A DNA stretch of 64,000 bases from Sphingobium amiense (GTDB lineage: Bacteria > Pseudomonadota > Alphaproteobacteria > Sphingomonadales > Sphingomonadaceae). Within the stretch, counting starts at the first letter, position 1, and every line of letters begins with the position of its first letter. The stretch is taken from contig NZ_AP018664.1 of the NCBI RefSeq assembly GCF_003967075.1, positions 2,604,001 through 2,668,000 of the forward strand, in the 5' to 3' direction. The notes beneath the pieces are model-generated. The model was given only the letters and a program-made list of their open reading frames with translations. It was not told the origin of the DNA and did not search any database. The position numbers were made by a program, and so were the translations under genes. This document shows positions 1 to 64,000 of this stretch, piece after piece.

Positions 1-18
1 ATCAAGCGATACGACGGC

Positions 19-897
19 CTAGCCGAAGCGGAGCGCCAGACCGTCCGAACGGTCGAGGGAACCGGATTTCGGGGCATAGGCGCCCCGATAGTCGCCATGC
101 GGCACGAACATGTCGCCCTGCCCGATGACGGTTTCTCCCGCGCCCAGCAACAGGACGGAGCGGTCATGACTATGGTTCGCCAGCAGGCTGAGCACCGCCC
201 TGCGCCGCTCGGGCGAGAAATAGAGCAGCACGTTGCGGCACAGCAGCAGGTCATATGCGCCCGAAGGCGCTTTCGCGTCGAACAGATTGTCCTGCCTGAA
301 GTCGATCATCCGGCGCAATTCGTCGCTTGCGCGCCAGTCGTCGCCCTGCGGTTCGAACCATTTGATGAGGTCGCCGACGCCCAGCCCGCGCTGCACGTCG
401 ATCTGCGAAAACAGCCCCGCCCGCGCCTGCGTGATGGCGGCGGTCGAAATGTCGGTCGCCAGTATCTCGATCCGCCACCCTTCCCAGCGCGCAGCCTCGT
501 TGCGCAGGCGGATGGCCAGCGAATAGGCTTCCTGCCCGGTCGAACAGCCCGCGCTCCAGATGCGCAGCGTGCGATCCTGCCGCTCCTCGCGGATGCGGGG
601 CAGGACATGGCGATGGATCATGTCGAATATCTGGAGATCGCGGAAGAAGCTGCTCTCATTGTTGAGCAGCGCGTCGATCACCGCATCTTCCAGCGCTGGG
701 CTGCGCCGGCTCAATATCTTCGTCGCCAGTTCCTGCACGTCGCGCAGGTCGTGCGCGCGCAGAACCGGACGCAGCGCGGTTTCCATCCGCCACGCGCGGC
801 TTTCCGACAGGGTCTGCCCCGTCCGGGCTTCCAGCAGGCGCGTGAAGATCTGCGCGGTGCCGCGAAAGGCGTCGGACGGAGTCTGCGGATCGTTCAT
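19..897 (-). CDS. cheR: CheR chemotaxis protein methyltransferase
   Basis: This 292-aa protein is expected to methylate glutamates of chemoreceptors with S-adenosylmethionine, setting adaptation against CheB. An N-terminal CheR helical domain is followed by a Rossmann methyltransferase domain containing the SAM motif IWSAGCSTGQEAYSLA and the downstream LLLCRNVLLYF. The ATG at 895-897 overlaps the cheB stop codon by one base (TGATG), so the pair is translationally coupled; the open frame continues upstream only as the cheB overlap. It is the last gene of the cheA-cheW-cheY-cheB-cheR operon. Length is normal for the family. Confidence 0.95.
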   Translation of the reverse strand: MNDPQTPSDAFRGTAQIFTRLLEARTGQTLSESRAWRMETALRPVLRAHDLRDVQELATKILSRRSPALEDAVIDALLNNESSFFRDLQIFDMIHRHVLPRIREERQDRTLRIWSAGCSTGQEAYSLAIRLRNEAARWEGWRIEILATDISTAAITQARAGLFSQIDVQRGLGVGDLIKWFEPQGDDWRASDELRRMIDFRQDNLFDAKAPSGAYDLLLCRNVLLYFSPERRRAVLSLLANHSHDRSVLLLGAGETVIGQGDMFVPHGDYRGAYAPKSGSLDRSDGLALRFG

Positions 898-1979
898 CAG
901 GCGGCCACCCGCCCGCGTTGCGCAACATAACCCATCATCGCTCCCGGTTCCATGATCGCGCAGGTGAGCCCGGCGCCCGCGACGGACCCCGGCATGCCCC
1001 ACACCACGCTGCTTGCTTCATCCTGTGCAACGACCCATCCCCCGGCCGTCACGATGTCCCGCGCGCCGGTCGTCCCGTCGCGCCCCATGCCGGTCAGCAC
1101 GATGCCTGCCGAGCCTGCGCCATAGGCTTCGGCCATGGCGGAGAACATGGGATCGACGCCCGGAAGATTGCCCGAAGGCGTGCGCTGCGTGTTGAGCGCC
1201 ACATGCACCCTTCCATGCAGCCCCCGCCGGATCTGGAGATTGGCGTCGCCCGGCGCGACATAGAGCGTATCGGCGTTCAGCAGGTCGCCGGTCTGCGCCA
1301 CCTTGACGCGCATCGCCGTCATACGGGCAAGCTGCTGCGCGAAATAGACCGTGAAGCTCGCGGGCAGATGCTGGGTCAACAGCACCGGAACGCCCAGCGG
1401 CGCCTTCAGCCCGCCGAGCAACTGGCCGAGCGCATGAATGCCGCCGGTCGATGCGCCGATGCCGAGACAGGCGAGCGGTTCGGCAGCCGGCGTCGCGACG
1501 ACGGGCCGGGGCGGTCTGGCCGGCGCATGCGGCATCGGCCGGTCGCCGAACAGGCGCGCAAGCCGTCCGATCAGTTCTTCGGGAAACTGCTCGCCAAAGC
1601 TGCCGCTGCCCGGTTTGGAAAGAATGTCGCTGGCGCCGAGCGCGAGCGCCTCGACGGCAGCGGCGCTTCCTTCCTCGCACTTGCCCGACAGAACGACGAC
1701 CTTGGCGTTAGGCCGCATCGAAAGAATCTGCGGCAGGACCGCCATGCCGCTCTGGCCGGGAAGCTCGATGTCCAGCAGGACCAGATCGACGTCCTGCTGC
1801 GCCAGAAACGCCAGCGCCAGCTCGGCATTGCTCGCCTTCTGGACGACGGCGAAGCCGGGCTTGTCGCTCAGAATGCGCTCCATCACCGTGCGCACCACAA
1901 CCGAATCGTCCACCACCAGCACGCGGACGGGCGGCTGGCTGTCGCGGAAGGAAGCGGTGGAATATGCGCTCACGGTCAT
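897..1979 (-). CDS. cheB: CheB protein-glutamate methylesterase/deamidase
   Basis: 360 aa. An N-terminal receiver domain (about residues 17-125; VLVVDDSVVVRTVM, phospho-acceptor in LVLLDIELPG) joins through a Pro/Ala-rich linker to a C-terminal methylesterase domain. The esterase motifs GIGASTGG (nucleophile Ser), LTQHLP (His) and GMGRDG (Asp) are all visible. It removes receptor methyl groups when phosphorylated by CheA. The ATG at 1977-1979 is used because the longer open frame runs through non-coding sequence between cheY and cheB. The neighbours cheY and cheR confirm the pathway. Confidence 0.95.
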   Translation of the reverse strand: MTVSAYSTASFRDSQPPVRVLVVDDSVVVRTVMERILSDKPGFAVVQKASNAELALAFLAQQDVDLVLLDIELPGQSGMAVLPQILSMRPNAKVVVLSGKCEEGSAAAVEALALGASDILSKPGSGSFGEQFPEELIGRLARLFGDRPMPHAPARPPRPVVATPAAEPLACLGIGASTGGIHALGQLLGGLKAPLGVPVLLTQHLPASFTVYFAQQLARMTAMRVKVAQTGDLLNADTLYVAPGDANLQIRRGLHGRVHVALNTQRTPSGNLPGVDPMFSAMAEAYGAGSAGIVLTGMGRDGTTGARDIVTAGGWVVAQDEASSVVWGMPGSVAGAGLTCAIMEPGAMMGYVAQRGRVAA

Positions 1980-2044
1980 GGCAGAAGTCCAGGGTGCGAA
2001 GGCAGGCGAAGGCCGGACTTGTCTGACAGCCCGGCGGCGGCGGA

Positions 2045-2410
2045 TCAGATCACGCCCACTATGGCCAGTTTGCTCTCCAGCGTTTCGCGGTCGAAAGGCT
2101 TCATGACATATTCGTCCGCGCCCGCTTCCACCGCCGCCTTGATGTGGCTGATGCCGTTTTCGGTGGTGCAGAAAATGATCTTTGGCCGCGCCGCGACATT
2201 CGCGGTCGAAAGCGCCTGAAGGAACTCCATCCCGCTCATCACCGGCATGTTCCAGTCGAGCAGGACAACATCGGGCGCGGATGCTTCGCACTGCGTCAGC
2301 GCATCCTGACCGTCCACCGCCTCGCTGACCGTCAGGTCGAGCGATTCCAATATGTGTCGGGCGACCTTGCGGATAACCTTCGAGTCGTCGACGACGAGGC
2401 AGTTCTTCAT
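2045..2410 (-). CDS. cheY: CheY-type single-domain response regulator
   Basis: 121 aa, a stand-alone receiver domain. The acidic pair (VVDDS), phospho-acceptor Asp (VVLLDWNMPVMSG), Thr switch (FCTTEN) and Lys (YVMKPFD) are all present, so it should be phosphorylated by the CheA encoded upstream and act on the flagellar switch. It lies between cheW and cheB on the same strand. Start ATG at 2408-2410. Confidence 0.93.
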   Translation of the reverse strand: MKNCLVVDDSKVIRKVARHILESLDLTVSEAVDGQDALTQCEASAPDVVLLDWNMPVMSGMEFLQALSTANVAARPKIIFCTTENGISHIKAAVEAGADEYVMKPFDRETLESKLAIVGVI

Positions 2411-2490
2411 GAGGCGTCCCTTAGCTTTATGTGCCGTGCGAACGGCCTAGCAGCCAATAGCGAGGATTTGGTAAACGCGATGGTGGGGAT

Positions 2491-2931
2491 TTACGCCGCC
2501 TGCGGCAGGCTGTTGCCTTCGATGAAAGCGGCCAGCGACACCAGCAACCAGGGATGGCCGTCATGCTCGACGATGGCGCGCGCATGGGGCGCCCACGCCG
2601 CCGACAACTGTCCACGCAACGGCACTTCGCCGCCGGGCACATGGCTGATATCGGACACGGCGTCGACCATCAGGCCATAGCTGTGGCCGCTGATGTTGGC
2701 GATGATGGCAAGCCCCCGGTCCTGCACCGGGGTCGGATGTCCGTGGATCAGCGCCGCCACATCAATGATCGTCAGCACCCGGCTGCGCAGCGCGGAAAGC
2801 CCGGCCACATGCGGCCCCATGCCCGGCACCGGCGATATGTCGGTCAGGCGCACCACCGCTTCGACCTCGCACGCTTCCACGGCGATCCGCGTGCCGGCCA
2901 GCGTCGCGAGAAGATAGAGATTGTTCATCAT
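2491..2931 (-). CDS. cheW: CheW coupling protein
   Basis: 146 aa with a single CheW SH3-like fold. An N-terminal strand (YLLATLAGTRIAVEACEVEAVVR) is followed by the VAGLSALRSRVLTIIDVAALI motif and a C-terminal VSDISHVPGGEV segment. It bridges chemoreceptors to the CheA kinase. It sits 10 bp downstream of cheA on the same strand. Two consecutive ATG codons occur at the start (2931 and 2928); either could be used. The receptor itself is not encoded in this window. Confidence 0.88.
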   Translation of the reverse strand: MMNNLYLLATLAGTRIAVEACEVEAVVRLTDISPVPGMGPHVAGLSALRSRVLTIIDVAALIHGHPTPVQDRGLAIIANISGHSYGLMVDAVSDISHVPGGEVPLRGQLSAAWAPHARAIVEHDGHPWLLVSLAAFIEGNSLPQAA

Positions 2932-2941
2932 GGCTGTCCCC

Positions 2942-5311
2942 TCAGCGTCCCGTGATCGCCGCCATCAGCGCGTCCTGATCGTAACGATAGATGCTGCCCT
3001 GTTCCTGCGGCCCGGCCGGACGCGGGGACGTGCGAAGCTGGACGACGCGGCATCCCATGATCTCAGCAGCCTGCGCGGCGTTCGAATCCATGCACAGCAC
3101 CACGTCCTGCGGTCCCACCTCGCCATCGGCGGGCAGGCCGATCACGACATCCTGACCCGCCTGCCGCAGCAGCGGCGCAAGGATTTCGCGTGTCCATCCA
3201 TCCTCGCCATCGGCCAGCAGGCAGCGTCCGCGCGGCTGTTCGCCCGCCGCCTCCTCGGGCAGGGCGGCAAAGAGTGCGAAAGGATTGAGCACTTCCAGAT
3301 GCTCGCCGTCGATAACCGCGACGCCACTCAACACGCCCTGCAGCGCGACCATGTCGGGCACGGCGGGCATCTGCACGATGTCGAGCACGGCGGCGACCGG
3401 ATAGCAGGCTTCGCGCTGCCCGTCGCGCAGGCGCAGCGCCGACACCTTTTCCCGGTCGAAGCGCGAGATGCCGTTCACCACTGGCACCAGCCGCCCGTCC
3501 AGACGCACGAAGGCGCGACCGGCGGACTGGCCGAACAGACTGGCGTCGATATCCTCGACCCGCTCGATCAGCGCCAGCTTGAGCAGCCGCCTCTCGCCCG
3601 TCACTTCCTCGAAGCGCAGTGCAGCGACCATTTCGACGCCGCTCGTCGCGCCATCGCGCTCTTCCTGCTGGCGCGCGGCGCGGTCATCGGCGATATTGGG
3701 AAGCCGCGCCGCGTTGGCGAGGCCCGCCGCGTCGAGCAGCAGCATCGGCTTGCCATTGTCGGGCAGCGTCATGCCGGCATAGACGCCGCTCGCCATCACC
3801 AGCGGCGACGCGGGACGGATCACCAGTTCCTCATGATTGTCGACCGCCGAAACGCCCATGGCGAAGGGGACGCCCGAAGCCGACCGCACCACCATGATCG
3901 CGCGCGGCGCGGACTGATCGGGCTTTTCGAGGCCCAGCACATCCTCAAGGTCGATCATCGAATGGCGCACCGAACGGATCGTCGCGACCTTCGCGCCGCC
4001 CACGACGCTGATCTGCAGCGTCTCGTTGGTGTCGTGGAGAATTTCGACAACAGCCGCGCGCGGAATCGCGAAATGCTGCCCGCCCGCCCGGACGATGAGG
4101 CCGGGGATGATCGTCAGCGTCAGTGGCACGCGCAGCGTGATGGTGAGGCCTTGTCCGGGATGATTGTCCAGCGCGATGACGCCGCCGATCCGTTCGACAT
4201 TGGCGCGCACGACATCCATGCCCACGCCACGTCCGGACACCTGCGTCACCTGCCGGGCCGTCGACAGCCCCGCCTGAAAAATGAGGTCGAGCTTTTCCGC
4301 ATTGCTCATGCGCGCTGCCGCCTCGGGCGTCAGTCGTCCGGCGGCAATCGCTTTTTCAACCAGCCGCGCCGTGTCGATGCCCGCGCCGTCGTCGGCGATA
4401 GCGATGACGATCTGGTTACCCGACTGGCGCGCTTCGAGGCGCAGGCTGCCCGCTTCGGGCTTGCCTGCCGCACGGCGGCGCTCCGGGGTTTCGATACCAT
4501 GGTCGATGCTGTTGCGCACGATATGGGTGAGCGGGTCGACGACCATCTCCACCATTTCGCGGTCCATTTCGACGTCGCCGCCCTCCAGCGTCAGGTCGAT
4601 CCGCTTGCCAAGATCGCGGCCAAGGTCGCGCACCATGCGCGGGATCGCGGCGAACAGCCGGTCGACGCGCTGCATCCGCGTCTTGGAAATGACATCGCGC
4701 ATGTCCGCGACACAAGTGGACAGGCGCTCGAACACATTGTCGAGTTCCGGATCGCCGGTCCGCTCGCGCAGCTTGCGCGACATTTCGTTGCGCGCCAGCA
4801 CCATGTCCGACACGCCGTTCATAAGCTGGTCGATGAGGCTCAGCGGCAGGCGGATGGTGCGCGGACCGCTCTGCGCGCCGCCCAGCCGCGCGATGGCGAC
4901 GGGCGCTGCGGCCGTATCCGGGATACCATCGTCCACCGCTTCAGCCTTGGCCATCAGCGCGCCGATCAGGAAATCGTCATTCTCGTTGGGCAGGGCCGCG
5001 CCCGCCGCCACGGCTTCGGCGAGTTCGCCGATGCGGTCCATCACGCCCAGCACAGCGCTCACCGTGGCAGGATCAGCCTCACGATTTCCGGCGCGAATCT
5101 CTGACAGCACGTCTTCGGCGGCATGACTCAGCCGTTCGAAGCGTGGCAGGTTGAGGAAGCCGCAGCTCCCCTTGACGGTGTGGAAGAAACGGAAAATCGC
5201 ATCCAGACGGTCGCGGTCGGCGGGATCGGCTTCCCAGGCGACGACTTCTCCGGCCAGCGCCTCCAGCGTCTCCTGCGTTTCCGAGATAAATTCCTGAAGC
5301 AGTTCGTCCAT
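2942..5311 (-). CDS. cheA: CheA histidine kinase with tandem CheW-like domains and a degenerate receiver tail
   Basis: 789 aa, longer than the roughly 650 aa of classical CheA. Order seen: HPt domain (about 1-105, phospho-His in FFHTVKGSCGF); short linker without a clear P2; dimerisation helices (about 170-235); HATPase (about 240-395; N box HIVRNSIDHGIE, G boxes DDGAGID and GRGVGMDVV); a first CheW-like domain (about 400-535); a second CheW-like stretch (about 555-685); and a tail from about 690 that begins RCLLADGED and resembles a receiver with no convincing phospho-acceptor. Start is the ATG at 5309-5311. First gene of the chemotaxis operon. Confidence 0.92.
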   Translation of the reverse strand: MDELLQEFISETQETLEALAGEVVAWEADPADRDRLDAIFRFFHTVKGSCGFLNLPRFERLSHAAEDVLSEIRAGNREADPATVSAVLGVMDRIGELAEAVAAGAALPNENDDFLIGALMAKAEAVDDGIPDTAAAPVAIARLGGAQSGPRTIRLPLSLIDQLMNGVSDMVLARNEMSRKLRERTGDPELDNVFERLSTCVADMRDVISKTRMQRVDRLFAAIPRMVRDLGRDLGKRIDLTLEGGDVEMDREMVEMVVDPLTHIVRNSIDHGIETPERRRAAGKPEAGSLRLEARQSGNQIVIAIADDGAGIDTARLVEKAIAAGRLTPEAAARMSNAEKLDLIFQAGLSTARQVTQVSGRGVGMDVVRANVERIGGVIALDNHPGQGLTITLRVPLTLTIIPGLIVRAGGQHFAIPRAAVVEILHDTNETLQISVVGGAKVATIRSVRHSMIDLEDVLGLEKPDQSAPRAIMVVRSASGVPFAMGVSAVDNHEELVIRPASPLVMASGVYAGMTLPDNGKPMLLLDAAGLANAARLPNIADDRAARQQEERDGATSGVEMVAALRFEEVTGERRLLKLALIERVEDIDASLFGQSAGRAFVRLDGRLVPVVNGISRFDREKVSALRLRDGQREACYPVAAVLDIVQMPAVPDMVALQGVLSGVAVIDGEHLEVLNPFALFAALPEEAAGEQPRGRCLLADGEDGWTREILAPLLRQAGQDVVIGLPADGEVGPQDVVLCMDSNAAQAAEIMGCRVVQLRTSPRPAGPQEQGSIYRYDQDALMAAITGR

Positions 5312-5399
5312 TAAGCCGGTCCCGTGGATGCGCGCGGAGGCACCATGGGCGGACTGTGGTTAAAGGCCCGTTAAAGGAAGGCCGCGTTGAGATGAAACG

Positions 5400-5429
5400 A
5401 AAAAGGCGCCGCGGTTGCCCGCAGCGCCT
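5400..5429 (-). terminator. Rho-independent terminator of the small lipoprotein gene
   Basis: On the minus strand an 11-bp stem (AGGCGCTGCGG pairing with CCGCGGCGCCT, one wobble) with a short GCAA-type loop is followed directly by TTTTTC. It lies 23-52 bp past the lipoprotein stop and insulates that gene from the che operon downstream. Confidence 0.85.
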
Positions 5430-5451
5430 CTTCAATCCTTGATGGCGAAGC

Positions 5452-5727
5452 TTATTTGCCTTCGCTCTTTTCCACGGCTTCTTCGGCCTTTTCGCCCGCG
5501 TCGCGCGTGGCGTCGGCCTTGTTCTCCAGATGGTCGGCGGCGTTTTCGGCGGCGGCAGCGGCGTTACCGCTCAGATTGTCCGCCATGTCCTCCATATTGT
5601 CGGCCTGGTTGTCGAGTGCGTCCGCCTTGTTCTCGTATGCGTTCTCGACCTTGTTCTCCTGCTTGGAATCGCAAGCGGCGAGTGCGACCATGCTGGCAAG
5701 GCCAAGGACAGTGACGAAGGTTTTCAC
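5452..5727 (-). CDS. Small predicted lipoprotein, Asn/Asp/Glu/Ala-rich
   Basis: 91 aa. A GTG start at 5725-5727 is chosen because AGGAGA lies 8 nt upstream and the resulting N-terminus is a signal peptide (VKTFVTVLGLASMVALAAC) with lipobox ALAAC. The mature part is low-complexity, with repeated N/D-A-D/E-N-x-A-D/E units, probably helical. Small Ala/Asn-rich lipoproteins of this type are common in sphingomonads and their function is not known. It has its own terminator downstream. Confidence 0.75.
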   Translation of the reverse strand: MKTFVTVLGLASMVALAACDSKQENKVENAYENKADALDNQADNMEDMADNLSGNAAAAAENAADHLENKADATRDAGEKAEEAVEKSEGK

Positions 5728-5871
5728 GGCGTATTCTCCTGTTGCGCCCCCTGGGGCTGACGTATCGGCACCGGGTCCGACAAGCATCTGTGCCATCCCG
5801 AACCCTGACGCCGATCAACCGGCCGCGCCAAAGATGGTTCCCGTCGCACGCTCGTTTCGTCGCAAAAACGA

Positions 5872-6312
5872 TTATTTTTTAAGACTGTCCCGGATCTCGC
5901 GCAGCAGCACGATGTCCTCGGGCGTCGGCGCGGGAGCCGCGGGTGCTTCCTCTTCCGGTTTATGGGTCAGCCGGTTGACTGCCTTCACCAGCAGAAAGAT
6001 GATGAAGGCGAGAATGACGAAATTCACCATCACCGTCAGGAACTCGCCCCAACCCAGCATCGCGACGCCGGCGGACTTGAGGTCGGCATAGCTGTCGGGA
6101 TTGCCCTTGAACCCCGCAGGTATTTCCCCCAGCCGGACGAAGAAGCGGGAGAAATCGACCCCGCCGAACAGGAAGCCGATCACCGGCATGATGATGTCGT
6201 CGGTCAGCGATTTGGTGATGGTGGCGAATGCGCCGCCGATGATGACGCCAACCGCCAGATCAATCACATTGCCGCGATTGATGAAGGTCTTGAACTCGAA
6301 AATCAGTCCCAT
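5872..6312 (-). CDS. mscL: Large-conductance mechanosensitive channel MscL
   Basis: 146 aa. The N-terminal amphipathic helix and first membrane helix ([20 protein letters not shown]) are the MscL signature. A periplasmic loop and second membrane helix ([19 protein letters not shown]) follow, then the charged C-terminal helix bundle ([15 protein letters not shown]). The pentameric channel opens under membrane tension during hypo-osmotic shock. ATG at 6310-6312 is preceded by GGGAAGG; the extra upstream codons in the open frame lack family similarity. Confidence 0.95.
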
Positions 6313-6415
6313 GCGCGCGCCTTCCCTGTGGCTGTTCAATAATGTCAGGATGGCCCGTTGCGTGGCTTGGGGCAACGCCCTATTTCAGGCACGAAACCAT
6401 GCCGGGGACCAGTCC

Positions 6416-7015
6416 ATGCTCTTGCGCCGCCTGACGTCCATTTTCCTGCCGCTGATGGGGGCGCTGGCGCTCTCCGCCTGCGGTATCAACAGCGTCCCCA
6501 CCGCCGAGGAGACCGCCAAGGCCAAATGGGCGGACGTGCAGGCGCAATATCAGCGCCGCGCCAACCTGATCGGCAATCTGGTCGCCACGGTGAAGGCGGC
6601 GGGCAAGCAGGAGCAGGAGACGCTGACCCGCGTCACCGAAGCGCGGGCGAAGGCGTCCTCGATCCAGATCAATGCCGCCGACCTCAACGATCCCGCCAAG
6701 GTCGCGCAATATCAGGAAGCGCAGGCGCAATTGAGTCAGGGGCTGGGACGCCTGCTGGCGACCGCCGAAGCCTATCCCGACCTCAAGACCAACGAGAATT
6801 TCCTCCAGCTCCAGTCGCAGCTTGAGGGGACGGAAAACCGCATTGCTGTCGCCATCCGCGACTATAATGAAGCGGTGCAGGCGTATAACACCCGCATCCG
6901 CACCTTCCCCGACGCGATCGGCGCCAAGCTGATCCATGGGGCCAAGCCCATGACCCCGTTCCAGGCGACGACGCCAGGCGCGGAGGAGGCGCCGAAGGTC
7001 GACTTCGGCAACTGA
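6416..7015 (+). CDS. lemA: LemA family lipoprotein
   Basis: 199 aa. The signal peptide ends in a lipobox (GALALSAC), so the mature protein should be lipid-anchored. The LemA core is clear: W-x-V-Q-x-QYQRRANLIGNLVATVKAA, TRVTEARAKA and NFLQLQSQLEGTENRIAVAIRDYNEAVQAYN. LemA proteins often sit beside TPM-domain membrane proteins, as here (next gene starts 8 bp downstream). Biochemical role unknown. Confidence 0.92.
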   Translation: MLLRRLTSIFLPLMGALALSACGINSVPTAEETAKAKWADVQAQYQRRANLIGNLVATVKAAGKQEQETLTRVTEARAKASSIQINAADLNDPAKVAQYQEAQAQLSQGLGRLLATAEAYPDLKTNENFLQLQSQLEGTENRIAVAIRDYNEAVQAYNTRIRTFPDAIGAKLIHGAKPMTPFQATTPGAEEAPKVDFGN

Positions 7016-7023
7016 CGCCGCCC

Positions 7024-7815
7024 GTGCTGCGCCGCATGCTCCTCGTCCTCGCGCTGCTGGCGTTCGCGCCGTGCGCGTGGGCGCAGAGCTTTCCCGCGTT
7101 CGACGACAAGGGCGTGGTCGATGCGGCGAACCTGCTGTCGCCCGAACAGGAGCAGGCGCTCAGTCAGAAACTGATCGCGCAGAAGCAGGCGAGCGGCCGG
7201 TCGCTGGTGGTTGCCACCATCCCCGATTTGCAAGGCTATGACATATCGGACTATGGCTATCGTCTGGGCCGCGCGTGGGGCATCGGGGACAAGGACAGCA
7301 ACGGCGCTCTGCTGATCGTCGCGCCTGCCGAACGCAAGATCCGGATCGAAGTCGGCTACGGGCTTGAAGGTGTGCTGACCGACGCGCTGTCCTCGCAGAT
7401 CGTGCGCAACGACATCGCGCCCCGCTTCAAGGCGGGGGACATGGCGGGCGGCATCGACGCGGGCGTGAACGCCATCACCACGATCCTTGCCCTTCCGCCC
7501 GATCAGGCGCGGCAACGCGTCGCACAGGCGGAACAGGAGGCGCGAAGCCATGACAGCGGCGGCGGTGGCATCGTCGCGTTCTGGATCATCCTTTTCGTTG
7601 TCTTTTTCGTCCTCCTGCCACTCCTCTCCCGTGCGCGGGGCGGGCAGCGTTATCGCGGCGGCGCAGGGCCGGTCATCATCTGGGGGCCGGGAACGGGTTC
7701 GGGATGGGGATCGGGCGGTAGCGGCTGGGGCGGCGATGGCGGCGGCGGGTTCAGCGGCGGCGGCTTTTCGGGCGGCGGCAGCTTCGGCGGCGGCGGCGCG
7801 TCGGGAGGCTGGTGA
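7024..7815 (+). CDS. TPM-domain (YgcG-type) secreted membrane protein
   Basis: 263 aa with a GTG start at 7024. Signal peptide (MLRRMLLVLALLAFAPCAWAQ), TPM domain (about 25-150; VVDAANLLSPEQEQALSQKL, GYDISDYGYRLGRAWGIGDKDSNGALLIVAPAERKIRIEVGYGLEG), one membrane helix (about 180-200) and a Gly/Ser-rich tail with GGGFSGGG repeats. This is the usual partner of LemA. The stop codon overlaps the start of the next TPM protein, indicating an operon. Confidence 0.9.
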   Translation: MLRRMLLVLALLAFAPCAWAQSFPAFDDKGVVDAANLLSPEQEQALSQKLIAQKQASGRSLVVATIPDLQGYDISDYGYRLGRAWGIGDKDSNGALLIVAPAERKIRIEVGYGLEGVLTDALSSQIVRNDIAPRFKAGDMAGGIDAGVNAITTILALPPDQARQRVAQAEQEARSHDSGGGGIVAFWIILFVVFFVLLPLLSRARGGQRYRGGAGPVIIWGPGTGSGWGSGGSGWGGDGGGGFSGGGFSGGGSFGGGGASGGW

Positions 7816-8492
7816 TGGTAATGCGCCTGACCCCTGCCGACCGCGACCTTGTCACGGCTGCCGTGACGGCCGCCGAAGCCGATACCTCCGGCGAGATCGT
7901 CACCATCGTCGCGCGGCGGTCCGACAGCTATCATGATGTGGGGCTGAGCTGGGCGGCGGCGGCGGTGTTCATCGCACTTGCCCTGATGGCGGCCTTCCCG
8001 GCGCATCTGCGCGCGCTGCTTTCGATGCTGATGCTCGACTGGGAGCATGAACTGGCCGACTGGAAGCTGCTGACGGGCCTGCTCGGCCTCCTCATCCTCA
8101 AATTCCTCGTGGTGCGCTATCTTCTGGCGATCATGCCTCTGCGGATGCTGGTGACGCCGCGCGCGACCAAGGCGCGTCGGGTGCGCCGCCGCGCCATCCT
8201 CCTCTTCCGCACCGCCGCCGAAGCGCGAACCCATGGCCGCACCGGCGTCCTCCTTTATCTGAGCCTCGACGAACATCGGGCGGAACTGGTCGCCGACAGC
8301 GCCATCAACACGAAAGTCGCGCCCGAAGTCTGGGGCGACGCGATGGCCGCTCTCGTCGCCGCGATCCGCGACGGGCGGCCCGGCGAGGGGATGGCCGACG
8401 CGGTGCGGCAGATCGGCGTCGTCCTCGCCGAGCATTTCCCGCGCGAAGCCGATGACATCAACGAGCTTCCCGACAGGCTGATCGAACTATGA
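7812..8492 (+). CDS. TPM-domain membrane protein
   Basis: 226 aa. The N-terminal part (EADTSGEIVTIVARRSDSYHD) and the post-membrane part (RRRAILLFRTAAEARTHGRTGVLLYLSLDEHRAELVAD) together make up a TPM domain interrupted by two membrane segments (about residues 45-65 and 85-105). Its ATGATG start overlaps the end of the preceding TPM gene, and its end overlaps the NUDIX gene, so four genes (lemA, TPM, TPM, NUDIX) are probably co-transcribed. Function in the envelope is inferred. Confidence 0.82.
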   Translation: MMVMRLTPADRDLVTAAVTAAEADTSGEIVTIVARRSDSYHDVGLSWAAAAVFIALALMAAFPAHLRALLSMLMLDWEHELADWKLLTGLLGLLILKFLVVRYLLAIMPLRMLVTPRATKARRVRRRAILLFRTAAEARTHGRTGVLLYLSLDEHRAELVADSAINTKVAPEVWGDAMAALVAAIRDGRPGEGMADAVRQIGVVLAEHFPREADDINELPDRLIEL

Positions 8493-9031
8493 CCGACCCG
8501 GACCGCGACGCAGCGGAAGAAGTGATGTGGGAGGGCCGCTTCATCACGGCCAAGCGGCGCGGCAAATGGGAATATGTCGGCCGCGCGCGCGGCATCCATG
8601 CCGCCGTCATCCTTGCCGTCGACGAAGCGGCAGACGGGCGCCACGTCCTGCTGGTCGATCAGTATCGCGTGCCGCTGGGCCGCCGCTGCATCGAACTGCC
8701 CGCGGGACTGGTCGGCGACGAGGACGAAGGCGAGGACGCGCATCTCGCCGCCGCGCGCGAACTGGAGGAGGAAACCGGCTACCGACCGGACCGCCTCGAA
8801 TCGCTCGGCCAGTTCTGGAGCTCGCCCGGCATGGTGTCGGAAAGCTTCACGCTCTTTCGCGCTCACGGCCTTGAAAAAACCGGCGACGGCGGGGGAGTGG
8901 CGGGGGAGGACATTCGCGTCCATCGCATTCCCCTTGCCGCCCTTGCGGACCGGATCGCGGCGTGGCGGGCGGAGGGCTATGCGATGGATGTGAAGCTGCT
9001 GCTTCTGCTTGGCGCAGGCATGGTTGGCTGA
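8489..9031 (+). CDS. NUDIX hydrolase, ADP-ribose pyrophosphatase-like
   Basis: 180 aa. A full NUDIX box is present at about residues 76-98 (G-x5-E-x7-RELEEETGY), preceded by the strand LLVDQYRVPLGRRCIELPAG typical of ADP-ribose diphosphatases. It likely cleaves ADP-ribose or a related nucleoside diphosphate derivative. It overlaps the upstream TPM gene by 4 bp. Substrate specificity is inferred from similarity only. Confidence 0.88.
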   Translation: MTDPDRDAAEEVMWEGRFITAKRRGKWEYVGRARGIHAAVILAVDEAADGRHVLLVDQYRVPLGRRCIELPAGLVGDEDEGEDAHLAAARELEEETGYRPDRLESLGQFWSSPGMVSESFTLFRAHGLEKTGDGGGVAGEDIRVHRIPLAALADRIAAWRAEGYAMDVKLLLLLGAGMVG

Positions 9032-9038
9032 TCGCCGC

Positions 9039-9500
9039 TCAGGGCACGCGATACCAGTCCGCCACCCGGTCGAGCGCCAGCGTCAACACCAGCTTGCCCG
9101 CACGCGTCGGCCAGCCCAGCGCCTTTTCCGCCGCGGCCAGCCCCTCCCCCGCGCAGGCCACGCGCCATAATATGTCGGCAAGGCCCGGTCCCGCCGCCGC
9201 GATCGCGCCGTCGAACCGCTCGCGTGCCGCCATCTGCGTCAGCGTCGGGTCGGCTGGCTGCGCCCCGCTGTCGCGCTTGCCCTGTCGCGGCGCGCTGTCC
9301 CAGTGCATCGTCACCCGCGCGCGCAGCCCCGCCCGCTCCCAGTCGCGGCGCAGCGCCTCCCCCGCCGCATAGCGCCGCGCGGTGAGCATCCCGCGCGCAT
9401 GAAGCCAGGCCAGCGGCGATTCGCCGATATGGACCAGCACGCTCTGCATCCGTCCATCCAGCCCCTCGATCTGCTGCTCGATATATTTGATCTGGCCCAT
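9039..9500 (-). CDS. DUF6456 domain protein
   Basis: 153 aa. The C-terminal half (ERFDGAIAAAGPGLADILWRVACAGEGLAAAEKALGWP, then GKLVLTLALDRVADWYRV) matches the alphaproteobacterial DUF6456 pattern, a helical module resembling a DNA-binding or replication-control domain. ATG at 9498-9500 has GAGCGAGG upstream; upstream codons run into the divergent XRE gene. Function unknown. The gene is convergent with the NUDIX gene, 7 bp apart. Confidence 0.75.
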   Translation of the reverse strand: MGQIKYIEQQIEGLDGRMQSVLVHIGESPLAWLHARGMLTARRYAAGEALRRDWERAGLRARVTMHWDSAPRQGKRDSGAQPADPTLTQMAARERFDGAIAAAGPGLADILWRVACAGEGLAAAEKALGWPTRAGKLVLTLALDRVADWYRVP

Positions 9501-9590
9501 GGAAAACCTCGCTCCGGTCGAGCGAAGCGCTTGCCATGGCGGCGTTTTTGTAGGAAAGATTGAACCAGATAGGTTATTCAGGATCATGAG

Positions 9591-10154
9591 ATGATTACCC
9601 GCATCCGCGAAGTGCGCAAGGCGAAGGGGCTGACGCTCGAACAGGTGGGCGCGCTCTGCGAACCGCCGACCACGGCGCAGACAATCGGGCGGCTTGAAAC
9701 TGGAACGCGCACCGTATCGGTGAAATGGCTCAATCGCATCGCGACCGCGCTCGGCGTCACCAGCGCCGAGCTGGTGGCGCTGCCGGGACAGGCCGACGTG
9801 CCGGTCGCCGCCCTGCTCGGCCCCGATGGCACACGCGCGCCGACCCGCCCCCTGTCCTTCCCCGCCCCGGTCGGGTCCGAAGGCATGGTCGGCGTCCATG
9901 TCAATGCCAGCATCGGCGACTATCGGAGCGGCGACGCCATCTGGTGCCGCCGCATCGCGCCCGCAGAATTCGGCACGATGCTTAACCGCGACATCCTCTT
10001 TCCCCGCCCCGCCGGGCGCTTCCTCTTCGGCCGCCTTATCGGGCGCGAGGGCGACCGGCTCCAGATCCTGCCGCTGGGGTCGGGCGCACGCCAACTGGTG
10101 CTGACCGACCCGCCATGGGCCGCCGTCGCGGTGCAACTCGTCCGACGGCTCTAG
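9591..10154 (+). CDS. XRE-family regulator with a LexA/S24-like C-terminal domain
   Basis: 187 aa. The N-terminal HTH (about 1-62; ITRIREVRKAKGLTLEQVGALCEPPTTAQTIGRLETG) is of the XRE type. The C-terminal part (VHVNASIGDYRSGDAIWCRR to the end) resembles the S24/LexA fold, but the usual G-D/N-S-M catalytic serine motif is replaced by NASIGDYRSGD, so self-cleavage is unlikely. It is divergent from the DUF6456 gene across a 90-bp promoter gap. Confidence 0.72.
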   Translation: MITRIREVRKAKGLTLEQVGALCEPPTTAQTIGRLETGTRTVSVKWLNRIATALGVTSAELVALPGQADVPVAALLGPDGTRAPTRPLSFPAPVGSEGMVGVHVNASIGDYRSGDAIWCRRIAPAEFGTMLNRDILFPRPAGRFLFGRLIGREGDRLQILPLGSGARQLVLTDPPWAAVAVQLVRRL

Positions 10155-10214
10155 CCAAGCGGATTTTACAGCCGTAACCCTTTGCTAAAGCCGGGCGGCT
10201 AGAGGAGAGGGACC

Positions 10215-11387
10215 ATGGCGCTCAACATACTGATGCTATCGACGCTCTTCCCCGACATCAGCCGGCCCAATTTCGGCGTGTTCGTGGAACGGCAGGCGCG
10301 TGAACTGGCAAGCCGTCCGGAAGCGGACGTGACCGTCATCGCGCCGGTCGGCCTTCCGCCATGGCCTTTCTCCAGTGCGGGACGCTATGCCGCTCTGCGC
10401 GCGCTGCCGCGCAAGGAGCGCTGGCGCGAACTCACCGTCTATCGCCCGATCTTCACGCTCATCCCCAAATTCGGCCGCGCGCGCAATGTAGGCGCGATGA
10501 CCCGCGCGATCCTGCCGTTGGTGAAGCGGCTCCATGCGCAGCGCCCGTTCGACGTGATCGACGCCAGTTTCTTCTTTCCTGACGGCCCGGTCGCGCAGCG
10601 CCTGTCGAAAGCGCTCGGCATCCCTTATTCGGTGAAGGCGCGCGGCGCGGACATCCATTATTGGGGCGTGCAGCCAGGCACCAGAAAACTCGTCCGCCGC
10701 GCGGCGGACCGGGCGGCAGGCCTGCTCGCCGTATCGGGCGCGATGAAGCGGTCGATGGAGCGCATGGGCATCGACGGCGACAAGATCCGCGTCCACTATA
10801 CCGGGGTCGATCTCGACACGTTCGAACTCGCCGATCAGGACGCGGCGAAGGCGGCGCTGGGGTTCAGCGGCCCGGTAGTGTTGTGCGTGGGGGCGCTCAT
10901 CCCGCGCAAGGGGCAGGATCTTCTGGTCCGCGCGCTGCCGCTGCTGCCCGGCGTCACGCTGCTGCTTGCGGGTCAGGGCGCCTATCGCCGCACACTGGAG
11001 ACTCTGGCGCAGGAACTGGGCGTGGAGCGGCGCATCGGCTTTCTCGGCTCCGTGCCCCATCACAAGCTGCCGCGCATCTTCGCCGCCGCGGACGTGATGG
11101 CGATGCCGTCCGAGTCCGAAGGGCTGGCCAACGCCTGGGTCGAAGCGCTCGCCTGTGGCACGCCGCTGGTCATCAGCGATGTCGGCGGCGCGCGCGAACT
11201 GGTCGACCGTCCGGAAGCGGGCCGTATCGTGGACCGCACGCCCGAAGCGATTGCGGAAGCGATCCGCGACACGCTCGACGATCCGCCGGATCGGCAGGCG
11301 GTGCGCGCCGCCGCCCTGCGCTTCACATGGGAAGCCAATGGCGACACGCTGCTCGCGCATCTTCAGGGCATCGCCGCCACCGACTGA
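10215..11387 (+). CDS. Glycosyltransferase family 4 (GT-B fold)
   Basis: 390 aa. It starts MALNILMLSTLFPDISRPNFGVFVERQARELA, a typical GT4 acceptor domain. The donor half has VLCVGALIPRKGQDLLVRAL, FLGSVPHHKLPRIFAAADVMAMPSESEGLANAWVEALACGTPLV and the E-x7-E motif (ESEGLANAWVE). It probably adds a sugar to a surface polysaccharide or capsule precursor. A strong GGAGAGGG precedes the ATG. Its 3' end overlaps the convergent molybdopterin gene by 25 bp. Confidence 0.9.
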   Translation: MALNILMLSTLFPDISRPNFGVFVERQARELASRPEADVTVIAPVGLPPWPFSSAGRYAALRALPRKERWRELTVYRPIFTLIPKFGRARNVGAMTRAILPLVKRLHAQRPFDVIDASFFFPDGPVAQRLSKALGIPYSVKARGADIHYWGVQPGTRKLVRRAADRAAGLLAVSGAMKRSMERMGIDGDKIRVHYTGVDLDTFELADQDAAKAALGFSGPVVLCVGALIPRKGQDLLVRALPLLPGVTLLLAGQGAYRRTLETLAQELGVERRIGFLGSVPHHKLPRIFAAADVMAMPSESEGLANAWVEALACGTPLVISDVGGARELVDRPEAGRIVDRTPEAIAEAIRDTLDDPPDRQAVRAAALRFTWEANGDTLLAHLQGIAATD

Positions 11388-13000
11388 GGCGGGATCAGCC
11401 GCGCCCGCCCGTCCGGTGTCGCGAACCGGCCGTCCTCGAACGGCACCTCTCCCCAGCGCCATGGCGTCAGCTCGTCATAGGCGGGGTTCGAGATCGGCGC
11501 ATGGCGTTTGAGGTTCAGCACACGCGCGCCGTCATTGCCATAAGCGGTCAGCCGCACATGCTCGCGATAGATGTCCGCCGGCCGTTCATAATGGAAAGCG
11601 TCGCCCCAGCCCATCGCCTGCGCGACCCTGGTCATGGCCCACCAGTCCGGCCGCGCCTCGCAGGGCAGGTCCAGCAGGCGGCGATGACGGCTGATAAGTC
11701 GGTCGAGACCCGTCAGCGTCCCGTCCTTCTCCACCCAGACGGGCGCGGGAAATTCAAAATCCCAGCCCTCTTCGCCCGCCTGCGCAGTGGAGCGGATGGC
11801 GAGCGGCACACTTGCCCGCGCCTGCGCCAGCCATCCGGCGTCATCGCCCGCTTCACCGATGCTCCAGAGCGCCTTCACCCGCCCGTCCGCCATCGCGTCC
11901 AGCAGCGCATCGCTTTCCAGACCCGGCTCTTCAGCCATCGCCCGCGCGCCCCAGAAGCGCGCCACCTGCGCCCGCGCCTGCGCATCGAAGCCGCGATGCG
12001 CCGCCAGCTCATACGCCACGCACCCCGTCTCGCGCAGCGCCATGCCGTGCGCGCTCGCCGGAACAGGGAAGGGCGCGGCGTCGCTGCGCCCGATCCGTCC
12101 GGTTGCGACATGAAGGTTGCCGACCGCCGCCGCCAGCGCCACATCGTCCTGCGGGTAGAGCGTCACCGCCGCCGGCGTCCGCGCCCATCGGTCGAACAGC
12201 GCGCGCAGGTCGGCCACGCTCATCCCGCACCGACGCGCCAGCGACCAGAGATCCCGACCGTGGCGCAGCTTCATCCAGAAATCGTCCGGCACCGCGACAT
12301 GATCGCGCAGCCACAATTCGTCAAGCAGCCCCATGTTCCGGCAATGCAGCAGCAGTCCCTCAACCAGCAGCGCACTGTCCTGCGCCGTCGCGCCGACGTG
12401 AAGATCGCATGCGTCTTCGAAAGCGGGTGCGAGCACGATCACCTGCGCGTCATGATCGGCCCGCGCCGCCGAGATCCGTTCCATCAGCACCGGATGGCTG
12501 CGCCCCGGATCGAAACCCGCGATCAGGATCATCTCCGCCCGGTCGACATGCTCGCCGGTGGCGGGCACCACATCCTCACCGAACCCGAAGCGCTGCGCCG
12601 CCGCGCCGCCTCCGGCACCGGGCGCATGGATATGGCCGGAACCTAGAAAACCCTTCACCAGCTTGTTGGCGACGTAAAGATCCTCGATCAGCATGCCCCC
12701 GCCGACATGCAGAGCCACCGATCCCGACCCGTGCCTCGCCACGATCTGCGCCAGGCGCTTCGCGGCGAGCAAGACGGTCCGGTCCCAGCTTTGCCGCCGC
12801 CCCCCGATACGCGGCGTCAGCAATCGCCCCTCCAGCGCCCCCGCCTGCGCATCGAGCGCTTCCACCCGTTCGCACAACGCACCCATATTTGCAGGATGCT
12901 GTCGGTCCCCCTCGATGGAAAGCGCGCGCCCTTCGCGCACCATTGCACGAATACCGCAGCCGACGGCGCACTGGCCGCATTGCGCGCGAACGATCGTCAT
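11363..13000 (-). CDS. Short molybdopterin oxidoreductase, nitrate-reductase/formate-dehydrogenase-like
   Basis: 545 aa. The N-terminus carries the [4Fe-4S] motif (CGQCAVGCGI plus HPANMGALCERV, Cx2Cx3C...C) of the NasA/NapA/FdhF group. Molybdopterin-binding segments follow (GGGMLIEDLYVANKLVKGFLGSGHI; ILIAGFDPGRSHPVLMERI; RIGRSDAAPFPVPASAHGMAL). A normal NasA-type subunit has 700-900 aa. Here the C-terminal molybdopterin-guanine-dinucleotide-binding barrel is reduced, ending RFATPDGRARLIPP. No partner reductase or transporter is adjacent. It may be a specialised short form; substrate not assigned. Confidence 0.72.
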   Translation of the reverse strand: MTIVRAQCGQCAVGCGIRAMVREGRALSIEGDRQHPANMGALCERVEALDAQAGALEGRLLTPRIGGRRQSWDRTVLLAAKRLAQIVARHGSGSVALHVGGGMLIEDLYVANKLVKGFLGSGHIHAPGAGGGAAAQRFGFGEDVVPATGEHVDRAEMILIAGFDPGRSHPVLMERISAARADHDAQVIVLAPAFEDACDLHVGATAQDSALLVEGLLLHCRNMGLLDELWLRDHVAVPDDFWMKLRHGRDLWSLARRCGMSVADLRALFDRWARTPAAVTLYPQDDVALAAAVGNLHVATGRIGRSDAAPFPVPASAHGMALRETGCVAYELAAHRGFDAQARAQVARFWGARAMAEEPGLESDALLDAMADGRVKALWSIGEAGDDAGWLAQARASVPLAIRSTAQAGEEGWDFEFPAPVWVEKDGTLTGLDRLISRHRRLLDLPCEARPDWWAMTRVAQAMGWGDAFHYERPADIYREHVRLTAYGNDGARVLNLKRHAPISNPAYDELTPWRWGEVPFEDGRFATPDGRARLIPPQSVAAMP

Positions 13001-13015
13001 GACTGCCGCACAGCG

Positions 13016-14302
13016 CTACTCCGCTGCCGCGACGACTTTCCACGCCTTGTGTGGCGGCGGCAATGCGCTGTCTGCCGATACTTTGCCAGCATCCCTGTCG
13101 CCGATCAGCCGGGGCAAAGCATTCTCGATCAGCATATTGAGGCCCACATCGCTCAGCAGGCCGCCCCGGATCAGGCAGCGATCCTCCAGCACCTGTCGGA
13201 AACATCCATAGAGTTCGCAATCGGGCGCCTGCGGACGCGACCAGAAATCATCGAGTGGCCCGCCATGGACGACGCCCGGCACCTTGTAGACCGCATGACC
13301 CATCACCGCCACGGGTTTGGCGCGGTTGAGCGCCAGCGTCCCCACCGTGCTGTTGACGGTTACGACGCCCAGCGACAGTTCCACCACTTCGGCAATGTCC
13401 CAGTCGGCGAGATAGGCAACCCGGTCCGCCACGCCATAGCGCCGCGCCAGCTTCTTGGTCAGCCGCCCCCAGCCCACCAGCCCCGCGTCGAGCGGATGGC
13501 GCTTCACCACCAGATGCGTGTGCGCGGGCGCGTGATGGGCAAAGCTCTTGATGACGAAGCGCAGCGCAGCGCGCATGTCCCCGAAAGGGGAATGAACCCT
13601 GATCTGGTAATCGGAATTGAGTTGCAGCGGCAGGGTGAAGAAGGCTTCATCGCGCACCGACGCCCATGTCTCGGCCGACCGCCGCCGTTCCGCATCCCTG
13701 CCCGCCAGCTTGCGGAACCAGCCCACCGATTCCGCCAGCATGCTGTGCGGCCGGTGCGTGCGGTAATGCGGGAAATAGAGGCCCATCGCCGCGGCGGCGA
13801 GGCCGTTGCGCATCGTGTTGCGGGCCCGCTGGCGGAAGGTCGACGGGACGGGCGTTTCGTCCAACCGCAGCGGCGGCAGCCCTTTCGCCTGATCGCGATA
13901 CCATTGCGGATCGAGCGGCAGCGTCGAATTGCCGTTCACGCCGTCATCCTGCAACGTCATGAAATCGGGCCGGATATAGCCTTCCTCCATGACATGAACG
14001 CGGATGCCGCGCAGCCGCGCCATGCCATGCGCCGACGTATGATAGGGGCGGCAGTCGCCATAGAGGATCAGGTCGGTGACGCCGTGATTGACCACGAAAT
14101 CGTCGAAATAGAGCGGCCAGTCGTTCAGCGTTCCGCGATAGTCGGTCGCGCCTTCGCCCGGCCAGTCCACCTTGTCGCCGCCGTTGATGTTGATCCGCAG
14201 CGCACCGTGCCCCTTCGCCCGGAGCGCATCCGCCAGCATCGAGAAGAAGGGACCGTGCGGCCCCTGAAGGAAGAGGAAAGTCTTGAAACGCGTCTCAGCC
14301 AT
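13016..14302 (-). CDS. kpsS: KpsS-like capsule polysaccharide biosynthesis protein
   Basis: 428 aa. The opening FLFLQGPHGPFFSMLADALRAKGH, the central YFDDFVVNHGVTDLILYGDCRPYH and EEGYIRPDF, and the later VVKRHPLDAG and VVTVNSTVGTLALNRAKPVAVMGHAVYKVPGV are the hallmarks of KpsS. This cytoplasmic beta-Kdo transferase acts with KpsC to build the oligo-Kdo linker on phosphatidylglycerol for capsule export. Its start overlaps the 3' end of the KpsC-like gene by 8 bp. Confidence 0.9.
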   Translation of the reverse strand: MAETRFKTFLFLQGPHGPFFSMLADALRAKGHGALRININGGDKVDWPGEGATDYRGTLNDWPLYFDDFVVNHGVTDLILYGDCRPYHTSAHGMARLRGIRVHVMEEGYIRPDFMTLQDDGVNGNSTLPLDPQWYRDQAKGLPPLRLDETPVPSTFRQRARNTMRNGLAAAAMGLYFPHYRTHRPHSMLAESVGWFRKLAGRDAERRRSAETWASVRDEAFFTLPLQLNSDYQIRVHSPFGDMRAALRFVIKSFAHHAPAHTHLVVKRHPLDAGLVGWGRLTKKLARRYGVADRVAYLADWDIAEVVELSLGVVTVNSTVGTLALNRAKPVAVMGHAVYKVPGVVHGGPLDDFWSRPQAPDCELYGCFRQVLEDRCLIRGGLLSDVGLNMLIENALPRLIGDRDAGKVSADSALPPPHKAWKVVAAAE

Positions 14303-15920
14303 TGGCCCGCTCGGCTGACAAGGTCATAAATCTCTGCACTCTGCCCTGCAATGTTCGCAGCCGTATCAGCCAGTTCGACGCCGGCGCGGGACCGCTGGCG
14401 ATCCGTTCCGCCATCAATTCGGGACCACATGCAAGCCCGGTCACCGGATCAACATAGCGTGGATAGAGAATCAACGCACCGGCGACAAGCTGATCAATAT
14501 GCAACACCCGCCCCCGGCGCGGGCAGGGCGGCGCGAGATCGCGCGTCAGCCCCCATCCCGCATAGAAGGGCATGCCGTGCACCGTCACGCCGCATCCGCG
14601 CATCAGCGCCTCGAATCCGGTCAGCGACGAGAGAACATGTACTTCGTCCACCGCCTGCACGAGGTCCATGAGCGGCGATCCCGTGTCGATCGCATCGGCG
14701 TGGGACAGGACGACCGTATCAGGGATATGCCCCCTGCGCAGCCCCGCCTGCACATCGGGATGCGGACGGTAGACGATCCACGCGTCCGGCTCCGCCGCGC
14801 GCACGCGGGTGAGAAAATCGAGATTGCCCGCCACTCCCGCACCGCCCTGCCGCACGGACAGGTCATCGTCCACCTGCCCCACCGCCAGAACGGTGCGCAC
14901 CCCTTGCGGCAGGTCGATCACCTGGCCGGCGCCGCGTCCATATTTGGTGACGCCGGACGCACATAGCCGCTCGCGCAGCGCCTTCGCCCGCGCGATCATC
15001 TCCGGCGCGAAATCCTGCGTGGCCAGCAGCGTTTCAAGGTCGCTCGGCCCCTGCGCGTCATAATAGATGCCACTGCGGTCCACCACGACCGACCCGGGCG
15101 GATGCAGCGCCGCGCCCAGCCCTTTGGAGCGCAGGAACCCGTCCTCCACCCGCGCGACCGGAACGCCCGCCTGTTCCGCTTCCGTGCGCAGCGTTTCCGG
15201 CACGCGGCTGGGCCAGATCGCGAGCGTGCCCCGCTCCCGCTTCGCTCTGGCAAGGCCGCGCCGCGCCGACAGGAAGGGCGGCGCGCGATGGCCGTCCCAC
15301 AGCAGGCGGTTCATCGCATCGCGCTTCCAGAAAGCCATGCCGCTCGCCGCCGAAAGGCCACGATTGCCGTCCATGTGCCGCCGCCAGTCGGACAGGATCG
15401 TGACCGCCGCCTCCACGTCGATCGGTTCGCCGGTGAAGCAGTCGCGATAGCGTGCAGCGCCGATCCGCCGCGCCGCTTCGGCGTGCAGGGCTGCGCCGGA
15501 AATCGGCTCGCCATCTCCCCCGACCACCGGCACGCCCAGCAGCCCGGCAATCAGCGCAGCCTCTTCGTCGATGCTGGCATGAACCCGATCCGCCCCGCCG
15601 ATGAGCGCCCACAGGTCGCAGTCGGCGGGCAGCCTGCGCCCGCCGCACTTGCGCGCCTTCGCGCCCGACAGGATGCCGACCTGCTCCACATCCATCCCCT
15701 GTATTCCCGACACCGGGACAGGGACGCCGCTGCCGATGACAATCCGTATCCCCTCGGGCTGTGCGCCCCAGAAGCATCCGCCGACCCGCTCGCGCGCGAT
15801 ACGGTCGAGCAGCGCTTCGGAAACCGGCGCGCCCTCCTCCGCCTCGACGCTGATCGCCGCCGCATGCGCCGCCACGCCGGGAAAGGGGGGCGACCGCAGG
15901 AATGGCAGCGCAGGGGTCAT
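14295..15920 (-). CDS. kpsC: KpsC-like capsule beta-Kdo transferase, shortened N-terminal half
   Basis: 541 aa against about 670 in E. coli KpsC. The C-terminal module is well conserved (VEDGFLRSKGLGAALHPPGSVVVDRSGIYYD; WIVYRPHPDVQAGLRRG; HVLSSLTGFEALMRGCGVTVHGMPFYAGWGLT). The N-terminal half keeps GCFWGAQPEG and SDWRRHMDGNRG but is shorter and less recognisable. ATG at 15918-15920 overlaps the upstream glycosyltransferase by 4 bp; earlier in-frame codons fall inside that gene. Works with KpsS in linker synthesis. Confidence 0.88.
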   Translation of the reverse strand: MTPALPFLRSPPFPGVAAHAAAISVEAEEGAPVSEALLDRIARERVGGCFWGAQPEGIRIVIGSGVPVPVSGIQGMDVEQVGILSGAKARKCGGRRLPADCDLWALIGGADRVHASIDEEAALIAGLLGVPVVGGDGEPISGAALHAEAARRIGAARYRDCFTGEPIDVEAAVTILSDWRRHMDGNRGLSAASGMAFWKRDAMNRLLWDGHRAPPFLSARRGLARAKRERGTLAIWPSRVPETLRTEAEQAGVPVARVEDGFLRSKGLGAALHPPGSVVVDRSGIYYDAQGPSDLETLLATQDFAPEMIARAKALRERLCASGVTKYGRGAGQVIDLPQGVRTVLAVGQVDDDLSVRQGGAGVAGNLDFLTRVRAAEPDAWIVYRPHPDVQAGLRRGHIPDTVVLSHADAIDTGSPLMDLVQAVDEVHVLSSLTGFEALMRGCGVTVHGMPFYAGWGLTRDLAPPCPRRGRVLHIDQLVAGALILYPRYVDPVTGLACGPELMAERIASGPAPASNWLIRLRTLQGRVQRFMTLSAERANG

Positions 15921-17209
15921 GCGAAGCTGGCCTGCAGTTCGTCCAGCAGGTCCGTCACGATGTCGAAATAGCCGCGCCATGTCGGCGCGCGCCATTCGGC
16001 GATCCGCTCCATCTGCGCCGCCCGCTGCGGCGATTCTTCGGACGCATAAGCGTTTATCGCGCCGATCCAGCCGGGGCCGTCGAGCGGATCGAGATAGTCG
16101 GGCGCGTCGCCGCCGACTTCGCGATGCGCGCTGATGTCGCTGCATATGACCGGCACGCCCGCCGCCAGCGCCTCGACCACCGGCATCCCGAACCCTTCCA
16201 CGAAGGACGGCATCAGCATCGCGCGTGCACCCGCAGTCAGCGCCTGCATTCGCGCGTCCGACACCTCGCCCGCCTCGATCACATGACCGCGCAGAATTTC
16301 GCCGCGTTCGAGGATGTCGACGACATTCTCATTTTCCCAGCCCCGCCGTCCGATCAGCACCAGCATGGGCGCGGCATCCCCCAGCGTTTCGACCAGCCGC
16401 CGCCAGACATTGAGCAGCAGCAGATGATTCTTCCGCGGCTCTATGGTCGAGATATAGACGAAATAGGGCCGCTCGGGCAGCGGCTCCCCGCTTGCGCCGA
16501 AGATGTCGGGCGCGTCGGCTCCGAAATGCGCGACCCGCACGATCCGGTCTGTCAGGCCACGCGTCAGGTGCGGAGCGAGCGCGTCGAGCGTCGCCTGACT
16601 GTTGCCGATGATCCCTGCGGCATAGCGGTCGATCGTGCGCACCCGCCTGCCATGCTCTGCCGCGCCTTGCGGCCGGGCATATTCAGGGTGGCTCAGCGGG
16701 ATCACATCATGGACGAGAGTGACGAATTTCGCCCCTTCCGCCCGAAGGATCGCGCCGACCTGTTCATGGTCGTCGAGATGATGGGGCGATACCTGAAGAT
16801 AGATGCGCGGACGCGTGGGTCGTGGAACCGGGCGGGGGCGGGTGGCGAACATATGCCGGATCACCGACTTGCCTTCCCGCAGGTCCGCCGCATCCGCGTT
16901 GCGCCATTTGGCGGCGGTGAAGGCGAGGAACTGGCGCACCGCCGCGCCGCTCAGCCGCCCATAATAGCCGCCCGCCGGATGCACGGCGGCGAAGGCCAGC
17001 CGGTCGGGCATCCGTTCAAGCAGCTCGCGCGCATAGACATATTCCACCCGGTCGATCCCGGTGGGCGAGGCATGGAAGGCGCGCGAGAGCAGGCGCGACA
17101 CATCGAGGATGACCTCGCTCTCACCGGCAAGCGCGGTCAGCCGGTCGGCACGCCGCTTGGTGCGCAGCGCCAGCCGCGCACCGGGCGCGTTGAAGGGACG
17201 CAATGCCAT
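15917..17209 (-). CDS. Glycosyltransferase family 4 (mannosyltransferase-like)
   Basis: About 430 aa. The donor-site half is a clear GT4 domain (YFVYISTIEPRKNHLLLLNVWRRL; VVDILERGEILRGHVIEAGEVSD; AMLMPSFVEGFGMPVVEALAAGVPVICSD with the E-x7-E motif). The acceptor half contains DVSRLLSRAFHASPTGIDRVEY, as in WcaI/WbpY-type transferases. The start at 17209 has a weak AGGGT upstream; an alternative ATG at 17245 is 12 codons longer and begins 7 bp after the HIT stop. It heads the gene string GT-kpsC-kpsS. Confidence 0.88.
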   Translation of the reverse strand: MALRPFNAPGARLALRTKRRADRLTALAGESEVILDVSRLLSRAFHASPTGIDRVEYVYARELLERMPDRLAFAAVHPAGGYYGRLSGAAVRQFLAFTAAKWRNADAADLREGKSVIRHMFATRPRPVPRPTRPRIYLQVSPHHLDDHEQVGAILRAEGAKFVTLVHDVIPLSHPEYARPQGAAEHGRRVRTIDRYAAGIIGNSQATLDALAPHLTRGLTDRIVRVAHFGADAPDIFGASGEPLPERPYFVYISTIEPRKNHLLLLNVWRRLVETLGDAAPMLVLIGRRGWENENVVDILERGEILRGHVIEAGEVSDARMQALTAGARAMLMPSFVEGFGMPVVEALAAGVPVICSDISAHREVGGDAPDYLDPLDGPGWIGAINAYASEESPQRAAQMERIAEWRAPTWRGYFDIVTDLLDELQASFA

Positions 17210-17251
17210 CTCAGACCCTGTCGCACGGGCCGATTGCGACGCCATCCCGCA

Positions 17252-17692
17252 TCAGAGGTATGCGCGTATCTCTTGCGCCAGCGCGGCGAGTTGCGCCGGA
17301 TCGGCCTGCCCCGCCTGCCCATGGGCTGCAAAGCCCGTAGCGTCTCCCGACCAGCGCGGCAGGATATGGACGTGCATGTGAAAGATCGTCTGTCCCGCGG
17401 GCGCGCCATTATACTGCGCGATCTGGATGCCGTCAGGGTTGAGCGCCTGACGGATCGCGATCGCCACCCTCTTCGCGGTGGCCATTACCTGCGCGATGGC
17501 CTGCTCCTCCATCTCCAGCAGGTTGCGCGCCCTGGACCATCTGGAAATGACGAGGGCATGGCCTTTCGTCTGTGGCATGATGTCGAGGAAGGAAAGCGTA
17601 TGCGCATCCTCATAGAGCCTGACCGAAGGAATCTTGCCTTGCAGGATGAGGGCAAAGACATTGCCCTCATCATAAGTGCCGTCGAGGCTCAT
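17252..17692 (-). CDS. HIT family protein (Hint/Fhit-like nucleotide hydrolase)
   Basis: 146 aa. The histidine triad is seen as FHMHVHILPRW near residue 105, preceded by IMPQTKGHALVISRWSRARNLLEM and QYNGAPAGQTI. HIT proteins hydrolyse nucleoside phosphoramidates or dinucleoside polyphosphates. It lies between the CoA-transferase operon and the glycosyltransferase on the same strand, probably housekeeping rather than part of capsule synthesis. Confidence 0.93.
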   Translation of the reverse strand: MSLDGTYDEGNVFALILQGKIPSVRLYEDAHTLSFLDIMPQTKGHALVISRWSRARNLLEMEEQAIAQVMATAKRVAIAIRQALNPDGIQIAQYNGAPAGQTIFHMHVHILPRWSGDATGFAAHGQAGQADPAQLAALAQEIRAYL

Positions 17693-17701
17693 GAACGCGC
17701 C

Positions 17702-18337
17702 TTAATTGATATAATGGGCGCTCGTCTTAGCAGCGACTTCCTCCGCCGTCACGCCGGGCGCGCACTCGATCAGCCGGAACGGACTGTCATGGTCGGGACG
17801 CTGGAAAACGCAGAGATCGGTGACGATCATGTCCACCACATTCTTGCCGGTCAGCGGCAGGGTGCAGGAGGGGATGAACTTGGGGCTGCCGTCCTTGGCA
17901 TTGTGCTCCATCACGACGATGATCTTCTTGACGCCCGCGACGAGATCCATCGCGCCGCCCATCCCCTTGATCATCTTGCCGGGAATCATCCAGTTGGCGA
18001 TGTCGCCATTTTCCGCCACTTCCATCGCGCCCAGCACGGTAAGGTCGATATGCCCGCCCCGAATCATCGCGAAGCTGTCGGCGGAGGAAAAATAGGCCGA
18101 CTGCGGCAGTTCGCTGATCGTCTGTTTGCCCGCGTTGATAAGGTCGGCGTCCTCCTCGCCCTCATAGGGGAACGGCCCGATGCCCAGCATTCCGTTTTCC
18201 GACTGGAGCGTCACCTCGACCCCTGCCGGGATATGGTTCGCCACCAGCGTCGGGATGCCGATGCCGAGGTTCACGTAAAAACCGTCCTTGAGTTCCTTCG
18301 CCGCGCGCGCGGCCATCTCGTCACGAGTCCAGGGCAT
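17702..18337 (-). CDS. scoB: 3-oxoacid CoA-transferase subunit B
   Basis: 211 aa. The catalytic glutamate motif SENG ([14 protein letters not shown], Glu at about residue 47) and [14 protein letters not shown] define the B subunit of succinyl-CoA:3-oxoacid CoA-transferase. With subunit A it moves CoA from succinyl-CoA to acetoacetate or a related 3-oxoacid. The ATG at 18335-18337 overlaps the phosphatase stop by one base (TGATG). Fits ketone-body or PHB-derived acetoacetate use alongside the phaC genes downstream. Confidence 0.93.
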
Positions 18338-19224
18338 CAGTTCTTCCCTCCATCGGCGGGCAAGTCCCACCTTTTGTCCATCGGAAACACATCGTCAAAG
18401 CCGCCCCTGAGGGCCGTGCCGTAGACAGGGTTGGGCAGCACGAACCAGCCCCGCCCCCATAATGTCGAAACGGGCGTCCCGACCGTCAGCGCGCGGCGCG
18501 CCGGGACGCTCTGGCCGGTCGCATTGAACAGATCGGAAAAGTCTCCCAACTGGTCGCCGCCCTGCGCCAGCACGCAATATTTCGCCGCGATTGTCGCGCG
18601 GCGGCCGTCCTTGCGATTGCCCTGTCCATCGTCGCCCGCGAGGTAGAGCGTCTCGCCATGCACCGCCTCGCCCAGCCCCGCCGCACGGATGGCGCGCGCG
18701 GTCGCTTCGGCATTGGCGACGGCGCGATTGGTGTTGAAGATCACCGTCACGCCCATGCCGCGCAGCCTCGCCACGCCTTCCGCCGCGCCCGGAACCGCAG
18801 CGACCGCGCCTTCGCCCGTCTTTTCCCACGCGTCCCAGTCGGCGGCGTTCCAGCCCCGGCCCGTGCGCGCATCGTGAAATTCGAACCCGATGTTGAGCAC
18901 CACCGTCTCATCGACGTCGAAGATCGCCGCATAGGGCTTGGTCCCGCACGGCGCGAAGGACGGCGTGGCGAGCGACGCGCCGTCCGCCAGCACCACCGAA
19001 TTGGCGGGTCGCGCCTTCACCCTGTCGCTGACATAGGCCGCCAGCGCCTGCCATACCTGCACCGACAGGGCGGCGGCTTCGCCCGATCCGTAGAGATATT
19101 GCATCCCGGCGGGCGGATTGGCAGGCGCGGGCGCGGGTGTTGGCGCCGGGGCCGCGACCTGCGCAGCCGGAGAGCAGGCGGCAAGACCCGCGAACGCACC
19201 CGCCGCCAGGGCGGCGCGGCGCAT
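18337..19224 (-). CDS. HAD-superfamily acid phosphatase lipoprotein, class C / e(P4)-like
   Basis: 295 aa. A signal peptide with lipobox (GAFAGLAAC) and a Pro/Ala linker predict a lipid-anchored exported protein. The HAD motif I is [13 protein letters not shown]; motif II is VTVIFNTNR; a Lys-containing segment ([14 protein letters not shown]) and a GD acidic motif (QLGDFSDLF) follow. e(P4)-like enzymes dephosphorylate nucleotides and other organophosphates. It sits between scoA and scoB, with one-base TGATG overlaps on both sides, an odd position for a secreted enzyme. Confidence 0.85.
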
Positions 19225-19934
19225 CACGCCGCTTCCCGTGTCCGGGTCGTGCGGAACTCGATCTTCTTGTCGTAGGGCGCGCCCACGATCATGCGCTTCA
19301 CATAGATGCCGGGCAGGTGGATCGCGTCGGGATCGAGGCTGCCGGTCGGCACCACTTCCTCCACTTCCGCGACGCAGATCTTCGCGGCGGTCGCCATCGG
19401 CTGATTGAAGTTGCGCGCGGTCTTGCGGAAGATGAGGTTGCCGCTTTCGTCGGCCTTCCACCCCTTGATGATGGCGACATCGGCGAAAATGCCGCGTTCG
19501 AGGATATAGTCCTGCCCGTCGAACGTCTTGACTTCCTTGCCCTCGGCCACCTGCGTGCCGACGCCGGTCTTGGTATAGAAGCCCGGAATCCCCGCCCCGC
19601 CCGCGCGGCAGCGTTCGGCGAGCGTCCCCTGCGGACAGAACTCGACCTCCAGTTCGCCTGCCAGAAACTGCCGCTCGAACTCCTTGTTCTCACCGACATA
19701 GGAGGAGATCATTTTCTTCACCTGCCGTGTGCGCAGCAGCTTGCCCAGCCCCTCGCCGTCGATCCCGGCGTTGTTGGACGCAATGGTCAGATTCTTCACC
19801 CCCGCATCGCGGATCGCGTCGATCAGCCGCTCGGGAATGCCGCACAGGCCAAAGCCGCCCGCGCACAGATGCATCCCGTCGAACAGCAGACCTTCCAGAG
19901 CGGCAGCGGCATCGGGGTAGAGCTTGTTCACCAT
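19224..19934 (-). CDS. scoA: 3-oxoacid CoA-transferase subunit A
   Basis: 236 aa. The glycine-rich CoA-site motif GLCGIPE (within [16 protein letters not shown]) and [20 protein letters not shown] are typical of subunit A. Start ATG at 19932-19934 ([13 protein letters not shown]); the longer frame would begin in the intergenic region shared with the LysR gene. Its stop overlaps the phosphatase start. First gene of scoA-phosphatase-scoB. Confidence 0.93.
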
Positions 19935-19981
19935 GGGGCGCATTCTCCTCAATTTGTGAGCCGGTCTAAGGGGGACGAACG

Positions 19982-19996
19982 ATCAATACCAATGAT
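19982..19996. promoter_or_regulatory. Candidate LysR-type operator between scoA and the LysR gene
   Basis: In the 87-bp divergent gap an imperfect dyad ATCA-ATACCAA-TGAT contains a T-N11-A core (T at 19983, A at 19995), the pattern bound by LysR-type regulators. Its place between the two start codons suggests control of the CoA-transferase operon and autoregulation. Based on pattern only. Confidence 0.5.
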
Positions 19997-20021
19997 TTGT
20001 TTTTTCCGTTAAACCCAAATC

Positions 20022-20891
20022 ATGGCTATCAATCGTATCGCTTTCTATCATCTCGAAACGCTGTTCTGGATCGCGCGGCTGGGGACGTTCGCGGCGGCGG
20101 CGGCGCGGCTCAACACGACGCAGCCCGCGATTTCCGCTCGCGTGCGCGAACTGGAAAGCCACCTCGGCACCGCGCTTTTCCGTCGGGAGGGTCGCAGCAT
20201 GGCGCTCACCCCCGCAGGCCGCGAGCTGGTGCGCGAAAGCGAGCCGCTCTGGGCACGCTTTCAGGGTGTGCTCATGGGATGCGCCGACGCAAGCGGCGCG
20301 CGCGGTGTCGTCCGCGTGGGCGCAGGAGAGATCGCGGCGGCGATCTGTCTGCCCGGCTTCGTCACCGGCCTGACCCGCGACCTGCCGAACGTCAGCCTTG
20401 AGATCGACATCGCGCTCACCGTCGACCTCATCCAGCAGCTCGCGTCAGGGCGGGCCGACATGATTTTCGGCGCGGGACGGGTCGCGCATCCGATGCTCCG
20501 CACCCTGCCCATCGGCGCGGTCGATCTGGTCTGGCTCGCCAGTCCGGACATGGCGGCCTCCATTCCCGAGCGCGCGCCGGTCTGGTCGCTCTCCGACGCA
20601 TCGCCGCTCTATCGCGTGGTCAAGGAGGCACTCGCCGCCTCGCGCCTGGCGGACAGTCCGGTCAATCTGTGCAACAATGTCCGCACGATGATCGACATCG
20701 TGGTGCAGGGCGGAGGGATAGGCGCCTTTCCCGCGCCGATGGTGGGCGAACATGTCGACAGCGGCCGGCTGGCTCCGGTGCCGCACATGCCTTCCCTGCC
20801 GCAGATCGAATTTCATGTCGCCGTGCGGGCCGCAGAAAGCGACCCGCTGGTGCTCGCCATCTTCGACCGGGCGAGCGGCCTTCGCATCTAG
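20022..20891 (+). CDS. LysR-family transcriptional regulator
   Basis: 289 aa. The N-terminal winged HTH (FYHLETLFWIARLGTFAAAAARLNTTQPAISARVRELESHLGTALFRR) is a standard LysR domain, followed by a periplasmic-binding-protein-like effector domain (about 90-289). It is divergent from scoA with a T-N11-A site between them, so it probably senses a 3-oxoacid or related metabolite and controls the scoA-scoB operon. That role is inferred from position. Confidence 0.9.
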   Translation: MAINRIAFYHLETLFWIARLGTFAAAAARLNTTQPAISARVRELESHLGTALFRREGRSMALTPAGRELVRESEPLWARFQGVLMGCADASGARGVVRVGAGEIAAAICLPGFVTGLTRDLPNVSLEIDIALTVDLIQQLASGRADMIFGAGRVAHPMLRTLPIGAVDLVWLASPDMAASIPERAPVWSLSDASPLYRVVKEALAASRLADSPVNLCNNVRTMIDIVVQGGGIGAFPAPMVGEHVDSGRLAPVPHMPSLPQIEFHVAVRAAESDPLVLAIFDRASGLRI

Positions 20892-20900
20892 CCGTTTCGC

Positions 20901-21239
20901 TTACGCCTTTTCCAGCGTGCACTGGAGCGGGTGCTGGTTCTGCCGGGCGAAATCCATCACCTGATTGACCTTCGTTTCGGCGACCTCATAGCTGAAGATG
21001 CCGCAAACCCCGACGCCGCGCTGGTGCACATGGAGCATCACCCGCGTCGCTTCTTCCATGTCCATGCGGAAGAAGCTCTGGAGCACATGGACGACGAACT
21101 CCATCGGCGTGTAGTCGTCGTTCAGCATCAGCACCTTGTAAAGCGAGGGCTTCTTGGTCCTCGTGCGGGTGCGCGTCGCAATGCCGACGCTGGGGCCGCC
21201 CGGACCTTCGCCCTGATCGTCCGAGTCGCGGTCAGCCAT
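20901..21239 (-). CDS. clpS: ClpS, adaptor of the ClpAP protease
   Basis: 112 aa. The ClpS core [58 protein letters not shown] includes the Asn/Asp residues and the hydrophobic pocket that bind N-degrons. It delivers N-end-rule substrates to ClpA. An Arg/Thr-rich N-terminal tail precedes it. clpA is not in the window. The chosen ATG (21237-21239) gives a normal length; the open frame extends 42 codons further with no family similarity. Confidence 0.95.
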
Positions 21240-21365
21240 GCGGGCGGCCAGTGCCGATGAAGGGATGCTGCGGATGTCCATGATGGGTGAGGATATGGCG
21301 ATTCGGCTGTCCATGACAAGAGGCGAGCGCGCCGCCCGCCGTGCCGAAGGCCCATATTGATCCAT

Positions 21366-21407
21366 GGAAAAGGGCGCGCTTCCTGTGGGAAGCGCGCCCT
21401 TCTTTTC
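21366..21407 (-). terminator. Strong bidirectional-looking terminator after the phasin gene
   Basis: A perfect 13-bp stem (AGGGCGCGCTTCC pairing with GGAAGCGCGCCCT, loop TGTG) is followed by TTTTCC on the minus strand and TCTTTTC on the plus strand. It lies just downstream of the phasin stop and separates it from clpS. Confidence 0.9.
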
Positions 21408-21429
21408 AATTCCGGTCGCTGGCCTGCCT

Positions 21430-22215
21430 TCAGGCGGCGAGCGCCTTCACCTTGTCGGTGACGACGGTGACGCGCTCGGTCAGCGGCTGGGCGACTTCGC
21501 CGGCCAGCTTCACCAGAGCTTCGCTGTGACGCGCGGCTTCCTTGGTGAACTCGTCGAAGCTGCTGGAGAGGAGCTGCGACTGGAGCTGGAAGAATTCGGT
21601 CGGCGTCTTGACGGTCGAGAAGGTCTTGAACGAAGCGGTCGCCTTCTCGAAGCTCTTGCGGCTGTAGTCGACGGCTTCCTGACCGAGCGTTTCCATGGCC
21701 TTGGCCGCGATCTTGCCCGATTCGACCATCGCTTCGACATTGCCCTTGGCAAGGTCGCTCAGCTCTTCGATCGCCTTGGTCGATTTTTCGACATGAGCCT
21801 TGGTCTTCTCGTTGAAGTCGGCATAGGCCGTTTCGAGCTTGGCCTTGGCTTCTTCCGCGAACTTCTTACCGTTTTCGATAACTTCGTTCATGATCTTGGT
21901 TCCTTCTGGGCCGGACAGCGGCTGGGTCGCAACGGGATCGGCCTGTTCCGGCAGGCTCTCTGTGATCGGGGACGGAGCGACAGGCTCCGCGGGCGTGGGC
22001 AGCACCTCCTGCGGCTCCGGCGCGGCGTCGACCGCCGTGGTGGCGGCGATGGCCGCGACCGGGCGAGCAGGCTTTGCAGGCGCGGCACGACGTGCCGGCT
22101 TGGCCGGAACGCTGATCGCGGCTTCCGCCGCCTTCAGCGCCTCGCTGGCCGACAGGGTCGTCGATCCGGCCTTCTTGCGCGGTTTGCGCGCCGGGGTCTT
22201 GGGGGGAACTGCCAT
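21430..22215 (-). CDS. phaP: Phasin with a long Lys/Ala/Pro-rich N-terminal extension
   Basis: 261 aa. The C-terminal ~150 residues are a phasin helical domain ([87 protein letters not shown]), which coats PHA granules. The first ~100 residues are Lys/Arg/Pro/Ala-rich ([29 protein letters not shown]), resembling histone-like tails of PhaF-type phasins. ATG at 22213-22215 follows GGAGAA. It lies beside phaC on the same strand. Confidence 0.9.
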
Positions 22216-22316
22216 GCCCGTTCTCCGATTTGCTGCACTGCACAATAATGCATCAACCTACACGATGCAAGTTCTTTTTGTGCGCTGCAACAAAACTCGT
22301 AGTAGCTTGCTAGGCC

Positions 22317-24056
22317 TCACCGTTCCTTGACGTAGCGCCCCGGCGCATCCTCTATCGCACTGAGCGTGCCTTCTCCGGGAATGCGCGCCCCCTTCACCTT
22401 GACCGTGTGCGAATCGATCCCTTCGATCCATTGCCGCCAGTCCGGCCACCAACTGCCCTTGGTTTCCTTCGCGGTCGCAAGAAATGCGTCCAGCGTCTCC
22501 TGCGCGTCCTCGCAGGACCAATATTGATATTTCATCGCCGAGGGCGGGTTGACCACGCCCGCTATATGACCCGACCCCGCGAGTAGGAAACGCACCGGTC
22601 CGCCAAGATGGCGGGTGAGCTTCCACACGCTTTGCAGCGGCGCGATATGGTCTTCCCGCCCCGCCTGCACATAAGCGGGGGTCTTCACCTGCGTAAGGTC
22701 GATCGGCGTCCCATCCACGCTGATTGCGCCCGGCACCACCAGCAGATTGTCGCGATAAAGCTGCGTCAGATAGTCGCGGTGCCAGCGCGCAGGCAGGTTG
22801 GTCGTGTCGCCATTCCAGTGGAGCAGGTCGAAGGGCGGATAATCCTGCCCCAGCAGATAATTATTGACCACATAGTTCCAGATGAGGTCGCGCCCGCGCA
22901 GCAGGTTGAACGTCGCCGCCATGTAGCGACCGTCGAGGAAGCCCGAAGCGGAAAGCTGATCGACCAGCTTCATCTGTTCATCATCGACGAAGAGCGCGAG
23001 ATCGCCCGCCTCGCTGAAATCCACCTGCGCGGTGAAGAAGGTCGCGCTCGCCACCTTGTCCGCTTCGTCCCGCGCCGCCAGAAGCGCCAGCGTCGCGGCG
23101 AGCGTCGTCCCCGCCACGCAATAGCCGATGGTGTGGACGCTCTCCACCCCCAGCAGGCCGCGCACCGTGTCGATCGCGTCGATCTGGCCCCGCAGGATAT
23201 AGTCATCCCAGACCATGTCCTTCATCGACGCATCCGCCGACTTCCAGGATACGAGGAAGACGCTCAGTCCCTGATCCACCGCCCATTTGACGAAGCTCTT
23301 TTCGGGCGACAGGTCGAGAATATAGAAGCGGTTGATCCACGGCGGGAAGATGATGAGCGGCGTTTCCAAGACCGCTTCGGTCGAAGGCGTATAGTGGATC
23401 AACTGGTAGAGCGGCGTTTCGTGGATCACCTTGCCGGGTGTCGAGGCGATGTTGCGGCCCAGTTCGAACACCGTGCCGTCCGTATGCGTCAGTTGCCCGC
23501 GCTGAAGGTCGGCCAGCATATGTTTCAGGCCTTTGACCAGATTTTCTCCGCCGCTCTCGATCGTCTTCTGCACGACCTGCGGGTTCATCAGCGGGAAGTT
23601 GCTGGGGGCCAGCGCATCGACCAGGCCGCTGGTCGCGAACCGCATCTTCGCCTTCTGTTTGGGATCGACGCCATCCACCGCGTCCACCACCTTCATCAGA
23701 TAGTCCGACACCAGCAGATAGCTCTGCCGGATGAGGTCGTAAAAGGGATGCTCGGTCCAGGACGGGTCGGCGAAACGCCGGTCCCGCTGCGCCGCGGGGC
23801 TGCCGGCGGGAGCCGGATCGGGCGCGTCGCGGAGCAAGCCGCCATTGTCGAGGAACCGCTGCCACAGCGCCAGCCCTTCGTCAGCGAAGCTGCTCTGGAT
23901 GCGCGCGATGAGTTCAGGGTCGAAGGGCAGGCTCTGGCCGGTGACGCTTGCCGCCTGCTCCAGCATCAACTGCTGCGCGCGGCCGATGACCTGCGTCCAC
24001 TGCTGCATCTCTTCCAGCGTCGGCAGATGCGGTTCCATGACGTCGTTCTTTTCCAT
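22317..24056 (-). CDS. phaC: Class I poly(3-hydroxyalkanoate) synthase
   Basis: 579 aa. The PHA synthase N-terminal domain (SWTEHPFYDLIRQSYLLVSDYLMKVVDAV) is followed by the alpha/beta-hydrolase catalytic domain with lipase-box-like GYCVAG (Cys at about residue 313), catalytic Asp in AGREDHIAP and His in GSGHIAGVVNPP. It polymerises 3-hydroxyacyl-CoA on granules. The ATG at 24054-24056 (MEKNDVMEP) is chosen over one 11 codons upstream. The phasin gene follows 101 bp downstream. Confidence 0.96.
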   Translation of the reverse strand: MEKNDVMEPHLPTLEEMQQWTQVIGRAQQLMLEQAASVTGQSLPFDPELIARIQSSFADEGLALWQRFLDNGGLLRDAPDPAPAGSPAAQRDRRFADPSWTEHPFYDLIRQSYLLVSDYLMKVVDAVDGVDPKQKAKMRFATSGLVDALAPSNFPLMNPQVVQKTIESGGENLVKGLKHMLADLQRGQLTHTDGTVFELGRNIASTPGKVIHETPLYQLIHYTPSTEAVLETPLIIFPPWINRFYILDLSPEKSFVKWAVDQGLSVFLVSWKSADASMKDMVWDDYILRGQIDAIDTVRGLLGVESVHTIGYCVAGTTLAATLALLAARDEADKVASATFFTAQVDFSEAGDLALFVDDEQMKLVDQLSASGFLDGRYMAATFNLLRGRDLIWNYVVNNYLLGQDYPPFDLLHWNGDTTNLPARWHRDYLTQLYRDNLLVVPGAISVDGTPIDLTQVKTPAYVQAGREDHIAPLQSVWKLTRHLGGPVRFLLAGSGHIAGVVNPPSAMKYQYWSCEDAQETLDAFLATAKETKGSWWPDWRQWIEGIDSHTVKVKGARIPGEGTLSAIEDAPGRYVKER

Positions 24057-24198
24057 GGCCACCGTCCTCTTCCTGGCATTCGCACCCATGCCGCTTTCGC
24101 TGGCGCGTCTCCCACCGGCGGGTTATAGCCGGAATGTGACACGCTCACGGCGCGTCACGCACTATTCCTCACCGAGAGCTTTCAGGAAAGCCCCTATA

Positions 24199-25410
24199 AT
24201 GTCCGAAGAATTCTACCGCATGAAGCGCCTGCCGCCCTATGTCATCGCTGAAGTCAATGCGATGCGCGCGGCCGCCCGTGCGGCGGGGGAGGACATTATC
24301 GACCTTGGCATGGGCAATCCCGATCTGCCGCCGCCCGATCATGTCATCCAGAAGCTGATCGAAGTGGCGCAGAAGCCGAGCGCACACGGCTATTCCCAGT
24401 CGCGCGGCATTCCGGGTCTACGCAAGGCGCAGGCCAATTATTACGGCCGCCGTTTCGGGGTGGACATCGACCCCGATACCGAGGTCGTCGTGACCATGGG
24501 ATCGAAGGAAGGCCTCGCCAGCCTTGCGACCGCCATCACCGAGCCGGGCGACGTGGTGCTGGCGCCCAATCCCAGCTACCCGATCCACACATTCGGCTTC
24601 ATCATCGCGGGCGCGACCATCCGGTCGGTGCCGACGACGCCGGACGAGAATTATTTCCGCTCGCTGGACCGCGCCATGGCCTTCACCGTGCCGCGCCCGT
24701 CGATCCTCGTCGTCAACTATCCGTCCAATCCCACGGCGGAGACCGTCGACCTTGCTTTCTACGAGCGGCTGGTCGCATGGGCGAAGGAGAACAAGGTCTG
24801 GGTGCTCAGCGACCTCGCCTATTCCGAGCTTTATTATGACGGCAACCCGACGCCCTCCATCCTTCAGGTGCCGGGCGCGAAGGACGTGGCGATCGAGTTC
24901 ACATCCCTGTCGAAGACCTATTCGATGGCCGGGTGGCGGATGGGCTTTGCCGTCGGCAACCGCAAGCTGATCGCGGCGATGACGCGGGTGAAATCCTATC
25001 TCGACTATGGCGCGTTCACGCCGATTCAGGCGGCAGCCTGCGCCGCGCTCAACGGCCCGCAGGACATTGTCGAGAAGAACCGCCAGCTTTACCACAAGCG
25101 CCGCGACGTGCTGGTGGAAAGCTTTGCGCGGGCGGGGTGGGACATTCCCCCGGCGCGTGCGTCGATGTTCTGCTGGGCGCCGCTGCCCCCCGCGCTCAAG
25201 GACATGGGGAGCCTCGAATTCTCCAAGCAGCTCCTCACCCATGCCAAGGTCGCGGTCGCGCCGGGCGTCGGCTATGGCGAGGATGGCGAAGGCTTCGTGC
25301 GCATCGCCATGGTCGAGAACGAGCAGCGGCTGCGGCAGGCCGCGCGCAACATCAAGCAGTATCTCAAGTCGATGGGCATCAACACGCCCTCGTCGAAGGG
25401 CGTGGCTTGA
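24199..25410 (+). CDS. Class I/II PLP-dependent aminotransferase, AlaC-like
   Basis: 403 aa. The PLP-binding lysine motif is SLSKTYSMAGWRMGF; LGMGNPDLPPPDHV, HGYSQSRGIPGLRKA, NYPSNPTAE and DLAYSELYYDG are typical of the alanine/LL-diaminopimelate aminotransferase branch. AlaC-type enzymes make alanine from pyruvate and glutamate. ATG at 24199 is the first in the conserved frame. It is divergent from phaC. Confidence 0.9.
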   Translation: MSEEFYRMKRLPPYVIAEVNAMRAAARAAGEDIIDLGMGNPDLPPPDHVIQKLIEVAQKPSAHGYSQSRGIPGLRKAQANYYGRRFGVDIDPDTEVVVTMGSKEGLASLATAITEPGDVVLAPNPSYPIHTFGFIIAGATIRSVPTTPDENYFRSLDRAMAFTVPRPSILVVNYPSNPTAETVDLAFYERLVAWAKENKVWVLSDLAYSELYYDGNPTPSILQVPGAKDVAIEFTSLSKTYSMAGWRMGFAVGNRKLIAAMTRVKSYLDYGAFTPIQAAACAALNGPQDIVEKNRQLYHKRRDVLVESFARAGWDIPPARASMFCWAPLPPALKDMGSLEFSKQLLTHAKVAVAPGVGYGEDGEGFVRIAMVENEQRLRQAARNIKQYLKSMGINTPSSKGVA

Positions 25411-25483
25411 TTTATCGGCCATAGTCTGACTTTCTGTTCCCTGGCCCTGGCCGGGGAACAACAGCAGCAGGCATCGTCCATCC

Positions 25484-25978
25484 ATGACCATGATCCCCGC
25501 GCTTCCTCAGGTCAGTCAGGTCGCGCAGACCATCCAGCTCGCACTTGCGCCCGTGTTCCTGCTCGCGGGCATCGGCGCGTTCCTCAACGTGTGCGTCAGC
25601 CGGCTGGCGCGCATCATCGACCGCGCCCGTGCAGTCGAGGATCTTGTGCTGACCACGCGCGGCAAGGAACATGACCGGATGGTCGCCGAAATCCGGGTGC
25701 TCGACCGTCGGATGAGCGTCGTCAACGCGTCGATCTTCCTGTCGGTCGCGTCCGCCTGCGCGGTCTGCCTCGTCGTCATCCTGCTGTTCGCGGGCAACCT
25801 GTTCGGGGCGCATCTCGGCACGCCGGTCGCGATCCTGTTCAGCCTCGCCATGTTGTTGCAGGCGGGCGCGTTCGCGACCTTCATCCAGGAAATCCGCCTC
25901 GCCTCGCGCACGATCCACATCCGCAACGAAGTCCTCTACCACAAGGCGGAAGCCGAGGAGGAAGAGGCGGCGGCATGA
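25484..25978 (+). CDS. DUF2721 membrane protein
   Basis: 164 aa with three predicted membrane helices (about residues 17-37, 80-103 and 108-130) separated by a basic stretch (RLARIIDRARAVEDLV) typical of DUF2721. The C-terminus is acidic (EEEEAAA). Function unknown. Its last codons overlap the start of the iron-sulfur gene by 4 bp. Confidence 0.82.
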   Translation: MTMIPALPQVSQVAQTIQLALAPVFLLAGIGAFLNVCVSRLARIIDRARAVEDLVLTTRGKEHDRMVAEIRVLDRRMSVVNASIFLSVASACAVCLVVILLFAGNLFGAHLGTPVAILFSLAMLLQAGAFATFIQEIRLASRTIHIRNEVLYHKAEAEEEEAAA

Positions 25979-26529
25979 CGAAGTTCACCGTCAACGACCG
26001 CCCGGTGCACTATAGGATGGACCCGGACACGCCGCTTCTGTGGGCGCTGCGTGACGCCTCCAACCTCACCGGCACCAAATATGGCTGCGGCACCGGCGAT
26101 TGCGGCGCGTGCACGGTCGATATCGACGGGGAAGCGGTGCGGTCCTGTCAGGTCACGATCGGCAAGACCGAAGGCCGGTTCGTCACCACCATAGAGGCGC
26201 TGTCGCCCGATCGCGGCCACCCGCTGCAACAGGCGTTCGCGGCGGAGAATGTGTCGCAATGCGGCTATTGCATCCCCGGCGTCATCATGGCCGCTTCGGT
26301 GCTGCTGCGCCGGACCAGCGATCCCAGCGACGAGCAGATCGACGCCGCCATTACGAACATCTGCCGCTGCGGCATCTATCCCCGCCTGCGCGGCGCGATC
26401 CAGCGGGCGGGCCGAATCATGCGCGGCGAGGAACAGATCGCCGCCGCGCCCCCGCCGGGCATCACGCCCGAAGAAGCCGCCCGCACCGTCCCGGCGCTCG
26501 GCCATCCCGGCGCTCAGCCAAAGCGGTAG
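25975..26529 (+). CDS. iorA: [2Fe-2S]-binding subunit, isoquinoline 1-oxidoreductase alpha-like
   Basis: 184 aa. An N-terminal plant-type ferredoxin fold (GTKYGCGTGDCGACTVDIDG, then VRSCQV) and a C-terminal [2Fe-2S] domain (SQCGYCIPGVIMAA, TNICRCGIYPRLRGAI) match the small subunit of xanthine-dehydrogenase-family hydroxylases of the IorA type. The molybdenum-binding large subunit that should follow is absent; the next gene is on the other strand. It could serve a large subunit encoded elsewhere. Confidence 0.85.
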   Translation: MTKFTVNDRPVHYRMDPDTPLLWALRDASNLTGTKYGCGTGDCGACTVDIDGEAVRSCQVTIGKTEGRFVTTIEALSPDRGHPLQQAFAAENVSQCGYCIPGVIMAASVLLRRTSDPSDEQIDAAITNICRCGIYPRLRGAIQRAGRIMRGEEQIAAAPPPGITPEEAARTVPALGHPGAQPKR

Positions 26530-27323
26530 CCGGACACGGCCCAGCCCAGCACGGTGCTGCGATGTGCGAACGTTGCCGCGTCATCGCCGCCCGCGCCCAG
26601 CGCCACCATCAGCGGCAAGAGATGCTCCTCGCGCGGATGAGCGAAGCGCGCATGGGGCAGCGCCTCCCACGCGGCCACGCGGGCGGCGCGGCGATCCGGG
26701 TCGGGATCGGTCACGGCCTGCGTCAGTGCATCGTCCCACTCGACCGAAGGCGCCGTCGCCTCACCGCCGCGAACGCGCAGATTGTGGAAGCTCATGCCCG
26801 ATCCGACGATCAGCACGCCCTCGTCGCGCAGAGGCGCAAGCGCCCGGCCGGCGGCGATATGGGCGGCGGGATCGAGATCGTGGCGGAGCGAAAGCTGGGC
26901 CAGCGGAATGTCGGCGCCCGGCACCGCGACCTTCATGGGGATGAAGACGCCGTGATCCCATCCCCGTTCGCTTTCGGTCGCGGTGGCGAACCCTGCCGCA
27001 CCCAGCAGCGCCGCCGCGCGCGCGGCGACATTGGGCGCGCCCGGCGCGTCCCAGCGCAGCGTGTAGGTGTGGGGCGGAAAGCCGTGATAGTCGAACAGCA
27101 GGCCGGGCCGCTCGCCTGTATGGACGGTGAAGGCTTCTTCCTCCCAGTGGCCGGACACCAGCAGGATCGCGCGCGGCCTTTGCGGCAGACCGGCGACCAG
27201 GGCGGAGAGATAGTCCTGCATCGGCTGCCACATCGGCGCGCAATGGGGGTTCTGCGGGTCTGCCGGGTCCATGAAGAAGCAGGGGCCGCCGCCATGCGGA
27301 ATGAAGAGGCTGGGCAAGGTCAT
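26514..27323 (-). CDS. DODA-type extradiol ring-opening dioxygenase
   Basis: 269 aa. The LigB-like signature is visible: SLFIPHGGGPCFFMDP, ILLVSGHWEEEAFTV, DYHGFPPHTYTLRW, GWDHGVFIPMKV, GVLIVGSGMSFHNLR and HPREEHLLPLMVALGA, including the metal-binding histidines. Such enzymes open aromatic rings (e.g. 4,5-DOPA) but many act on unknown phenols. Its 3' end overlaps the convergent iron-sulfur gene by 16 bp. ATG at 27321-27323 is preferred; upstream codons lack similarity. Confidence 0.9.
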   Translation of the reverse strand: MTLPSLFIPHGGGPCFFMDPADPQNPHCAPMWQPMQDYLSALVAGLPQRPRAILLVSGHWEEEAFTVHTGERPGLLFDYHGFPPHTYTLRWDAPGAPNVAARAAALLGAAGFATATESERGWDHGVFIPMKVAVPGADIPLAQLSLRHDLDPAAHIAAGRALAPLRDEGVLIVGSGMSFHNLRVRGGEATAPSVEWDDALTQAVTDPDPDRRAARVAAWEALPHARFAHPREEHLLPLMVALGAGGDDAATFAHRSTVLGWAVSGYRFG

Positions 27324-27545
27324 GCTGGGGTCCGTTCGATGGCACCGCGGGCGCTTAGCTTCGCATATTTCCCGCAAGTTTTGACATTTTGTTGCGCGCT
27401 CCTGATCCTATCGAAAAGTCCGGCGCCGGGCCGTCAGCAACAGGATCATGCAGCCGGGTGCCGGAATAGGACAGGCATGGCCGATATTGGGATGGGCGCC
27501 GAACCGCAAGGATGGGACATGAAACCGATCGTTTCGCGGGCGATG

Positions 27546-30092
27546 TCAGCGCGCCAGCGCCTGCGCCAGAGCTTCGCCGGAATAGGGTTTCTTCACCAGC
27601 GTCACGCCGGAAAATCGGGCGGGCAGTTCCAGCCCGTCGCCATATCCCGTGGCGAACAGGAAAGGGATGCCCCGTTCCGCCAGCAGGTCGGCGATCGGCA
27701 GGCTGCTCTCATCGCCGAGGTTGAAGTCGAGCACAGCCACGTCCACCGCGTGCGTGGCGATGGTTTCGCGCGCCCGTGCGACGCTCGCGGCGGTCAGCAC
27801 GTCCGCCCCCAGATCGCGCAGGGCATCCTCGCCGTCCATGGCGATAATCATATTGTCCTCGACCAGCAGCACCGTGCGCCCCTTCAGCAGGCCGGGCGGC
27901 ACCGGCGGGACGGCCTTTCGCCGCTCGCCATCCTTCAGGTCCGGCAGCACCGACACGACATGGCGCGAGGGGATGCAGAAATGCGCGACGATCCCCGCCA
28001 ACCGGAAATGGATCTCCGCCTGACCGCCCAGATCATAGGGGATGGAGCGCTCCACCACCGTCGATCCGAAGCCGCGCCGCGTCGGTGCAACCACCGCCGG
28101 GCCGCCGCTTTCGGTCCAGTCGATCAGCAGGCTTCCATCCTCGTCCACGCGCCACCCGATCGACACGGCTCCGCTGTCGGACAGCGCGCCATATTTGGCC
28201 GCATTGGTCAGCATCTCGTGGATCACCAGCGCCAGCACGGTGAAGCAGCCCGGCGTCAGCAGCACATTGGGACCGGACAGGCGCACCCGGTCGCGCTTTT
28301 CGCCCAGATAGGCGCCCGCCTCCACCTCGATCAGGTCGACGAGCCGCGCGGGACTCCACCGGTCCGCCGTAATCTGGTCATGCGCGCGGGCGAGCGCGTG
28401 AATGCGGCTTTCGAGCGTGCCGATAAACTCCTCGACCGAAGCCGCGCTGCCCTTCGTCTGCGACACCAGCCCCCGGATCAGCGACAGGATATTGCGCACC
28501 CGGTGGTTGAGTTCGGCGATCAGAAGTTCCTGCTTCTCCTGCGCCCGCTGCCGTTCGGCATCGGCGGAATCGGACAGGCGCAGCACCACTTCCAGCAGCG
28601 CGGTGCGCAGCGCTTCGGCGACGCGCATTTCGGCGGGCATGAAGGGGGTCGCCGTGCCCTGCACGATCTGGGACCATGCCTCGAAACTCTTGCGCGGCGT
28701 CAGGCGCGGGCCGTTGGGACCGTATTCGACGGCCTTTTCCTGATCGCCCGCCCAGCGCACCGACCGCAGTTGTTCGGCCCGGAACAGCACCACATAATCG
28801 CGCGGCCGACGCGACAGCGGGATGGCGAGCAGGCCCGCCGCCCGGTCGGCATAGGCCGCCGCTTCTGGCAGGACTTCGGACAATCGGTCGGTCGTATAGA
28901 CCTGACTCGCCGCTACCCGGTTGAGCATGGCGACAATGGCGGCGAAGGCCGGTTCGTCGGGCGTCAGGCCCGAAAGGGTCATCTGCCCGTCGATATAGAC
29001 GCCCACGCCGTCGGCCGGGATCGTGTCGAAGATGATGTCGCCCATCCAGCGCGCGTTGGTCAGCAGGTCATGGTCCTGCGCCACCGCCGCCAGCAGACGG
29101 TCGGCGACCTGCCGCGCGCGCCCTTCATAGGCCGCCGTTTCCGCCCGCTCGCGGCTTTCGAGCATCATCGAGAAGATCTGGCCGAACAGCTCCGCCGCGC
29201 TCCTCTGCGCGAAGGTCGGCAGGCGCGGGCCATAATGGTGGCAGGCAAAGAGACCCCACAGCCGCCCCTCCACGATGATGGAGATGGACAGCGACGCCCC
29301 CACCCCCATGTTGCGCAGATATTCGACGTGGATCGGCGACACCGCGCGCGTCAGGCACAGCGACATGTCGAGCGCCGCGCCCACCGGATCGAGCTGCGGC
29401 ACCACGGGCACCGGCTGCGCATCGACATCGGCGATGATGCGGAAGATGTTGCGGAGATAGAGCGCGCGCGCCTGCACCGGAATGTCGGACGCGGGATAAT
29501 GGAGACCGAAGAAGCTCTCGACGCCGGGCCGCAGCGCCTCGGCGACCACCTCGCCATCGCCATTGCCCGCAAATCGGTAGACCATCACCCGGTCGAAGCC
29601 GGTGAGCGCCCGCACCTGCCGCGCGCCGTCGCGCAGGAAAGCGGCCATGCCTTCCACCTGCCCCAGCCGCGACACCATGGAACGGACCGTGCTGCTCGCC
29701 TCCATCTCGTCATGGCTGGCCGGTTCCGCCTCGATCACGACCAGCGGTCCCGAAAAATGCACCGCCACGTCGAACAGCGCGCCGCCCTCGACCAGCGCCA
29801 GCGAGAAGATGCGCTCGACCGAATCGGGGCCGCGCAGCAGGGTGATGCGGTTGCGCAGGGTGTGGATCGCCTCCCCGCTCAGCAGCGCCGCTATGGGCTT
29901 GCCCAGCATCCGGTCGGGCGGCAGGCCGATGAAGTCCGCGCTGTTCGCGGACACGCGCGCCACCAGCCAGTCGGCGGTCAGCGCCATCAGGAACCCGAAG
30001 GGCTGCACCATGCCGAGCACATGGATCGGTTCGCGGTCGCAGTTGGTAAGGTCGACCGGTTCGTGGAGGGGCGCGCCGTTCCGGTCAGGCAC
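27546..30092 (-). CDS. bphP: Bacteriophytochrome with HWE histidine kinase and C-terminal receiver
   Basis: 848 aa. Domains in order: PAS (about 8-110) with chromophore Cys at about residue 18 (LTNCDREPIHVLG), GAF with the PASDIP motif, PHY, an HWE-type kinase (phospho-His in IAELNHRVRNILSLIRGLVSQ; N box IHEMLTNAAKYGALS), and a receiver (VLLVEDNMIIAMDGEDAL; VAVLDFNLGDESS). It should be a red/far-red photosensor using biliverdin. The GTG at 30090-30092 overlaps the end of the heme oxygenase gene by 8 bp; an upstream TTG (30128) is less likely. No output regulator is adjacent. Confidence 0.92.
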   Translation of the reverse strand: MPDRNGAPLHEPVDLTNCDREPIHVLGMVQPFGFLMALTADWLVARVSANSADFIGLPPDRMLGKPIAALLSGEAIHTLRNRITLLRGPDSVERIFSLALVEGGALFDVAVHFSGPLVVIEAEPASHDEMEASSTVRSMVSRLGQVEGMAAFLRDGARQVRALTGFDRVMVYRFAGNGDGEVVAEALRPGVESFFGLHYPASDIPVQARALYLRNIFRIIADVDAQPVPVVPQLDPVGAALDMSLCLTRAVSPIHVEYLRNMGVGASLSISIIVEGRLWGLFACHHYGPRLPTFAQRSAAELFGQIFSMMLESRERAETAAYEGRARQVADRLLAAVAQDHDLLTNARWMGDIIFDTIPADGVGVYIDGQMTLSGLTPDEPAFAAIVAMLNRVAASQVYTTDRLSEVLPEAAAYADRAAGLLAIPLSRRPRDYVVLFRAEQLRSVRWAGDQEKAVEYGPNGPRLTPRKSFEAWSQIVQGTATPFMPAEMRVAEALRTALLEVVLRLSDSADAERQRAQEKQELLIAELNHRVRNILSLIRGLVSQTKGSAASVEEFIGTLESRIHALARAHDQITADRWSPARLVDLIEVEAGAYLGEKRDRVRLSGPNVLLTPGCFTVLALVIHEMLTNAAKYGALSDSGAVSIGWRVDEDGSLLIDWTESGGPAVVAPTRRGFGSTVVERSIPYDLGGQAEIHFRLAGIVAHFCIPSRHVVSVLPDLKDGERRKAVPPVPPGLLKGRTVLLVEDNMIIAMDGEDALRDLGADVLTAASVARARETIATHAVDVAVLDFNLGDESSLPIADLLAERGIPFLFATGYGDGLELPARFSGVTLVKKPYSGEALAQALAR

Positions 30093-30624
30093 GCGCGGCG
30101 GCCTGTTCGGCTTCGCCAGCCTGCGCAAACAGGGCGAAGGCGGCCCGAGCGCCCTGCACGGCGTCCTCCAGCCAGCCTTCGCCGCCCTCCGCCGCCGCGC
30201 TGTCGAGCGCGCGCTGGAAGGCTATCCATTCGCCCTTGCCATGCGCGGCGGTCAGATAGGCGCGGGGCAGCCCCTCCCCCACCTGTCGCGCGAGCATCGC
30301 GCCGCCGAGCCGCGATCCCTCCAGCGCGTAGCGCACGCCCCAGCGCGCGCCGTCGCGGCGCACATCGGGCTGCGCCAGCGGATCGGGCATGGCGACGCCC
30401 AGCGCGGCGAGATCGTCGGCCAGCAGCGGCTGGCGCGGCCGGTCGGGCGCGACGGCGGCTTCCAGCGCGCCCAGCACGCGCGCATGGGCTGTCAGGAAAG
30501 CCGCGTAAGACCGAGGCGTACCGAGGGAAAACCCGGTATAGATGCTATCGACACGGCGATGGTCGTCCATCGTGGCATCGCGCAGGGCCATGCGGACATG
30601 ACCGGCATTGGAAACAGCTTTCAC
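30085..30624 (-). CDS. bphO: Biliverdin-producing heme oxygenase
   Basis: 179 aa. A bacterial heme-oxygenase fold, with the proximal His in MDDHRRVDSIYTGF (about residue 22) and the distal-helix glycine region RWGVRYALEGSRLGGAML. It makes the biliverdin chromophore for the phytochrome encoded by the overlapping next gene. The GTG start at 30622-30624 has AGGGAC upstream; an internal ATG (30591) is an alternative. Confidence 0.88.
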   Translation of the reverse strand: MKAVSNAGHVRMALRDATMDDHRRVDSIYTGFSLGTPRSYAAFLTAHARVLGALEAAVAPDRPRQPLLADDLAALGVAMPDPLAQPDVRRDGARWGVRYALEGSRLGGAMLARQVGEGLPRAYLTAAHGKGEWIAFQRALDSAAAEGGEGWLEDAVQGARAAFALFAQAGEAEQAAARA

Positions 30625-30831
30625 ACAGCGTCCCTATAGACAGAACGGGCAGCATGCTTTGATCTGGATCAGCTTTTGCGCCGACCGCGCCTTTGCATCG
30701 CTGCGGCGACATAAATGTCGGGGCCGGTTTCTTTCAAATCGCTGACGATCAGGTTCAGCATCTCGACATGGCGCGCCTTCTAGAAGCGCTTTATCGGTGG
30801 GCATCATGCCCCCGCCCGAGGACGAACGACG

Positions 30832-31740
30832 ATGTTGAGGAAGATGATCTTGGCGGGCATGATGACCGCCACCGTGATGGGCGGGATCGCGCCCGCCTAT
30901 GCACAGGCCGAGCAGCAGCGCGGCGAGCGGCCCCAGTGGGGCAATCGCGGCGCGCGCGGCGACAATGGCCCGCGCGGCGACAGCGTGGGACGCGGCTGGC
31001 AGCAGCGCGGCCCGGAGCGCGCGGACCGTGCGGTCGGCCAATCCGGCCCCGGTGCGAACTGGCAGGGCCGCGAACGGCCCGAACGGCCCGTCGTGCAGCC
31101 CGGTTCGGGAGGCTGGCAGCGCGATACCCCTCGCCCCGCCGACAACGGGGTGCGCGACCGCCCGGTTGCGCCGCAACCCGGCTGGACCGACGCCCAGCGG
31201 CAACAGCGGCAGGACTGGCGCAACGATCGTCGCGATGACCGGCAGGACTGGCGGCGGGATCGCCGCGACGACCGCCGCGACTGGCGCAACGACAGGCGTG
31301 ACGACGACCGGCGCGGCTGGAACGGCGGCGCGAACTGGAACAATGAAGGCTGGAACGGCCGTGACCGTGCCGACAACCGCGACTGGGGCCGCCGCCTCGA
31401 CGACCGCGCGCGCTGGAACGACCAGCGGCGGTGGGACAATGGCTGGCGGCAGGACCGGCGCTATGACTGGCAGGGTTATCGCGCCCGCTACGGAGACCGT
31501 TACCGCATCGGCCGCTATTATGCGCCGCGCGGGTGGGGCTATGGCTATCAGCGCTTTTCGATCGGCATTTACCTGAACAGCCTGCTCTACGGGAACAGCT
31601 ACTGGCTGGACGATCCCTACAGCTACCGCCTGCCGCCCGCTTACGGCACGCTGCGCTGGGTCCGTTATTATGACGACGCGCTGCTGGTCGACATCCGCGA
31701 CGGCTATGTCGTCGATGTGATCCACAACTTCTTCTGGTAA
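30832..31740 (+). CDS. RcnB-family periplasmic protein with a long Arg/Asp/Trp-rich region
   Basis: 302 aa. Signal peptide (MLRKMILAGMMTATVMGGIAPAYAQ), then about 190 residues of low-complexity R/D/N/Q/W repeats (RQDWRRDRRDDRRDWRNDRR and similar), then a C-terminal RcnB domain (YRIGRYYAPRGWGYGYQRFSIGIYLNSLLYGNSYWL; LPPAYGTLRWVRYYDDALLVDIRDGYVVDVIHNFFW). RcnB proteins affect Ni/Co homeostasis in E. coli; the sphingomonad versions are uncharacterised. A terminator follows. Confidence 0.85.
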   Translation: MLRKMILAGMMTATVMGGIAPAYAQAEQQRGERPQWGNRGARGDNGPRGDSVGRGWQQRGPERADRAVGQSGPGANWQGRERPERPVVQPGSGGWQRDTPRPADNGVRDRPVAPQPGWTDAQRQQRQDWRNDRRDDRQDWRRDRRDDRRDWRNDRRDDDRRGWNGGANWNNEGWNGRDRADNRDWGRRLDDRARWNDQRRWDNGWRQDRRYDWQGYRARYGDRYRIGRYYAPRGWGYGYQRFSIGIYLNSLLYGNSYWLDDPYSYRLPPAYGTLRWVRYYDDALLVDIRDGYVVDVIHNFFW

Positions 31741-31775
31741 TCGCCCTTCCTGGACTGGCCTTCAGGAACCCCTGG

Positions 31776-31805
31776 CCCCGGCGCGGCGACGTGCCGGGGT
31801 CTTTT
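31776..31805 (+). terminator. Rho-independent terminator of the RcnB-like gene
   Basis: A 7-bp stem CCCCGGC/GCCGGGG with a 10-nt loop is followed by TCTTTTC, 35 bp past the stop codon. Confidence 0.85.
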
Positions 31806-31837
31806 CATGACCGCATCCCCTGTGGCAGGACGCGCGC

Positions 31838-32512
31838 ATGACCGATCCGACCGACGATGGCGGCACCGCCTCCCCCACGCGCGCGGCCTTTGGCGAAAGC
31901 GTGCGGCGCAAGCTCGACCGCAATCCCATGGTCAGCCGCATCGACGCCCCCGCTCTCGAAATCTACGGCCGCCAGAATTTCATGAGCGTCGAGGAATGCG
32001 CGGAGATGCGCGCGATGATTGACGCCAGCGCCAGACCGTCCACGCTCTTTTCCGGCAGCGCCAATGCCGATTATCGCACCAGCCACAGCGGCAACCTGTC
32101 GCCGTCGCATCCGCTGGTGGAGGCTGTCACCGGGCGAATCTGCGCGCTCACCGGCCTGCCCGCCGACCATGGCGAGACGCTACAGGGGCAGCGCTACACC
32201 GCAGGGCAGGAATATCGCGCCCATTGCGATTATTTCCCGCCCGAGGCCGATTACTGGCAGGCGATGCGTAAGAGCGGCGGCCAGCGCACCTGGACGGCGA
32301 TGATCTACCTTTCCCCCGTCGAAGCGGGCGGTGAGACGCATTTCCCCCTGTGCGAATTCATGGTGCCTCCGGTCGAGGGCATGATCCTGATCTGGAACAA
32401 TCTGGACCGCGACGGCGCGCCCAACCGCGCCAGCCTACACGCCGCGCGCCCAGTGGAGCGCGGCACCAAATATGTCGTCACCAAATGGTTTCGCGAAAGG
32501 CCGTGGGGATAA
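31838..32512 (+). CDS. 2-oxoglutarate/Fe(II) dioxygenase, prolyl-4-hydroxylase-like
   Basis: 224 aa. The double-stranded beta-helix core has the iron triad H129-x-D131 (RAHCDYF) and H201 (SLHAARPV), and Lys211 (GTKYVVTKWFRERP) for 2-oxoglutarate. ETLQGQRYTAGQEY, IYLSPVEAGGETHFP and GMILIWNNLDRDG are typical of procollagen-P4H-type bacterial enzymes. The substrate protein is unknown. The gene stands alone after a terminator. Confidence 0.9.
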   Translation: MTDPTDDGGTASPTRAAFGESVRRKLDRNPMVSRIDAPALEIYGRQNFMSVEECAEMRAMIDASARPSTLFSGSANADYRTSHSGNLSPSHPLVEAVTGRICALTGLPADHGETLQGQRYTAGQEYRAHCDYFPPEADYWQAMRKSGGQRTWTAMIYLSPVEAGGETHFPLCEFMVPPVEGMILIWNNLDRDGAPNRASLHAARPVERGTKYVVTKWFRERPWG

Positions 32513-32614
32513 GGGCGGGCTCTGCTCGAAGTTCCGGGAGTCCGGCGCAGCAGATTCCAGTGTGAATGGCGGCGATTCCACGGTTCTGCCCCGCACATAA
32601 TCATTCAAAAACAA

Positions 32615-32637
32615 ATTTTTGCCAATTCGGCAAAAAT
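32615..32637. promoter_or_regulatory. Perfect 9-bp inverted repeat upstream of the CocE-like gene
   Basis: ATTTTTGCC-AATTC-GGCAAAAAT: two perfectly complementary 9-nt arms around 5 nt, 113 bp before the CocE ATG in an AT-rich gap. The GC-poor arms suit a protein-binding operator better than a terminator. The regulator is not known. Confidence 0.5.
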
Positions 32638-32749
32638 AGGTCATTTATGAAAATTATGGGGAGAATATAGCGTCTGCGGTCGATCGGCTTTTTCATCGGC
32701 AGATCATTCTGAATCCATCGACGCGCGGCTAATGAGAGGAGGAGCTTTG

Positions 32750-34600
32750 ATGCGAACGACGATCTTTACGACAGGCGCGCTGCTGACGATGGCAGCATGG
32801 GGCAATGGCACCGCCGTCGCGCAGCCGTCCGCCCTTACCGAAGCACCCGCCAAATCGCCTGTATTCATCGAAACGCGCGGCCAGAAAGTAGCGATGCGCG
32901 ACGGCGTGGAACTGTCCGTCGACATCTACCGCCCCGATGTGCAAGAACCCCTGCCCGTCATTTTCGTCCTGACGCCCTACAGCAATGACGGCCGCCTGAG
33001 CGCGGGCGGCTGGGACGAAGCCCGCTGGTTCGCGGAGCGGGGCTATGCGGTCGCGATCGCCGACATGCGCGGGCGTTTCGATTCTGATGGCAAGTGGGAA
33101 CCGTTCGATCCGAAGCACAAGACCGACGGCTACGACCTTGTCGAATGGCTCGCCAGACAAAGCTGGAGCAACGGACGCGTCGGCATGAAGGGGACGTCGT
33201 TCGACGGATGGACCCAATGGTTTACGGCGAGCATGGCGCCGCCGTCGCTGAAGGCGATCGTTCCCAACATGGCGCCGCCCGATCCGATGTGGAATATCCC
33301 CTATCAGCAGGGGCTGATGATGCCCTGGTTTCTCGACTGGGCCGCATGGATGTCCGGCCGGACATTTCAGGTGCGCAGCAAGGCGGGCTATGGCGGCTTT
33401 TCCGAAACCCGCTTCAAGGACGCCTGGAAAGGCCCATATGTCGACATCAACAAGCGGCGGGGAATGCTCGATTCACCGTGGTTCGAAAAACTCATCGTCA
33501 ACAACATATCGACGTCGAAATATTTCGCCGACGTCAGTTATCAGGGTCCGGAGGGCTATTCAAAGATAACGGTTCCGTCTCTGAATTTCACCGGGTGGTT
33601 CGACGTGGACCAGCCCGGATCGCCGATGAATTACATGGGCATGAAACGGTATGGAGCGACAGCGGAAGCCAGATCGCCCCGGCTGATCATCGGCCCCTGG
33701 CCGCACGGCTGGCCGGTTCGGAAGGTCGGGAATGTCGATTACGGTCCGGAGGCGCTGGCAGTCGACTTCCGTGAAGAAACGCTGCGGTGGTTCGATCACT
33801 ATCTGAAAAAGATCGACAATGGCGTGGAAAAAGATCCGCCCGTGCGGGTCTTTGTAATGGGTCCGAATATATGGCGGAATGCGTCGGACTGGCCGCTGCC
33901 GGAAACGCGCTGGACCAAATATTATCTCGCCAGTGGGGGGAACGCCAATTCCCTTTCGGGCGACGGGGTTCTGACAACGCAGGCGCCCCGCGCCAACGGA
34001 TCGGACAGCTATATCTACGATCCGGGCAAGCCGACGCTGTCGCCCTGGACCGGAGGGGAGATCGAGGACGGAGCGGTCGACGCGCGAAAGCCCGAGTCAG
34101 GGCGCGAAGTGCTGGTCTACACCACCCCGCCGCTCACCGAAGACACCGAAGTGATCGGCCCCATCCAGATCAAGCTCTTCGCCGCGACATCGGCCCGCGA
34201 CACCGACTGGATCGTTCATCTGGTGGACGTTCACCCGGACGGCTATGCCGCGCTCCTGACCGAAGGCGTGATGCGCGCCCGATACCGCGATCCCGCCAGG
34301 GCCGGGGCGTTCAATCCGGCGGCGCTGAGCACTATCGAGCCGGGCAAGGTCTACGAATATACGATCGACTTCTGGAGAGCGACGGGCAATCTCTTCCGGA
34401 AAGGCCACCGTATCCGCATTGACGTCCAGAGCAGCTATTACCCCTATTATCTTCGCAACCTGAACACCGGGGCGGACAATAACGGGCTGGTCGACGACAA
34501 GGACGCGGTCGTCGCGCGGCAGAAGATCTACCACGGTTCGCGCTATCCTTCGCATATCGTGCTGCCCGTTATCCCTTCGGGCGATGCGGAACCCCGCTGA
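32750..34600 (+). CDS. CocE/NonD family (S15-type) hydrolase, secreted
   Basis: 616 aa. Signal peptide (MRTTIFTTGALLTMAAWGNGTAVAQ), then an X-Pro dipeptidyl-peptidase/alpha-amino-acid-ester-hydrolase-like catalytic domain: RDGVELSVDIYRP, FAERGYAVAIADMRGRFDSDG, nucleophile Ser150 in VGMKGTSFDGW, and IIGPWPHGW with the His. The C-terminal jelly-roll domain (VLVYTTPPLTEDTEVIGPIQIKL; ATGNLFRKGHRIRIDVQSS) is typical. ATG at 32750 follows GAGGAGGAG; an in-frame ATG at 32732 lies in front of that site. Likely cleaves ester or amide bonds of imported peptide-like compounds, with the TonB receptor opposite. Confidence 0.9.
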   Translation: MRTTIFTTGALLTMAAWGNGTAVAQPSALTEAPAKSPVFIETRGQKVAMRDGVELSVDIYRPDVQEPLPVIFVLTPYSNDGRLSAGGWDEARWFAERGYAVAIADMRGRFDSDGKWEPFDPKHKTDGYDLVEWLARQSWSNGRVGMKGTSFDGWTQWFTASMAPPSLKAIVPNMAPPDPMWNIPYQQGLMMPWFLDWAAWMSGRTFQVRSKAGYGGFSETRFKDAWKGPYVDINKRRGMLDSPWFEKLIVNNISTSKYFADVSYQGPEGYSKITVPSLNFTGWFDVDQPGSPMNYMGMKRYGATAEARSPRLIIGPWPHGWPVRKVGNVDYGPEALAVDFREETLRWFDHYLKKIDNGVEKDPPVRVFVMGPNIWRNASDWPLPETRWTKYYLASGGNANSLSGDGVLTTQAPRANGSDSYIYDPGKPTLSPWTGGEIEDGAVDARKPESGREVLVYTTPPLTEDTEVIGPIQIKLFAATSARDTDWIVHLVDVHPDGYAALLTEGVMRARYRDPARAGAFNPAALSTIEPGKVYEYTIDFWRATGNLFRKGHRIRIDVQSSYYPYYLRNLNTGADNNGLVDDKDAVVARQKIYHGSRYPSHIVLPVIPSGDAEPR

Positions 34601-34616
34601 GATCGGACAGGCGGGG

Positions 34617-34652
34617 CCGCCGCTGCCGAAAGTCCCCTTTCTGCAGCGGCGG
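34617..34652. terminator. Hairpin between convergent CocE-like gene and TonB receptor gene
   Basis: A 10-bp perfect stem (CCGCCGCTGC / GCAGCGGCGG) with a 16-nt loop lies between the two convergent stops. There is no T-tract, so its terminator role is tentative. Confidence 0.5.
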
Positions 34653-34682
34653 TCGGCTTGACCGTGCTCCGGACGGGACCGT

Positions 34683-37547
34683 TCAGAACCTCGCTCTGAT
34701 GCCGGCGCGGTAGGCGCGGCCCAGCGTGTCATACAGACCCGGACTCGTGCCGGAGTTCAGGAACGGATTGGCCGCAAGCGGTGCGACGACGGGCGGCGCC
34801 CGATCGAATATATTGTCGACTGCCACGTAAAATTCCGGCTGTCCCGGAAGGCTCCGCAATTTCCACGCGAATGATCCGTCCAGATAGAAAACCGGCGAGA
34901 CGCGATTGCGGGAGATTGATGCTGCGGTGAAACTGTTATCGACCACGCCGGAACCGATGTAGCGGCCGGTCAGATTGACGGTCGCAGGACCCTGCACATA
35001 ATTTGCGGACAGTGTCGCCTGAAGATCCGGAAAAAAGGCCGACAGGGCGCCGAAGGGCGAGGTCTGGTTGGCGACTTCGCCCGCATAGTCCTTTTTTGTG
35101 ATGCCGGTGTCCACGGTCAGCTTGTCCACGCGATTGATCAAGGCGCGCAAGGTCAGGTTGCCAAGTCCATCGTGCCACTCGGACAGATCCTTGCGATAGG
35201 ATAGTTCGATGTCGAAGCCGGTGTTCAGGATGCGGCCCGCATTGATCCCCGCAAGGCGAAGAGCCGTGATATGCCCGCTATTGTCCCGCGTGATATAGGA
35301 GCAGACGACCGCGATCCCCTGATAGCAGAGGTCGACCGCCTGCTGGGCGCTGGACGCCAGCGTCGTGATGCCGCCCTTTATGTCGATGCGGTAATAATCG
35401 AAGGACGCCTGGAAACCGGGCAGCCAGGAAGGCGAATAGACGACACCCAGGCCAAGGTTCGACGCAATTTCCGGCACCAGATTCGGGTTGCCGCTGGTAA
35501 GGTAGGCAGCAACGGTATCGGCGCGGCCCCCGTTGAATGGATCGGTAACGGTCGAGGTAATCGGCGCGTTCGCAAAAAGGTCGGCGATGTTGGGCGCCCG
35601 GATGTCGCGGGAGCGCACCGCGCGGAACAGCAGATCGTTGACCGGCCGCCAGGTGGCGCCCAGTTTCCAGGTCGTGACATATCCCGATGTGCTGTAGTCG
35701 GTGGCACGCAGTGCGCCGTTCAGTTCGAGCGATTGCGCGAAGGGAAGATCCTTGGCCAGCGGTATGACCGTTTCGAGGAACGCTTCCTTCACATTATAGG
35801 CGCCGTTCGTCGGCTTGAAATTGCCTGAGAAATAGCCGTTCACCAGCGACAGGGCGTCGGAGGTTTCGTGAGTGGATTCCTTGCGATATTCTGCGCCGAA
35901 CGCCATCGAAACCGGGCCTGCCCATGTCGAGAAAGGCTCACCCTGGATGCTCGCGGCCGCAACCTGCTGCTCTATTTTCGAATGCCGGATCGCCGTGCCC
36001 AACACCCAGTCTTTCGCGGCCTGCGAAGCAACGCCCGTCCCGATGATGTTGAGCGGAACGCAGCCGTTTGAAGGGTTTCGGCAGACGATCGCGCCCTGCG
36101 CGTTGAAGACGGCGTCGATGGCCTGATTATAGCGTGCGGTGATGGACTCGTTGTCGACGCGATTGACGAGGTTCGTCCGGCCATATTGATAATAGGCGTT
36201 CCACGTCCAGCCGCTGCCGAACATCCCGTCAAGACCCGCGACAGCGCGATAGGTTTCAAGGGAGTTGCGAACGTCCAGCTTCCCCAGATCCTGATTCCAT
36301 GTGCCGAATTTGACCTGCGACAAACCGGCATTCGCCATGGCCGTGCTGACACTTGCGGGCAGGAAGGCGTTATCCGCCTTTATGATGAGGTTACCGAGCT
36401 TGAACTGATAGACCGAGGGGTTGAACACCCGCGAACTGCCGAAGGAGCCTTCGCCGTAGACGGTGATGTCGTCCGACAATTTATAACTCAGCCGACCGAA
36501 CAGATTGCGGTTATGCACCTGCAGCGCGAGCGGAACAGACGCCGCGATGTCATTTTTTTCACCGCCGATCATCAGATTCGATGTGCCGGTGGCGGCGCCG
36601 AACTGGAACTGCGTCGGGACGCCGCCCGCGCCGAACTGAATCCCCTGGAGCGGCCCATTTGCCGGGTCCCTGATGATCAGGCCGCCGGCGGTCGCGGTCG
36701 AAAGATTGACATCGGAGGCGAAAATGCGTGCCGGGCCGCCGGCGACCGTGTTGCCCACCAGCTTCGTGCTGTTGAACCATGATCGGGAATCGGTGCTGAA
36801 AACGCCTGCCTGGTTGGACGCCGATCCGCTGATTTCGAAATGGCCCCGATCGTCCGCGAAACCGGTGCCGAAGGTGGCTTCGATCTTGCCGCTTTCGCCG
36901 TCGCCCCTTTCGGTAATTCCGCCCTGAATATCAATTGCTAATCCGTTGAATTTCTTGTTCAAAATGAAGTTTACGACGCCCGTGACGGCATCCGAGCCAT
37001 AGGCCGCCGATGCGCCCCCGGTCACGATGTCCACGCGTTCGACGAGCTGTTGGGGGATGGTATTGATATTGACATTGCCGCTGGGGTTCGAGCCAACGAC
37101 GCGGCGGCTGTCTAGCAACACCAGCGTCCTTGTAGCGCCCAGCGCACGGAGGTTGAGAACGTTGAGGCCGCCGGTCCCGTTGCTGCTGCCGATATTGGCG
37201 GCACGGGGTGAAAAGCCGGTCGAGAGGGCGGGCAATTGATTGACGACATCCGCGATGTTGTTGGGAGAACTGGCCGCGATCTGCGCCACGCCCAATACGG
37301 TGGTCGGCGTCGGCGCCTTGAAACCGTCGCGCTGCACGCGGGAGCCGGTGACGACGATGTCGGTATCGCCCGACGGGGCGCCCTGCTTCGCCTGCTCAGC
37401 CGATGGTGCAGATTGCGGATCAGCAGTTTGCGCGAAAGCATGAGCCGATAGCATCTGCGCGCACAGGGCGACGCCAAGCGCCGTCGCATTCCGCAGTCGC
37501 GTTACCGGTTTCCGACGCTGCCACTTACGATCCTGGAACCCTGCCAC
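34683..37547 (-). CDS. TonB-dependent outer-membrane receptor
   Basis: 954 aa. An N-terminal signal (ALGVALCAQMLSAHAFAQ), TonB-box-like DTDIVVTGSR, plug domain (NNIADVVNQLPALSTGF; GLNVLNLRALGATRTLVLLDSRRVV; VERVDIVTGGASAAYGSDAVTGVVNFILNKKF) and a beta-barrel ending in aromatic Phe (GRAYRAGIRARF). The plug with GATRTLVLLDSRRVVGS is typical of large sphingomonad receptors for peptides or aromatic and steroid compounds. A GTG start at 37545-37547 is chosen because AGGGAGA lies 6 nt upstream. Ligand unknown; neighbours suggest a peptide-like substrate. Confidence 0.93.
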   Translation of the reverse strand: MAGFQDRKWQRRKPVTRLRNATALGVALCAQMLSAHAFAQTADPQSAPSAEQAKQGAPSGDTDIVVTGSRVQRDGFKAPTPTTVLGVAQIAASSPNNIADVVNQLPALSTGFSPRAANIGSSNGTGGLNVLNLRALGATRTLVLLDSRRVVGSNPSGNVNINTIPQQLVERVDIVTGGASAAYGSDAVTGVVNFILNKKFNGLAIDIQGGITERGDGESGKIEATFGTGFADDRGHFEISGSASNQAGVFSTDSRSWFNSTKLVGNTVAGGPARIFASDVNLSTATAGGLIIRDPANGPLQGIQFGAGGVPTQFQFGAATGTSNLMIGGEKNDIAASVPLALQVHNRNLFGRLSYKLSDDITVYGEGSFGSSRVFNPSVYQFKLGNLIIKADNAFLPASVSTAMANAGLSQVKFGTWNQDLGKLDVRNSLETYRAVAGLDGMFGSGWTWNAYYQYGRTNLVNRVDNESITARYNQAIDAVFNAQGAIVCRNPSNGCVPLNIIGTGVASQAAKDWVLGTAIRHSKIEQQVAAASIQGEPFSTWAGPVSMAFGAEYRKESTHETSDALSLVNGYFSGNFKPTNGAYNVKEAFLETVIPLAKDLPFAQSLELNGALRATDYSTSGYVTTWKLGATWRPVNDLLFRAVRSRDIRAPNIADLFANAPITSTVTDPFNGGRADTVAAYLTSGNPNLVPEIASNLGLGVVYSPSWLPGFQASFDYYRIDIKGGITTLASSAQQAVDLCYQGIAVVCSYITRDNSGHITALRLAGINAGRILNTGFDIELSYRKDLSEWHDGLGNLTLRALINRVDKLTVDTGITKKDYAGEVANQTSPFGALSAFFPDLQATLSANYVQGPATVNLTGRYIGSGVVDNSFTAASISRNRVSPVFYLDGSFAWKLRSLPGQPEFYVAVDNIFDRAPPVVAPLAANPFLNSGTSPGLYDTLGRAYRAGIRARF

Positions 37548-37891
37548 AATAGTCTCCCTGTTTAAGTGCCGCGACGGGCCGCCAGATAATCTCAAGATTA
37601 TATTCGCAGTTTCAATCTCAACAAAAACTGCATTATTAAATCGCGCTGTCTTAAATAATCAAAATAACTTATTATTATTTCTTCGAAACAAATATCGTCA
37701 ACTTTTGAAATTCTATATTTAATTACGCAATTTTCGGAGATTTTTTGTTATAGGAACAATCGCATGATTCCCGCCTGCGGATGCAGACTTGCCCATAGCG
37801 GTATGTTCCGAATCAGAAATTATGTTCTGTATCGGAACGTTTGCACTATTGCAGAAATATGGCAATAGGGTGCTGAAGTTTGAGCCAGATC
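37548..37891. promoter_or_regulatory. Divergent promoter region of the TonB receptor and XRE-cupin regulator
   Basis: This 344-bp gap is strongly AT-rich from about 37600 to 37765, unlike the rest of the window, and holds no convincing gene. It contains an imperfect inverted repeat at 37805-37838 (listed separately) near the regulator gene. It must carry the promoters for both divergent genes; specific -35/-10 boxes cannot be assigned with confidence. Confidence 0.6.
37805..37838. promoter_or_regulatory. Imperfect inverted repeat, candidate XRE-cupin operator
   Basis: GTTCCGAATCAGAA and TTCTGTATCGGAAC form facing 14-nt arms with two mismatches around a 6-nt centre, ending 54 bp before the XRE-cupin ATG. 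Position suggests autoregulation and control of the divergent TonB receptor. Confidence 0.5.
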
Positions 37892-38473
37892 ATGAAGCCC
37901 CGGTTATCCCTTGCCGAATCCCTGCGCACGGTCCGCAAAGAATGCGGGCTGACGCTTGCCGAACTCGCGTCGCGCACAGGACTGCCTCGAACCACGCTTT
38001 CGAAGGTGGAGAACGGCAAAGCGTCGCTGACCTACGAAAAGCTCGTGCAGGTGGGTGAGGGACTGGGGGTGGACATCGCCCGCCTCTTCGACGCGAAGGG
38101 CCATAATCCGGAGGCATCCCGCTCCGCCCATGCCCGACGGCTCGCCGTCACACGGATCGTTGACGCCGTAGCGGTCGAATCCGACAACTATGTCAATTCC
38201 TACCTGTCGATGGATCTCTTGAGAAAAAGAGCCAATCCGATCGTTTCCACCGTCAAGACAAAAACGATTGAAGAGTTTGGCGAATGGATTCGCCACGAGG
38301 GCGAAGAGTTTGCGTTCGTCATCGAGGGAGAGATAGAATTTTGCTGCGAGGATTATGCACCGGTGCGTCTGAAACAGGGGGATTCGGTGTATTTCGATAG
38401 CGGCATGGGGCATGCCTATCTCGCAGCGTCAGAGGCGCCTTGCCGCATCCTGTCCGTTTGCATTCGTGAATAG
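37892..38473 (+). CDS. XRE-family regulator with C-terminal cupin domain
   Basis: 193 aa. The HTH (SLAESLRTVRKECGLTLAELASRTGLPRTTLSKVENGKASLTYEKLVQVGEGLGV) is followed by a cupin sensor (GEWIRHEGEEFAFVIEGEIEFCCEDYAPVRLKQGDSVYFDSGMGHAYLAA). This PuuR-like layout is used by regulators of amine, amino-acid or peptide catabolism. ATG at 37892 is used; an upstream TTG is possible. A close architectural relative lies at 60590-61267, also beside a TonB receptor. Confidence 0.88.
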   Translation: MKPRLSLAESLRTVRKECGLTLAELASRTGLPRTTLSKVENGKASLTYEKLVQVGEGLGVDIARLFDAKGHNPEASRSAHARRLAVTRIVDAVAVESDNYVNSYLSMDLLRKRANPIVSTVKTKTIEEFGEWIRHEGEEFAFVIEGEIEFCCEDYAPVRLKQGDSVYFDSGMGHAYLAASEAPCRILSVCIRE

Positions 38474-38601
38474 TTCTGATGGGGCAAGGCATTGCTCCCC
38501 CCTCTCTCTCCTCATGGGGAAAGGAACGGGTTGGCCGGCTTGCGGAGACGAAGCAGAGATTAACCTCTAGCGCCCATCTCCTGACCGCCGGCGCATTTGC
38601 C

Positions 38602-39378
38602 TTAATCTCCCGCTGCTACAAAATCTTCCACGAGGGTTTCGTTCGAGGTCCAGAGCGGCACCGTGCGTATCTGCCCCAGCTTCGCGAAGACGCCCGCCAG
38701 TCGATCGTCCGGCGAACCTTGCTCGAAGACCGAACTGAACAACGGGCCGAAGCCGTCGAAATGATCGGCATCCACCTCGCACAAATGTATCTGGTTCCAG
38801 TCGATTTTCAGCTCAGGGTTCCGATACAGGACCGCCGCCGTTTCCATCGACCTGAAGGTTCCGATTCTATTCGTTTGGACGAGAGTCGCGGCGGCAGGCC
38901 CGAAATATTCCGCCATATAGTCCCGATATTCGCCGAGATGGGCGGGTAGCACATCAATATATTCCAGCGACGCCTGCCATTCGGTCCGACCGGCCGAGCC
39001 TTGCCAATCATGCGGCAGGACAAAGCTGGAAGGACTGGTCAAAAGTATCTCCGCGCGGAGCAGTTCCACTCCCTTCGCCTGTGGCTTCAGGACCAGTTCG
39101 GATATGACATCAGCGGGCACTATTTTACGGAAATAGCTCAGTTCAAGGTGACTCCACTCCGACACATCGGCTGCATTCCCGAAGACCGAGCGTTGGCGGT
39201 AAAGAGAATATCCCAGACATGCGTCCCCAAGCCGCGCCCAGTTGGCGGCCTGCGCCTCGAGCAGGGTCGCGGCGTCACGATCCCGCACCTGTATCGCCCG
39301 CGCGAGTATCACGAGGCGATCGCCAGGCTCTACCGACGCCACATGCGGATGATGAGCGCGCCGCTCATTTTCGGTCAT
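38602..39378 (-). CDS. Protein of unknown function, possible tandem dimeric alpha/beta-barrel domains
   Basis: 258 aa, no family recognised. Codon use and a continuous frame over about 780 bp support a real gene. Two halves look similar in pattern: strand-helix segments such as DRLVILARAIQVRDRD and ASLEYIDVLPAHLGEYRDYMAEYFGPAAATLVQTNRIGTFRSMETAAVLYR resemble ferredoxin-like dimeric domains (inference). No signal peptide or membrane helix. ATG at 39376-39378 (MTENERRAHH). Convergent with the XRE-cupin gene. Confidence 0.6.
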   Translation of the reverse strand: MTENERRAHHPHVASVEPGDRLVILARAIQVRDRDAATLLEAQAANWARLGDACLGYSLYRQRSVFGNAADVSEWSHLELSYFRKIVPADVISELVLKPQAKGVELLRAEILLTSPSSFVLPHDWQGSAGRTEWQASLEYIDVLPAHLGEYRDYMAEYFGPAAATLVQTNRIGTFRSMETAAVLYRNPELKIDWNQIHLCEVDADHFDGFGPLFSSVFEQGSPDDRLAGVFAKLGQIRTVPLWTSNETLVEDFVAAGD

Positions 39379-39583
39379 ATATTGTTTGCCCCTGATGTGC
39401 CTGAAACGGATGGGGCAGGAAAATATTGCATTTCGCTGACCCGAGCCTGACATGGGGTGCGCAGCAAGAGCCGCGGGCTATCTAGCGGCTCTGACGATGC
39501 TCTCGCCATCCGACCAACCGACGTGTTAGAGTCGCTACGAAAGACAAGCTCTTGCCAAGTCTTACGGCAATTTGGGGGTAGTT

Positions 39584-41629
39584 TTGCTGCGGATTATCAT
39601 GGGTCTGACCGTTGCGGCTGTTGCAGCAGCAAATACGGCATTCGCCGCCGACAAAGTTCAATATGGCAAGCCTGCCACCTGGGTATTGCCACCACCTGCG
39701 CCGACGGATGGGATTGCGCAGATTGGGGCGGCGGCGCGCACCATTTACTCTGATACGCAGACACGGATAGGCGACGACGGTGAAGATATTTACACGGCAT
39801 GGCGCGTCAGGCTGCTCACCGCCGACGCTTTGCCCATCGGCAATATTGCCACCAGTTGGAATCCTGCAAGCGGCTCTGTAACCGTCCATCAACTGCGCAT
39901 CTGGCGCGATGGCAAGCCGCTAGATGTACTGAAGAAGACGCGCTTCGCTGTCGTACGGCAAGAGGTAGACCTCGAAGCCTCCACGCTGACCGGAATCCTG
40001 ACGGCAAATTTGCAAACGCCCGGACTTCAGGTCGGCGACGAACTCGAGTTCGCAGCCACCATACACGGACGAGACCCGACCTTGGGCGACCATCATTTCG
40101 GCCTCAGTGCATTGCCGCCGCAAGGAAATCCGGGCGCTTATCGCATGCGACTGAGCTGGCCTGCGGGCCAAAAGCTGCGTTGGCAGGGAACGCCCGACAT
40201 GGGGGAACTCACGCCCAAGGCTGAGTATAAATACGAGGCGGTCGACTATATGTTGCGTGATCCCAAAGCCGCCACGCCGACCGATGGAGCGCCAGCGCGT
40301 TATAACGTCCGCCGGTTGCTGGAATATTCTGATTTCGCCGATTGGACAGATGTTTCCAAGCGCATGTGGAGACTTTTCGACGAAGCGTCGGCATTGAAAC
40401 CGGGATCGCAGCTCAGGCAGGAGATCGCAAAGATCGCCGCAGCCGACGAGAACCCGGCGGCGCGTGCCGAAGCCGCTTTGGCACTGGTGCAGAACCATAT
40501 CCGCTACGTCTATGTGGGGCTGAACGGCGGAAATTATCGCCCTGCCACTACAGACGAAAGCTGGACGCGCCGGTTTGGGGACTGCAAGGCCAAAACCGCA
40601 TTGTTGCTTGCCATCCTGCGTGAACTGGACGTTTCAGCAGAAGCGGTGCTGGTTCAGGCCGCTGGCGGCGACGGGATGGATCAGCGGTTGCCAAGTCCCG
40701 TCCTGTTCGACCATGTTCTGGTTCGCGCAACGATAGGCGGCAAACCTTATTGGCTGGACGGCACGAGGCTCGGCGATCAGCATCTTGCGCTAATCCCGCC
40801 ACCGCCCTTCCGCTGGGTGCTCCCGCTGCGCAAGGAAGGCGGGACACTGGAGTCCGTTGCGCCTGCCGTTCCAAAGGAGCCTCAACTGATCGGCTTCGAG
40901 GAAGTCGATATGCGCGAAGGAATAGCAAAGCCCGCCAAGGTGACGCTTCGTAATATTCTGCGCGGAGACGGAATCTATTCCATGCGAACAATGTTGGCCA
41001 GTCTGTCACCTGAGGAAACCGACCGCCAGTTGCAGAGCTATTGGCAACAACAGGCTGACTGGGTCGATGCGGATAAGGTTGAGTGGCGCTATGCCGACGA
41101 TCAGGCCGCGTTGATCCTCACCCTGACCGGACGGGGAAAGCTCGAATGGAAAGGCAGCGATGAAGACGGCTGGTACAGCTACATGCACGGTGCGGGTCTT
41201 TACGCCCCTAACAAACGGAAGCGTCCCAAGGAACAGGATCAGTCAGCTCCCTTTGCCATTGAATTTCCTCGCTTCCGCTGCTGGGCGACGGTGTTGCGCC
41301 TGCCCAAGCCCAACGGCAGCTGGCACTGGAACGTGGCGGGCAAGCGCATGCGCCGCACTCTCGGTGGTGTCGCCTATTGGCGGGGCATTTCAATCAATGA
41401 CAATGTCGTGCGATCCGTTCAATCCACCCGAAGTCTAACCCCGGAGATCAGCGCGGAAGATGTCCGGACCGCAAATGATCTCATTCCGGGCTTTGACAAT
41501 GATATGACAAGAGTGGAACAGGATTTTGCTTTGAAGGCCGACGTCGGCCGGAGCGAGCCCCTGCTCGACAAGGGCGATCAAATTGATTGGACCGCCGCCG
41601 ATACGCCGTGCCAGGGGCCGGGCAAATGA
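39584..41629 (+). CDS. DUF3857 / transglutaminase-like exported protein
   Basis: About 681 aa. A signal peptide (LLRIIMGLTVAAVAAANTAFA) precedes a DUF3857 domain (about 45-240; TADALPIGNIATSWNPASGSVTVHQLRIWRDGKPLDVLKKTRF) and a transglutaminase-like core with Cys in RRFGDCKAKTALLLAIL, His in FDHVLVRA and Asp in YWLDGTRLG. Such proteins occur in the periplasm of many sphingomonads with unknown substrates. TTG at 39584 has GGGGG five bases upstream; a TTG at 39572 and an ATG at 39599 are alternatives. The stop is 20 bp before the IS5 element. Confidence 0.85.
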   Translation: MLRIIMGLTVAAVAAANTAFAADKVQYGKPATWVLPPPAPTDGIAQIGAAARTIYSDTQTRIGDDGEDIYTAWRVRLLTADALPIGNIATSWNPASGSVTVHQLRIWRDGKPLDVLKKTRFAVVRQEVDLEASTLTGILTANLQTPGLQVGDELEFAATIHGRDPTLGDHHFGLSALPPQGNPGAYRMRLSWPAGQKLRWQGTPDMGELTPKAEYKYEAVDYMLRDPKAATPTDGAPARYNVRRLLEYSDFADWTDVSKRMWRLFDEASALKPGSQLRQEIAKIAAADENPAARAEAALALVQNHIRYVYVGLNGGNYRPATTDESWTRRFGDCKAKTALLLAILRELDVSAEAVLVQAAGGDGMDQRLPSPVLFDHVLVRATIGGKPYWLDGTRLGDQHLALIPPPPFRWVLPLRKEGGTLESVAPAVPKEPQLIGFEEVDMREGIAKPAKVTLRNILRGDGIYSMRTMLASLSPEETDRQLQSYWQQQADWVDADKVEWRYADDQAALILTLTGRGKLEWKGSDEDGWYSYMHGAGLYAPNKRKRPKEQDQSAPFAIEFPRFRCWATVLRLPKPNGSWHWNVAGKRMRRTLGGVAYWRGISINDNVVRSVQSTRSLTPEISAEDVRTANDLIPGFDNDMTRVEQDFALKADVGRSEPLLDKGDQIDWTAADTPCQGPGK

Positions 41630-41652
41630 AGTGGTGGTGAAGCAAGCCCTAG

Positions 41653-42762
41653 GGCGCGTGGACAAATTGGCTACTGCGCCAACTTCCAGATCAGGTGGCC
41701 TATGATGAAGTAGGTTGCGATGATGCCAATAGCTGCAAGAAAGCCTGTAAAGCCGGAAACGACTGTGCTGCGGAACCATCCACGTCCTGAAGCGAGCAGG
41801 CGCCTTTGCACGATTGCGTTTGTCGTGGCTGCCGAGAGCACCGCGACGATCACAACGAGGATTGTCAGCACTTCCATGTAACCATGCTCGCACGGAACCG
41901 GGCTTTCGCCAAACGATTGCCGCATGGGTTAGCGATTGACGTGGCACACTTGCCTTGATTCAAGGCTGCTTTTTGGAGGCAGGCTTGAGCCGGGGCGATT
42001 TAACCGAAGCAGAGTGGCGCGTTTTAAAGGACTTGCTGCCGATCGAGCCGGAGAACCGTGGCCGAGGCAGGCCACCTGAGCAGAACCGTTCGATCATCAA
42101 CGGCATTCTCTGGCGGCTCCGGTGTGGCGCTCCGTGGCGAGACGTGCCGCCCAAATATGGTAGCTGGAACACAATCTATCGGCGGTTCCGACGATGGAGC
42201 GAGGCTGGCGTCTGGGAAACGGTTGCGGTCACCCTGGCTGAGATCATGGCGGACAGCGGCCACTATAGCATCGACAGCACCACAGTCCGCGCCCACGTCT
42301 CGGCAGCGGGCGGAAAAGGGGGACTCATCGACGCGCTCTTGGCCGCTCGCGGGGCGGGTTCACCAGTAAGCTTCACTGCCTGGCTGATGCCCTCGGACGA
42401 CCGCTCGCCTTCATTCTGACTGGCGGTGAAGCAGCGGACTGCAAGGCGTATGATGCGCTGATCGATTTGCCCGAGCGCGCACCCGATGCCTTCCTTGCAG
42501 ACAAGGGTTATGACGCCGACGCCATCCGCGCGGACCTCGCCGAAAGGACGATCAAGGCCGTCATTCCGGGCCGATCAAACCGCCGTGTGAAAATCCATTA
42601 TGATCGGGTGCTCTACCGACAGCGCAATCGCATCGAGCGCATGTTCGGCCATCTCAAGATCAATCGCGCCATTGCCACCCGCTACGACCAACTGGCCAAC
42701 AGCTTCCTCGGAATGGTCCACCTCGCCACCGCCAGATACTGGCTCAAATTTGTCCACGCCGC
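41653..42762. mobile_element. IS5-family insertion sequence (1,110 bp) with a passenger gene
   Basis: The left end (41653-41668, GGCGCGTGGACAAATT) and the complement of the right end (42747-42762, GCGGCGTGGACAAATT) match at 14 of 16 positions. CTAG flanks both ends (41649-41652 and 42763-42766), consistent with a 4-bp target duplication. The element fills the short gap between two convergent host genes (stops at 41629 and 42773). It holds a frameshifted IS5-type transposase and a divergent 68-aa membrane protein. Ends this similar suggest a fairly recent insertion. Confidence 0.8.
41671..41877 (-). CDS. Small two-helix membrane protein carried inside the IS
   Basis: 68 aa: MEVLTILVVIVAVLSAATTNAIV forms one membrane helix and VVSGFTGFLAAIGIIATYFIIGHLIWKLA another, joined by a basic loop (QRRLLASGRGWFR). 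No family recognised. The stop codon lies 3 bp inside the left inverted repeat and the gene faces away from the transposase. ATG at 41875-41877; an upstream in-frame ATG (41925) is possible. Confidence 0.55.
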   Translation of the reverse strand: MEVLTILVVIVAVLSAATTNAIVQRRLLASGRGWFRSTVVSGFTGFLAAIGIIATYFIIGHLIWKLAQ

Positions 42763-42766
42763 CTAG
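41985..42766 (+). CDS. IS5-family transposase produced by -1 frameshifting
   Basis: The first frame (41985-42419) carries DLTEAEWRVLKDLLPIEPENRGRGRPP and the catalytic Asp in HYSIDSTTVRAH. The second frame, entered near the A4G5 run at 42314-42322, continues THRRALGRSRGGFTSKLHC, then Asp in FLADKGYDADAIR and Glu in RIERMFGHLK. Joined by a -1 slip the product is a full DDE transposase of about 260 aa. A TTG start at 41985 has GGAGG just upstream. The stop codon TAG comes from the flanking CTAG, so it depends on the insertion site. Confidence 0.85.
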
Positions 42767-42772
42767 CTGCGA

Positions 42773-43378
42773 TTAATCGGAAGCCTTTTCGATGCCCATC
42801 ACCATTCGCAATTTCTGCCGCACTGGCTTACCCGACGCATCTGTTTGTATGGGGAAATGCCTGCCCAAGACCTGGGCGGCGCATATTTCAGAAGGACCAG
42901 GCTCAACATCATTTAATGTCGCACTGCAGTCAGAGGTGGTTCCATCGGGATTCACATAGAAAGTCACCTTCATGATGTGAGGAATGGAAGGCAGTTGCGC
43001 GGGCGCGTCTGCATCTGGAAGCCGCCAGGTTATCCTGCCGTTGTATATGTCGGAAACAGACCTGCCTCTGGCATCTTTCGGGATTGTAAAGCGGGCGCGG
43101 ACCATAAGCTTGTCGCAGGTGGCGTTGTCGAGACTGGCAGACCCGCTACTTATGGTGACGATGCAGCGCTGGGGCATCCCTGCCCTGTCGATCTCCAGCC
43201 GGAATGCGGTGGTCCCTTCGATTTCGGCGCGCGCGGCCTCCATGGGATAATCGTCATCCGTGAACCATGTGCCCGGACTTGTTAGTGGGGTCGCCCTATG
43301 TTTGGGCTCAGCAGGGGCGGGCGCCGCGGCGACCGACAGAAGCGACAGAAACAATAAGTAAATGCGAGCATCTTTCAT
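42773..43378 (-). CDS. Exported protein with tandem TonB-C-like domains
   Basis: 201 aa. Signal peptide (MKDARIYLLFLSLLSVAAAPAPA), then two repeats with the TonB C-terminal pattern: the first has TTAFRLEIDRAGMPQRCIVTISSGSASLDNATCDKLMVRARFTIP, the second VTFYVNPDGTTSDCSATLNDVEPGPSEICAAQVLGRHF. Small proteins of this kind are frequent in sphingomonads, with no known role. Cys pairs may form disulfides. ATG at 43376-43378. Confidence 0.72.
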   Translation of the reverse strand: MKDARIYLLFLSLLSVAAAPAPAEPKHRATPLTSPGTWFTDDDYPMEAARAEIEGTTAFRLEIDRAGMPQRCIVTISSGSASLDNATCDKLMVRARFTIPKDARGRSVSDIYNGRITWRLPDADAPAQLPSIPHIMKVTFYVNPDGTTSDCSATLNDVEPGPSEICAAQVLGRHFPIQTDASGKPVRQKLRMVMGIEKASD

Positions 43379-43623
43379 CTGTCTATAGTGCAATAATGTC
43401 GCCAGATTTTCCAGCGATCAATCACGGTTTCGCAAACCGAACCCATCTGTCCAGATACGATAACACTGTCGTCCCCTTGCGAGGCTGCGTCTAACACTCG
43501 ATAGCCCGAAAACCAGTGGCGATGATCCGGATAATGCTCATTTTGGCAACGGGGTTTGGATGCGCCTGGCGACGAAGAACCAGGTCAATGGATCTGCCCA
43601 AGCAATTCACTATGAGGGGACAG

Positions 43624-45990
43624 ATGGAAATATTTGCTCACTCTGTTGATGGGCGACCGGAGGCCCATTGGGAGCCTCTGTCTCACCACTTGTCGCAAGT
43701 TGGTCATCGCGCGGCAGCATTTGCATCGCTGTTCGGCGCGGCCGACATATCGTGCGCCATGGGTCTGCTGCACGACATTGGTAAAATGTCAGAGTCCTAC
43801 CAGAATTATATCCGAAGCGCGCCCAAGGCTGGCGGTCCCAAGGGGCCGGATCACAGCAGCGCCGGGGCGAAAGAGGCCGCGCGCCTCTATCAGCCATATC
43901 TTGGCCGCATCATGGCATTTGGCCTGGCGGGCCATCATGCCGGGCTGATGGATGGCGGCGGCCATGAAGGCGGCAACCTGTCGATGCGGCTGACCAAATC
44001 GGTTGAAGATTATACCGGCTGGGAGGATCATGTCCTTGGGCTGCCCGGCGCCGAGGTGCTGACGACAGGACTGCCGCGCTTCGATCGCAATCGCATCGAC
44101 GCCACTTTTTCCCCGTCCTTTTTCGTACGGATGCTATTTTCCTGCCTGGTCGATGCCGATTTTCTTGCCACCGAAGCCTTTCTTACGCAGGCCAGCGGCG
44201 AACCGCTGCCTGCCCGGGGCGGGGTCATCACTGCCGATCATCTTGCCAAAGTTCGCACTTATATGGCGGGGCACAGGCGTTGCGACACCCCGCTCAACCG
44301 GCTGCGCTCGCAAATACTCGATCATGCCAATGGAAAGGCGGGGCTGCCGACGGGCCTTTTCACCATGACGGTGCCGACTGGCGGAGGCAAGACGCTGACA
44401 TCGCTTAGCTTTGCGATGGAACATGCGGCGGCCCATGATCTGCGCCGCATCATCTACGTCATCCCCTTCACCTCGATCATCGAACAGACGGCGGAGATTT
44501 TCCGCAAGATCCTGGGCGACGAAGATGTGTTGGAACATCATTCCAGCTTCGATTGGGATCGGCGCGAACCCGCGCGAGAGAATGATGAAGATGACGAAGG
44601 GCCGGCCGGGCTGGCCAAATTGCGGCGCGACGCACAGAATTGGGATGCGCCGCTGATCGTCACGACCGCGGTGCAATTTTTCGAAAGTCTGTTTGCAGCC
44701 CGGACCAGCAAGGCGCGCAAGCTCCATAATCTCGCCAAAAGCGTCATCATTCTGGACGAGGCGCAATCCATCCCGATCCACCTGTTGCGCCCTTGCATGG
44801 CCGCGATCGACGAACTGGCGCGCAATTATGGCGCGACCGTCATCCTGTGCACCGCTACCCAGCCGGCACTGCGGGTCCAGGACGGTGCGCTGCCCAGAAA
44901 AACGAGGGATGGCCACGCCGAGGGACTGGAGATCGGCGACGACCGCGAACTCGCGCCCGATCCGCAGGGTCTCTATAAACAGCTTCGCCGTGTGCGCGTG
45001 GAATGGCGTCACGATCCGGTCAGCGACGCGGAGATCGCAGCGCGCTTTGCTGCGCAGCCGCAGATGCTTTGCATCGTCAACAGCCGCGCCCACGCGCGCG
45101 ACCTGTTCGAGGCGATAGAGAAGCAGGATGGCGCCGCGCATCTGACGACCCTGATGTGCGCGCGCCATCGCCGCGCCGTGCTGGCGGACTTGCGCCAGCG
45201 CCTAGCTGCACGCCTGCCCGTGCGGCTGGTGGCGACCAGCCTGATCGAGGCCGGCGTCGACGTCGACTTTCCCGAGGTGTGGCGCGCGGTGGCGGGCCTG
45301 TCCAATATCGCGCAGGCGGCCGGGCGGTGCAATCGCGAAGGCCGGATTGAAGGGCTGGGACGAACGGTGGTGTTCGAACCGGCCGAGGTGGAAGGTCGCA
45401 AGCCCGTGCCGCGGGCGATGATCCCCTTTTACCAGGCGGCGAAGAACGCGGAGCGTAAGATCATGCGTGATCCCGACGCGGACATTCTGGGTCTGGAGGC
45501 GGTGCGGGAATATTATCGCTGGCTTTACTGGGAGCAGGGCTATGCCGCGCTGGACAAGGCGCGCCTGCCGGATGGATCCCCGATCGAGATCATCGCGGCC
45601 ATCCGCGATAGCTGCCGCAGGCTTGAGTTCCCCTTTGCGCGCATCGCGCAGGCTTTCCGCATGATCGACGATGTGATGGACCCGGTGATCGTGCCGTGGG
45701 GCGCAACGACCGAAGAGAAAGCGTCGATCGACGCACTGATCGCCGAAATGAAGGATGAAAGCCGACCTTTCCTGCCGTCCGGCGCGCAACGCAGGCTTCA
45801 GCAATATATCGTGCCTGTGCCGTCCGGAGCGCGCCAAACCCTGCTGGCCAGCGGCGCGGCGCAGGCTATTCGCGCAAAAGACTATGGCGACAGCTTCGTC
45901 CTGCTCGAAAACCCGTCGCTTTATGATGAGCGGTTCGGCCTGCGGCTGGACGATCCCACATGGCGGACCAGCGAGAGTAATATCATGTAA
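43624..45990 (+). CDS. cas3: Cas3 helicase-nuclease, type I-C
   Basis: 788 aa, fused HD nuclease and SF2 helicase. HD residues H50-D51 (MGLLHDIGK), DHSSAGAK and LAGHHAG; Walker A at about 251-258 (PTGGGKTL); DEAQ box at about 378-381 in place of the more common DEAH; motif VI QAAGRCNREGR at about 564-574. It unwinds and degrades DNA once Cascade has bound a target. ATG at 43624 (MEIFAHSVDG) is chosen because GAGGGGACAG lies just upstream; the frame extends 36 codons further without similarity. First gene of the effector operon. Confidence 0.96.
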   Translation: MEIFAHSVDGRPEAHWEPLSHHLSQVGHRAAAFASLFGAADISCAMGLLHDIGKMSESYQNYIRSAPKAGGPKGPDHSSAGAKEAARLYQPYLGRIMAFGLAGHHAGLMDGGGHEGGNLSMRLTKSVEDYTGWEDHVLGLPGAEVLTTGLPRFDRNRIDATFSPSFFVRMLFSCLVDADFLATEAFLTQASGEPLPARGGVITADHLAKVRTYMAGHRRCDTPLNRLRSQILDHANGKAGLPTGLFTMTVPTGGGKTLTSLSFAMEHAAAHDLRRIIYVIPFTSIIEQTAEIFRKILGDEDVLEHHSSFDWDRREPARENDEDDEGPAGLAKLRRDAQNWDAPLIVTTAVQFFESLFAARTSKARKLHNLAKSVIILDEAQSIPIHLLRPCMAAIDELARNYGATVILCTATQPALRVQDGALPRKTRDGHAEGLEIGDDRELAPDPQGLYKQLRRVRVEWRHDPVSDAEIAARFAAQPQMLCIVNSRAHARDLFEAIEKQDGAAHLTTLMCARHRRAVLADLRQRLAARLPVRLVATSLIEAGVDVDFPEVWRAVAGLSNIAQAAGRCNREGRIEGLGRTVVFEPAEVEGRKPVPRAMIPFYQAAKNAERKIMRDPDADILGLEAVREYYRWLYWEQGYAALDKARLPDGSPIEIIAAIRDSCRRLEFPFARIAQAFRMIDDVMDPVIVPWGATTEEKASIDALIAEMKDESRPFLPSGAQRRLQQYIVPVPSGARQTLLASGAAQAIRAKDYGDSFVLLENPSLYDERFGLRLDDPTWRTSESNIM

Positions 45991-46072
45991 TAACACCGAA
46001 ATGGAGTATACAAATAGCTTGATTGATTCAGAACAATAACAGAACATGAGATCGCGCTGGGGGATTCACCAA

Positions 46073-46744
46073 ATGGGTATTCGACTGCATGTCTGGGGCG
46101 AACGCGCCTGTTTCACGAGACCGGAGATGAAGGTCGAGCGCGTCAGCTATGATGTGATTACGCCGTCGGCGGCGCGCGGCATTTTGGAGGCGATCCACTG
46201 GAAGCCGGCGATCCGCTGGCATGTCGACCGCATCCACGTGCTGAGGCCGGTCCGCTTCCGGTCGATCCGCCGCAACGAGGTGGGCGCGAAGGCGAGCGCC
46301 GCCAATGTAGTCAGTGCCATGAAGCGCGGCACGACCGAAGGGTTGGGCATCGCCGTGGATGAAAATCGCCAGCAACGCGCGGCGCTGGTGCTGGTCGATG
46401 TTGCTTATGTGATCGAGGCGCATTTCACCCTGACCGGCAAGGCCGGGCCGGAGGACAGCGCCGCCAAACATGTGAGCATGTTCAACCGCCGCGCCGCGCA
46501 GGGCCAATGTTTTCACCGCCCCTGCCTGGGGACGCGGGAATTTGACGCCGAATTTGCCCTGATCGCCGACGGCGAACCCCTGCCGCCCTGCGAACTGCCG
46601 GCCGATCGGCGCGACGCCGATCTCGGCTGGATGCTGCACGACATAGACTTCGCGAATGGAAATGAATCCCGCTTCTTCCGCGCAAAGATGAAAGACGGCG
46701 TTATCGAAGTGCCGCCCTTCAGTGCGGACGAGGTGGTGGCATGA
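46073..46744 (+). CDS. cas5c: Cas5c (Cas5d), crRNA-processing nuclease and Cascade subunit
   Basis: 223 aa. GIRLHVWGERACFTRPEMKVERVSYDVITPSAARGILEAIHWKP is a typical Cas5c N-terminus. In type I-C this protein replaces Cas6 and cuts the repeat, leaving an 11-nt 5' handle. Of the Tyr-Lys-His catalytic residues described for the Bacillus halodurans enzyme, Lys-His is seen at 132-133 (AKHVSMF), but the Tyr position reads His (H42 in IHWKP). ATG at 46073 is used; 46046 is an alternative without a ribosome-binding site. Overlaps cas8c by 4 bp. Confidence 0.95.
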   Translation: MGIRLHVWGERACFTRPEMKVERVSYDVITPSAARGILEAIHWKPAIRWHVDRIHVLRPVRFRSIRRNEVGAKASAANVVSAMKRGTTEGLGIAVDENRQQRAALVLVDVAYVIEAHFTLTGKAGPEDSAAKHVSMFNRRAAQGQCFHRPCLGTREFDAEFALIADGEPLPPCELPADRRDADLGWMLHDIDFANGNESRFFRAKMKDGVIEVPPFSADEVVA

Positions 46745-48525
46745 CGATCCTCCAGGCGCTCGACCGTTATTATCATCGGCTTGAGGGCGTCGCGGAGCCG
46801 GGGTGCAGTCCGGAAAAATTCGGCTGGTGCATCATACTCGATCCTGACGGCAGGGTTGTCGATGTCGAGGATCGGCATGACCTTTCGGGCAAGAAGCCGC
46901 GCCCTAAAATCCATATGGTGCCCGCCGCGGTCAAGCGGACGGTCGGCATCGCCCCGAATTTCCTGTGGGACAAGAGCGCCTATGTGCTTGGCCGCACCGC
47001 CGGTGAAGGCAAACGCACCGCGCAGGAACATGCGGCCTTCGTAACCACGCATCTGGAACGGCTGGCGGGGCAGGAGGATGAAGGGCTTGTTGCGCTCAGG
47101 CGGTTTCTTGAACAATGGCGGCCCGAGCATTTCGATCAGTCGGACAAGTTCAGACCGGAAATGCTCGACGCCAATTTCATGTTCCGTCTCGACGGCGACA
47201 TGGCTTATCTGCACGACCGCCCCGCGGCGCGGGCGCTGGCCAGCGCGCGGGCGGGCGATGAAGAGGGCGACGGCGTTTTCTGCCTGATATCGGGGGAGCG
47301 AGGACCGATAGCGCGGCTGCATCCCACCATCAAGGGCGTGGAAGGCGCACAAACTGCCGGAGCGGCGCTCGTTTCCTTCAATCTCGACGCCTTTACGTCT
47401 TTGGGCAAGGATCAGGGCGCCAATGCGCCCACCAGCCAGGCCGCCGCCTTTCGCTACGGGGCCGCACTCAATCATTTGCTGACCCGCGACGGTCCCAACC
47501 GCGTCCGCCGCCCCATCGGCGACGCGACGGTCGTTTTCTGGGCGGACGCCAGCGATGCCAAAGCGGCGGAGGCGGCGGATGCGCTGTTCGGCAACTGGAT
47601 GGCAGGTGACATCACCGACGCGGAAGAGGCCCGCAAGATCGGCGAGGAGATGGACGCCGTCAGCAAGGGTAGGCCAATCGCGGAACTGCGTGCCGACATT
47701 GAGCCGGGCACGCGCTTCCACATCCTCGGCCTGTCGCCTAACGCCGCGCGCTTGTCCGTGCGCTACTGGCTGACGGGCACGCTGGACGAGTTCGCCCGGC
47801 GTCTGGCCGATCACCATGCCGACTTGCGTATCGAACCTGTGCCGATGGGCTGGGGCCGGGCGCCTTCGGTCAACCGCCTGCTGGCGCGCACCACCGCTTT
47901 GCAGGAAAAGTTCGAGAATATCCCGCCGCTGCTTGCCGGCGAGGTGATGCGCGCGGTCCTGTCGGGCGGCCGCTATCCGCAAAGCCTGCTGGCGGCCGCG
48001 ATCATCCGGCTGCGCGCGGGCGACGACCCGCTGAGCGGCTGGCATGCCGCCGTGATCCGCGCGGTGCTGCACCGAGACCATCGTATCGACCCGAAAAAGG
48101 AGGATGTGCCTGTGAGCCTTGCGCCTGACGAACCCAACCGGGCCTATCAACTGGGCCGCCTGTTCGCGGTGCTGGAAACGGCGCAGCGCATGGCGCTGGG
48201 CCGGGTCAACGCCACCATCCGCGACCGCTACTTCGGCGCGGCGTCCGCAACGCCCGCCAGTGTCTTTCCGCTGCTGTTGCGCGGCGCGCAGAACCATCTG
48301 GGCAAGCTCCGCAAGTCCGGCAAGGGCGGATGGGTCGAACGCGAGATCGAGGATATCCTCGAAAAGCTGTCGCTCGACCTGCCCCGCGCCCTGCCGCTGG
48401 CCGAACAGGGGCGTTTTGCCGTGGGCTATTATCATCAGCGGAAGGATCAGTTCAAAGGCCGGCCCGAGGTGGCTGCCGAACTGGAAGCAGCCGAAAGCGC
48501 AACTGAACAGGGGGACGAAGAATGA
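46741..48525 (+). CDS. cas8c: Cas8c (Csd1), large subunit of type I-C Cascade
   Basis: 594 aa. MTILQALDRYYHRLEG, GWCIILDPDGRVVDVEDRHD, PNFLWDKSAYVLG, LISGERGPIARLHPTIKGVEGAQTAGAALVSFN and FWADAS are typical of Csd1. The protein recognises the PAM and holds the crRNA 5' end in Cascade. Its start overlaps cas5c and its end overlaps cas7c (ATGA). The last 137 codons can also be translated separately as Cas11c. Confidence 0.95.
   Translation: MTILQALDRYYHRLEGVAEPGCSPEKFGWCIILDPDGRVVDVEDRHDLSGKKPRPKIHMVPAAVKRTVGIAPNFLWDKSAYVLGRTAGEGKRTAQEHAAFVTTHLERLAGQEDEGLVALRRFLEQWRPEHFDQSDKFRPEMLDANFMFRLDGDMAYLHDRPAARALASARAGDEEGDGVFCLISGERGPIARLHPTIKGVEGAQTAGAALVSFNLDAFTSLGKDQGANAPTSQAAAFRYGAALNHLLTRDGPNRVRRPIGDATVVFWADASDAKAAEAADALFGNWMAGDITDAEEARKIGEEMDAVSKGRPIAELRADIEPGTRFHILGLSPNAARLSVRYWLTGTLDEFARRLADHHADLRIEPVPMGWGRAPSVNRLLARTTALQEKFENIPPLLAGEVMRAVLSGGRYPQSLLAAAIIRLRAGDDPLSGWHAAVIRAVLHRDHRIDPKKEDVPVSLAPDEPNRAYQLGRLFAVLETAQRMALGRVNATIRDRYFGAASATPASVFPLLLRGAQNHLGKLRKSGKGGWVEREIEDILEKLSLDLPRALPLAEQGRFAVGYYHQRKDQFKGRPEVAAELEAAESATEQGDEE
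48112..48525 (+). CDS. cas11c: Cas11c small subunit from an internal start in cas8c
   Basis: In type I-C the Cascade small subunit is known to be made from an internal start in cas8c. Here, in frame, AAGGAGGA at about 48097-48104 is followed 8 nt later by GTG at 48112. This would give a 137-aa protein (VSLAPDEPNRAYQLGRLFAVLETAQRMALGRVNATIRDRYFG...). Size and sequence fit Cas11c, whose helices line the non-target strand. The AAGGAGGA also encodes KED in Cas8c, so the start is predicted, not proven. Confidence 0.8.
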   Translation: MSLAPDEPNRAYQLGRLFAVLETAQRMALGRVNATIRDRYFGAASATPASVFPLLLRGAQNHLGKLRKSGKGGWVEREIEDILEKLSLDLPRALPLAEQGRFAVGYYHQRKDQFKGRPEVAAELEAAESATEQGDEE

Positions 48526-49454
48526 GCAATCCGGTAACGAACCGCCACGAATTCATCCTCTATTTCGATGTCACGAACGGCAATCCCAATGGCGATCCCG
48601 ATGCCGGCAACATGCCGCGGCTGGACCCGGAAACCAATCTGGGGCTGGTGTCGGACGTGGCCTTGAAGCGCAAGGTTCGCAACTATGTGGCGATGGCGTC
48701 GGACAACCGCATCTACATGTCCGAAGGATCGACACTCAATCTGCTGCACAAGGAAGCCTGGGCGGCTGTCATGCCGGATGTGACCAAGACGGAAGATTTC
48801 AAGAAACTGCCGAAGGAGGAGGCCAAGGCGCGTGAATTGACGGCGTGGATGTGTTCCAATTTCTGGGACGTTCGCACATTCGGCGCGGTGATGTCCACGG
48901 GCGTCAACGCAGGGCAGGTGCGCGGGCCGGTCCAGTTCAGCTTCGCCAGGTCGGTCGAGCCGATCCTGCCGCTGGAAATCTCCATCACCCGCATGGCCGC
49001 AACGACCGAAAAGGATGCTGAGGAAAAGGGTGCGCGCACCATGGGCCGCAAGCATATCGTGCCCTATGGCCTGTATCGCGCGCATGGCTATGTCTCCGCG
49101 CCGCTTGCGTCCCACCCGGTCAAGGGCACGGGCTTTTCCGAGGATGATCTGGAACTGTTGTGGCAGGCGCTGGGCAATATGTTCGACCATGACCGCTCCG
49201 CCGCGCGGGGCGAGATGGCCAGCCGCAAGCTCATCCTGTTCCGGCATCAAAGCGCGCTAGGCAATGCGCAGGCGCAGTCTTTGTTCGACCGGGTCAGGAC
49301 ACTGCGCGTGCATCAGGGCGCGGCGCATGAAATCGGCAGCGATGGCTATTACAAGAATACCGACAACTGGCCGCCCGCGCGCCGCTGGGAGGATTATCGC
49401 GTGACCATTGATCGCGAGAATCTCCCGTCCGGGGTCGAGATCATCGAACGGTGA
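48522..49454 (+). CDS. cas7c: Cas7c (Csd2), backbone subunit of type I-C Cascade
   Basis: 310 aa. RHEFILYFDVTNGNPNGDPDAGNMPRLDPETNLGLVSDVALKRKVRNYV, FWDVRTFGAVMSTGVNAGQVRGPVQFSFARSVEPI and HIVPYGLYRAHGYVSAPLA are the Csd2 signature. Six or seven copies form the helical filament along the crRNA. It ends the effector transcription unit, and a hairpin terminator follows 5 bp after the stop. Confidence 0.96.
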   Translation: MSNPVTNRHEFILYFDVTNGNPNGDPDAGNMPRLDPETNLGLVSDVALKRKVRNYVAMASDNRIYMSEGSTLNLLHKEAWAAVMPDVTKTEDFKKLPKEEAKARELTAWMCSNFWDVRTFGAVMSTGVNAGQVRGPVQFSFARSVEPILPLEISITRMAATTEKDAEEKGARTMGRKHIVPYGLYRAHGYVSAPLASHPVKGTGFSEDDLELLWQALGNMFDHDRSAARGEMASRKLILFRHQSALGNAQAQSLFDRVRTLRVHQGAAHEIGSDGYYKNTDNWPPARRWEDYRVTIDRENLPSGVEIIER

Positions 49455-49458
49455 GGGT

Positions 49459-49491
49459 GCGGGCCTTGTCAGTGCAAGGCCCGCTATTTCT
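49459..49491 (+). terminator. Terminator of the cas3-cas5c-cas8c-cas7c operon
   Basis: A perfect 10-bp stem (GCGGGCCTTG / CAAGGCCCGC, loop TCAGTG) followed by TATTTCT. It ends the effector operon and so separates it from cas4-cas1-cas2. The same hairpin is symmetrical and would form in a minus-strand RNA as well. Confidence 0.8.
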
Positions 49492-49539
49492 CATGCGTAT
49501 TGAATGGAATTTCAATCCACGCCTCCATGCGGAGACGAC
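49459..49539 (-). ncRNA. Solitary crRNA-like element (degenerate repeat plus 24-nt guide plus hairpin)
   Basis: On the minus strand, 49539-49509 is a 31-nt relative of the array repeat. Both have GT, a 7-bp stem (here CGTCTCC/GGAGGCG with one U-G wobble; array CGCCTCC/GGAGGCG), a loop (GCAT against CACAC) and an 11-nt handle (TGGATTGAAAT against TGGATCGAAAC). The next 24 nt (49508-49485; TCCATTCAATACGCATGAG, then AAATA) act as a guide, and the GCGGGCCTTG hairpin closes the RNA. Cas5c should be able to process it. The guide matches a site at the cas4 ribosome-binding site. Its promoter is not identified. Confidence 0.75.
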
Positions 49540-49665
49540 ATACTATGGTGGCCACCATTCGATCTCGATCACGCTGATTCCAAGGATTTTGATCTTGATA
49601 TGTCTCGATCTTCTCATTGCGCGCTCTCACTCCCGGTCGGCAAGAGGGCAGTAATCGAAGCACAT

Positions 49666-49702
49666 GAATTGGTCAATTTTTTGATGCATATTGTATGGAG
49701 AA
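49666..49702 (-). promoter_or_regulatory. Predicted Cascade-binding site overlapping the cas4 ribosome-binding site
   Basis: On the minus strand TTC (complement of 49700-49702) precedes TCCATACAATATGCATCA (from 49699 downwards). The crRNA-like guide reads TCCATTCAATACGCATGA. The two agree at 18 of the first 22 positions, with mismatches only at 6, 12, 17 and 19 and none beyond the first five identical seed bases except position 6. TTC is the usual type I-C PAM. The site covers the GGAG of cas4 and ends 10 bp before its ATG, so bound Cascade would block cas4-cas1-cas2 expression. Confidence 0.7.
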
Positions 49703-49711
49703 CGATTATTG

Positions 49712-50353
49712 ATGCAACCGCCCCCACCGGACCCTGCCGTCGAGGACGCACTGGTGCCGGTGTCGGCCTTGCAGCATTATCTTTTCTGCCCGCGCCAATG
49801 CGCGCTGATCCATGTCGAGCGGATATGGGCCGAGGACGGCGCCACCGCAGAAGGGCGCATTCTCCACGAACGCGTCGATGGCGGACGCCCCGACCGGCGG
49901 CAGGGCGTCCGCACGGTGCGGGGCATCGCGCTACGGTCCTTGGCCCATGGGCTGACGGGCAAGGCTGATGCGGTCGAGTTCCGCGAACGGGGTGCGGCGC
50001 CCTATCCCGTCGAATATAAAAGAGGCCGCCCCAAGTCCCACCGCGCGGACGAGGTGCAACTCTGCGCCCAGGCCATCTGCCTGGAGGAAATGTTCGGCCA
50101 GGCGGTGCCGGAAGGCGCGCTCTTTTACGCACAAACGAAAAAGCGCCTGATTGTGACATTCGACGAAGCCCTGCGCGCGTTGACCCTGCAAGTCGCCGCC
50201 GATGTCCGCACGATGATCGCGGAAACCCACACACCGCCGCCGCGCTTCGGCCCGGGATGCAAACATTGTTCGCTCGCCGATCAATGTCGGCCCACAAGGC
50301 TGGAGAAGCCGCCGTGCGTGCAGCGCTGGCTGACCGCTCAGTTAGATGACTGA
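49712..50353 (+). CDS. cas4: Cas4 exonuclease, spacer-acquisition factor
   Basis: 213 aa. The Fe-S cysteines are C26 or C30 (FCPRQCAL) and C183, C186, C192 (GCKHCSLADQC). RecB-type nuclease residues are D86 (GKADAVEF), E101 and K103 (PVEYKRG), with QLCAQAICLEE following. It trims prespacers and selects their PAM. ATG at 49712 has GGAGAA 10 nt upstream; a TTG at 49691 is less likely. First gene of the cas4-cas1-cas2 unit and probable target of the crRNA-like element. Confidence 0.95.
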   Translation: MQPPPPDPAVEDALVPVSALQHYLFCPRQCALIHVERIWAEDGATAEGRILHERVDGGRPDRRQGVRTVRGIALRSLAHGLTGKADAVEFRERGAAPYPVEYKRGRPKSHRADEVQLCAQAICLEEMFGQAVPEGALFYAQTKKRLIVTFDEALRALTLQVAADVRTMIAETHTPPPRFGPGCKHCSLADQCRPTRLEKPPCVQRWLTAQLDD

Positions 50354-50362
50354 GGAGAGAAA

Positions 50363-51403
50363 ATGCGTCGTCATCTCAACACCATCTATGTGACCAGCGA
50401 GAATGCCTGGTTACGCAAGGACGGCGCCAACATCGTAGTGGAAGTGGATGGACAGGAACGCGGCCGCGCACCCTTGCACATGATCGGCGGCGTTGTGTGC
50501 TTTGGCCGTCCGGGCGCTTCCCCGGCGCTGATGGCGGCCTGCGCCGATGCGGGGATCGCCCTGTCCTTCCTGACACCCAATGGCAAATTCCTGGCCCGGA
50601 TGGAGGGGCTGCGCACCGGCAACGTCCTGCTGCGGCGGACCCAGTACAGGATGGCGGACGATCCGGCGCGCGCCGTGCCGATTGTGCGGGGCATCGTCAC
50701 AGCCAAGGCCGCCAACCAGCGGACCGTGCTGCGCCGAGCGTTGCGCGACCATGGCGACAGGATGGAAGCGGCAGCCCGCGCCACGATCGAAACCGCCGAA
50801 GCGCGCCTCGTCCATATCGCACGTCGCGCCGCAGCAGCACAGGATGTCGCGACTTTGCGAGGCCATGAAGGGGAAGCGGCGCTCGTATATTTCGGCGCCT
50901 TTGATGCCATGATACAGGGTGATCGCACCGCCTTTTCCTTTCGCGGCCGCTCCCGTCGGCCTCCGCTCGATCGGGTCAACGCGCTTCTGTCTTTCCTTTA
51001 TGCCATGCTGGGGCATGATTGCCGGTCCGCGCTGGAAAGTGTCGGGTTCGATCCGCAGGTCGGCTTTCTGCACGCCGATCGACCGGGACGGGCCAGCCTG
51101 TCGCTGGATTTGATGGAAGAGTTGCGCCCGGTGCTGGCAGACCGGCAAGCGCTGACATTGATAAACCGCGGACAACTAAAGGCTCGTGACTTCGCGATCG
51201 ACGAAGGTGGCGCCGTATCGCTCACAGAGGATGGGCGCAAAGCGGTGCTGGTCGCCTGGCAGGATCGCAAGAAGCGCGACCTGCGCCATCCTTTCCTGGG
51301 CGAGACCATGCCGATGGGGCTGGTGCCGCATGTCCAGGCGCTGCTTCTGTCGCGCCATGTCCGCGGCGACCTGGACGGCTATCCGCCATTCATCTGGAAA
51401 TGA
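50363..51403 (+). CDS. cas1: Cas1 integrase, type I-C
   Basis: 346 aa. N-terminal beta domain (NTIYVTSENAWLRKDGANIVVEVDG) and helical catalytic domain with Glu169 (LRGHEGEAALVYFGAF), His237 (GFLHADRPGRASLSLDLMEE) and Asp249. With Cas2 it inserts new spacers at the leader end of the array. It is 9 bp downstream of cas4. Confidence 0.97.
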   Translation: MRRHLNTIYVTSENAWLRKDGANIVVEVDGQERGRAPLHMIGGVVCFGRPGASPALMAACADAGIALSFLTPNGKFLARMEGLRTGNVLLRRTQYRMADDPARAVPIVRGIVTAKAANQRTVLRRALRDHGDRMEAAARATIETAEARLVHIARRAAAAQDVATLRGHEGEAALVYFGAFDAMIQGDRTAFSFRGRSRRPPLDRVNALLSFLYAMLGHDCRSALESVGFDPQVGFLHADRPGRASLSLDLMEELRPVLADRQALTLINRGQLKARDFAIDEGGAVSLTEDGRKAVLVAWQDRKKRDLRHPFLGETMPMGLVPHVQALLLSRHVRGDLDGYPPFIWK

Positions 51404-51406
51404 TCC

Positions 51407-51697
51407 ATGCTGATGCTTGTAACCTATGACGTGAACACGCAGGATGCGGAGGGGCGCCGCCGATTGCGCCGGGTCGCGCGCGCTTGCCTGGATTACGGCC
51501 AGCGGGTTCAGAATTCGGTGTTCGAATGCGAGGTGGACCCAGCGCAATGGACGCGCTTGCGGGCACATTTGCTTGCTGAGATCAATCAGTCGAAGGACAG
51601 TTTGCGATTCTACAGACTGGGCGCGGACGGCAAGCGTCGGATCGAACATGTTGGCGCAAGCCCGGTCATTGATCTGGACGGCCCGCTGCTTTTTTGA
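51407..51697 (+). CDS. cas2: Cas2, structural subunit of the integration complex
   Basis: 96 aa with a ferredoxin-like fold: MLMLVTYDVNTQDAEGRRRLRRVARACLDYGQRVQNSVFECEVDPAQWTRLRAHLLAEI and SLRFYRLGA. It bridges two Cas1 dimers. It starts 3 bp after cas1; the array leader follows. Confidence 0.96.
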   Translation: MLMLVTYDVNTQDAEGRRRLRRVARACLDYGQRVQNSVFECEVDPAQWTRLRAHLLAEINQSKDSLRFYRLGADGKRRIEHVGASPVIDLDGPLLF

Positions 51698-51879
51698 CGA
51701 CGCGCGAACCTATATCTGTGGGTGAAAGTCCGGCATGTTCGCAATCCGCCGTAACCTCCGGAAAAGCTGAGGTTTGGGCAATGCCGCCATATCCGGGGTC
51801 TCATCGGCGGGCCAATTCCGTGGAGTTCGCGCAAAGTTCCAGATTTACGGTTCTTTCTCATTGTCATAAGCAATAGGGC
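51698..51879 (+). promoter_or_regulatory. CRISPR leader
   Basis: 182 bp between the cas2 stop and the first repeat. The last 40 bp are relatively AT-rich (GATTTACGGTTCTTTCTCA, TTGTCATAAGCAATAGG) as expected next to the leader-proximal repeat. No gene is seen. The orientation agrees with the repeat's GAAAC 3' end and with the mutated last repeat at the other end. Promoter boxes cannot be assigned with confidence. Confidence 0.75.
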
Positions 51880-54741
51880 GTCGCCTCCCACACGGAGGCG
51901 TGGATCGAAACAAGAGCTGGCGCGTCGATCCGTCCGAGGAGAAAGTCGCCTCCCACACGGAGGCGTGGATCGAAACAAGCTGGAGACGACGGAAGGCGTC
52001 GACGCGGGGCGTCGCCTCCCACACGGAGGCGTGGATCGAAACATGAATGCGTCGAACGGCTCCACATCGCTTTCGCGTCGCCTCCCACACGGAGGCGTGG
52101 ATCGAAACATCATGAGGGCCAGCGTTTTGGCCCGGCGCTCTGGTCGCCTCCCACACGGAGGCGTGGATCGAAACCAGCGCCTTGCCAGCGAGCCATCGCG
52201 CTCCAGCAGTCGCCTCCCACACGGAGGCGTGGATCGAAACATGGTCGATCCGATCAGAAATAGGCGCTCGAACGTCGCCTCCCACACGGAGGCGTGGATC
52301 GAAACGTCGTAACGTCGATCGGCATCAACGACGCCAATAGTCGCCTCCCACACGGAGGCGTGGATCGAAACGTCGACGATACCCAGATCATCGGACGGGC
52401 TACCCGTCGCCTCCCACACGGAGGCGTGGATCGAAACGCGCTTTCGACGCCTCTTGTCAACGGAGACACCGGTCGCCTCCCACACGGAGGCGTGGATCGA
52501 AACCGTGCCGCCGCGCCGCCGACGTCCAGCGGCCCCCGTCGCCTCCCACACGGAGGCGTGGATCGAAACAGATGCTCATAAACGGCCTCGCCTTCGTCTC
52601 CCGGTCGCCTCCCACACGGAGGCGTGGATCGAAACCCGGATGCGACTGACGATCGGGTCAAGCAGATGGTCGCCTCCCACACGGAGGCGTGGATCGAAAC
52701 ACGAAGGGAATGCTGCACGGGCTTAACGCCACCCGTCGCCTCCCACACGGAGGCGTGGATCGAAACATGTCCGCTGATCGGCGTGATCCCGCGCGGCACG
52801 CGTCGCCTCCCACACGGAGGCGTGGATCGAAACCGCTGCAGCACTACGCCGGCCGCGTAGAGACCTTGTCGCCTCCCACACGGAGGCGTGGATCGAAACA
52901 TCAAGATCATCATCGGCCCGGTGGGGTCGGGCAGTCGCCTCCCACACGGAGGCGTGGATCGAAACTCGCGCAGGCGTGGCCCAAGGATGCTGTTACGGGC
53001 GTCGCCTCCCACACGGAGGCGTGGATCGAAACCTTGATTGTGACGCAGGCCAGGTCGCCTCCCACACGGAGGCGTGGATCGAAACTGCTGGGCGCGAAGG
53101 ACGGGGCGATGACGACGCGTCGCCTCCCACACGGAGGCGTGGATCGAAACGGTCGCGAGGGTGCGCTCGGAGGTGACCGTCGGGTCGCCTCCCACACGGA
53201 GGCGTGGATCGAAACACCTCGACGCTTGGCGTGTGCCCCTTTCCGGCGCGTCGCCTCCCACACGGAGGCGTGGATCGAAACTTCATCATGAAAAGTATTA
53301 CCGCTGATACTGACGGTCGCCTCCCACACGGAGGCGTGGATCGAAACTCTCACGCGCAGCCAGCGGCGCAATCTACTCGCGAGTCGCCTCCCACACGGAG
53401 GCGTGGATCGAAACATTACCACGCCACGCGGTCGCAATCACGCCTACCGGTCGCCTCCCACACGGAGGCGTGGATCGAAACACGATTGGGCGTCCGATTA
53501 TGCCGACGCCTTCCGGTCGCCTCCCACACGGAGGCGTGGATCGAAACACCACGGCGCGGCTCGAAGTGCAGTTGCAGATTGTCGCCTCCCACACGGAGGC
53601 GTGGATCGAAACATCGAACTGCTGCGCAACGCCATGGCTCTGACCGTCGCCTCCCACACGGAGGCGTGGATCGAAACCGTATGGAACGCCTGAAGGCCGC
53701 GCAGGCGGAACGTCGCCTCCCACACGGAGGCGTGGATCGAAACGCGTCAGGGGCAGGGCGGTGGGGTAAAGGCCGCTCCGGTCGCCTCCCACACGGAGGC
53801 GTGGATCGAAACTCTATGAAATTCAGCGCCGCGCCGGGCGGCACGTGTCGCCTCCCACACGGAGGCGTGGATCGAAACCGCGCCATGATGCTTTTCGCTG
53901 CCTCGGCATCTTGTCGCCTCCCACACGGAGGCGTGGATCGAAACGGGTCCTTCTTGCGCATGTCGTTGCGATACCGGCGTCGCCTCCCACACGGAGGCGT
54001 GGATCGAAACATTCGATCCCCTCGCCTTCGCCCGCATGGAACCCGTCGCCTCCCACACGGAGGCGTGGATCGAAACGACGTGTCTATGTCGCCAATTTCG
54101 AATTTGGTGCCGTCGCCTCCCACACGGAGGCGTGGATCGAAACGCCAATCGCCTTGCCGCATTGGCGGGTGTCGGCCAGGTCGCCTCCCACACGGAGGCG
54201 TGGATCGAAACGTAGGCGGCCTGGATGTCGAAGCAGCGGCCGCGCGTCGCCTCCCACACGGAGGCGTGGATCGAAACTCATATTCCGGCGTGATCCCGTG
54301 AACCGCTGGCCGTCGCCTCCCACACGGAGGCGTGGATCGAAACCTCCACCCGCACCACCCAATCCTCAAGATTGGCGGGTCGCCTCCCACACGGAGGCGT
54401 GGATCGAAACGACCTTCGCCGCCGCCTCACTTCCGAAAACGGAGTGTCGCCTCCCACACGGAGGCGTGGATCGAAACGCGATGTTCGTCACGCCATGGGC
54501 GGCGCACGCCAGTCGCCTCCCACACGGAGGCGTGGATCGAAACATCAAGATCATCATCGGCCCGGTGGGGTCGGGCAGTCGCCTCCCACACGGAGGCGTG
54601 GATCGAAACTGCTGGGCGCGAAGGACGGGGCGATGACGACGCGTCGCCTCCCACACGGAGGCGTGGATCGAAACGACAACGGCTATATCGGCCATGCCAC
54701 CTACAGCGGGTCGCCTCCCACACGGAGGCGTGGGTCGAAAC
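51880..54741 (+). CRISPR. Type I-C CRISPR array, 44 repeats and 43 spacers
   Basis: The 32-bp repeat reads GT, stem CGCCTCC, loop CACAC, stem GGAGGCG, handle TGGATCGAAAC. The first 43 copies look identical; the last (54710-54741) has A to G in the handle, marking the leader-distal end. Spacers are 33-37 nt except number 18 (53033-53053, 21 nt). Spacer 16 (52900-52933) equals spacer 41 (54544-54577), and spacer 19 (53086-53118) equals spacer 42 (54610-54642). Transcription is on the plus strand from the cas2-proximal leader. Open frames through the array are artefacts of the repeat. Confidence 0.99.
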
Positions 54742-55079
54742 GTCATGGCCGTCTCCGGTGGCGGTCCAACCTCGCCATGCTGACGCGTTGTGACGAATGT
54801 CCGGTGGGCGCCAAGCCATGCGGGGCCGCGTCCTAGGAAATCGGGTGGATTATTTCCAATGGCAATAGTCGGAGTAATTCCTTACAGTCCGGCTGCACGA
54901 CTAAGGGCTAACCGGCGGAGCGGAATCGGCGGCGCGCCAACAACGCGGCGGATCTGCCACGTCGATTGCCGTCACCATGGAGCCTTCAGGAGAAGTGTCT
55001 CATGAAGGCGCCTGGGTCGGGGAATGTTTACGTAAACGTCGGCGCAAACCGGAGCGACGCTGAAAAATGGAGAGGCGCG
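54742..55079 (+). other. Intergenic region between the CRISPR array and the GH31 gene
   Basis: 338 bp with no convincing gene. The first part (to about 54840) is ordinary sequence after the array. A perfect 12-bp palindrome is found at 55026-55037 (listed separately), 42 bp before the GH31 start. AAGGAGAAGTG-like purine stretches near 54990 could serve an upstream ATG (55002), but its reading would only extend GH31 without a signal peptide at the N-terminus. Confidence 0.5.
55025..55038. promoter_or_regulatory. LacI-type operator before the GH31-GH43 operon
   Basis: TGTTTACGTAAACG contains the perfect palindrome GTTTACGTAAAC with a central CG, as in operators of LacI-family sugar regulators. 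It lies 42 bp upstream of the GH31 ATG, suggesting repression until a sugar inducer is present. The regulator is not in the window. Confidence 0.55.
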
Positions 55080-58019
55080 ATGGGTGTAAAATGCCGTTTC
55101 TGGCTGTCAGCGGCCGTGCTGGCTGTCGGTTCTGTGCCAACCATAGCAGCGGCAAAGGAGCCGCGGGTGAGCGCCTCCTCGACCGGCCTCGATGCGCGCG
55201 GTCACATGAAAAACGTCATGCCGGCCGCTGCGAGTGGCTTTGCCTTCACCCGCCTCGCCCAAGGCGTGCAGATCCGCGTCGACAGCGTCACCAAGAACCT
55301 CATCTTCTACGGCCCAGCGACCCTTCGCGTGAACGCGACGCTCGGCGAAAATTACTGGACCGCGCCCAGTCTGGCGGTGATCGCCAAGCCTCAGCCCATT
55401 CATTTCACCGTATCGGAGACCGCCGCCGCGTTGACGATCAGAAGCGCGAAGCTGCGGGTCGAAATTAGCAAGGCGAATGGCGCGCTGCGCTTCTTCGATA
55501 CTTCGGGAGAGCTCTACACTGAAGAGAATGCCGCCGCGCCGCAGACGCTGACCAAGCGCACCATCTCCGGCGCGCCGACGCTGGAGGCGACCAACAGCTT
55601 CACCCTGCACCCTGACGAGGCGATTTATGGCCTGGGGTTCAACGGCACCGACACGAGCAATCGCCGGGGCAAGGAACTGCTCCTGGTCCAGACCAATGTC
55701 GGCATCGTCATCCCGGTGCTGATGTCCTCCCGTCGCTATGGCGTGATGTGGGACAGCTATTCCCAGATGAAGTTCAAGGACGATGCCGGTGGCGCGTCGA
55801 TGTGGGCCGAAAGCGCGCCGGGGGGTGTGGACTATTATTTCATGGCAGGCGAGACCCCGGACGCGGTGGTAGGAGCCTATCGCGCCCTGACCGGCCAGGC
55901 GCCGATGTATCCCAAACAGGCATTCGGCCTGTTCATGAGCAAGGAACGATACAAGACGCAGGCCCAGTTGCTCGATGTTGCCCGCAGCTTCCGGAAGGAC
56001 GGCTTCCCGCTCGATTATATCGTGCAGGACTGGCAATATTGGGGTTCGGACAAGGACGGTAGCTGGAGCGGCATGACCTGGGACGCGGCGCGCTATCCCG
56101 ATCCCGCCGGCATGGCGCGCGATGTGCATGACATGCACATGAAGCTGATGGTGTCGATCTGGCCGTCTATCGGCAACGATACGGCGCTGGCCAGGGAACT
56201 GGACAGCCACGGCCTGCGCTTCGAGCCGCTGCACTGGATATCGAAACATGCGCGGGTTTACGACGCATATAGTCCGCTGGGACGACAAATCTATTTCAGG
56301 CACATCAAGTCCGGCCTGCTCGACAAGGGCGTCGATGCGCTCTGGATGGACGGCACCGAAATCGAGGTGTCGAGCGCGATGTGGAACGCGCAGGACAATA
56401 TCCGCGACACCAAGGCGCTGGGCCGCAACGCGCTGGGCGATTTCACGCGCTATCTCAATCCCTATTCCCTGCTGACGACGCAGGGCACCTATGACGGGCA
56501 GCGGGCGACCAGCGACAGGCGCGTCTTCACGCTCACCCGGTCGGGCTGGGCGGGCGCTCAGCGGACGGCTGCGGCATCGTGGAGCGGGGACATCTATGCA
56601 AGCTGGAAGACGCTGAAGCAGCAGGTGGCCGACGGCGTCAACGTGACCGTCACCGGCAACCCTTACTGGACGCAGGACACGGGCGGCTTCTTCGTCGCGG
56701 ACTTTCCCGGCGGCGAGAAGAACCCGGCGTGGCGCGAACTCTACGCCCGCTGGCTGCAATTTTCGGCCTTCAATCCGATCATGCGGATTCACGGCACCAA
56801 CGTCGAGCGCGAACCCTATCTGTTCAGGGAGACCGACCCGGCCGTCTATGCCTCGCTGCTCAGGTCCACGCGGCTGCGCTACCGAATGCTGCCTTATATC
56901 TACAGCCTTAGCGCGAAGGTGACGTCGGACAGCTATACGCTGATGCGGCCGTTGATGATGGACTTCCCCGACGATCGCACGACCGACAGGATCGACGACA
57001 GCTTCATGTTCGGACCGTCCATCCTCGTCCATCCGGTAACGCGCGCGATGTACAACATCGTGCAGCCTCCAGCCGCGACGATTCCGACCGAATATCTGCG
57101 CACCCCGGACGGCCAGCCGGGGCTTGCGGGGCAATATTTCGAAGGGCAGAATTTCGAGGCGCCCAAGGGCAAGTTCGTCGATCTCAAGGTCGACCATAAC
57201 TGGCCCGACCCTCCCCTTGCCGAAATTCCTGGCGGGCTCGCCGATCTCCAGCATTTTTCCGCGAGATGGGAAGGCACGATCACGGCGCCTGAAGATGGCG
57301 AATATGAAATCGGGCTGGAAGGCAATGACGGCTTTCGCCTGAAGCTGAACGGCAGGACCGTCGTGGAAGACTGGGCGGCGGGCGCCGCGCGCTACAAGGG
57401 CGCTCTCGTCACGTTGCGCAAAGGGCAGGCCGTCAAGGTCGGGATCGACTATTATCAGGTCGACGGCAATCGCGCGCTGCGCCTCGCCTGGCGTCGACCG
57501 AGCGAGCGGCAGGCGAGTGACGGAACGTCGACGGCCCTGGACGAGCGGATGGAAACCTATCTGCCCCAAGGCGCTGGCTGGTATGATTTCTGGACAAACG
57601 AGCGTTTCGACGGCGGCCGACGGGTGATGCGCCAAACGCCACTCGATCTGATTCCGCTCTATGTGCGGGCGGGGTCGATTTTGCCCATGGGGCCGAATAT
57701 CCAATATGCGACACAAGACCCCGGCGCGGCATACGAGATTCGCATCTATCCCGGCGCCGACGCGCACTTCACCCTCTACGAGGATGACAACGAAACCTAC
57801 GCTTACGAAAAGGGCGCCCGCGCCACTTATGATCTGGTCTGGAACGACGCAGCGAAGACGCTGAGCGTAGGCGCTCGCCGGGGCCGCTTCCCGGGCATGA
57901 CAGCGCGCCGCGACCTCAAGCTCGTCCTCATGAGCGGCACTGGCAAAGGCGGGTTGGACATGCTGCCCGCGACGAAGCTCATCTCCTATACCGGCAAAGC
58001 TGCAAAGGTGCGGTTCTGA
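55080..58019 (+). CDS. GH31 alpha-glycosidase (alpha-xylosidase-like) with PA14 insert, secreted
   Basis: 979 aa. Signal peptide (VKCRFWLSAAVLAVGSVPTIAAA). The GH31 N-terminal beta domain has EAIYGLGFNGTDTSNRRGKELLLVQTNVGIVIPVLMSSRRYGVMWDSYS. The catalytic barrel has FGLFMSKERYKTQAQLLDVARSFR and the nucleophile in VDALWMDGTEIE. A PA14 domain (about residues 665-765; GLAGQYFEGQNFEAP, ARWEGTITAPEDGEYEIGLEGNDGFRLKLNG) is inserted before the C-terminal beta domains. Similar enzymes remove xylose from xyloglucan oligosaccharides. GGAGAGG precedes the ATG. The stop overlaps the GH43 start. Confidence 0.9.
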   Translation: MGVKCRFWLSAAVLAVGSVPTIAAAKEPRVSASSTGLDARGHMKNVMPAAASGFAFTRLAQGVQIRVDSVTKNLIFYGPATLRVNATLGENYWTAPSLAVIAKPQPIHFTVSETAAALTIRSAKLRVEISKANGALRFFDTSGELYTEENAAAPQTLTKRTISGAPTLEATNSFTLHPDEAIYGLGFNGTDTSNRRGKELLLVQTNVGIVIPVLMSSRRYGVMWDSYSQMKFKDDAGGASMWAESAPGGVDYYFMAGETPDAVVGAYRALTGQAPMYPKQAFGLFMSKERYKTQAQLLDVARSFRKDGFPLDYIVQDWQYWGSDKDGSWSGMTWDAARYPDPAGMARDVHDMHMKLMVSIWPSIGNDTALARELDSHGLRFEPLHWISKHARVYDAYSPLGRQIYFRHIKSGLLDKGVDALWMDGTEIEVSSAMWNAQDNIRDTKALGRNALGDFTRYLNPYSLLTTQGTYDGQRATSDRRVFTLTRSGWAGAQRTAAASWSGDIYASWKTLKQQVADGVNVTVTGNPYWTQDTGGFFVADFPGGEKNPAWRELYARWLQFSAFNPIMRIHGTNVEREPYLFRETDPAVYASLLRSTRLRYRMLPYIYSLSAKVTSDSYTLMRPLMMDFPDDRTTDRIDDSFMFGPSILVHPVTRAMYNIVQPPAATIPTEYLRTPDGQPGLAGQYFEGQNFEAPKGKFVDLKVDHNWPDPPLAEIPGGLADLQHFSARWEGTITAPEDGEYEIGLEGNDGFRLKLNGRTVVEDWAAGAARYKGALVTLRKGQAVKVGIDYYQVDGNRALRLAWRRPSERQASDGTSTALDERMETYLPQGAGWYDFWTNERFDGGRRVMRQTPLDLIPLYVRAGSILPMGPNIQYATQDPGAAYEIRIYPGADAHFTLYEDDNETYAYEKGARATYDLVWNDAAKTLSVGARRGRFPGMTARRDLKLVLMSGTGKGGLDMLPATKLISYTGKAAKVRF

Positions 58020-59416
58020 TGAAAGGATCGCTTCGCTGGTTGCAGGTGGGCCTTCCCGCGCTTTCCGCTTTCGCCGCAACGCTGCCAGCTATCGCCCAGC
58101 CGGGTCCGCCCATCATTCAGACCCGCTTCACCGCCGATCCGGCTCCCCTGGTGCATGACGGCGTCGTCTATCTCTACACCAGCCATGACGAGGACGACGC
58201 CACCGGTTTCGAGATGCGCGACTGGCTGCTCTACAGTTCGACTGACATGGTCAACTGGACGGATCGCGGAACGGTCGCATCGCTCAAAACCTTCCCGTGG
58301 GCGGTGCAGACCAACGATGCCTGGGCACCGCAGGTGGTGGCGCGGAACGGGAAATTTTACCTCTATGCCCCGGTCAGCGTCACTGGATCGCCGAAGAACG
58401 TCATCGCCGTAGCGGTCGCCGACAAACCGGAAGGGCCGTTCGTCGACGTGCTTGGCAAACCACTGATCGCTGCTCAAGATGGCTTCATTGATCCTACAGT
58501 CTGGGTCGATGATGACGGGCAGGCCTATCTTTACTGGGGCAATCCCGATCTCTGGTATGTCAGACTCGACGAGGACATGACCTCCTATTCAGGACCAATC
58601 ACCAAGGTCGACCGGATTCTCGATTATCAGGAGGGGCCGTGGTTCTATAAGCACAATGATCGCTACTATATGGCCTTTGCCTCGACCTGCTGTTCCGAAG
58701 GGATCGGCTATGCGATGAGTGACAGGCCAACCGGACCCTGGACCTATAAAGGTCCGATCATGGATCATGATGCACGCGCCACGGGCAATCATCCCGGCAT
58801 CATCGACTATAAGGGCGGGTCTTATCTGTTCGGCTTCCACTATGAACTGAACTTCGCGGTGACGCCGATCCATCATGAACGGCGCTCGGTAAGCGTGGCA
58901 AAGTTCAGCTATAATGCGGATGGCACCATCCCCAACCTGCACTGGTGGGATGTCACCGGTGCGCCGCAACTGGAAGCTCTCAATCCCTATAAACGGGTGG
59001 AAGCGGAAACGATCGCCTGGACCTCCCGGATCAGGCGCAATCGCGATCGGCCCTATGACTGGGCGCCGGGCGTCACGACTGCCGGCAACCCCCTGGACGG
59101 CGTGTACGTGACCCGAACGCTCGACCGCACCTATATCAGGGTTGCAGGTGTCGACTTCGGGGCGGCCGGGGCAAAGCGCTTCATCGCATCGGTCGCGAAC
59201 GGCGCGCGAGGATCGGCCATCGAACTGCGCCTGGATCGCGTCGACGGTCCGGTGATCGGAACGCTTCAGGTCGGCGAGACCGACCCGATCGGGAAGTGGC
59301 AGGAACGCACCACCTCCATCAAGGACGCAATCGGCACCCGCGATCTCTACCTCGTTTTTAAGGGGCCGGGCGACCGCACGCTATTCGATCTCGATCACTG
59401 GCGCTTTGCACGATGA
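58019..59416 (+). CDS. GH43 glycosidase with C-terminal CBM6-like domain, secreted
   Basis: 465 aa. Signal peptide (LQVGLPALSAFAATLPAIAQ) and a five-bladed propeller with the general base Asp in RFTADPAPLVHDGVVYLYTSHDE, the pKa-tuning Asp in DGFIDPTVWVDDDGQAYLYWG and the acid Glu in QEGPWFYK. The C-terminal ~130 residues (YKRVEAETIAWTSRIRR..., YIRVAGVDFGAAGAKRFIASVANGARGSAIELRLD) resemble a CBM6. GH43 enzymes act on arabinan or xylan side chains. Start overlaps the GH31 stop by one base. Confidence 0.9.
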   Translation: MKGSLRWLQVGLPALSAFAATLPAIAQPGPPIIQTRFTADPAPLVHDGVVYLYTSHDEDDATGFEMRDWLLYSSTDMVNWTDRGTVASLKTFPWAVQTNDAWAPQVVARNGKFYLYAPVSVTGSPKNVIAVAVADKPEGPFVDVLGKPLIAAQDGFIDPTVWVDDDGQAYLYWGNPDLWYVRLDEDMTSYSGPITKVDRILDYQEGPWFYKHNDRYYMAFASTCCSEGIGYAMSDRPTGPWTYKGPIMDHDARATGNHPGIIDYKGGSYLFGFHYELNFAVTPIHHERRSVSVAKFSYNADGTIPNLHWWDVTGAPQLEALNPYKRVEAETIAWTSRIRRNRDRPYDWAPGVTTAGNPLDGVYVTRTLDRTYIRVAGVDFGAAGAKRFIASVANGARGSAIELRLDRVDGPVIGTLQVGETDPIGKWQERTTSIKDAIGTRDLYLVFKGPGDRTLFDLDHWRFAR

Positions 59417-59457
59417 GGCAGCAAGCGGCTGACGCTCGTGCTTCGACAGCGCCCATC

Positions 59458-60453
59458 TTATAATCCGCCCCAGAATCCTCCTGGAACGACACAGGTTCCG
59501 GCCCGATACATGCTGGAGGCAACGGCGTCGTCGGCCAGGAACCACGCTCCGTCAAGATCGACGATTTCACAGACTTGCCCGACGACGAATGCAGGCGCCA
59601 TTGCGAGGCTGGACCCTGCCATGTTGCCGACCATAAGCCTGACGCCCAGCTTTCGGGCCAGTTCGACCATGCGCAGCGCCTCGGTCAGGCCGCCGCATTT
59701 GTCGAGTTTTATGTTAACCACATCGAAGCGACTGGCGTGCCGTTCCAGTTCCTGACTGTCGAGGATGCTTTCGTCCGCAGCCAGGGGGACCGGGCAGCGC
59801 CAGCCGTCCAGACCGGCCTCCTCCCCGCGCCGGTTCGGCTGCTCCAGCAGCGCGACATTATTTTCCACCAGTGCGGCTGCAAGCGCGTCGAAGGACTCTG
59901 GCCCATAGCCCTGATTGGCGTCGACACTCAGCCAGATGTCGGGACGCGCGACCCGCACGGCGCGCATGCGCGCTACGTCCGCATCCAGGTCTCCATCCAG
60001 CTTCAGTTTGAGAGCATGAGCGGCAGGGAAGCTGGCAAGGCGATCGAGAATTGCGGCGGGCGTGTCGGCTGGAAGCGTGAAGGTGGTGACAAGCGGCTTG
60101 GCGACGCCCAGTCCGGCCATGTCACACACCGACCGGCCGCTCAGACCTGCTTCCAGATCCCAGAGCGCACAGTCGATCGCGTTGCGGGCACCACCGTGGG
60201 GAAGCAGTTGCAGCAGGTCCGCCCGCCCTGCGCCAGCCTCTATCGCAGGGCGAACGCGCTCAATCTCTGCCGCCATATGGCCGGGATCGTCATCGAGATA
60301 ATAGACCCCCGCCGCTTCCCCTCGCCCACACACACCGTCCTGCCGGAGCGATACGACGACCGACGGCATCGAATGAAACTGATAACCCGCGATCCGAAAC
60401 GGCTCGCGCATGCGATTTTCGATCCGCCGATGCGTCAGGAGCCGCCGGCTCAT
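59458..60453 (-). CDS. Enolase-superfamily epimerase, dipeptide-epimerase-like
   Basis: 331 aa. Superfamily residues are visible: KxK in ALKLKLDGD, metal ligands Asp (SVDANQGYGPESF), Glu (ALLEQPN) and Asp (LAADESILD), and Lys in VVNIKLDKCGGLTEAL. The arrangement and length fit the L-Ala-D/L-Glu (dipeptide) epimerase group more than muconate cycloisomerases. It would invert a stereocentre in an imported dipeptide-like compound. ATG at 60451-60453; 60513 is an alternative. Convergent with GH43. Confidence 0.82.
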   Translation of the reverse strand: MSRRLLTHRRIENRMREPFRIAGYQFHSMPSVVVSLRQDGVCGRGEAAGVYYLDDDPGHMAAEIERVRPAIEAGAGRADLLQLLPHGGARNAIDCALWDLEAGLSGRSVCDMAGLGVAKPLVTTFTLPADTPAAILDRLASFPAAHALKLKLDGDLDADVARMRAVRVARPDIWLSVDANQGYGPESFDALAAALVENNVALLEQPNRRGEEAGLDGWRCPVPLAADESILDSQELERHASRFDVVNIKLDKCGGLTEALRMVELARKLGVRLMVGNMAGSSLAMAPAFVVGQVCEIVDLDGAWFLADDAVASSMYRAGTCVVPGGFWGGL

Positions 60454-60554
60454 CGACCGGCACCGGCGGTTAGCTGGAAGAGCGCCGGGGCGGCTGGGAG
60501 CACGACGCTCCACCGGTTGAAAGACATGTCCATGGCCGGCTCATCGCATAATGC

Positions 60555-60580
60555 GAAACATGTTTCAATATATGAAACAT
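60555..60580. promoter_or_regulatory. Operator-like dyad between epimerase and XRE-cupin genes
   Basis: ATGTTTCA-ATATA-TGAAACAT: two 8-nt inverted arms around 5 nt (60560-60580), with an overlapping 12-bp palindrome GAAACATGTTTC (60555-60566). A second copy of the same 8-5-8 design lies at 61334-61354 before the TonB receptor gene. Likely the binding site of the XRE-cupin regulator encoded between them. Confidence 0.65.
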
Positions 60581-60589
60581 CGCCAAACT

Positions 60590-61267
60590 TCAGTCGTCGC
60601 TATTGGATGATTCCGCCTGCGGCCGTTCCTCAGGCATGTCGCTCCAGCGATGATTGGCCGTTTCCGCAAAACGCTGAATGCCAGGCCCGGCGCAGATCGA
60701 CAGAAGCTGGCAAGGCTCATCGCTCACGCGGACATAGGCATGCGCCATGCCGCTGTCGAAATAGATGGAATCCCCCTGATCGAGCCGCAATGGCGCGTAA
60801 AGATCGGAATGGAGTTCCATCGCGCCGCTGAGCACATACAGATATTCTTCGCCCTCATGTCTCGCGATGCCGCGATACTCTTCCAGCGAGCGGGCCTGCA
60901 CGTCGATGATCATGGGGACCATCATCTTATCGAGCAGCTCGGCCGCCAGATAATGATGGCGGTAGCGCTCGGAGCTGGATTCGGGCCATTTTCCCGCCCG
61001 CGTGACGCTGCGACGGCCCACCGCCTGCCTTGGCGGAGGGGCGAGAGGCGCGGACGAGAAGAGCTTGCCGATTTCAACACCCAAAGCCTGAGCCAACAGG
61101 ACCAGCTTGTCATAGCTCATCCCCATCTTGCCGTTTTCCAGCTTCGACAGGGTGGAGAAGGGAAGTCCGGTCCGGACCGCAAGGTCGCGAAGGCTGAGAC
61201 CCTGATCGAGACGTGCCGCGCGAATCGCTGGGCCGGGATGTGAGGTGTTGCGGGGTATCTTAGCCAT
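60590..61267 (-). CDS. XRE-family regulator with C-terminal cupin domain
   Basis: 225 aa. The HTH (GPAIRAARLDQGLSLRDLAVRTGLPFSTLSKLENGKMGMSYDKLVLLAQALGV) is followed by a cupin (GIARHEGEEYLYVLSGAMELHSDLYAPLRLDQGDSIYFDSGMAHAYVRVS). Very similar in layout to the regulator at 37892-38473, including YDKL/YEKL and GDSIYFDSGM/GDSVYFDSGM. Matching dyads lie on both sides of the gene, so it likely controls the epimerase and the divergent TonB receptor. Confidence 0.88.
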   Translation of the reverse strand: MAKIPRNTSHPGPAIRAARLDQGLSLRDLAVRTGLPFSTLSKLENGKMGMSYDKLVLLAQALGVEIGKLFSSAPLAPPPRQAVGRRSVTRAGKWPESSSERYRHHYLAAELLDKMMVPMIIDVQARSLEEYRGIARHEGEEYLYVLSGAMELHSDLYAPLRLDQGDSIYFDSGMAHAYVRVSDEPCQLLSICAGPGIQRFAETANHRWSDMPEERPQAESSNSDD

Positions 61268-61333
61268 GATCGAAGTTTCGAATTTAGCGGAAAGCGGTGG
61301 CTTTGTGAACTACGGCGATGCTATGAAAGAAAT

Positions 61334-61354
61334 ATGTTGCCAAAAATGAAACAT
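61334..61354. promoter_or_regulatory. Second copy of the operator-like dyad, before the TonB receptor
   Basis: ATGTTGCC-AAAAA-TGAAACAT: one arm is identical to the site at 60560-60580 and the other differs at three positions, with the same 5-nt spacing. It ends 35 bp before the receptor ATG, a natural place for a repressor site in the divergent gap. Confidence 0.6.
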
Positions 61355-61389
61355 AGGGCATCCTAAGGGCGCATCCAAGGGAGTTTCAC

Positions 61390-63741
61390 ATGGCGGTAAG
61401 GCGAAAAGCGGTCTGTCTGGCAGGCGCGGCACTGATCGCAATTCCATCAGCGGCGGCTCGGCAGGCTGGACCGGACGTGCCGCCGGCAGCGGACACCTAT
61501 CAACCCGACGAGATCGTTGTCACGGCCCAGAAACGGGAAGAGCGGCTGCTCGACGTGCCCCAGTCGATTTCGGTGGTATCGTCGGCCACTCTGGAACGGC
61601 AGCAGGTCCGCAATATTGCGGATTATACGGCGCTGGTGCCCGGCCTCAGCATCCAGCAATCAACGCCCGGCCAGACGCGTGTCGTTTTGCGCGGCATCAA
61701 CACCGGTGGCGCCAGTCCGACCGTCGCGGTCTATGTCGACGATACGCCGTTCGGTTCGAGCACCGGGCAGAGCAACGCGGCAGGACTGGCGGGCGACATT
61801 GACCCTTTCGATGTCGAGCGGATTGAAGTGCTGCGCGGACCTCAGGGCACTCTCTATGGCGCCAACTCGCTGGGCGGTGTCGTCAAATATGTGACGGCTG
61901 CGCCGAAGATCGGCGAGTGGGAGAGCAAGGCGCAAGCGGGAATTGAAACGGTCAAGGGCGGCGATATGGGGTGGTCCGCCAACGGCGTCCTGAATATGCC
62001 CGTGTCCGACGGCATCGCGGTGCGCGCCAGCGGCTTTTACCGGAGAACGGGTGGCTTCATCGACACGCTTGGGGCGGCGCGGCGGGACGCCAATGACGTG
62101 GACAGCTACGGCGGAAGAGTCTCGATCCTGGTGAAACCTTCCGATCAACTGACTGTACGTCTGTCAGCGCTGTTGCAGAATCTGCGCGGGGATTCGCGCG
62201 CGTCCTTCGATGCCGATCCGGTAAGTCTCGCGCCGCAACCGACCGATCCCGCCACAGGCGCCCCGGTTTCCGGCCTCACCCGGACGGAGTTTTCCCCCGG
62301 CAGAACCAGCGTCGATTATCGGCTCTACAATGGCACGCTGGATTGGGACTGGGGCTTTGCGACGCTGACGTCCGTGACGAGCTACGGCAAGCTGTTCTCC
62401 AAAGATCGGAACGATGCGACATACCAGCTTCCGGGCGTTGCCGATGCGATTTTCGGGACCGAGCCGGATACGCGCGGGCTGCTCTTCCCCTCTGAAGTGA
62501 CGCAGAAGAAGTTCACGCAGGAACTACGGCTCGCTTCGCCCGATAATGACCGGCTCGAATGGCTGGTCGGCGGTTACTACACGCGCGAGAAGGGGCGGAT
62601 TTTCCAGCAATATGTGCCCTTCGATCTGGCCACCGGAGAGACGGTCGATCCTACTCTCGTGCTGCCGGTCGGGCCGGGCGGGGCCGACATTTCCTTTCCC
62701 GATTTCCTGGTAGCTCGCCTCGACTCGATCTATAAGGAATATGCGGGTTTCGGCAGCGCAACGCTGCATCTGGGGTCCCGGTTCGACCTGACCGGGGGTG
62801 TCCGTTACAGCCATAACACCCAATCGACGGCACAGCTTCTGGACGGGTCCTTCCTGCCTCTGTCGGGCGGAGCGGTCGGGCCGGAAATCGAGCGTGGCAG
62901 GTCGTCCGAAAATGTCCTTACCTGGTCCATGTCTCCGCGCCTCGAATTGAGCGATCATGCGTCGGTCTATGCGCGGGTAGCGAAAGGTTATCGCCCCGGC
63001 GGGCCGAATGTCGTGCCCCCCGGCGCTCCATCCGATTTCCCGCGTCAGTTCGACGCTGACACGCTGGTCAGCTATGAGGCGGGCCTGCGCGCGGAGACCG
63101 CCGACCGATCGCTCGCCGTCGATGCGTCCGTTTACTATCTCGACTGGCGGAACATCCAGACCGTTGTGACCTACCAGACCAGCATCGGTCCGGTGAGCGC
63201 CGATGGCAATGGCGACAAGGCTCGAAGCAAGGGAGCCGAAATCACCGTTGCCCTGCGCCCGATCAGGGGCTTCGATTTTACCGCCAGCATCGCCTATAAC
63301 GATGCGAAGTTGAAAGACGACTTGCCCGGCATCGACATCGGCGCGCCGGATCTGGTGGCTCCGGGGGTGAAAGGCGATCGCCTGCCCTATGCGCCGAAGT
63401 GGAGCGGCAATATCTCCGCCGATTATCGCTGGCCGATGAGCAGAAGCGTCAACGCTTTTGCCGGAGGCAGCATCCGTATCGTCAGCGATCAGACGACCGA
63501 TTTCGACCTGGCCTACCTGCTGACCTATGGACGCCGCCTGACAATTGACGGTTATGCCACGGTCGATGTGCGGGCGGGCTTCGAGGTTGGCCGCTTCAAC
63601 GTCCAGTTCTACGCTCGCAACCTCAACAATTCGCATGGCCTCATCAACGCGGGCCAGTTCCAGACGCGGCCGGGCACCTTGCTGAACGCGTCGCCGATCC
63701 GGCCGAGGAGCTTTGGCATGACGGTAGGAGCAAGTTTCTGA
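61390..63741 (+). CDS. TonB-dependent outer-membrane receptor
   Basis: 783 aa. Signal peptide (RRKAVCLAGAALIAIPSAAA), TonB-box region DEIVVTAQKREERLLDVPQSISVVS, plug domain (RNIADYTALVPGLSIQQS; VERIEVLRGPQGTLYGANSLGGVVKYVTAAP) and a barrel ending SFGMTVGASF with terminal Phe. Of the FecA/FyuA-like group common in sphingomonads. Ligand unknown; the neighbouring epimerase and serine hydrolase suggest a peptide-like substrate. Stop overlaps the next gene's ATG (ATGA). Confidence 0.93.
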   Translation: MAVRRKAVCLAGAALIAIPSAAARQAGPDVPPAADTYQPDEIVVTAQKREERLLDVPQSISVVSSATLERQQVRNIADYTALVPGLSIQQSTPGQTRVVLRGINTGGASPTVAVYVDDTPFGSSTGQSNAAGLAGDIDPFDVERIEVLRGPQGTLYGANSLGGVVKYVTAAPKIGEWESKAQAGIETVKGGDMGWSANGVLNMPVSDGIAVRASGFYRRTGGFIDTLGAARRDANDVDSYGGRVSILVKPSDQLTVRLSALLQNLRGDSRASFDADPVSLAPQPTDPATGAPVSGLTRTEFSPGRTSVDYRLYNGTLDWDWGFATLTSVTSYGKLFSKDRNDATYQLPGVADAIFGTEPDTRGLLFPSEVTQKKFTQELRLASPDNDRLEWLVGGYYTREKGRIFQQYVPFDLATGETVDPTLVLPVGPGGADISFPDFLVARLDSIYKEYAGFGSATLHLGSRFDLTGGVRYSHNTQSTAQLLDGSFLPLSGGAVGPEIERGRSSENVLTWSMSPRLELSDHASVYARVAKGYRPGGPNVVPPGAPSDFPRQFDADTLVSYEAGLRAETADRSLAVDASVYYLDWRNIQTVVTYQTSIGPVSADGNGDKARSKGAEITVALRPIRGFDFTASIAYNDAKLKDDLPGIDIGAPDLVAPGVKGDRLPYAPKWSGNISADYRWPMSRSVNAFAGGSIRIVSDQTTDFDLAYLLTYGRRLTIDGYATVDVRAGFEVGRFNVQFYARNLNNSHGLINAGQFQTRPGTLLNASPIRPRSFGMTVGASF

Positions 63742-64000
63742 TGGCAAGCCTGTTCACTCGCTGGATTGCCCTCCTCTCGATGCTGACCATGTCGGCGACG
63801 GCCGCGACCGCGCAATCGTCCGCCGACCTCAATCCCGCGCGCGCGGCGGTTTCCGCTTCCGGAACGCAAACGTCGACAAATGGGCACGCACCGGCCTCGC
63901 TGACGGCGGCAGACATCAACGCCTGGCTCGATGGCCTGCTGCCCTATTCGCTCGATGCGGGCGGCATCGCAGGCGCGGTCGTTGTTGTCGTGAAGGATGG
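63741..64000 (+). CDS. Serine hydrolase, beta-lactamase-like (partial, cut by window end)
   Basis: 86 codons visible. Signal peptide (MASLFTRWIALLSMLTMSATAATAQ) and the start of a class-C beta-lactamase/D-aminopeptidase-type domain (LTAADINAWLDGLLPYSLDAGGIAGAVVVVVKDG). The catalytic S-x-x-K lies outside the window. ATG overlaps the receptor stop, so it is co-transcribed with it. Probably acts on the ligand imported by the system. Confidence 0.75.
   Translation, partial: MASLFTRWIALLSMLTMSATAATAQSSADLNPARAAVSASGTQTSTNGHAPASLTAADINAWLDGLLPYSLDAGGIAGAVVVVVKD

Follow-up and report, generated by a model that had tools for sequence, protein, structure and literature searches.

The type I-C operon and its solitary element

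The window, i.e., the whole 64,000-nucleotide stretch of Sphingobium amiense DNA analyzed here, contains a CRISPR-Cas locus with the order cas3-cas5c-cas8c-cas7c-element-cas4-cas1c-cas2-array. Its cas5c, cas8c and cas7c genes, all of them present, scored above the cut-offs of the profile models TIGR01876, TIGR01863 and TIGR02589, respectively, which assigns the locus to type I-C. The operon (43516-51697) is occupied by cas3, 5, 8, 7, 4, 1 and 2, leaving no space there for cas6. Type I-C systems lack cas6, and Cas5c does its job. The features considered below are the following, with creA designating the solitary repeat and its guide and creT a short ORF next to them:

43627..45990, + strand: cas3, start inferred; cas3_HD model above cut-off and cas3_core just below
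46046-46744, + strand: cas5c, type I-C Cascade gene
46741-48525, + strand: cas8c, type I-C Cascade gene
48522-49454, + strand: cas7c, type I-C Cascade gene
49459..49484, no strand assigned: strong hairpin at the creA 3' end; on the + strand, a terminator-like site behind cas7
49483..49508, - strand: creA guide TCCATTCAATACGCATGAGAAATAGC, directly after the repeat and starting at 49508
49509..49539, - strand: creA repeat, degenerate copy of the array repeat (GTCGTCTCCGCATGGAGGCGTGGATTGAAAT), stem-loop retained
49543..49617, - strand: creT, 24-codon ORF MRRSRHIKIKILGISVIEIEWWPP, stop included, with related ORFs in five further loci; a likely toxin
49682..49699, - strand: target (protospacer) of the creA guide, overlapping the cas4 ribosome-binding site and the predicted creT promoter
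49690..49717, - strand: predicted creT promoter, weak
49700..49702, - strand: TTC (type I-C PAM), directly 5' of the target
49712-50353, + strand: cas4 (profile models), likely ATG at 49712
50363-51403, + strand: cas1c, model above cut-off
51407-51697, + strand: cas2 (profile models)
51880..54741, + strand: CRISPR array with repeat GTCGCCTCCCACACGGAGGCGTGGATCGAAAC and a single-base difference in the last copy

Two further features of the region were recorded. Upstream of cas3, two ORF pieces (41955-42419 and 42467-42766) resemble by eye a transposase gene (41955-42766). In the array, two spacers are duplicated (52868 = 54512 and 53054 = 54578), and between their first copies a spacer of only ~21 nt stands behind the repeat at 53001; the duplicated and short spacers (52868-53110 and 54512-54675) are a sign of recombination inside the array.

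The initial annotation had proposed that Cascade is guided by the solitary element to the 5' region of cas4, and there represses cas4-cas1-cas2. Re-alignment of guide and target gave the same result as had been written, with agreement at 18 of 22 positions (1-5, 7-11, 13-16, 18 and 20-22), mismatches at 6, 12, 17 and 19, and TTC on the 5' side, a trinucleotide reported as the PAM of a type I-C system (PMC8406640). The position over the cas4 ribosome-binding site was likewise confirmed, the GGAG of the cas4 leader (49697-49700) falling within the target and its TTC, ahead of the cas4 ATG at 49712. When the host genome was searched, TTCTCCATNCAATNNGCAT was matched exactly once, at the target, and the sole other place within two mismatches was devoid of TTC. 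The reading of the element as carrying a guide for type I-C Cascade, partially matched to a site flanked by TTC, was supported. Missing from that earlier account was the conserved ORF (49617-49543) that lies between the target and the element.

Guide-target co-variation and the census of cas7-cas4 gaps

The same layout, antisense between cas7 and cas4 and composed of a target, an ORF of 24-25 aa, a degenerate repeat with its guide and a hairpin, was found in six loci: the window, L005 (Sphingobium sp. SYK-6), L006 (Novosphingobium sediminicola), L010 (Gluconacetobacter aggeris), L015 (an uncultured Sphingomonas) and L138. The degenerate repeat adjoined cas genes outside the array in all six, its stem-loop being folded for five, and no second repeat was seen after the creA guide in these loci. 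Behind the guide, a hairpin was present in the sequence of all six loci and was folded for five; a T-run on the creA strand was clear in L010 alone of the five folded hairpins, the minus-strand hairpin of the window having no clear one.

The six guides differ, and each matched its own site upstream of its own ORF, with TTC in six of six. Guide and cas4 upstream sequence thus co-varied across loci with differing guides, co-variation having been one of the checks proposed in the initial annotation. Agreement was seen in 58 of the 60 cells of the seed (positions 1-5 and 7-11), the two mismatches being both at position 9 (L006 and L010). Positions 6 and 12, at which the earlier account had expected mismatches to cost nothing because every sixth guide base is not read, were mismatched in all 12 cells of the six loci, which supports that expectation; position 18 was mismatched in four of six. 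Past position 11, little pairing was found in L005 and L015.

We have then scored agreement at guide positions 1-5 and 7-11 within the cas7-cas4 gap (seed score, maximum 10). The guides scored 10, 10, 9, 9 and 10 in their own gaps (window, L005, L006, L010 and L015, respectively) and that of L138 scored 10. The 188 array spacers of the first five loci reached at most 8 in the gap, and guides placed against the gaps of other loci reached at most 7 (20 comparisons, five loci). Shuffled guides attained 9 in 3 of 20,000 cases for the five loci and in 4 of 20,000 for L138 (7 of 40,000 over both control sets), and never 10. When the whole locus before the array was considered, 4 of the 188 array spacers also scored 9; hence, the 9s of L006 and L010 are notable for their place and not for the score alone. 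A long-range guide-target scan (815 guides from 66 sources) gave 19 hits of at least 12/15, among which L005 (12) was not separated from chance, and L015 was not listed. These two were missed because their match ends near position 11, and the gap-restricted test does separate them.

In a first sample of 65 cas4 loci from species genomes, the nearest relatives mostly had less than 20 nt between cas7 and cas4, and four had 224-332 nt (L005, L006, L010 and L015). Later Cas7 searches, with overlapping samples, covered 385 genomes of the class, 397 of the family, 7 of the family of G658 and 94 of the genus, and further ones covered 347 genomes of the family of the L010 genome and 159 and 201 of the genera of L006 and L015. 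They matched 13, 8, 1, 3, 22, 2 and 4 genomes, respectively, and contributed one new case of the module, L138, which was found once the layout had already been described.

Of the 139 sequences that entered the census (138 loci plus the slice from the window), 9 had no pair, 10 had one that was weak or inconsistent and 34 were duplicates; with these set aside, 86 distinct cas7-cas4 pairs were left, and in 40 of them the identity of Cas7 was 60% or more. A repeat-like sequence (strict pattern) was present in the gap of six of the 86 pairs, and all six had a seed score of 9 or 10. The gap measured at most 30 nt in 31 of the 40 closer pairs, which leaves cas4 without a separate leader in these pairs, and it held the module in six; the remaining three were L090 (another gene), L093 (where a partial Cas7 hit makes the gap unreliable) and L099 (71 nt). 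Where the module is present, the cas4 leader arrives together with the ORF and the element. Plasmid-borne I-C operons (n = 3) had gaps of 3-10 nt, and a fourth plasmid region was counted in the census only.

Other wide cas7-cas4 gaps, mostly of distant operons, had different genes inside. Those of L031, L037, L048, L058, L061 and L062, among the more distant operons, contained HicB-like, HicA, nucleotidyltransferase or partner, or addiction-module antitoxin genes. The cas7-cas4 junction looks like a hot spot for toxin-antitoxin-type cargo.

Several single observations were made during this comparison. The stretch that follows cas7 in the 71-nt gap of L099 resembles by eye the creA hairpin of L010, with no creT, repeat or guide, and the module has probably been deleted there. 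The 547-nt gap of L090 is filled by a + strand ORF in which an HNH-like motif can be seen by eye (CAYCG...LDHVIPR...C..CN), and has no repeat element. Other isolated repeats were present in L013, L019 and L022, two of them at contig ends, and the L019 repeat gave no hit in the long-range scan. At the start of the L015 array (L015:8168-8605), partial double repeats (GTCGCCTCCCGCGCGGAGGC then GTCGCCTCCCG) without the TGGATCGAAAC handle precede normal repeats.

A related arrangement was found away from cas4. The region between cas3 and cas5 of L007 (Gluconacetobacter diazotrophicus PA1 5) contains one degenerate repeat and its guide (L007:1500-2450), downstream of a VapBC operon (NCBIfam VapB and tRNA-fMet VapC models above cut-off). 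At 105 nt upstream of vapB, a TTC-flanked site was matched by this guide at 10 of 10 seed positions, with position 6 mismatched and position 12 matched; none of 20,000 shuffles reached 10, and 19 reached 9. The guide of L007 matches the strand opposite to that matched in the six creT loci. G1333 (L122) carries an identical repeat and guide and looks to be of the same species, and was thus counted with L007 as one case. This is possibly a second kind of I-C module, containing a classical toxin-antitoxin pair.

The creT peptide and its predicted promoter

The antisense ORFs related to creT are MRVSKRIRVKVLGISVIEIEWWPP (L005), MRKRGWKLKISVGNFALSVEWEPL (L006), MRHQRRIRVKIFGVCCLEIEWLPP (L010), the GTG-started MRKRGWKLKIAVGFLQIKIEWEPL (L015) and MRRSTIRKITLTLGFLKIEIDLEPI (L138). 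Synonymous changes per site exceeded replacements between the window and L005 (pS 0.77 vs. pN 0.15) and between L006 and L015 (0.91 vs. 0.19), and in all 10 pairs of the first five loci (L138 left out), in some only slightly. These comparisons indicate that the creT peptide is under purifying selection. Residues M1, R2, G13 and P23 are invariant in the six peptides; K10, E20 and W21 are so in the first five and not in L138, where the W of the C-terminal EW pair has been lost. All six peptides have a positive N-terminal half and a negative C-terminal half, with a mean hydrophobicity near zero.

We found no relative of the six peptides in Pfam and PHROGs, and tblastn of the window peptide alone against plasmids and phages returned none either. 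A pattern combining the creT tail with the repeat had no match in viral contigs and two in 396 Sphingomonadales genomes, the window and G171 (at the place of L005); this pattern is strict, missing L015 and, by its letters, L138. To judge by mean hydrophobicity, the peptides are no hydrophobic membrane helices, and creT does not resemble the classical membrane toxins of that kind. Regarding amphipathicity, the beta moment was above that of shuffles (p < 0.05) in only two of the six peptides and the helix moment in none.

The predicted creT promoter of the window consists of TTGCAT (49717-49712), a 16-nt spacer and TACAAT (49695-49690), with a shuffle p of 0.09, and its -10 falls inside the target. 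The predicted -35 shares bases with the start codon of cas4, and such an overlap would account for the position of the target over the ribosome-binding site of that gene. In the six loci, 44-105 nt separate the start of the target from the ORF downstream; the largest distance is that of L010, where at best a possible -35 is inside the target. For the L006 promoter (TTGACA-15-TATAAC), 0 of 300 shuffles were as good, while those of the remaining four loci (p 0.26 to 0.61) were not clearly above shuffles. The mean promoter score was 5.0 on the creT strand vs. 4.7 on the cas4 strand (p 0.12 for the cas4 strand of the window), and a stricter scan of the window region found no promoter on either strand. 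The promoter is thus the weakest link of the creT account.

Probable regulation by the solitary guide

Based on these data, the solitary element, creA, probably acts as the RNA antitoxin in a toxin-antitoxin pair that is under CRISPR control and resides in the type I-C operon, with Cascade predicted to block creT, likely a peptide toxin. The repeat-guide-hairpin, the match to the target, the ORF, the order shared by six loci, the co-variation of guide and target and the purifying selection on the peptide support this reading at the level of sequence. creA would be transcribed and processed by Cas5c, and Cascade loaded with its RNA would bind the TTC-flanked site upstream of creT, in its putative promoter, and block creT transcription. 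With pairing limited to about 10-18 bases, Cascade would bind with no cutting by Cas3. Loss of the Cascade genes, or a phage anti-CRISPR disabling Cascade, would derepress creT, the product of which is presumed to be toxic. The cell would thereby come to depend on having its CRISPR system, and growth would cease in infected cells that lose it.

The layout is that of CreTA (CRISPR-regulated toxin-antitoxin) modules, which are already known. The first CreTA paper reportedly appeared in Science in 2021 and the CreR paper in Cell Host and Microbe in 2023, and the CrePA paper came out in Nat Chem Biol in 2025. What appears to be new here is the type I-C subtype, the conserved peptide product and the cas7-cas4 position. 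CreTA has been described for types I-B and I-F (PMC8501985, PMC10097628), with the earlier creTA genes all located around cas6 according to PMC10097628. The CreTA of Haloarcula hispanica and Halobacterium hubeiense (type I-B; PMC8501985) also presents a degenerate repeat and guide by cas genes, a TTC-flanked target upstream of a mini-ORF and a seed of positions 1-5 and 7-11 with 6 and 12 free. In H. hispanica, a single repeat and guide end in a terminator; the order is similar here, with a hairpin in the place of the terminator and a T-run behind it on the creA strand that is clear in L010 and not in the window. In contrast to the haloarchaeal modules, the present one belongs to type I-C without cas6, has an ORF of 24-25 codons conserved as a peptide, and lies antisense in the cas7-cas4 junction, with the predicted promoter pressed against the cas4 start. 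The Acinetobacter CreTA (type I-F; PMC10097628) similarly occupies a cas intergenic gap absent in most relatives, with a guide matching a PAM-flanked site upstream of a conserved mini-ORF. It differs in having two repeats, a CC PAM, a 33-bp mini-ORF acting as a small RNA, and a creT divergent from creA (PMC10097628). In CrePA (PMC12737573, section 10), the toxic product is a protein, as we infer here, repressed by the effector and freed by anti-CRISPRs. CreP typically has a KilA-N domain (PMC12737573), whereas the window peptide has 24 aa, and no KilA-N toxin was found among the six peptides with Pfam and PHROGs.

The string I-C is missing from the main texts of PMC8501985, PMC12737573 and PMC10097628, and no I-C CreTA was among the matches listed in open-literature titles and abstract starts; the original CreTA, CreR and CrePA papers or their supplements could hold cases.

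The alternatives concern mostly what is regulated. The creT product could be a non-toxic accessory peptide, e.g., a Cascade regulator or an anti-anti-CRISPR factor, placed under Cascade control through the creA guide. The location of the ORF inside the I-C operon in six loci is compatible with this, and a small peptide with halves of opposite charge would suit partner binding. However, the published seed-only guides with private mini-ORFs guard toxins (PMC8501985, PMC12737573, PMC10097628), and several other I-C operons hold toxin-antitoxin-type genes at this very junction, so that we regard an accessory role as unlikely.

Rather unlikely, too, is that creT acts as an RNA toxin sequestering a rare arginine tRNA through early AGA or CGA codons, as in Haloarcula hispanica, with its peptide being irrelevant. 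The window creT does open with ATG AGA AGA TCG AGA, across the seven cas genes 7 of the 260 arginine codons are AGA, five of six loci have AGA or CGA as codon 2, and rare codons opening a longer ORF were foreseen in PMC8501985. Nevertheless, the arginine codons of L015 are CGC and CGT only, the per-site excess of synonymous over replacement changes extends along the ORF, and the invariant G13 and P23 stand far from the start, sequestration needing neither.

The proposal of the initial annotation corresponds to a CreR-like autorepression, in which a Cascade complex occupying the target would shut down cas4-cas1-cas2, with or without creT, and acquisition would be tied to the level of free effector. 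CreR, reported in types I-B, I-E and V-A (PMC13131331, PMC12737573), is like creA a crRNA-like RNA with limited complementarity to DNA of the cas locus. Moreover, the distance from TTC to the cas4 start downstream is 5-41 bp across the six loci, a bound complex would cover the leader, and the + strand terminator-like hairpin behind cas7 (49459-49484) suggests that cas4-cas1-cas2 may need their own start. Still, CreR represses cas promoters (PMC13131331, PMC12737573) and, according to section 9 of the review PMC12737573, as a rule has no toxin gene coupled to it, whereas here a private conserved ORF, selected as a peptide, lies between target and guide; the target is also upstream of this opposite-strand ORF, present with the element in all six loci. 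In addition, cas4 lies within 30 nt of cas7, with no module or leader, in 31 of the 40 closer pairs (Cas7 identity of 60% or more), the L010 target is 41 bp from cas4 and off its ribosome-binding site, and the similar element of L007 matches DNA upstream of vapB, far from cas4. For these reasons, cas4 autorepression was rejected as the main function, and a CreR-like role appears improbable. Repression of cas4-cas1-cas2 is possible as a by-product of the bound complex.

That the element is a relic, a decaying repeat whose spacer accidentally matches nearby DNA, could appeal to the array spacers scoring 9 in the locus before the array and to the one array spacer reaching 13/15 somewhere in the 64-kb window, yet it is hardly credible, being contradicted by the controlled co-variation in six loci and by the conserved ORF.

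The best explanation therefore moves from control of acquisition to a toxin guarded by Cascade. A wider and more tentative picture, possible although doubtful, is that of a family of Cascade-guarded I-C peptide toxins, in which one bound Cascade would shut both the toxin promoter and the overlapping leader of cas4-cas1-cas2, and an anti-CRISPR would free the growth-arresting peptide and the acquisition genes together; with the Gluconacetobacter diazotrophicus guide holding VapBC, unrelated toxins would be placed under one switch. If the guarded-toxin reading is true, the combination of a peptide and a seed-only guide would mean that modules of CRISPR addiction have also arisen around toxins of another kind. 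Among the subtypes, I-C is a common one (PMC7684278), and such a module would offer a genetic handle on its persistence and on the response of cells to anti-CRISPRs. The every-sixth-base pattern, legible in the six guide-target pairs, also provides a simple rule for finding further modules.
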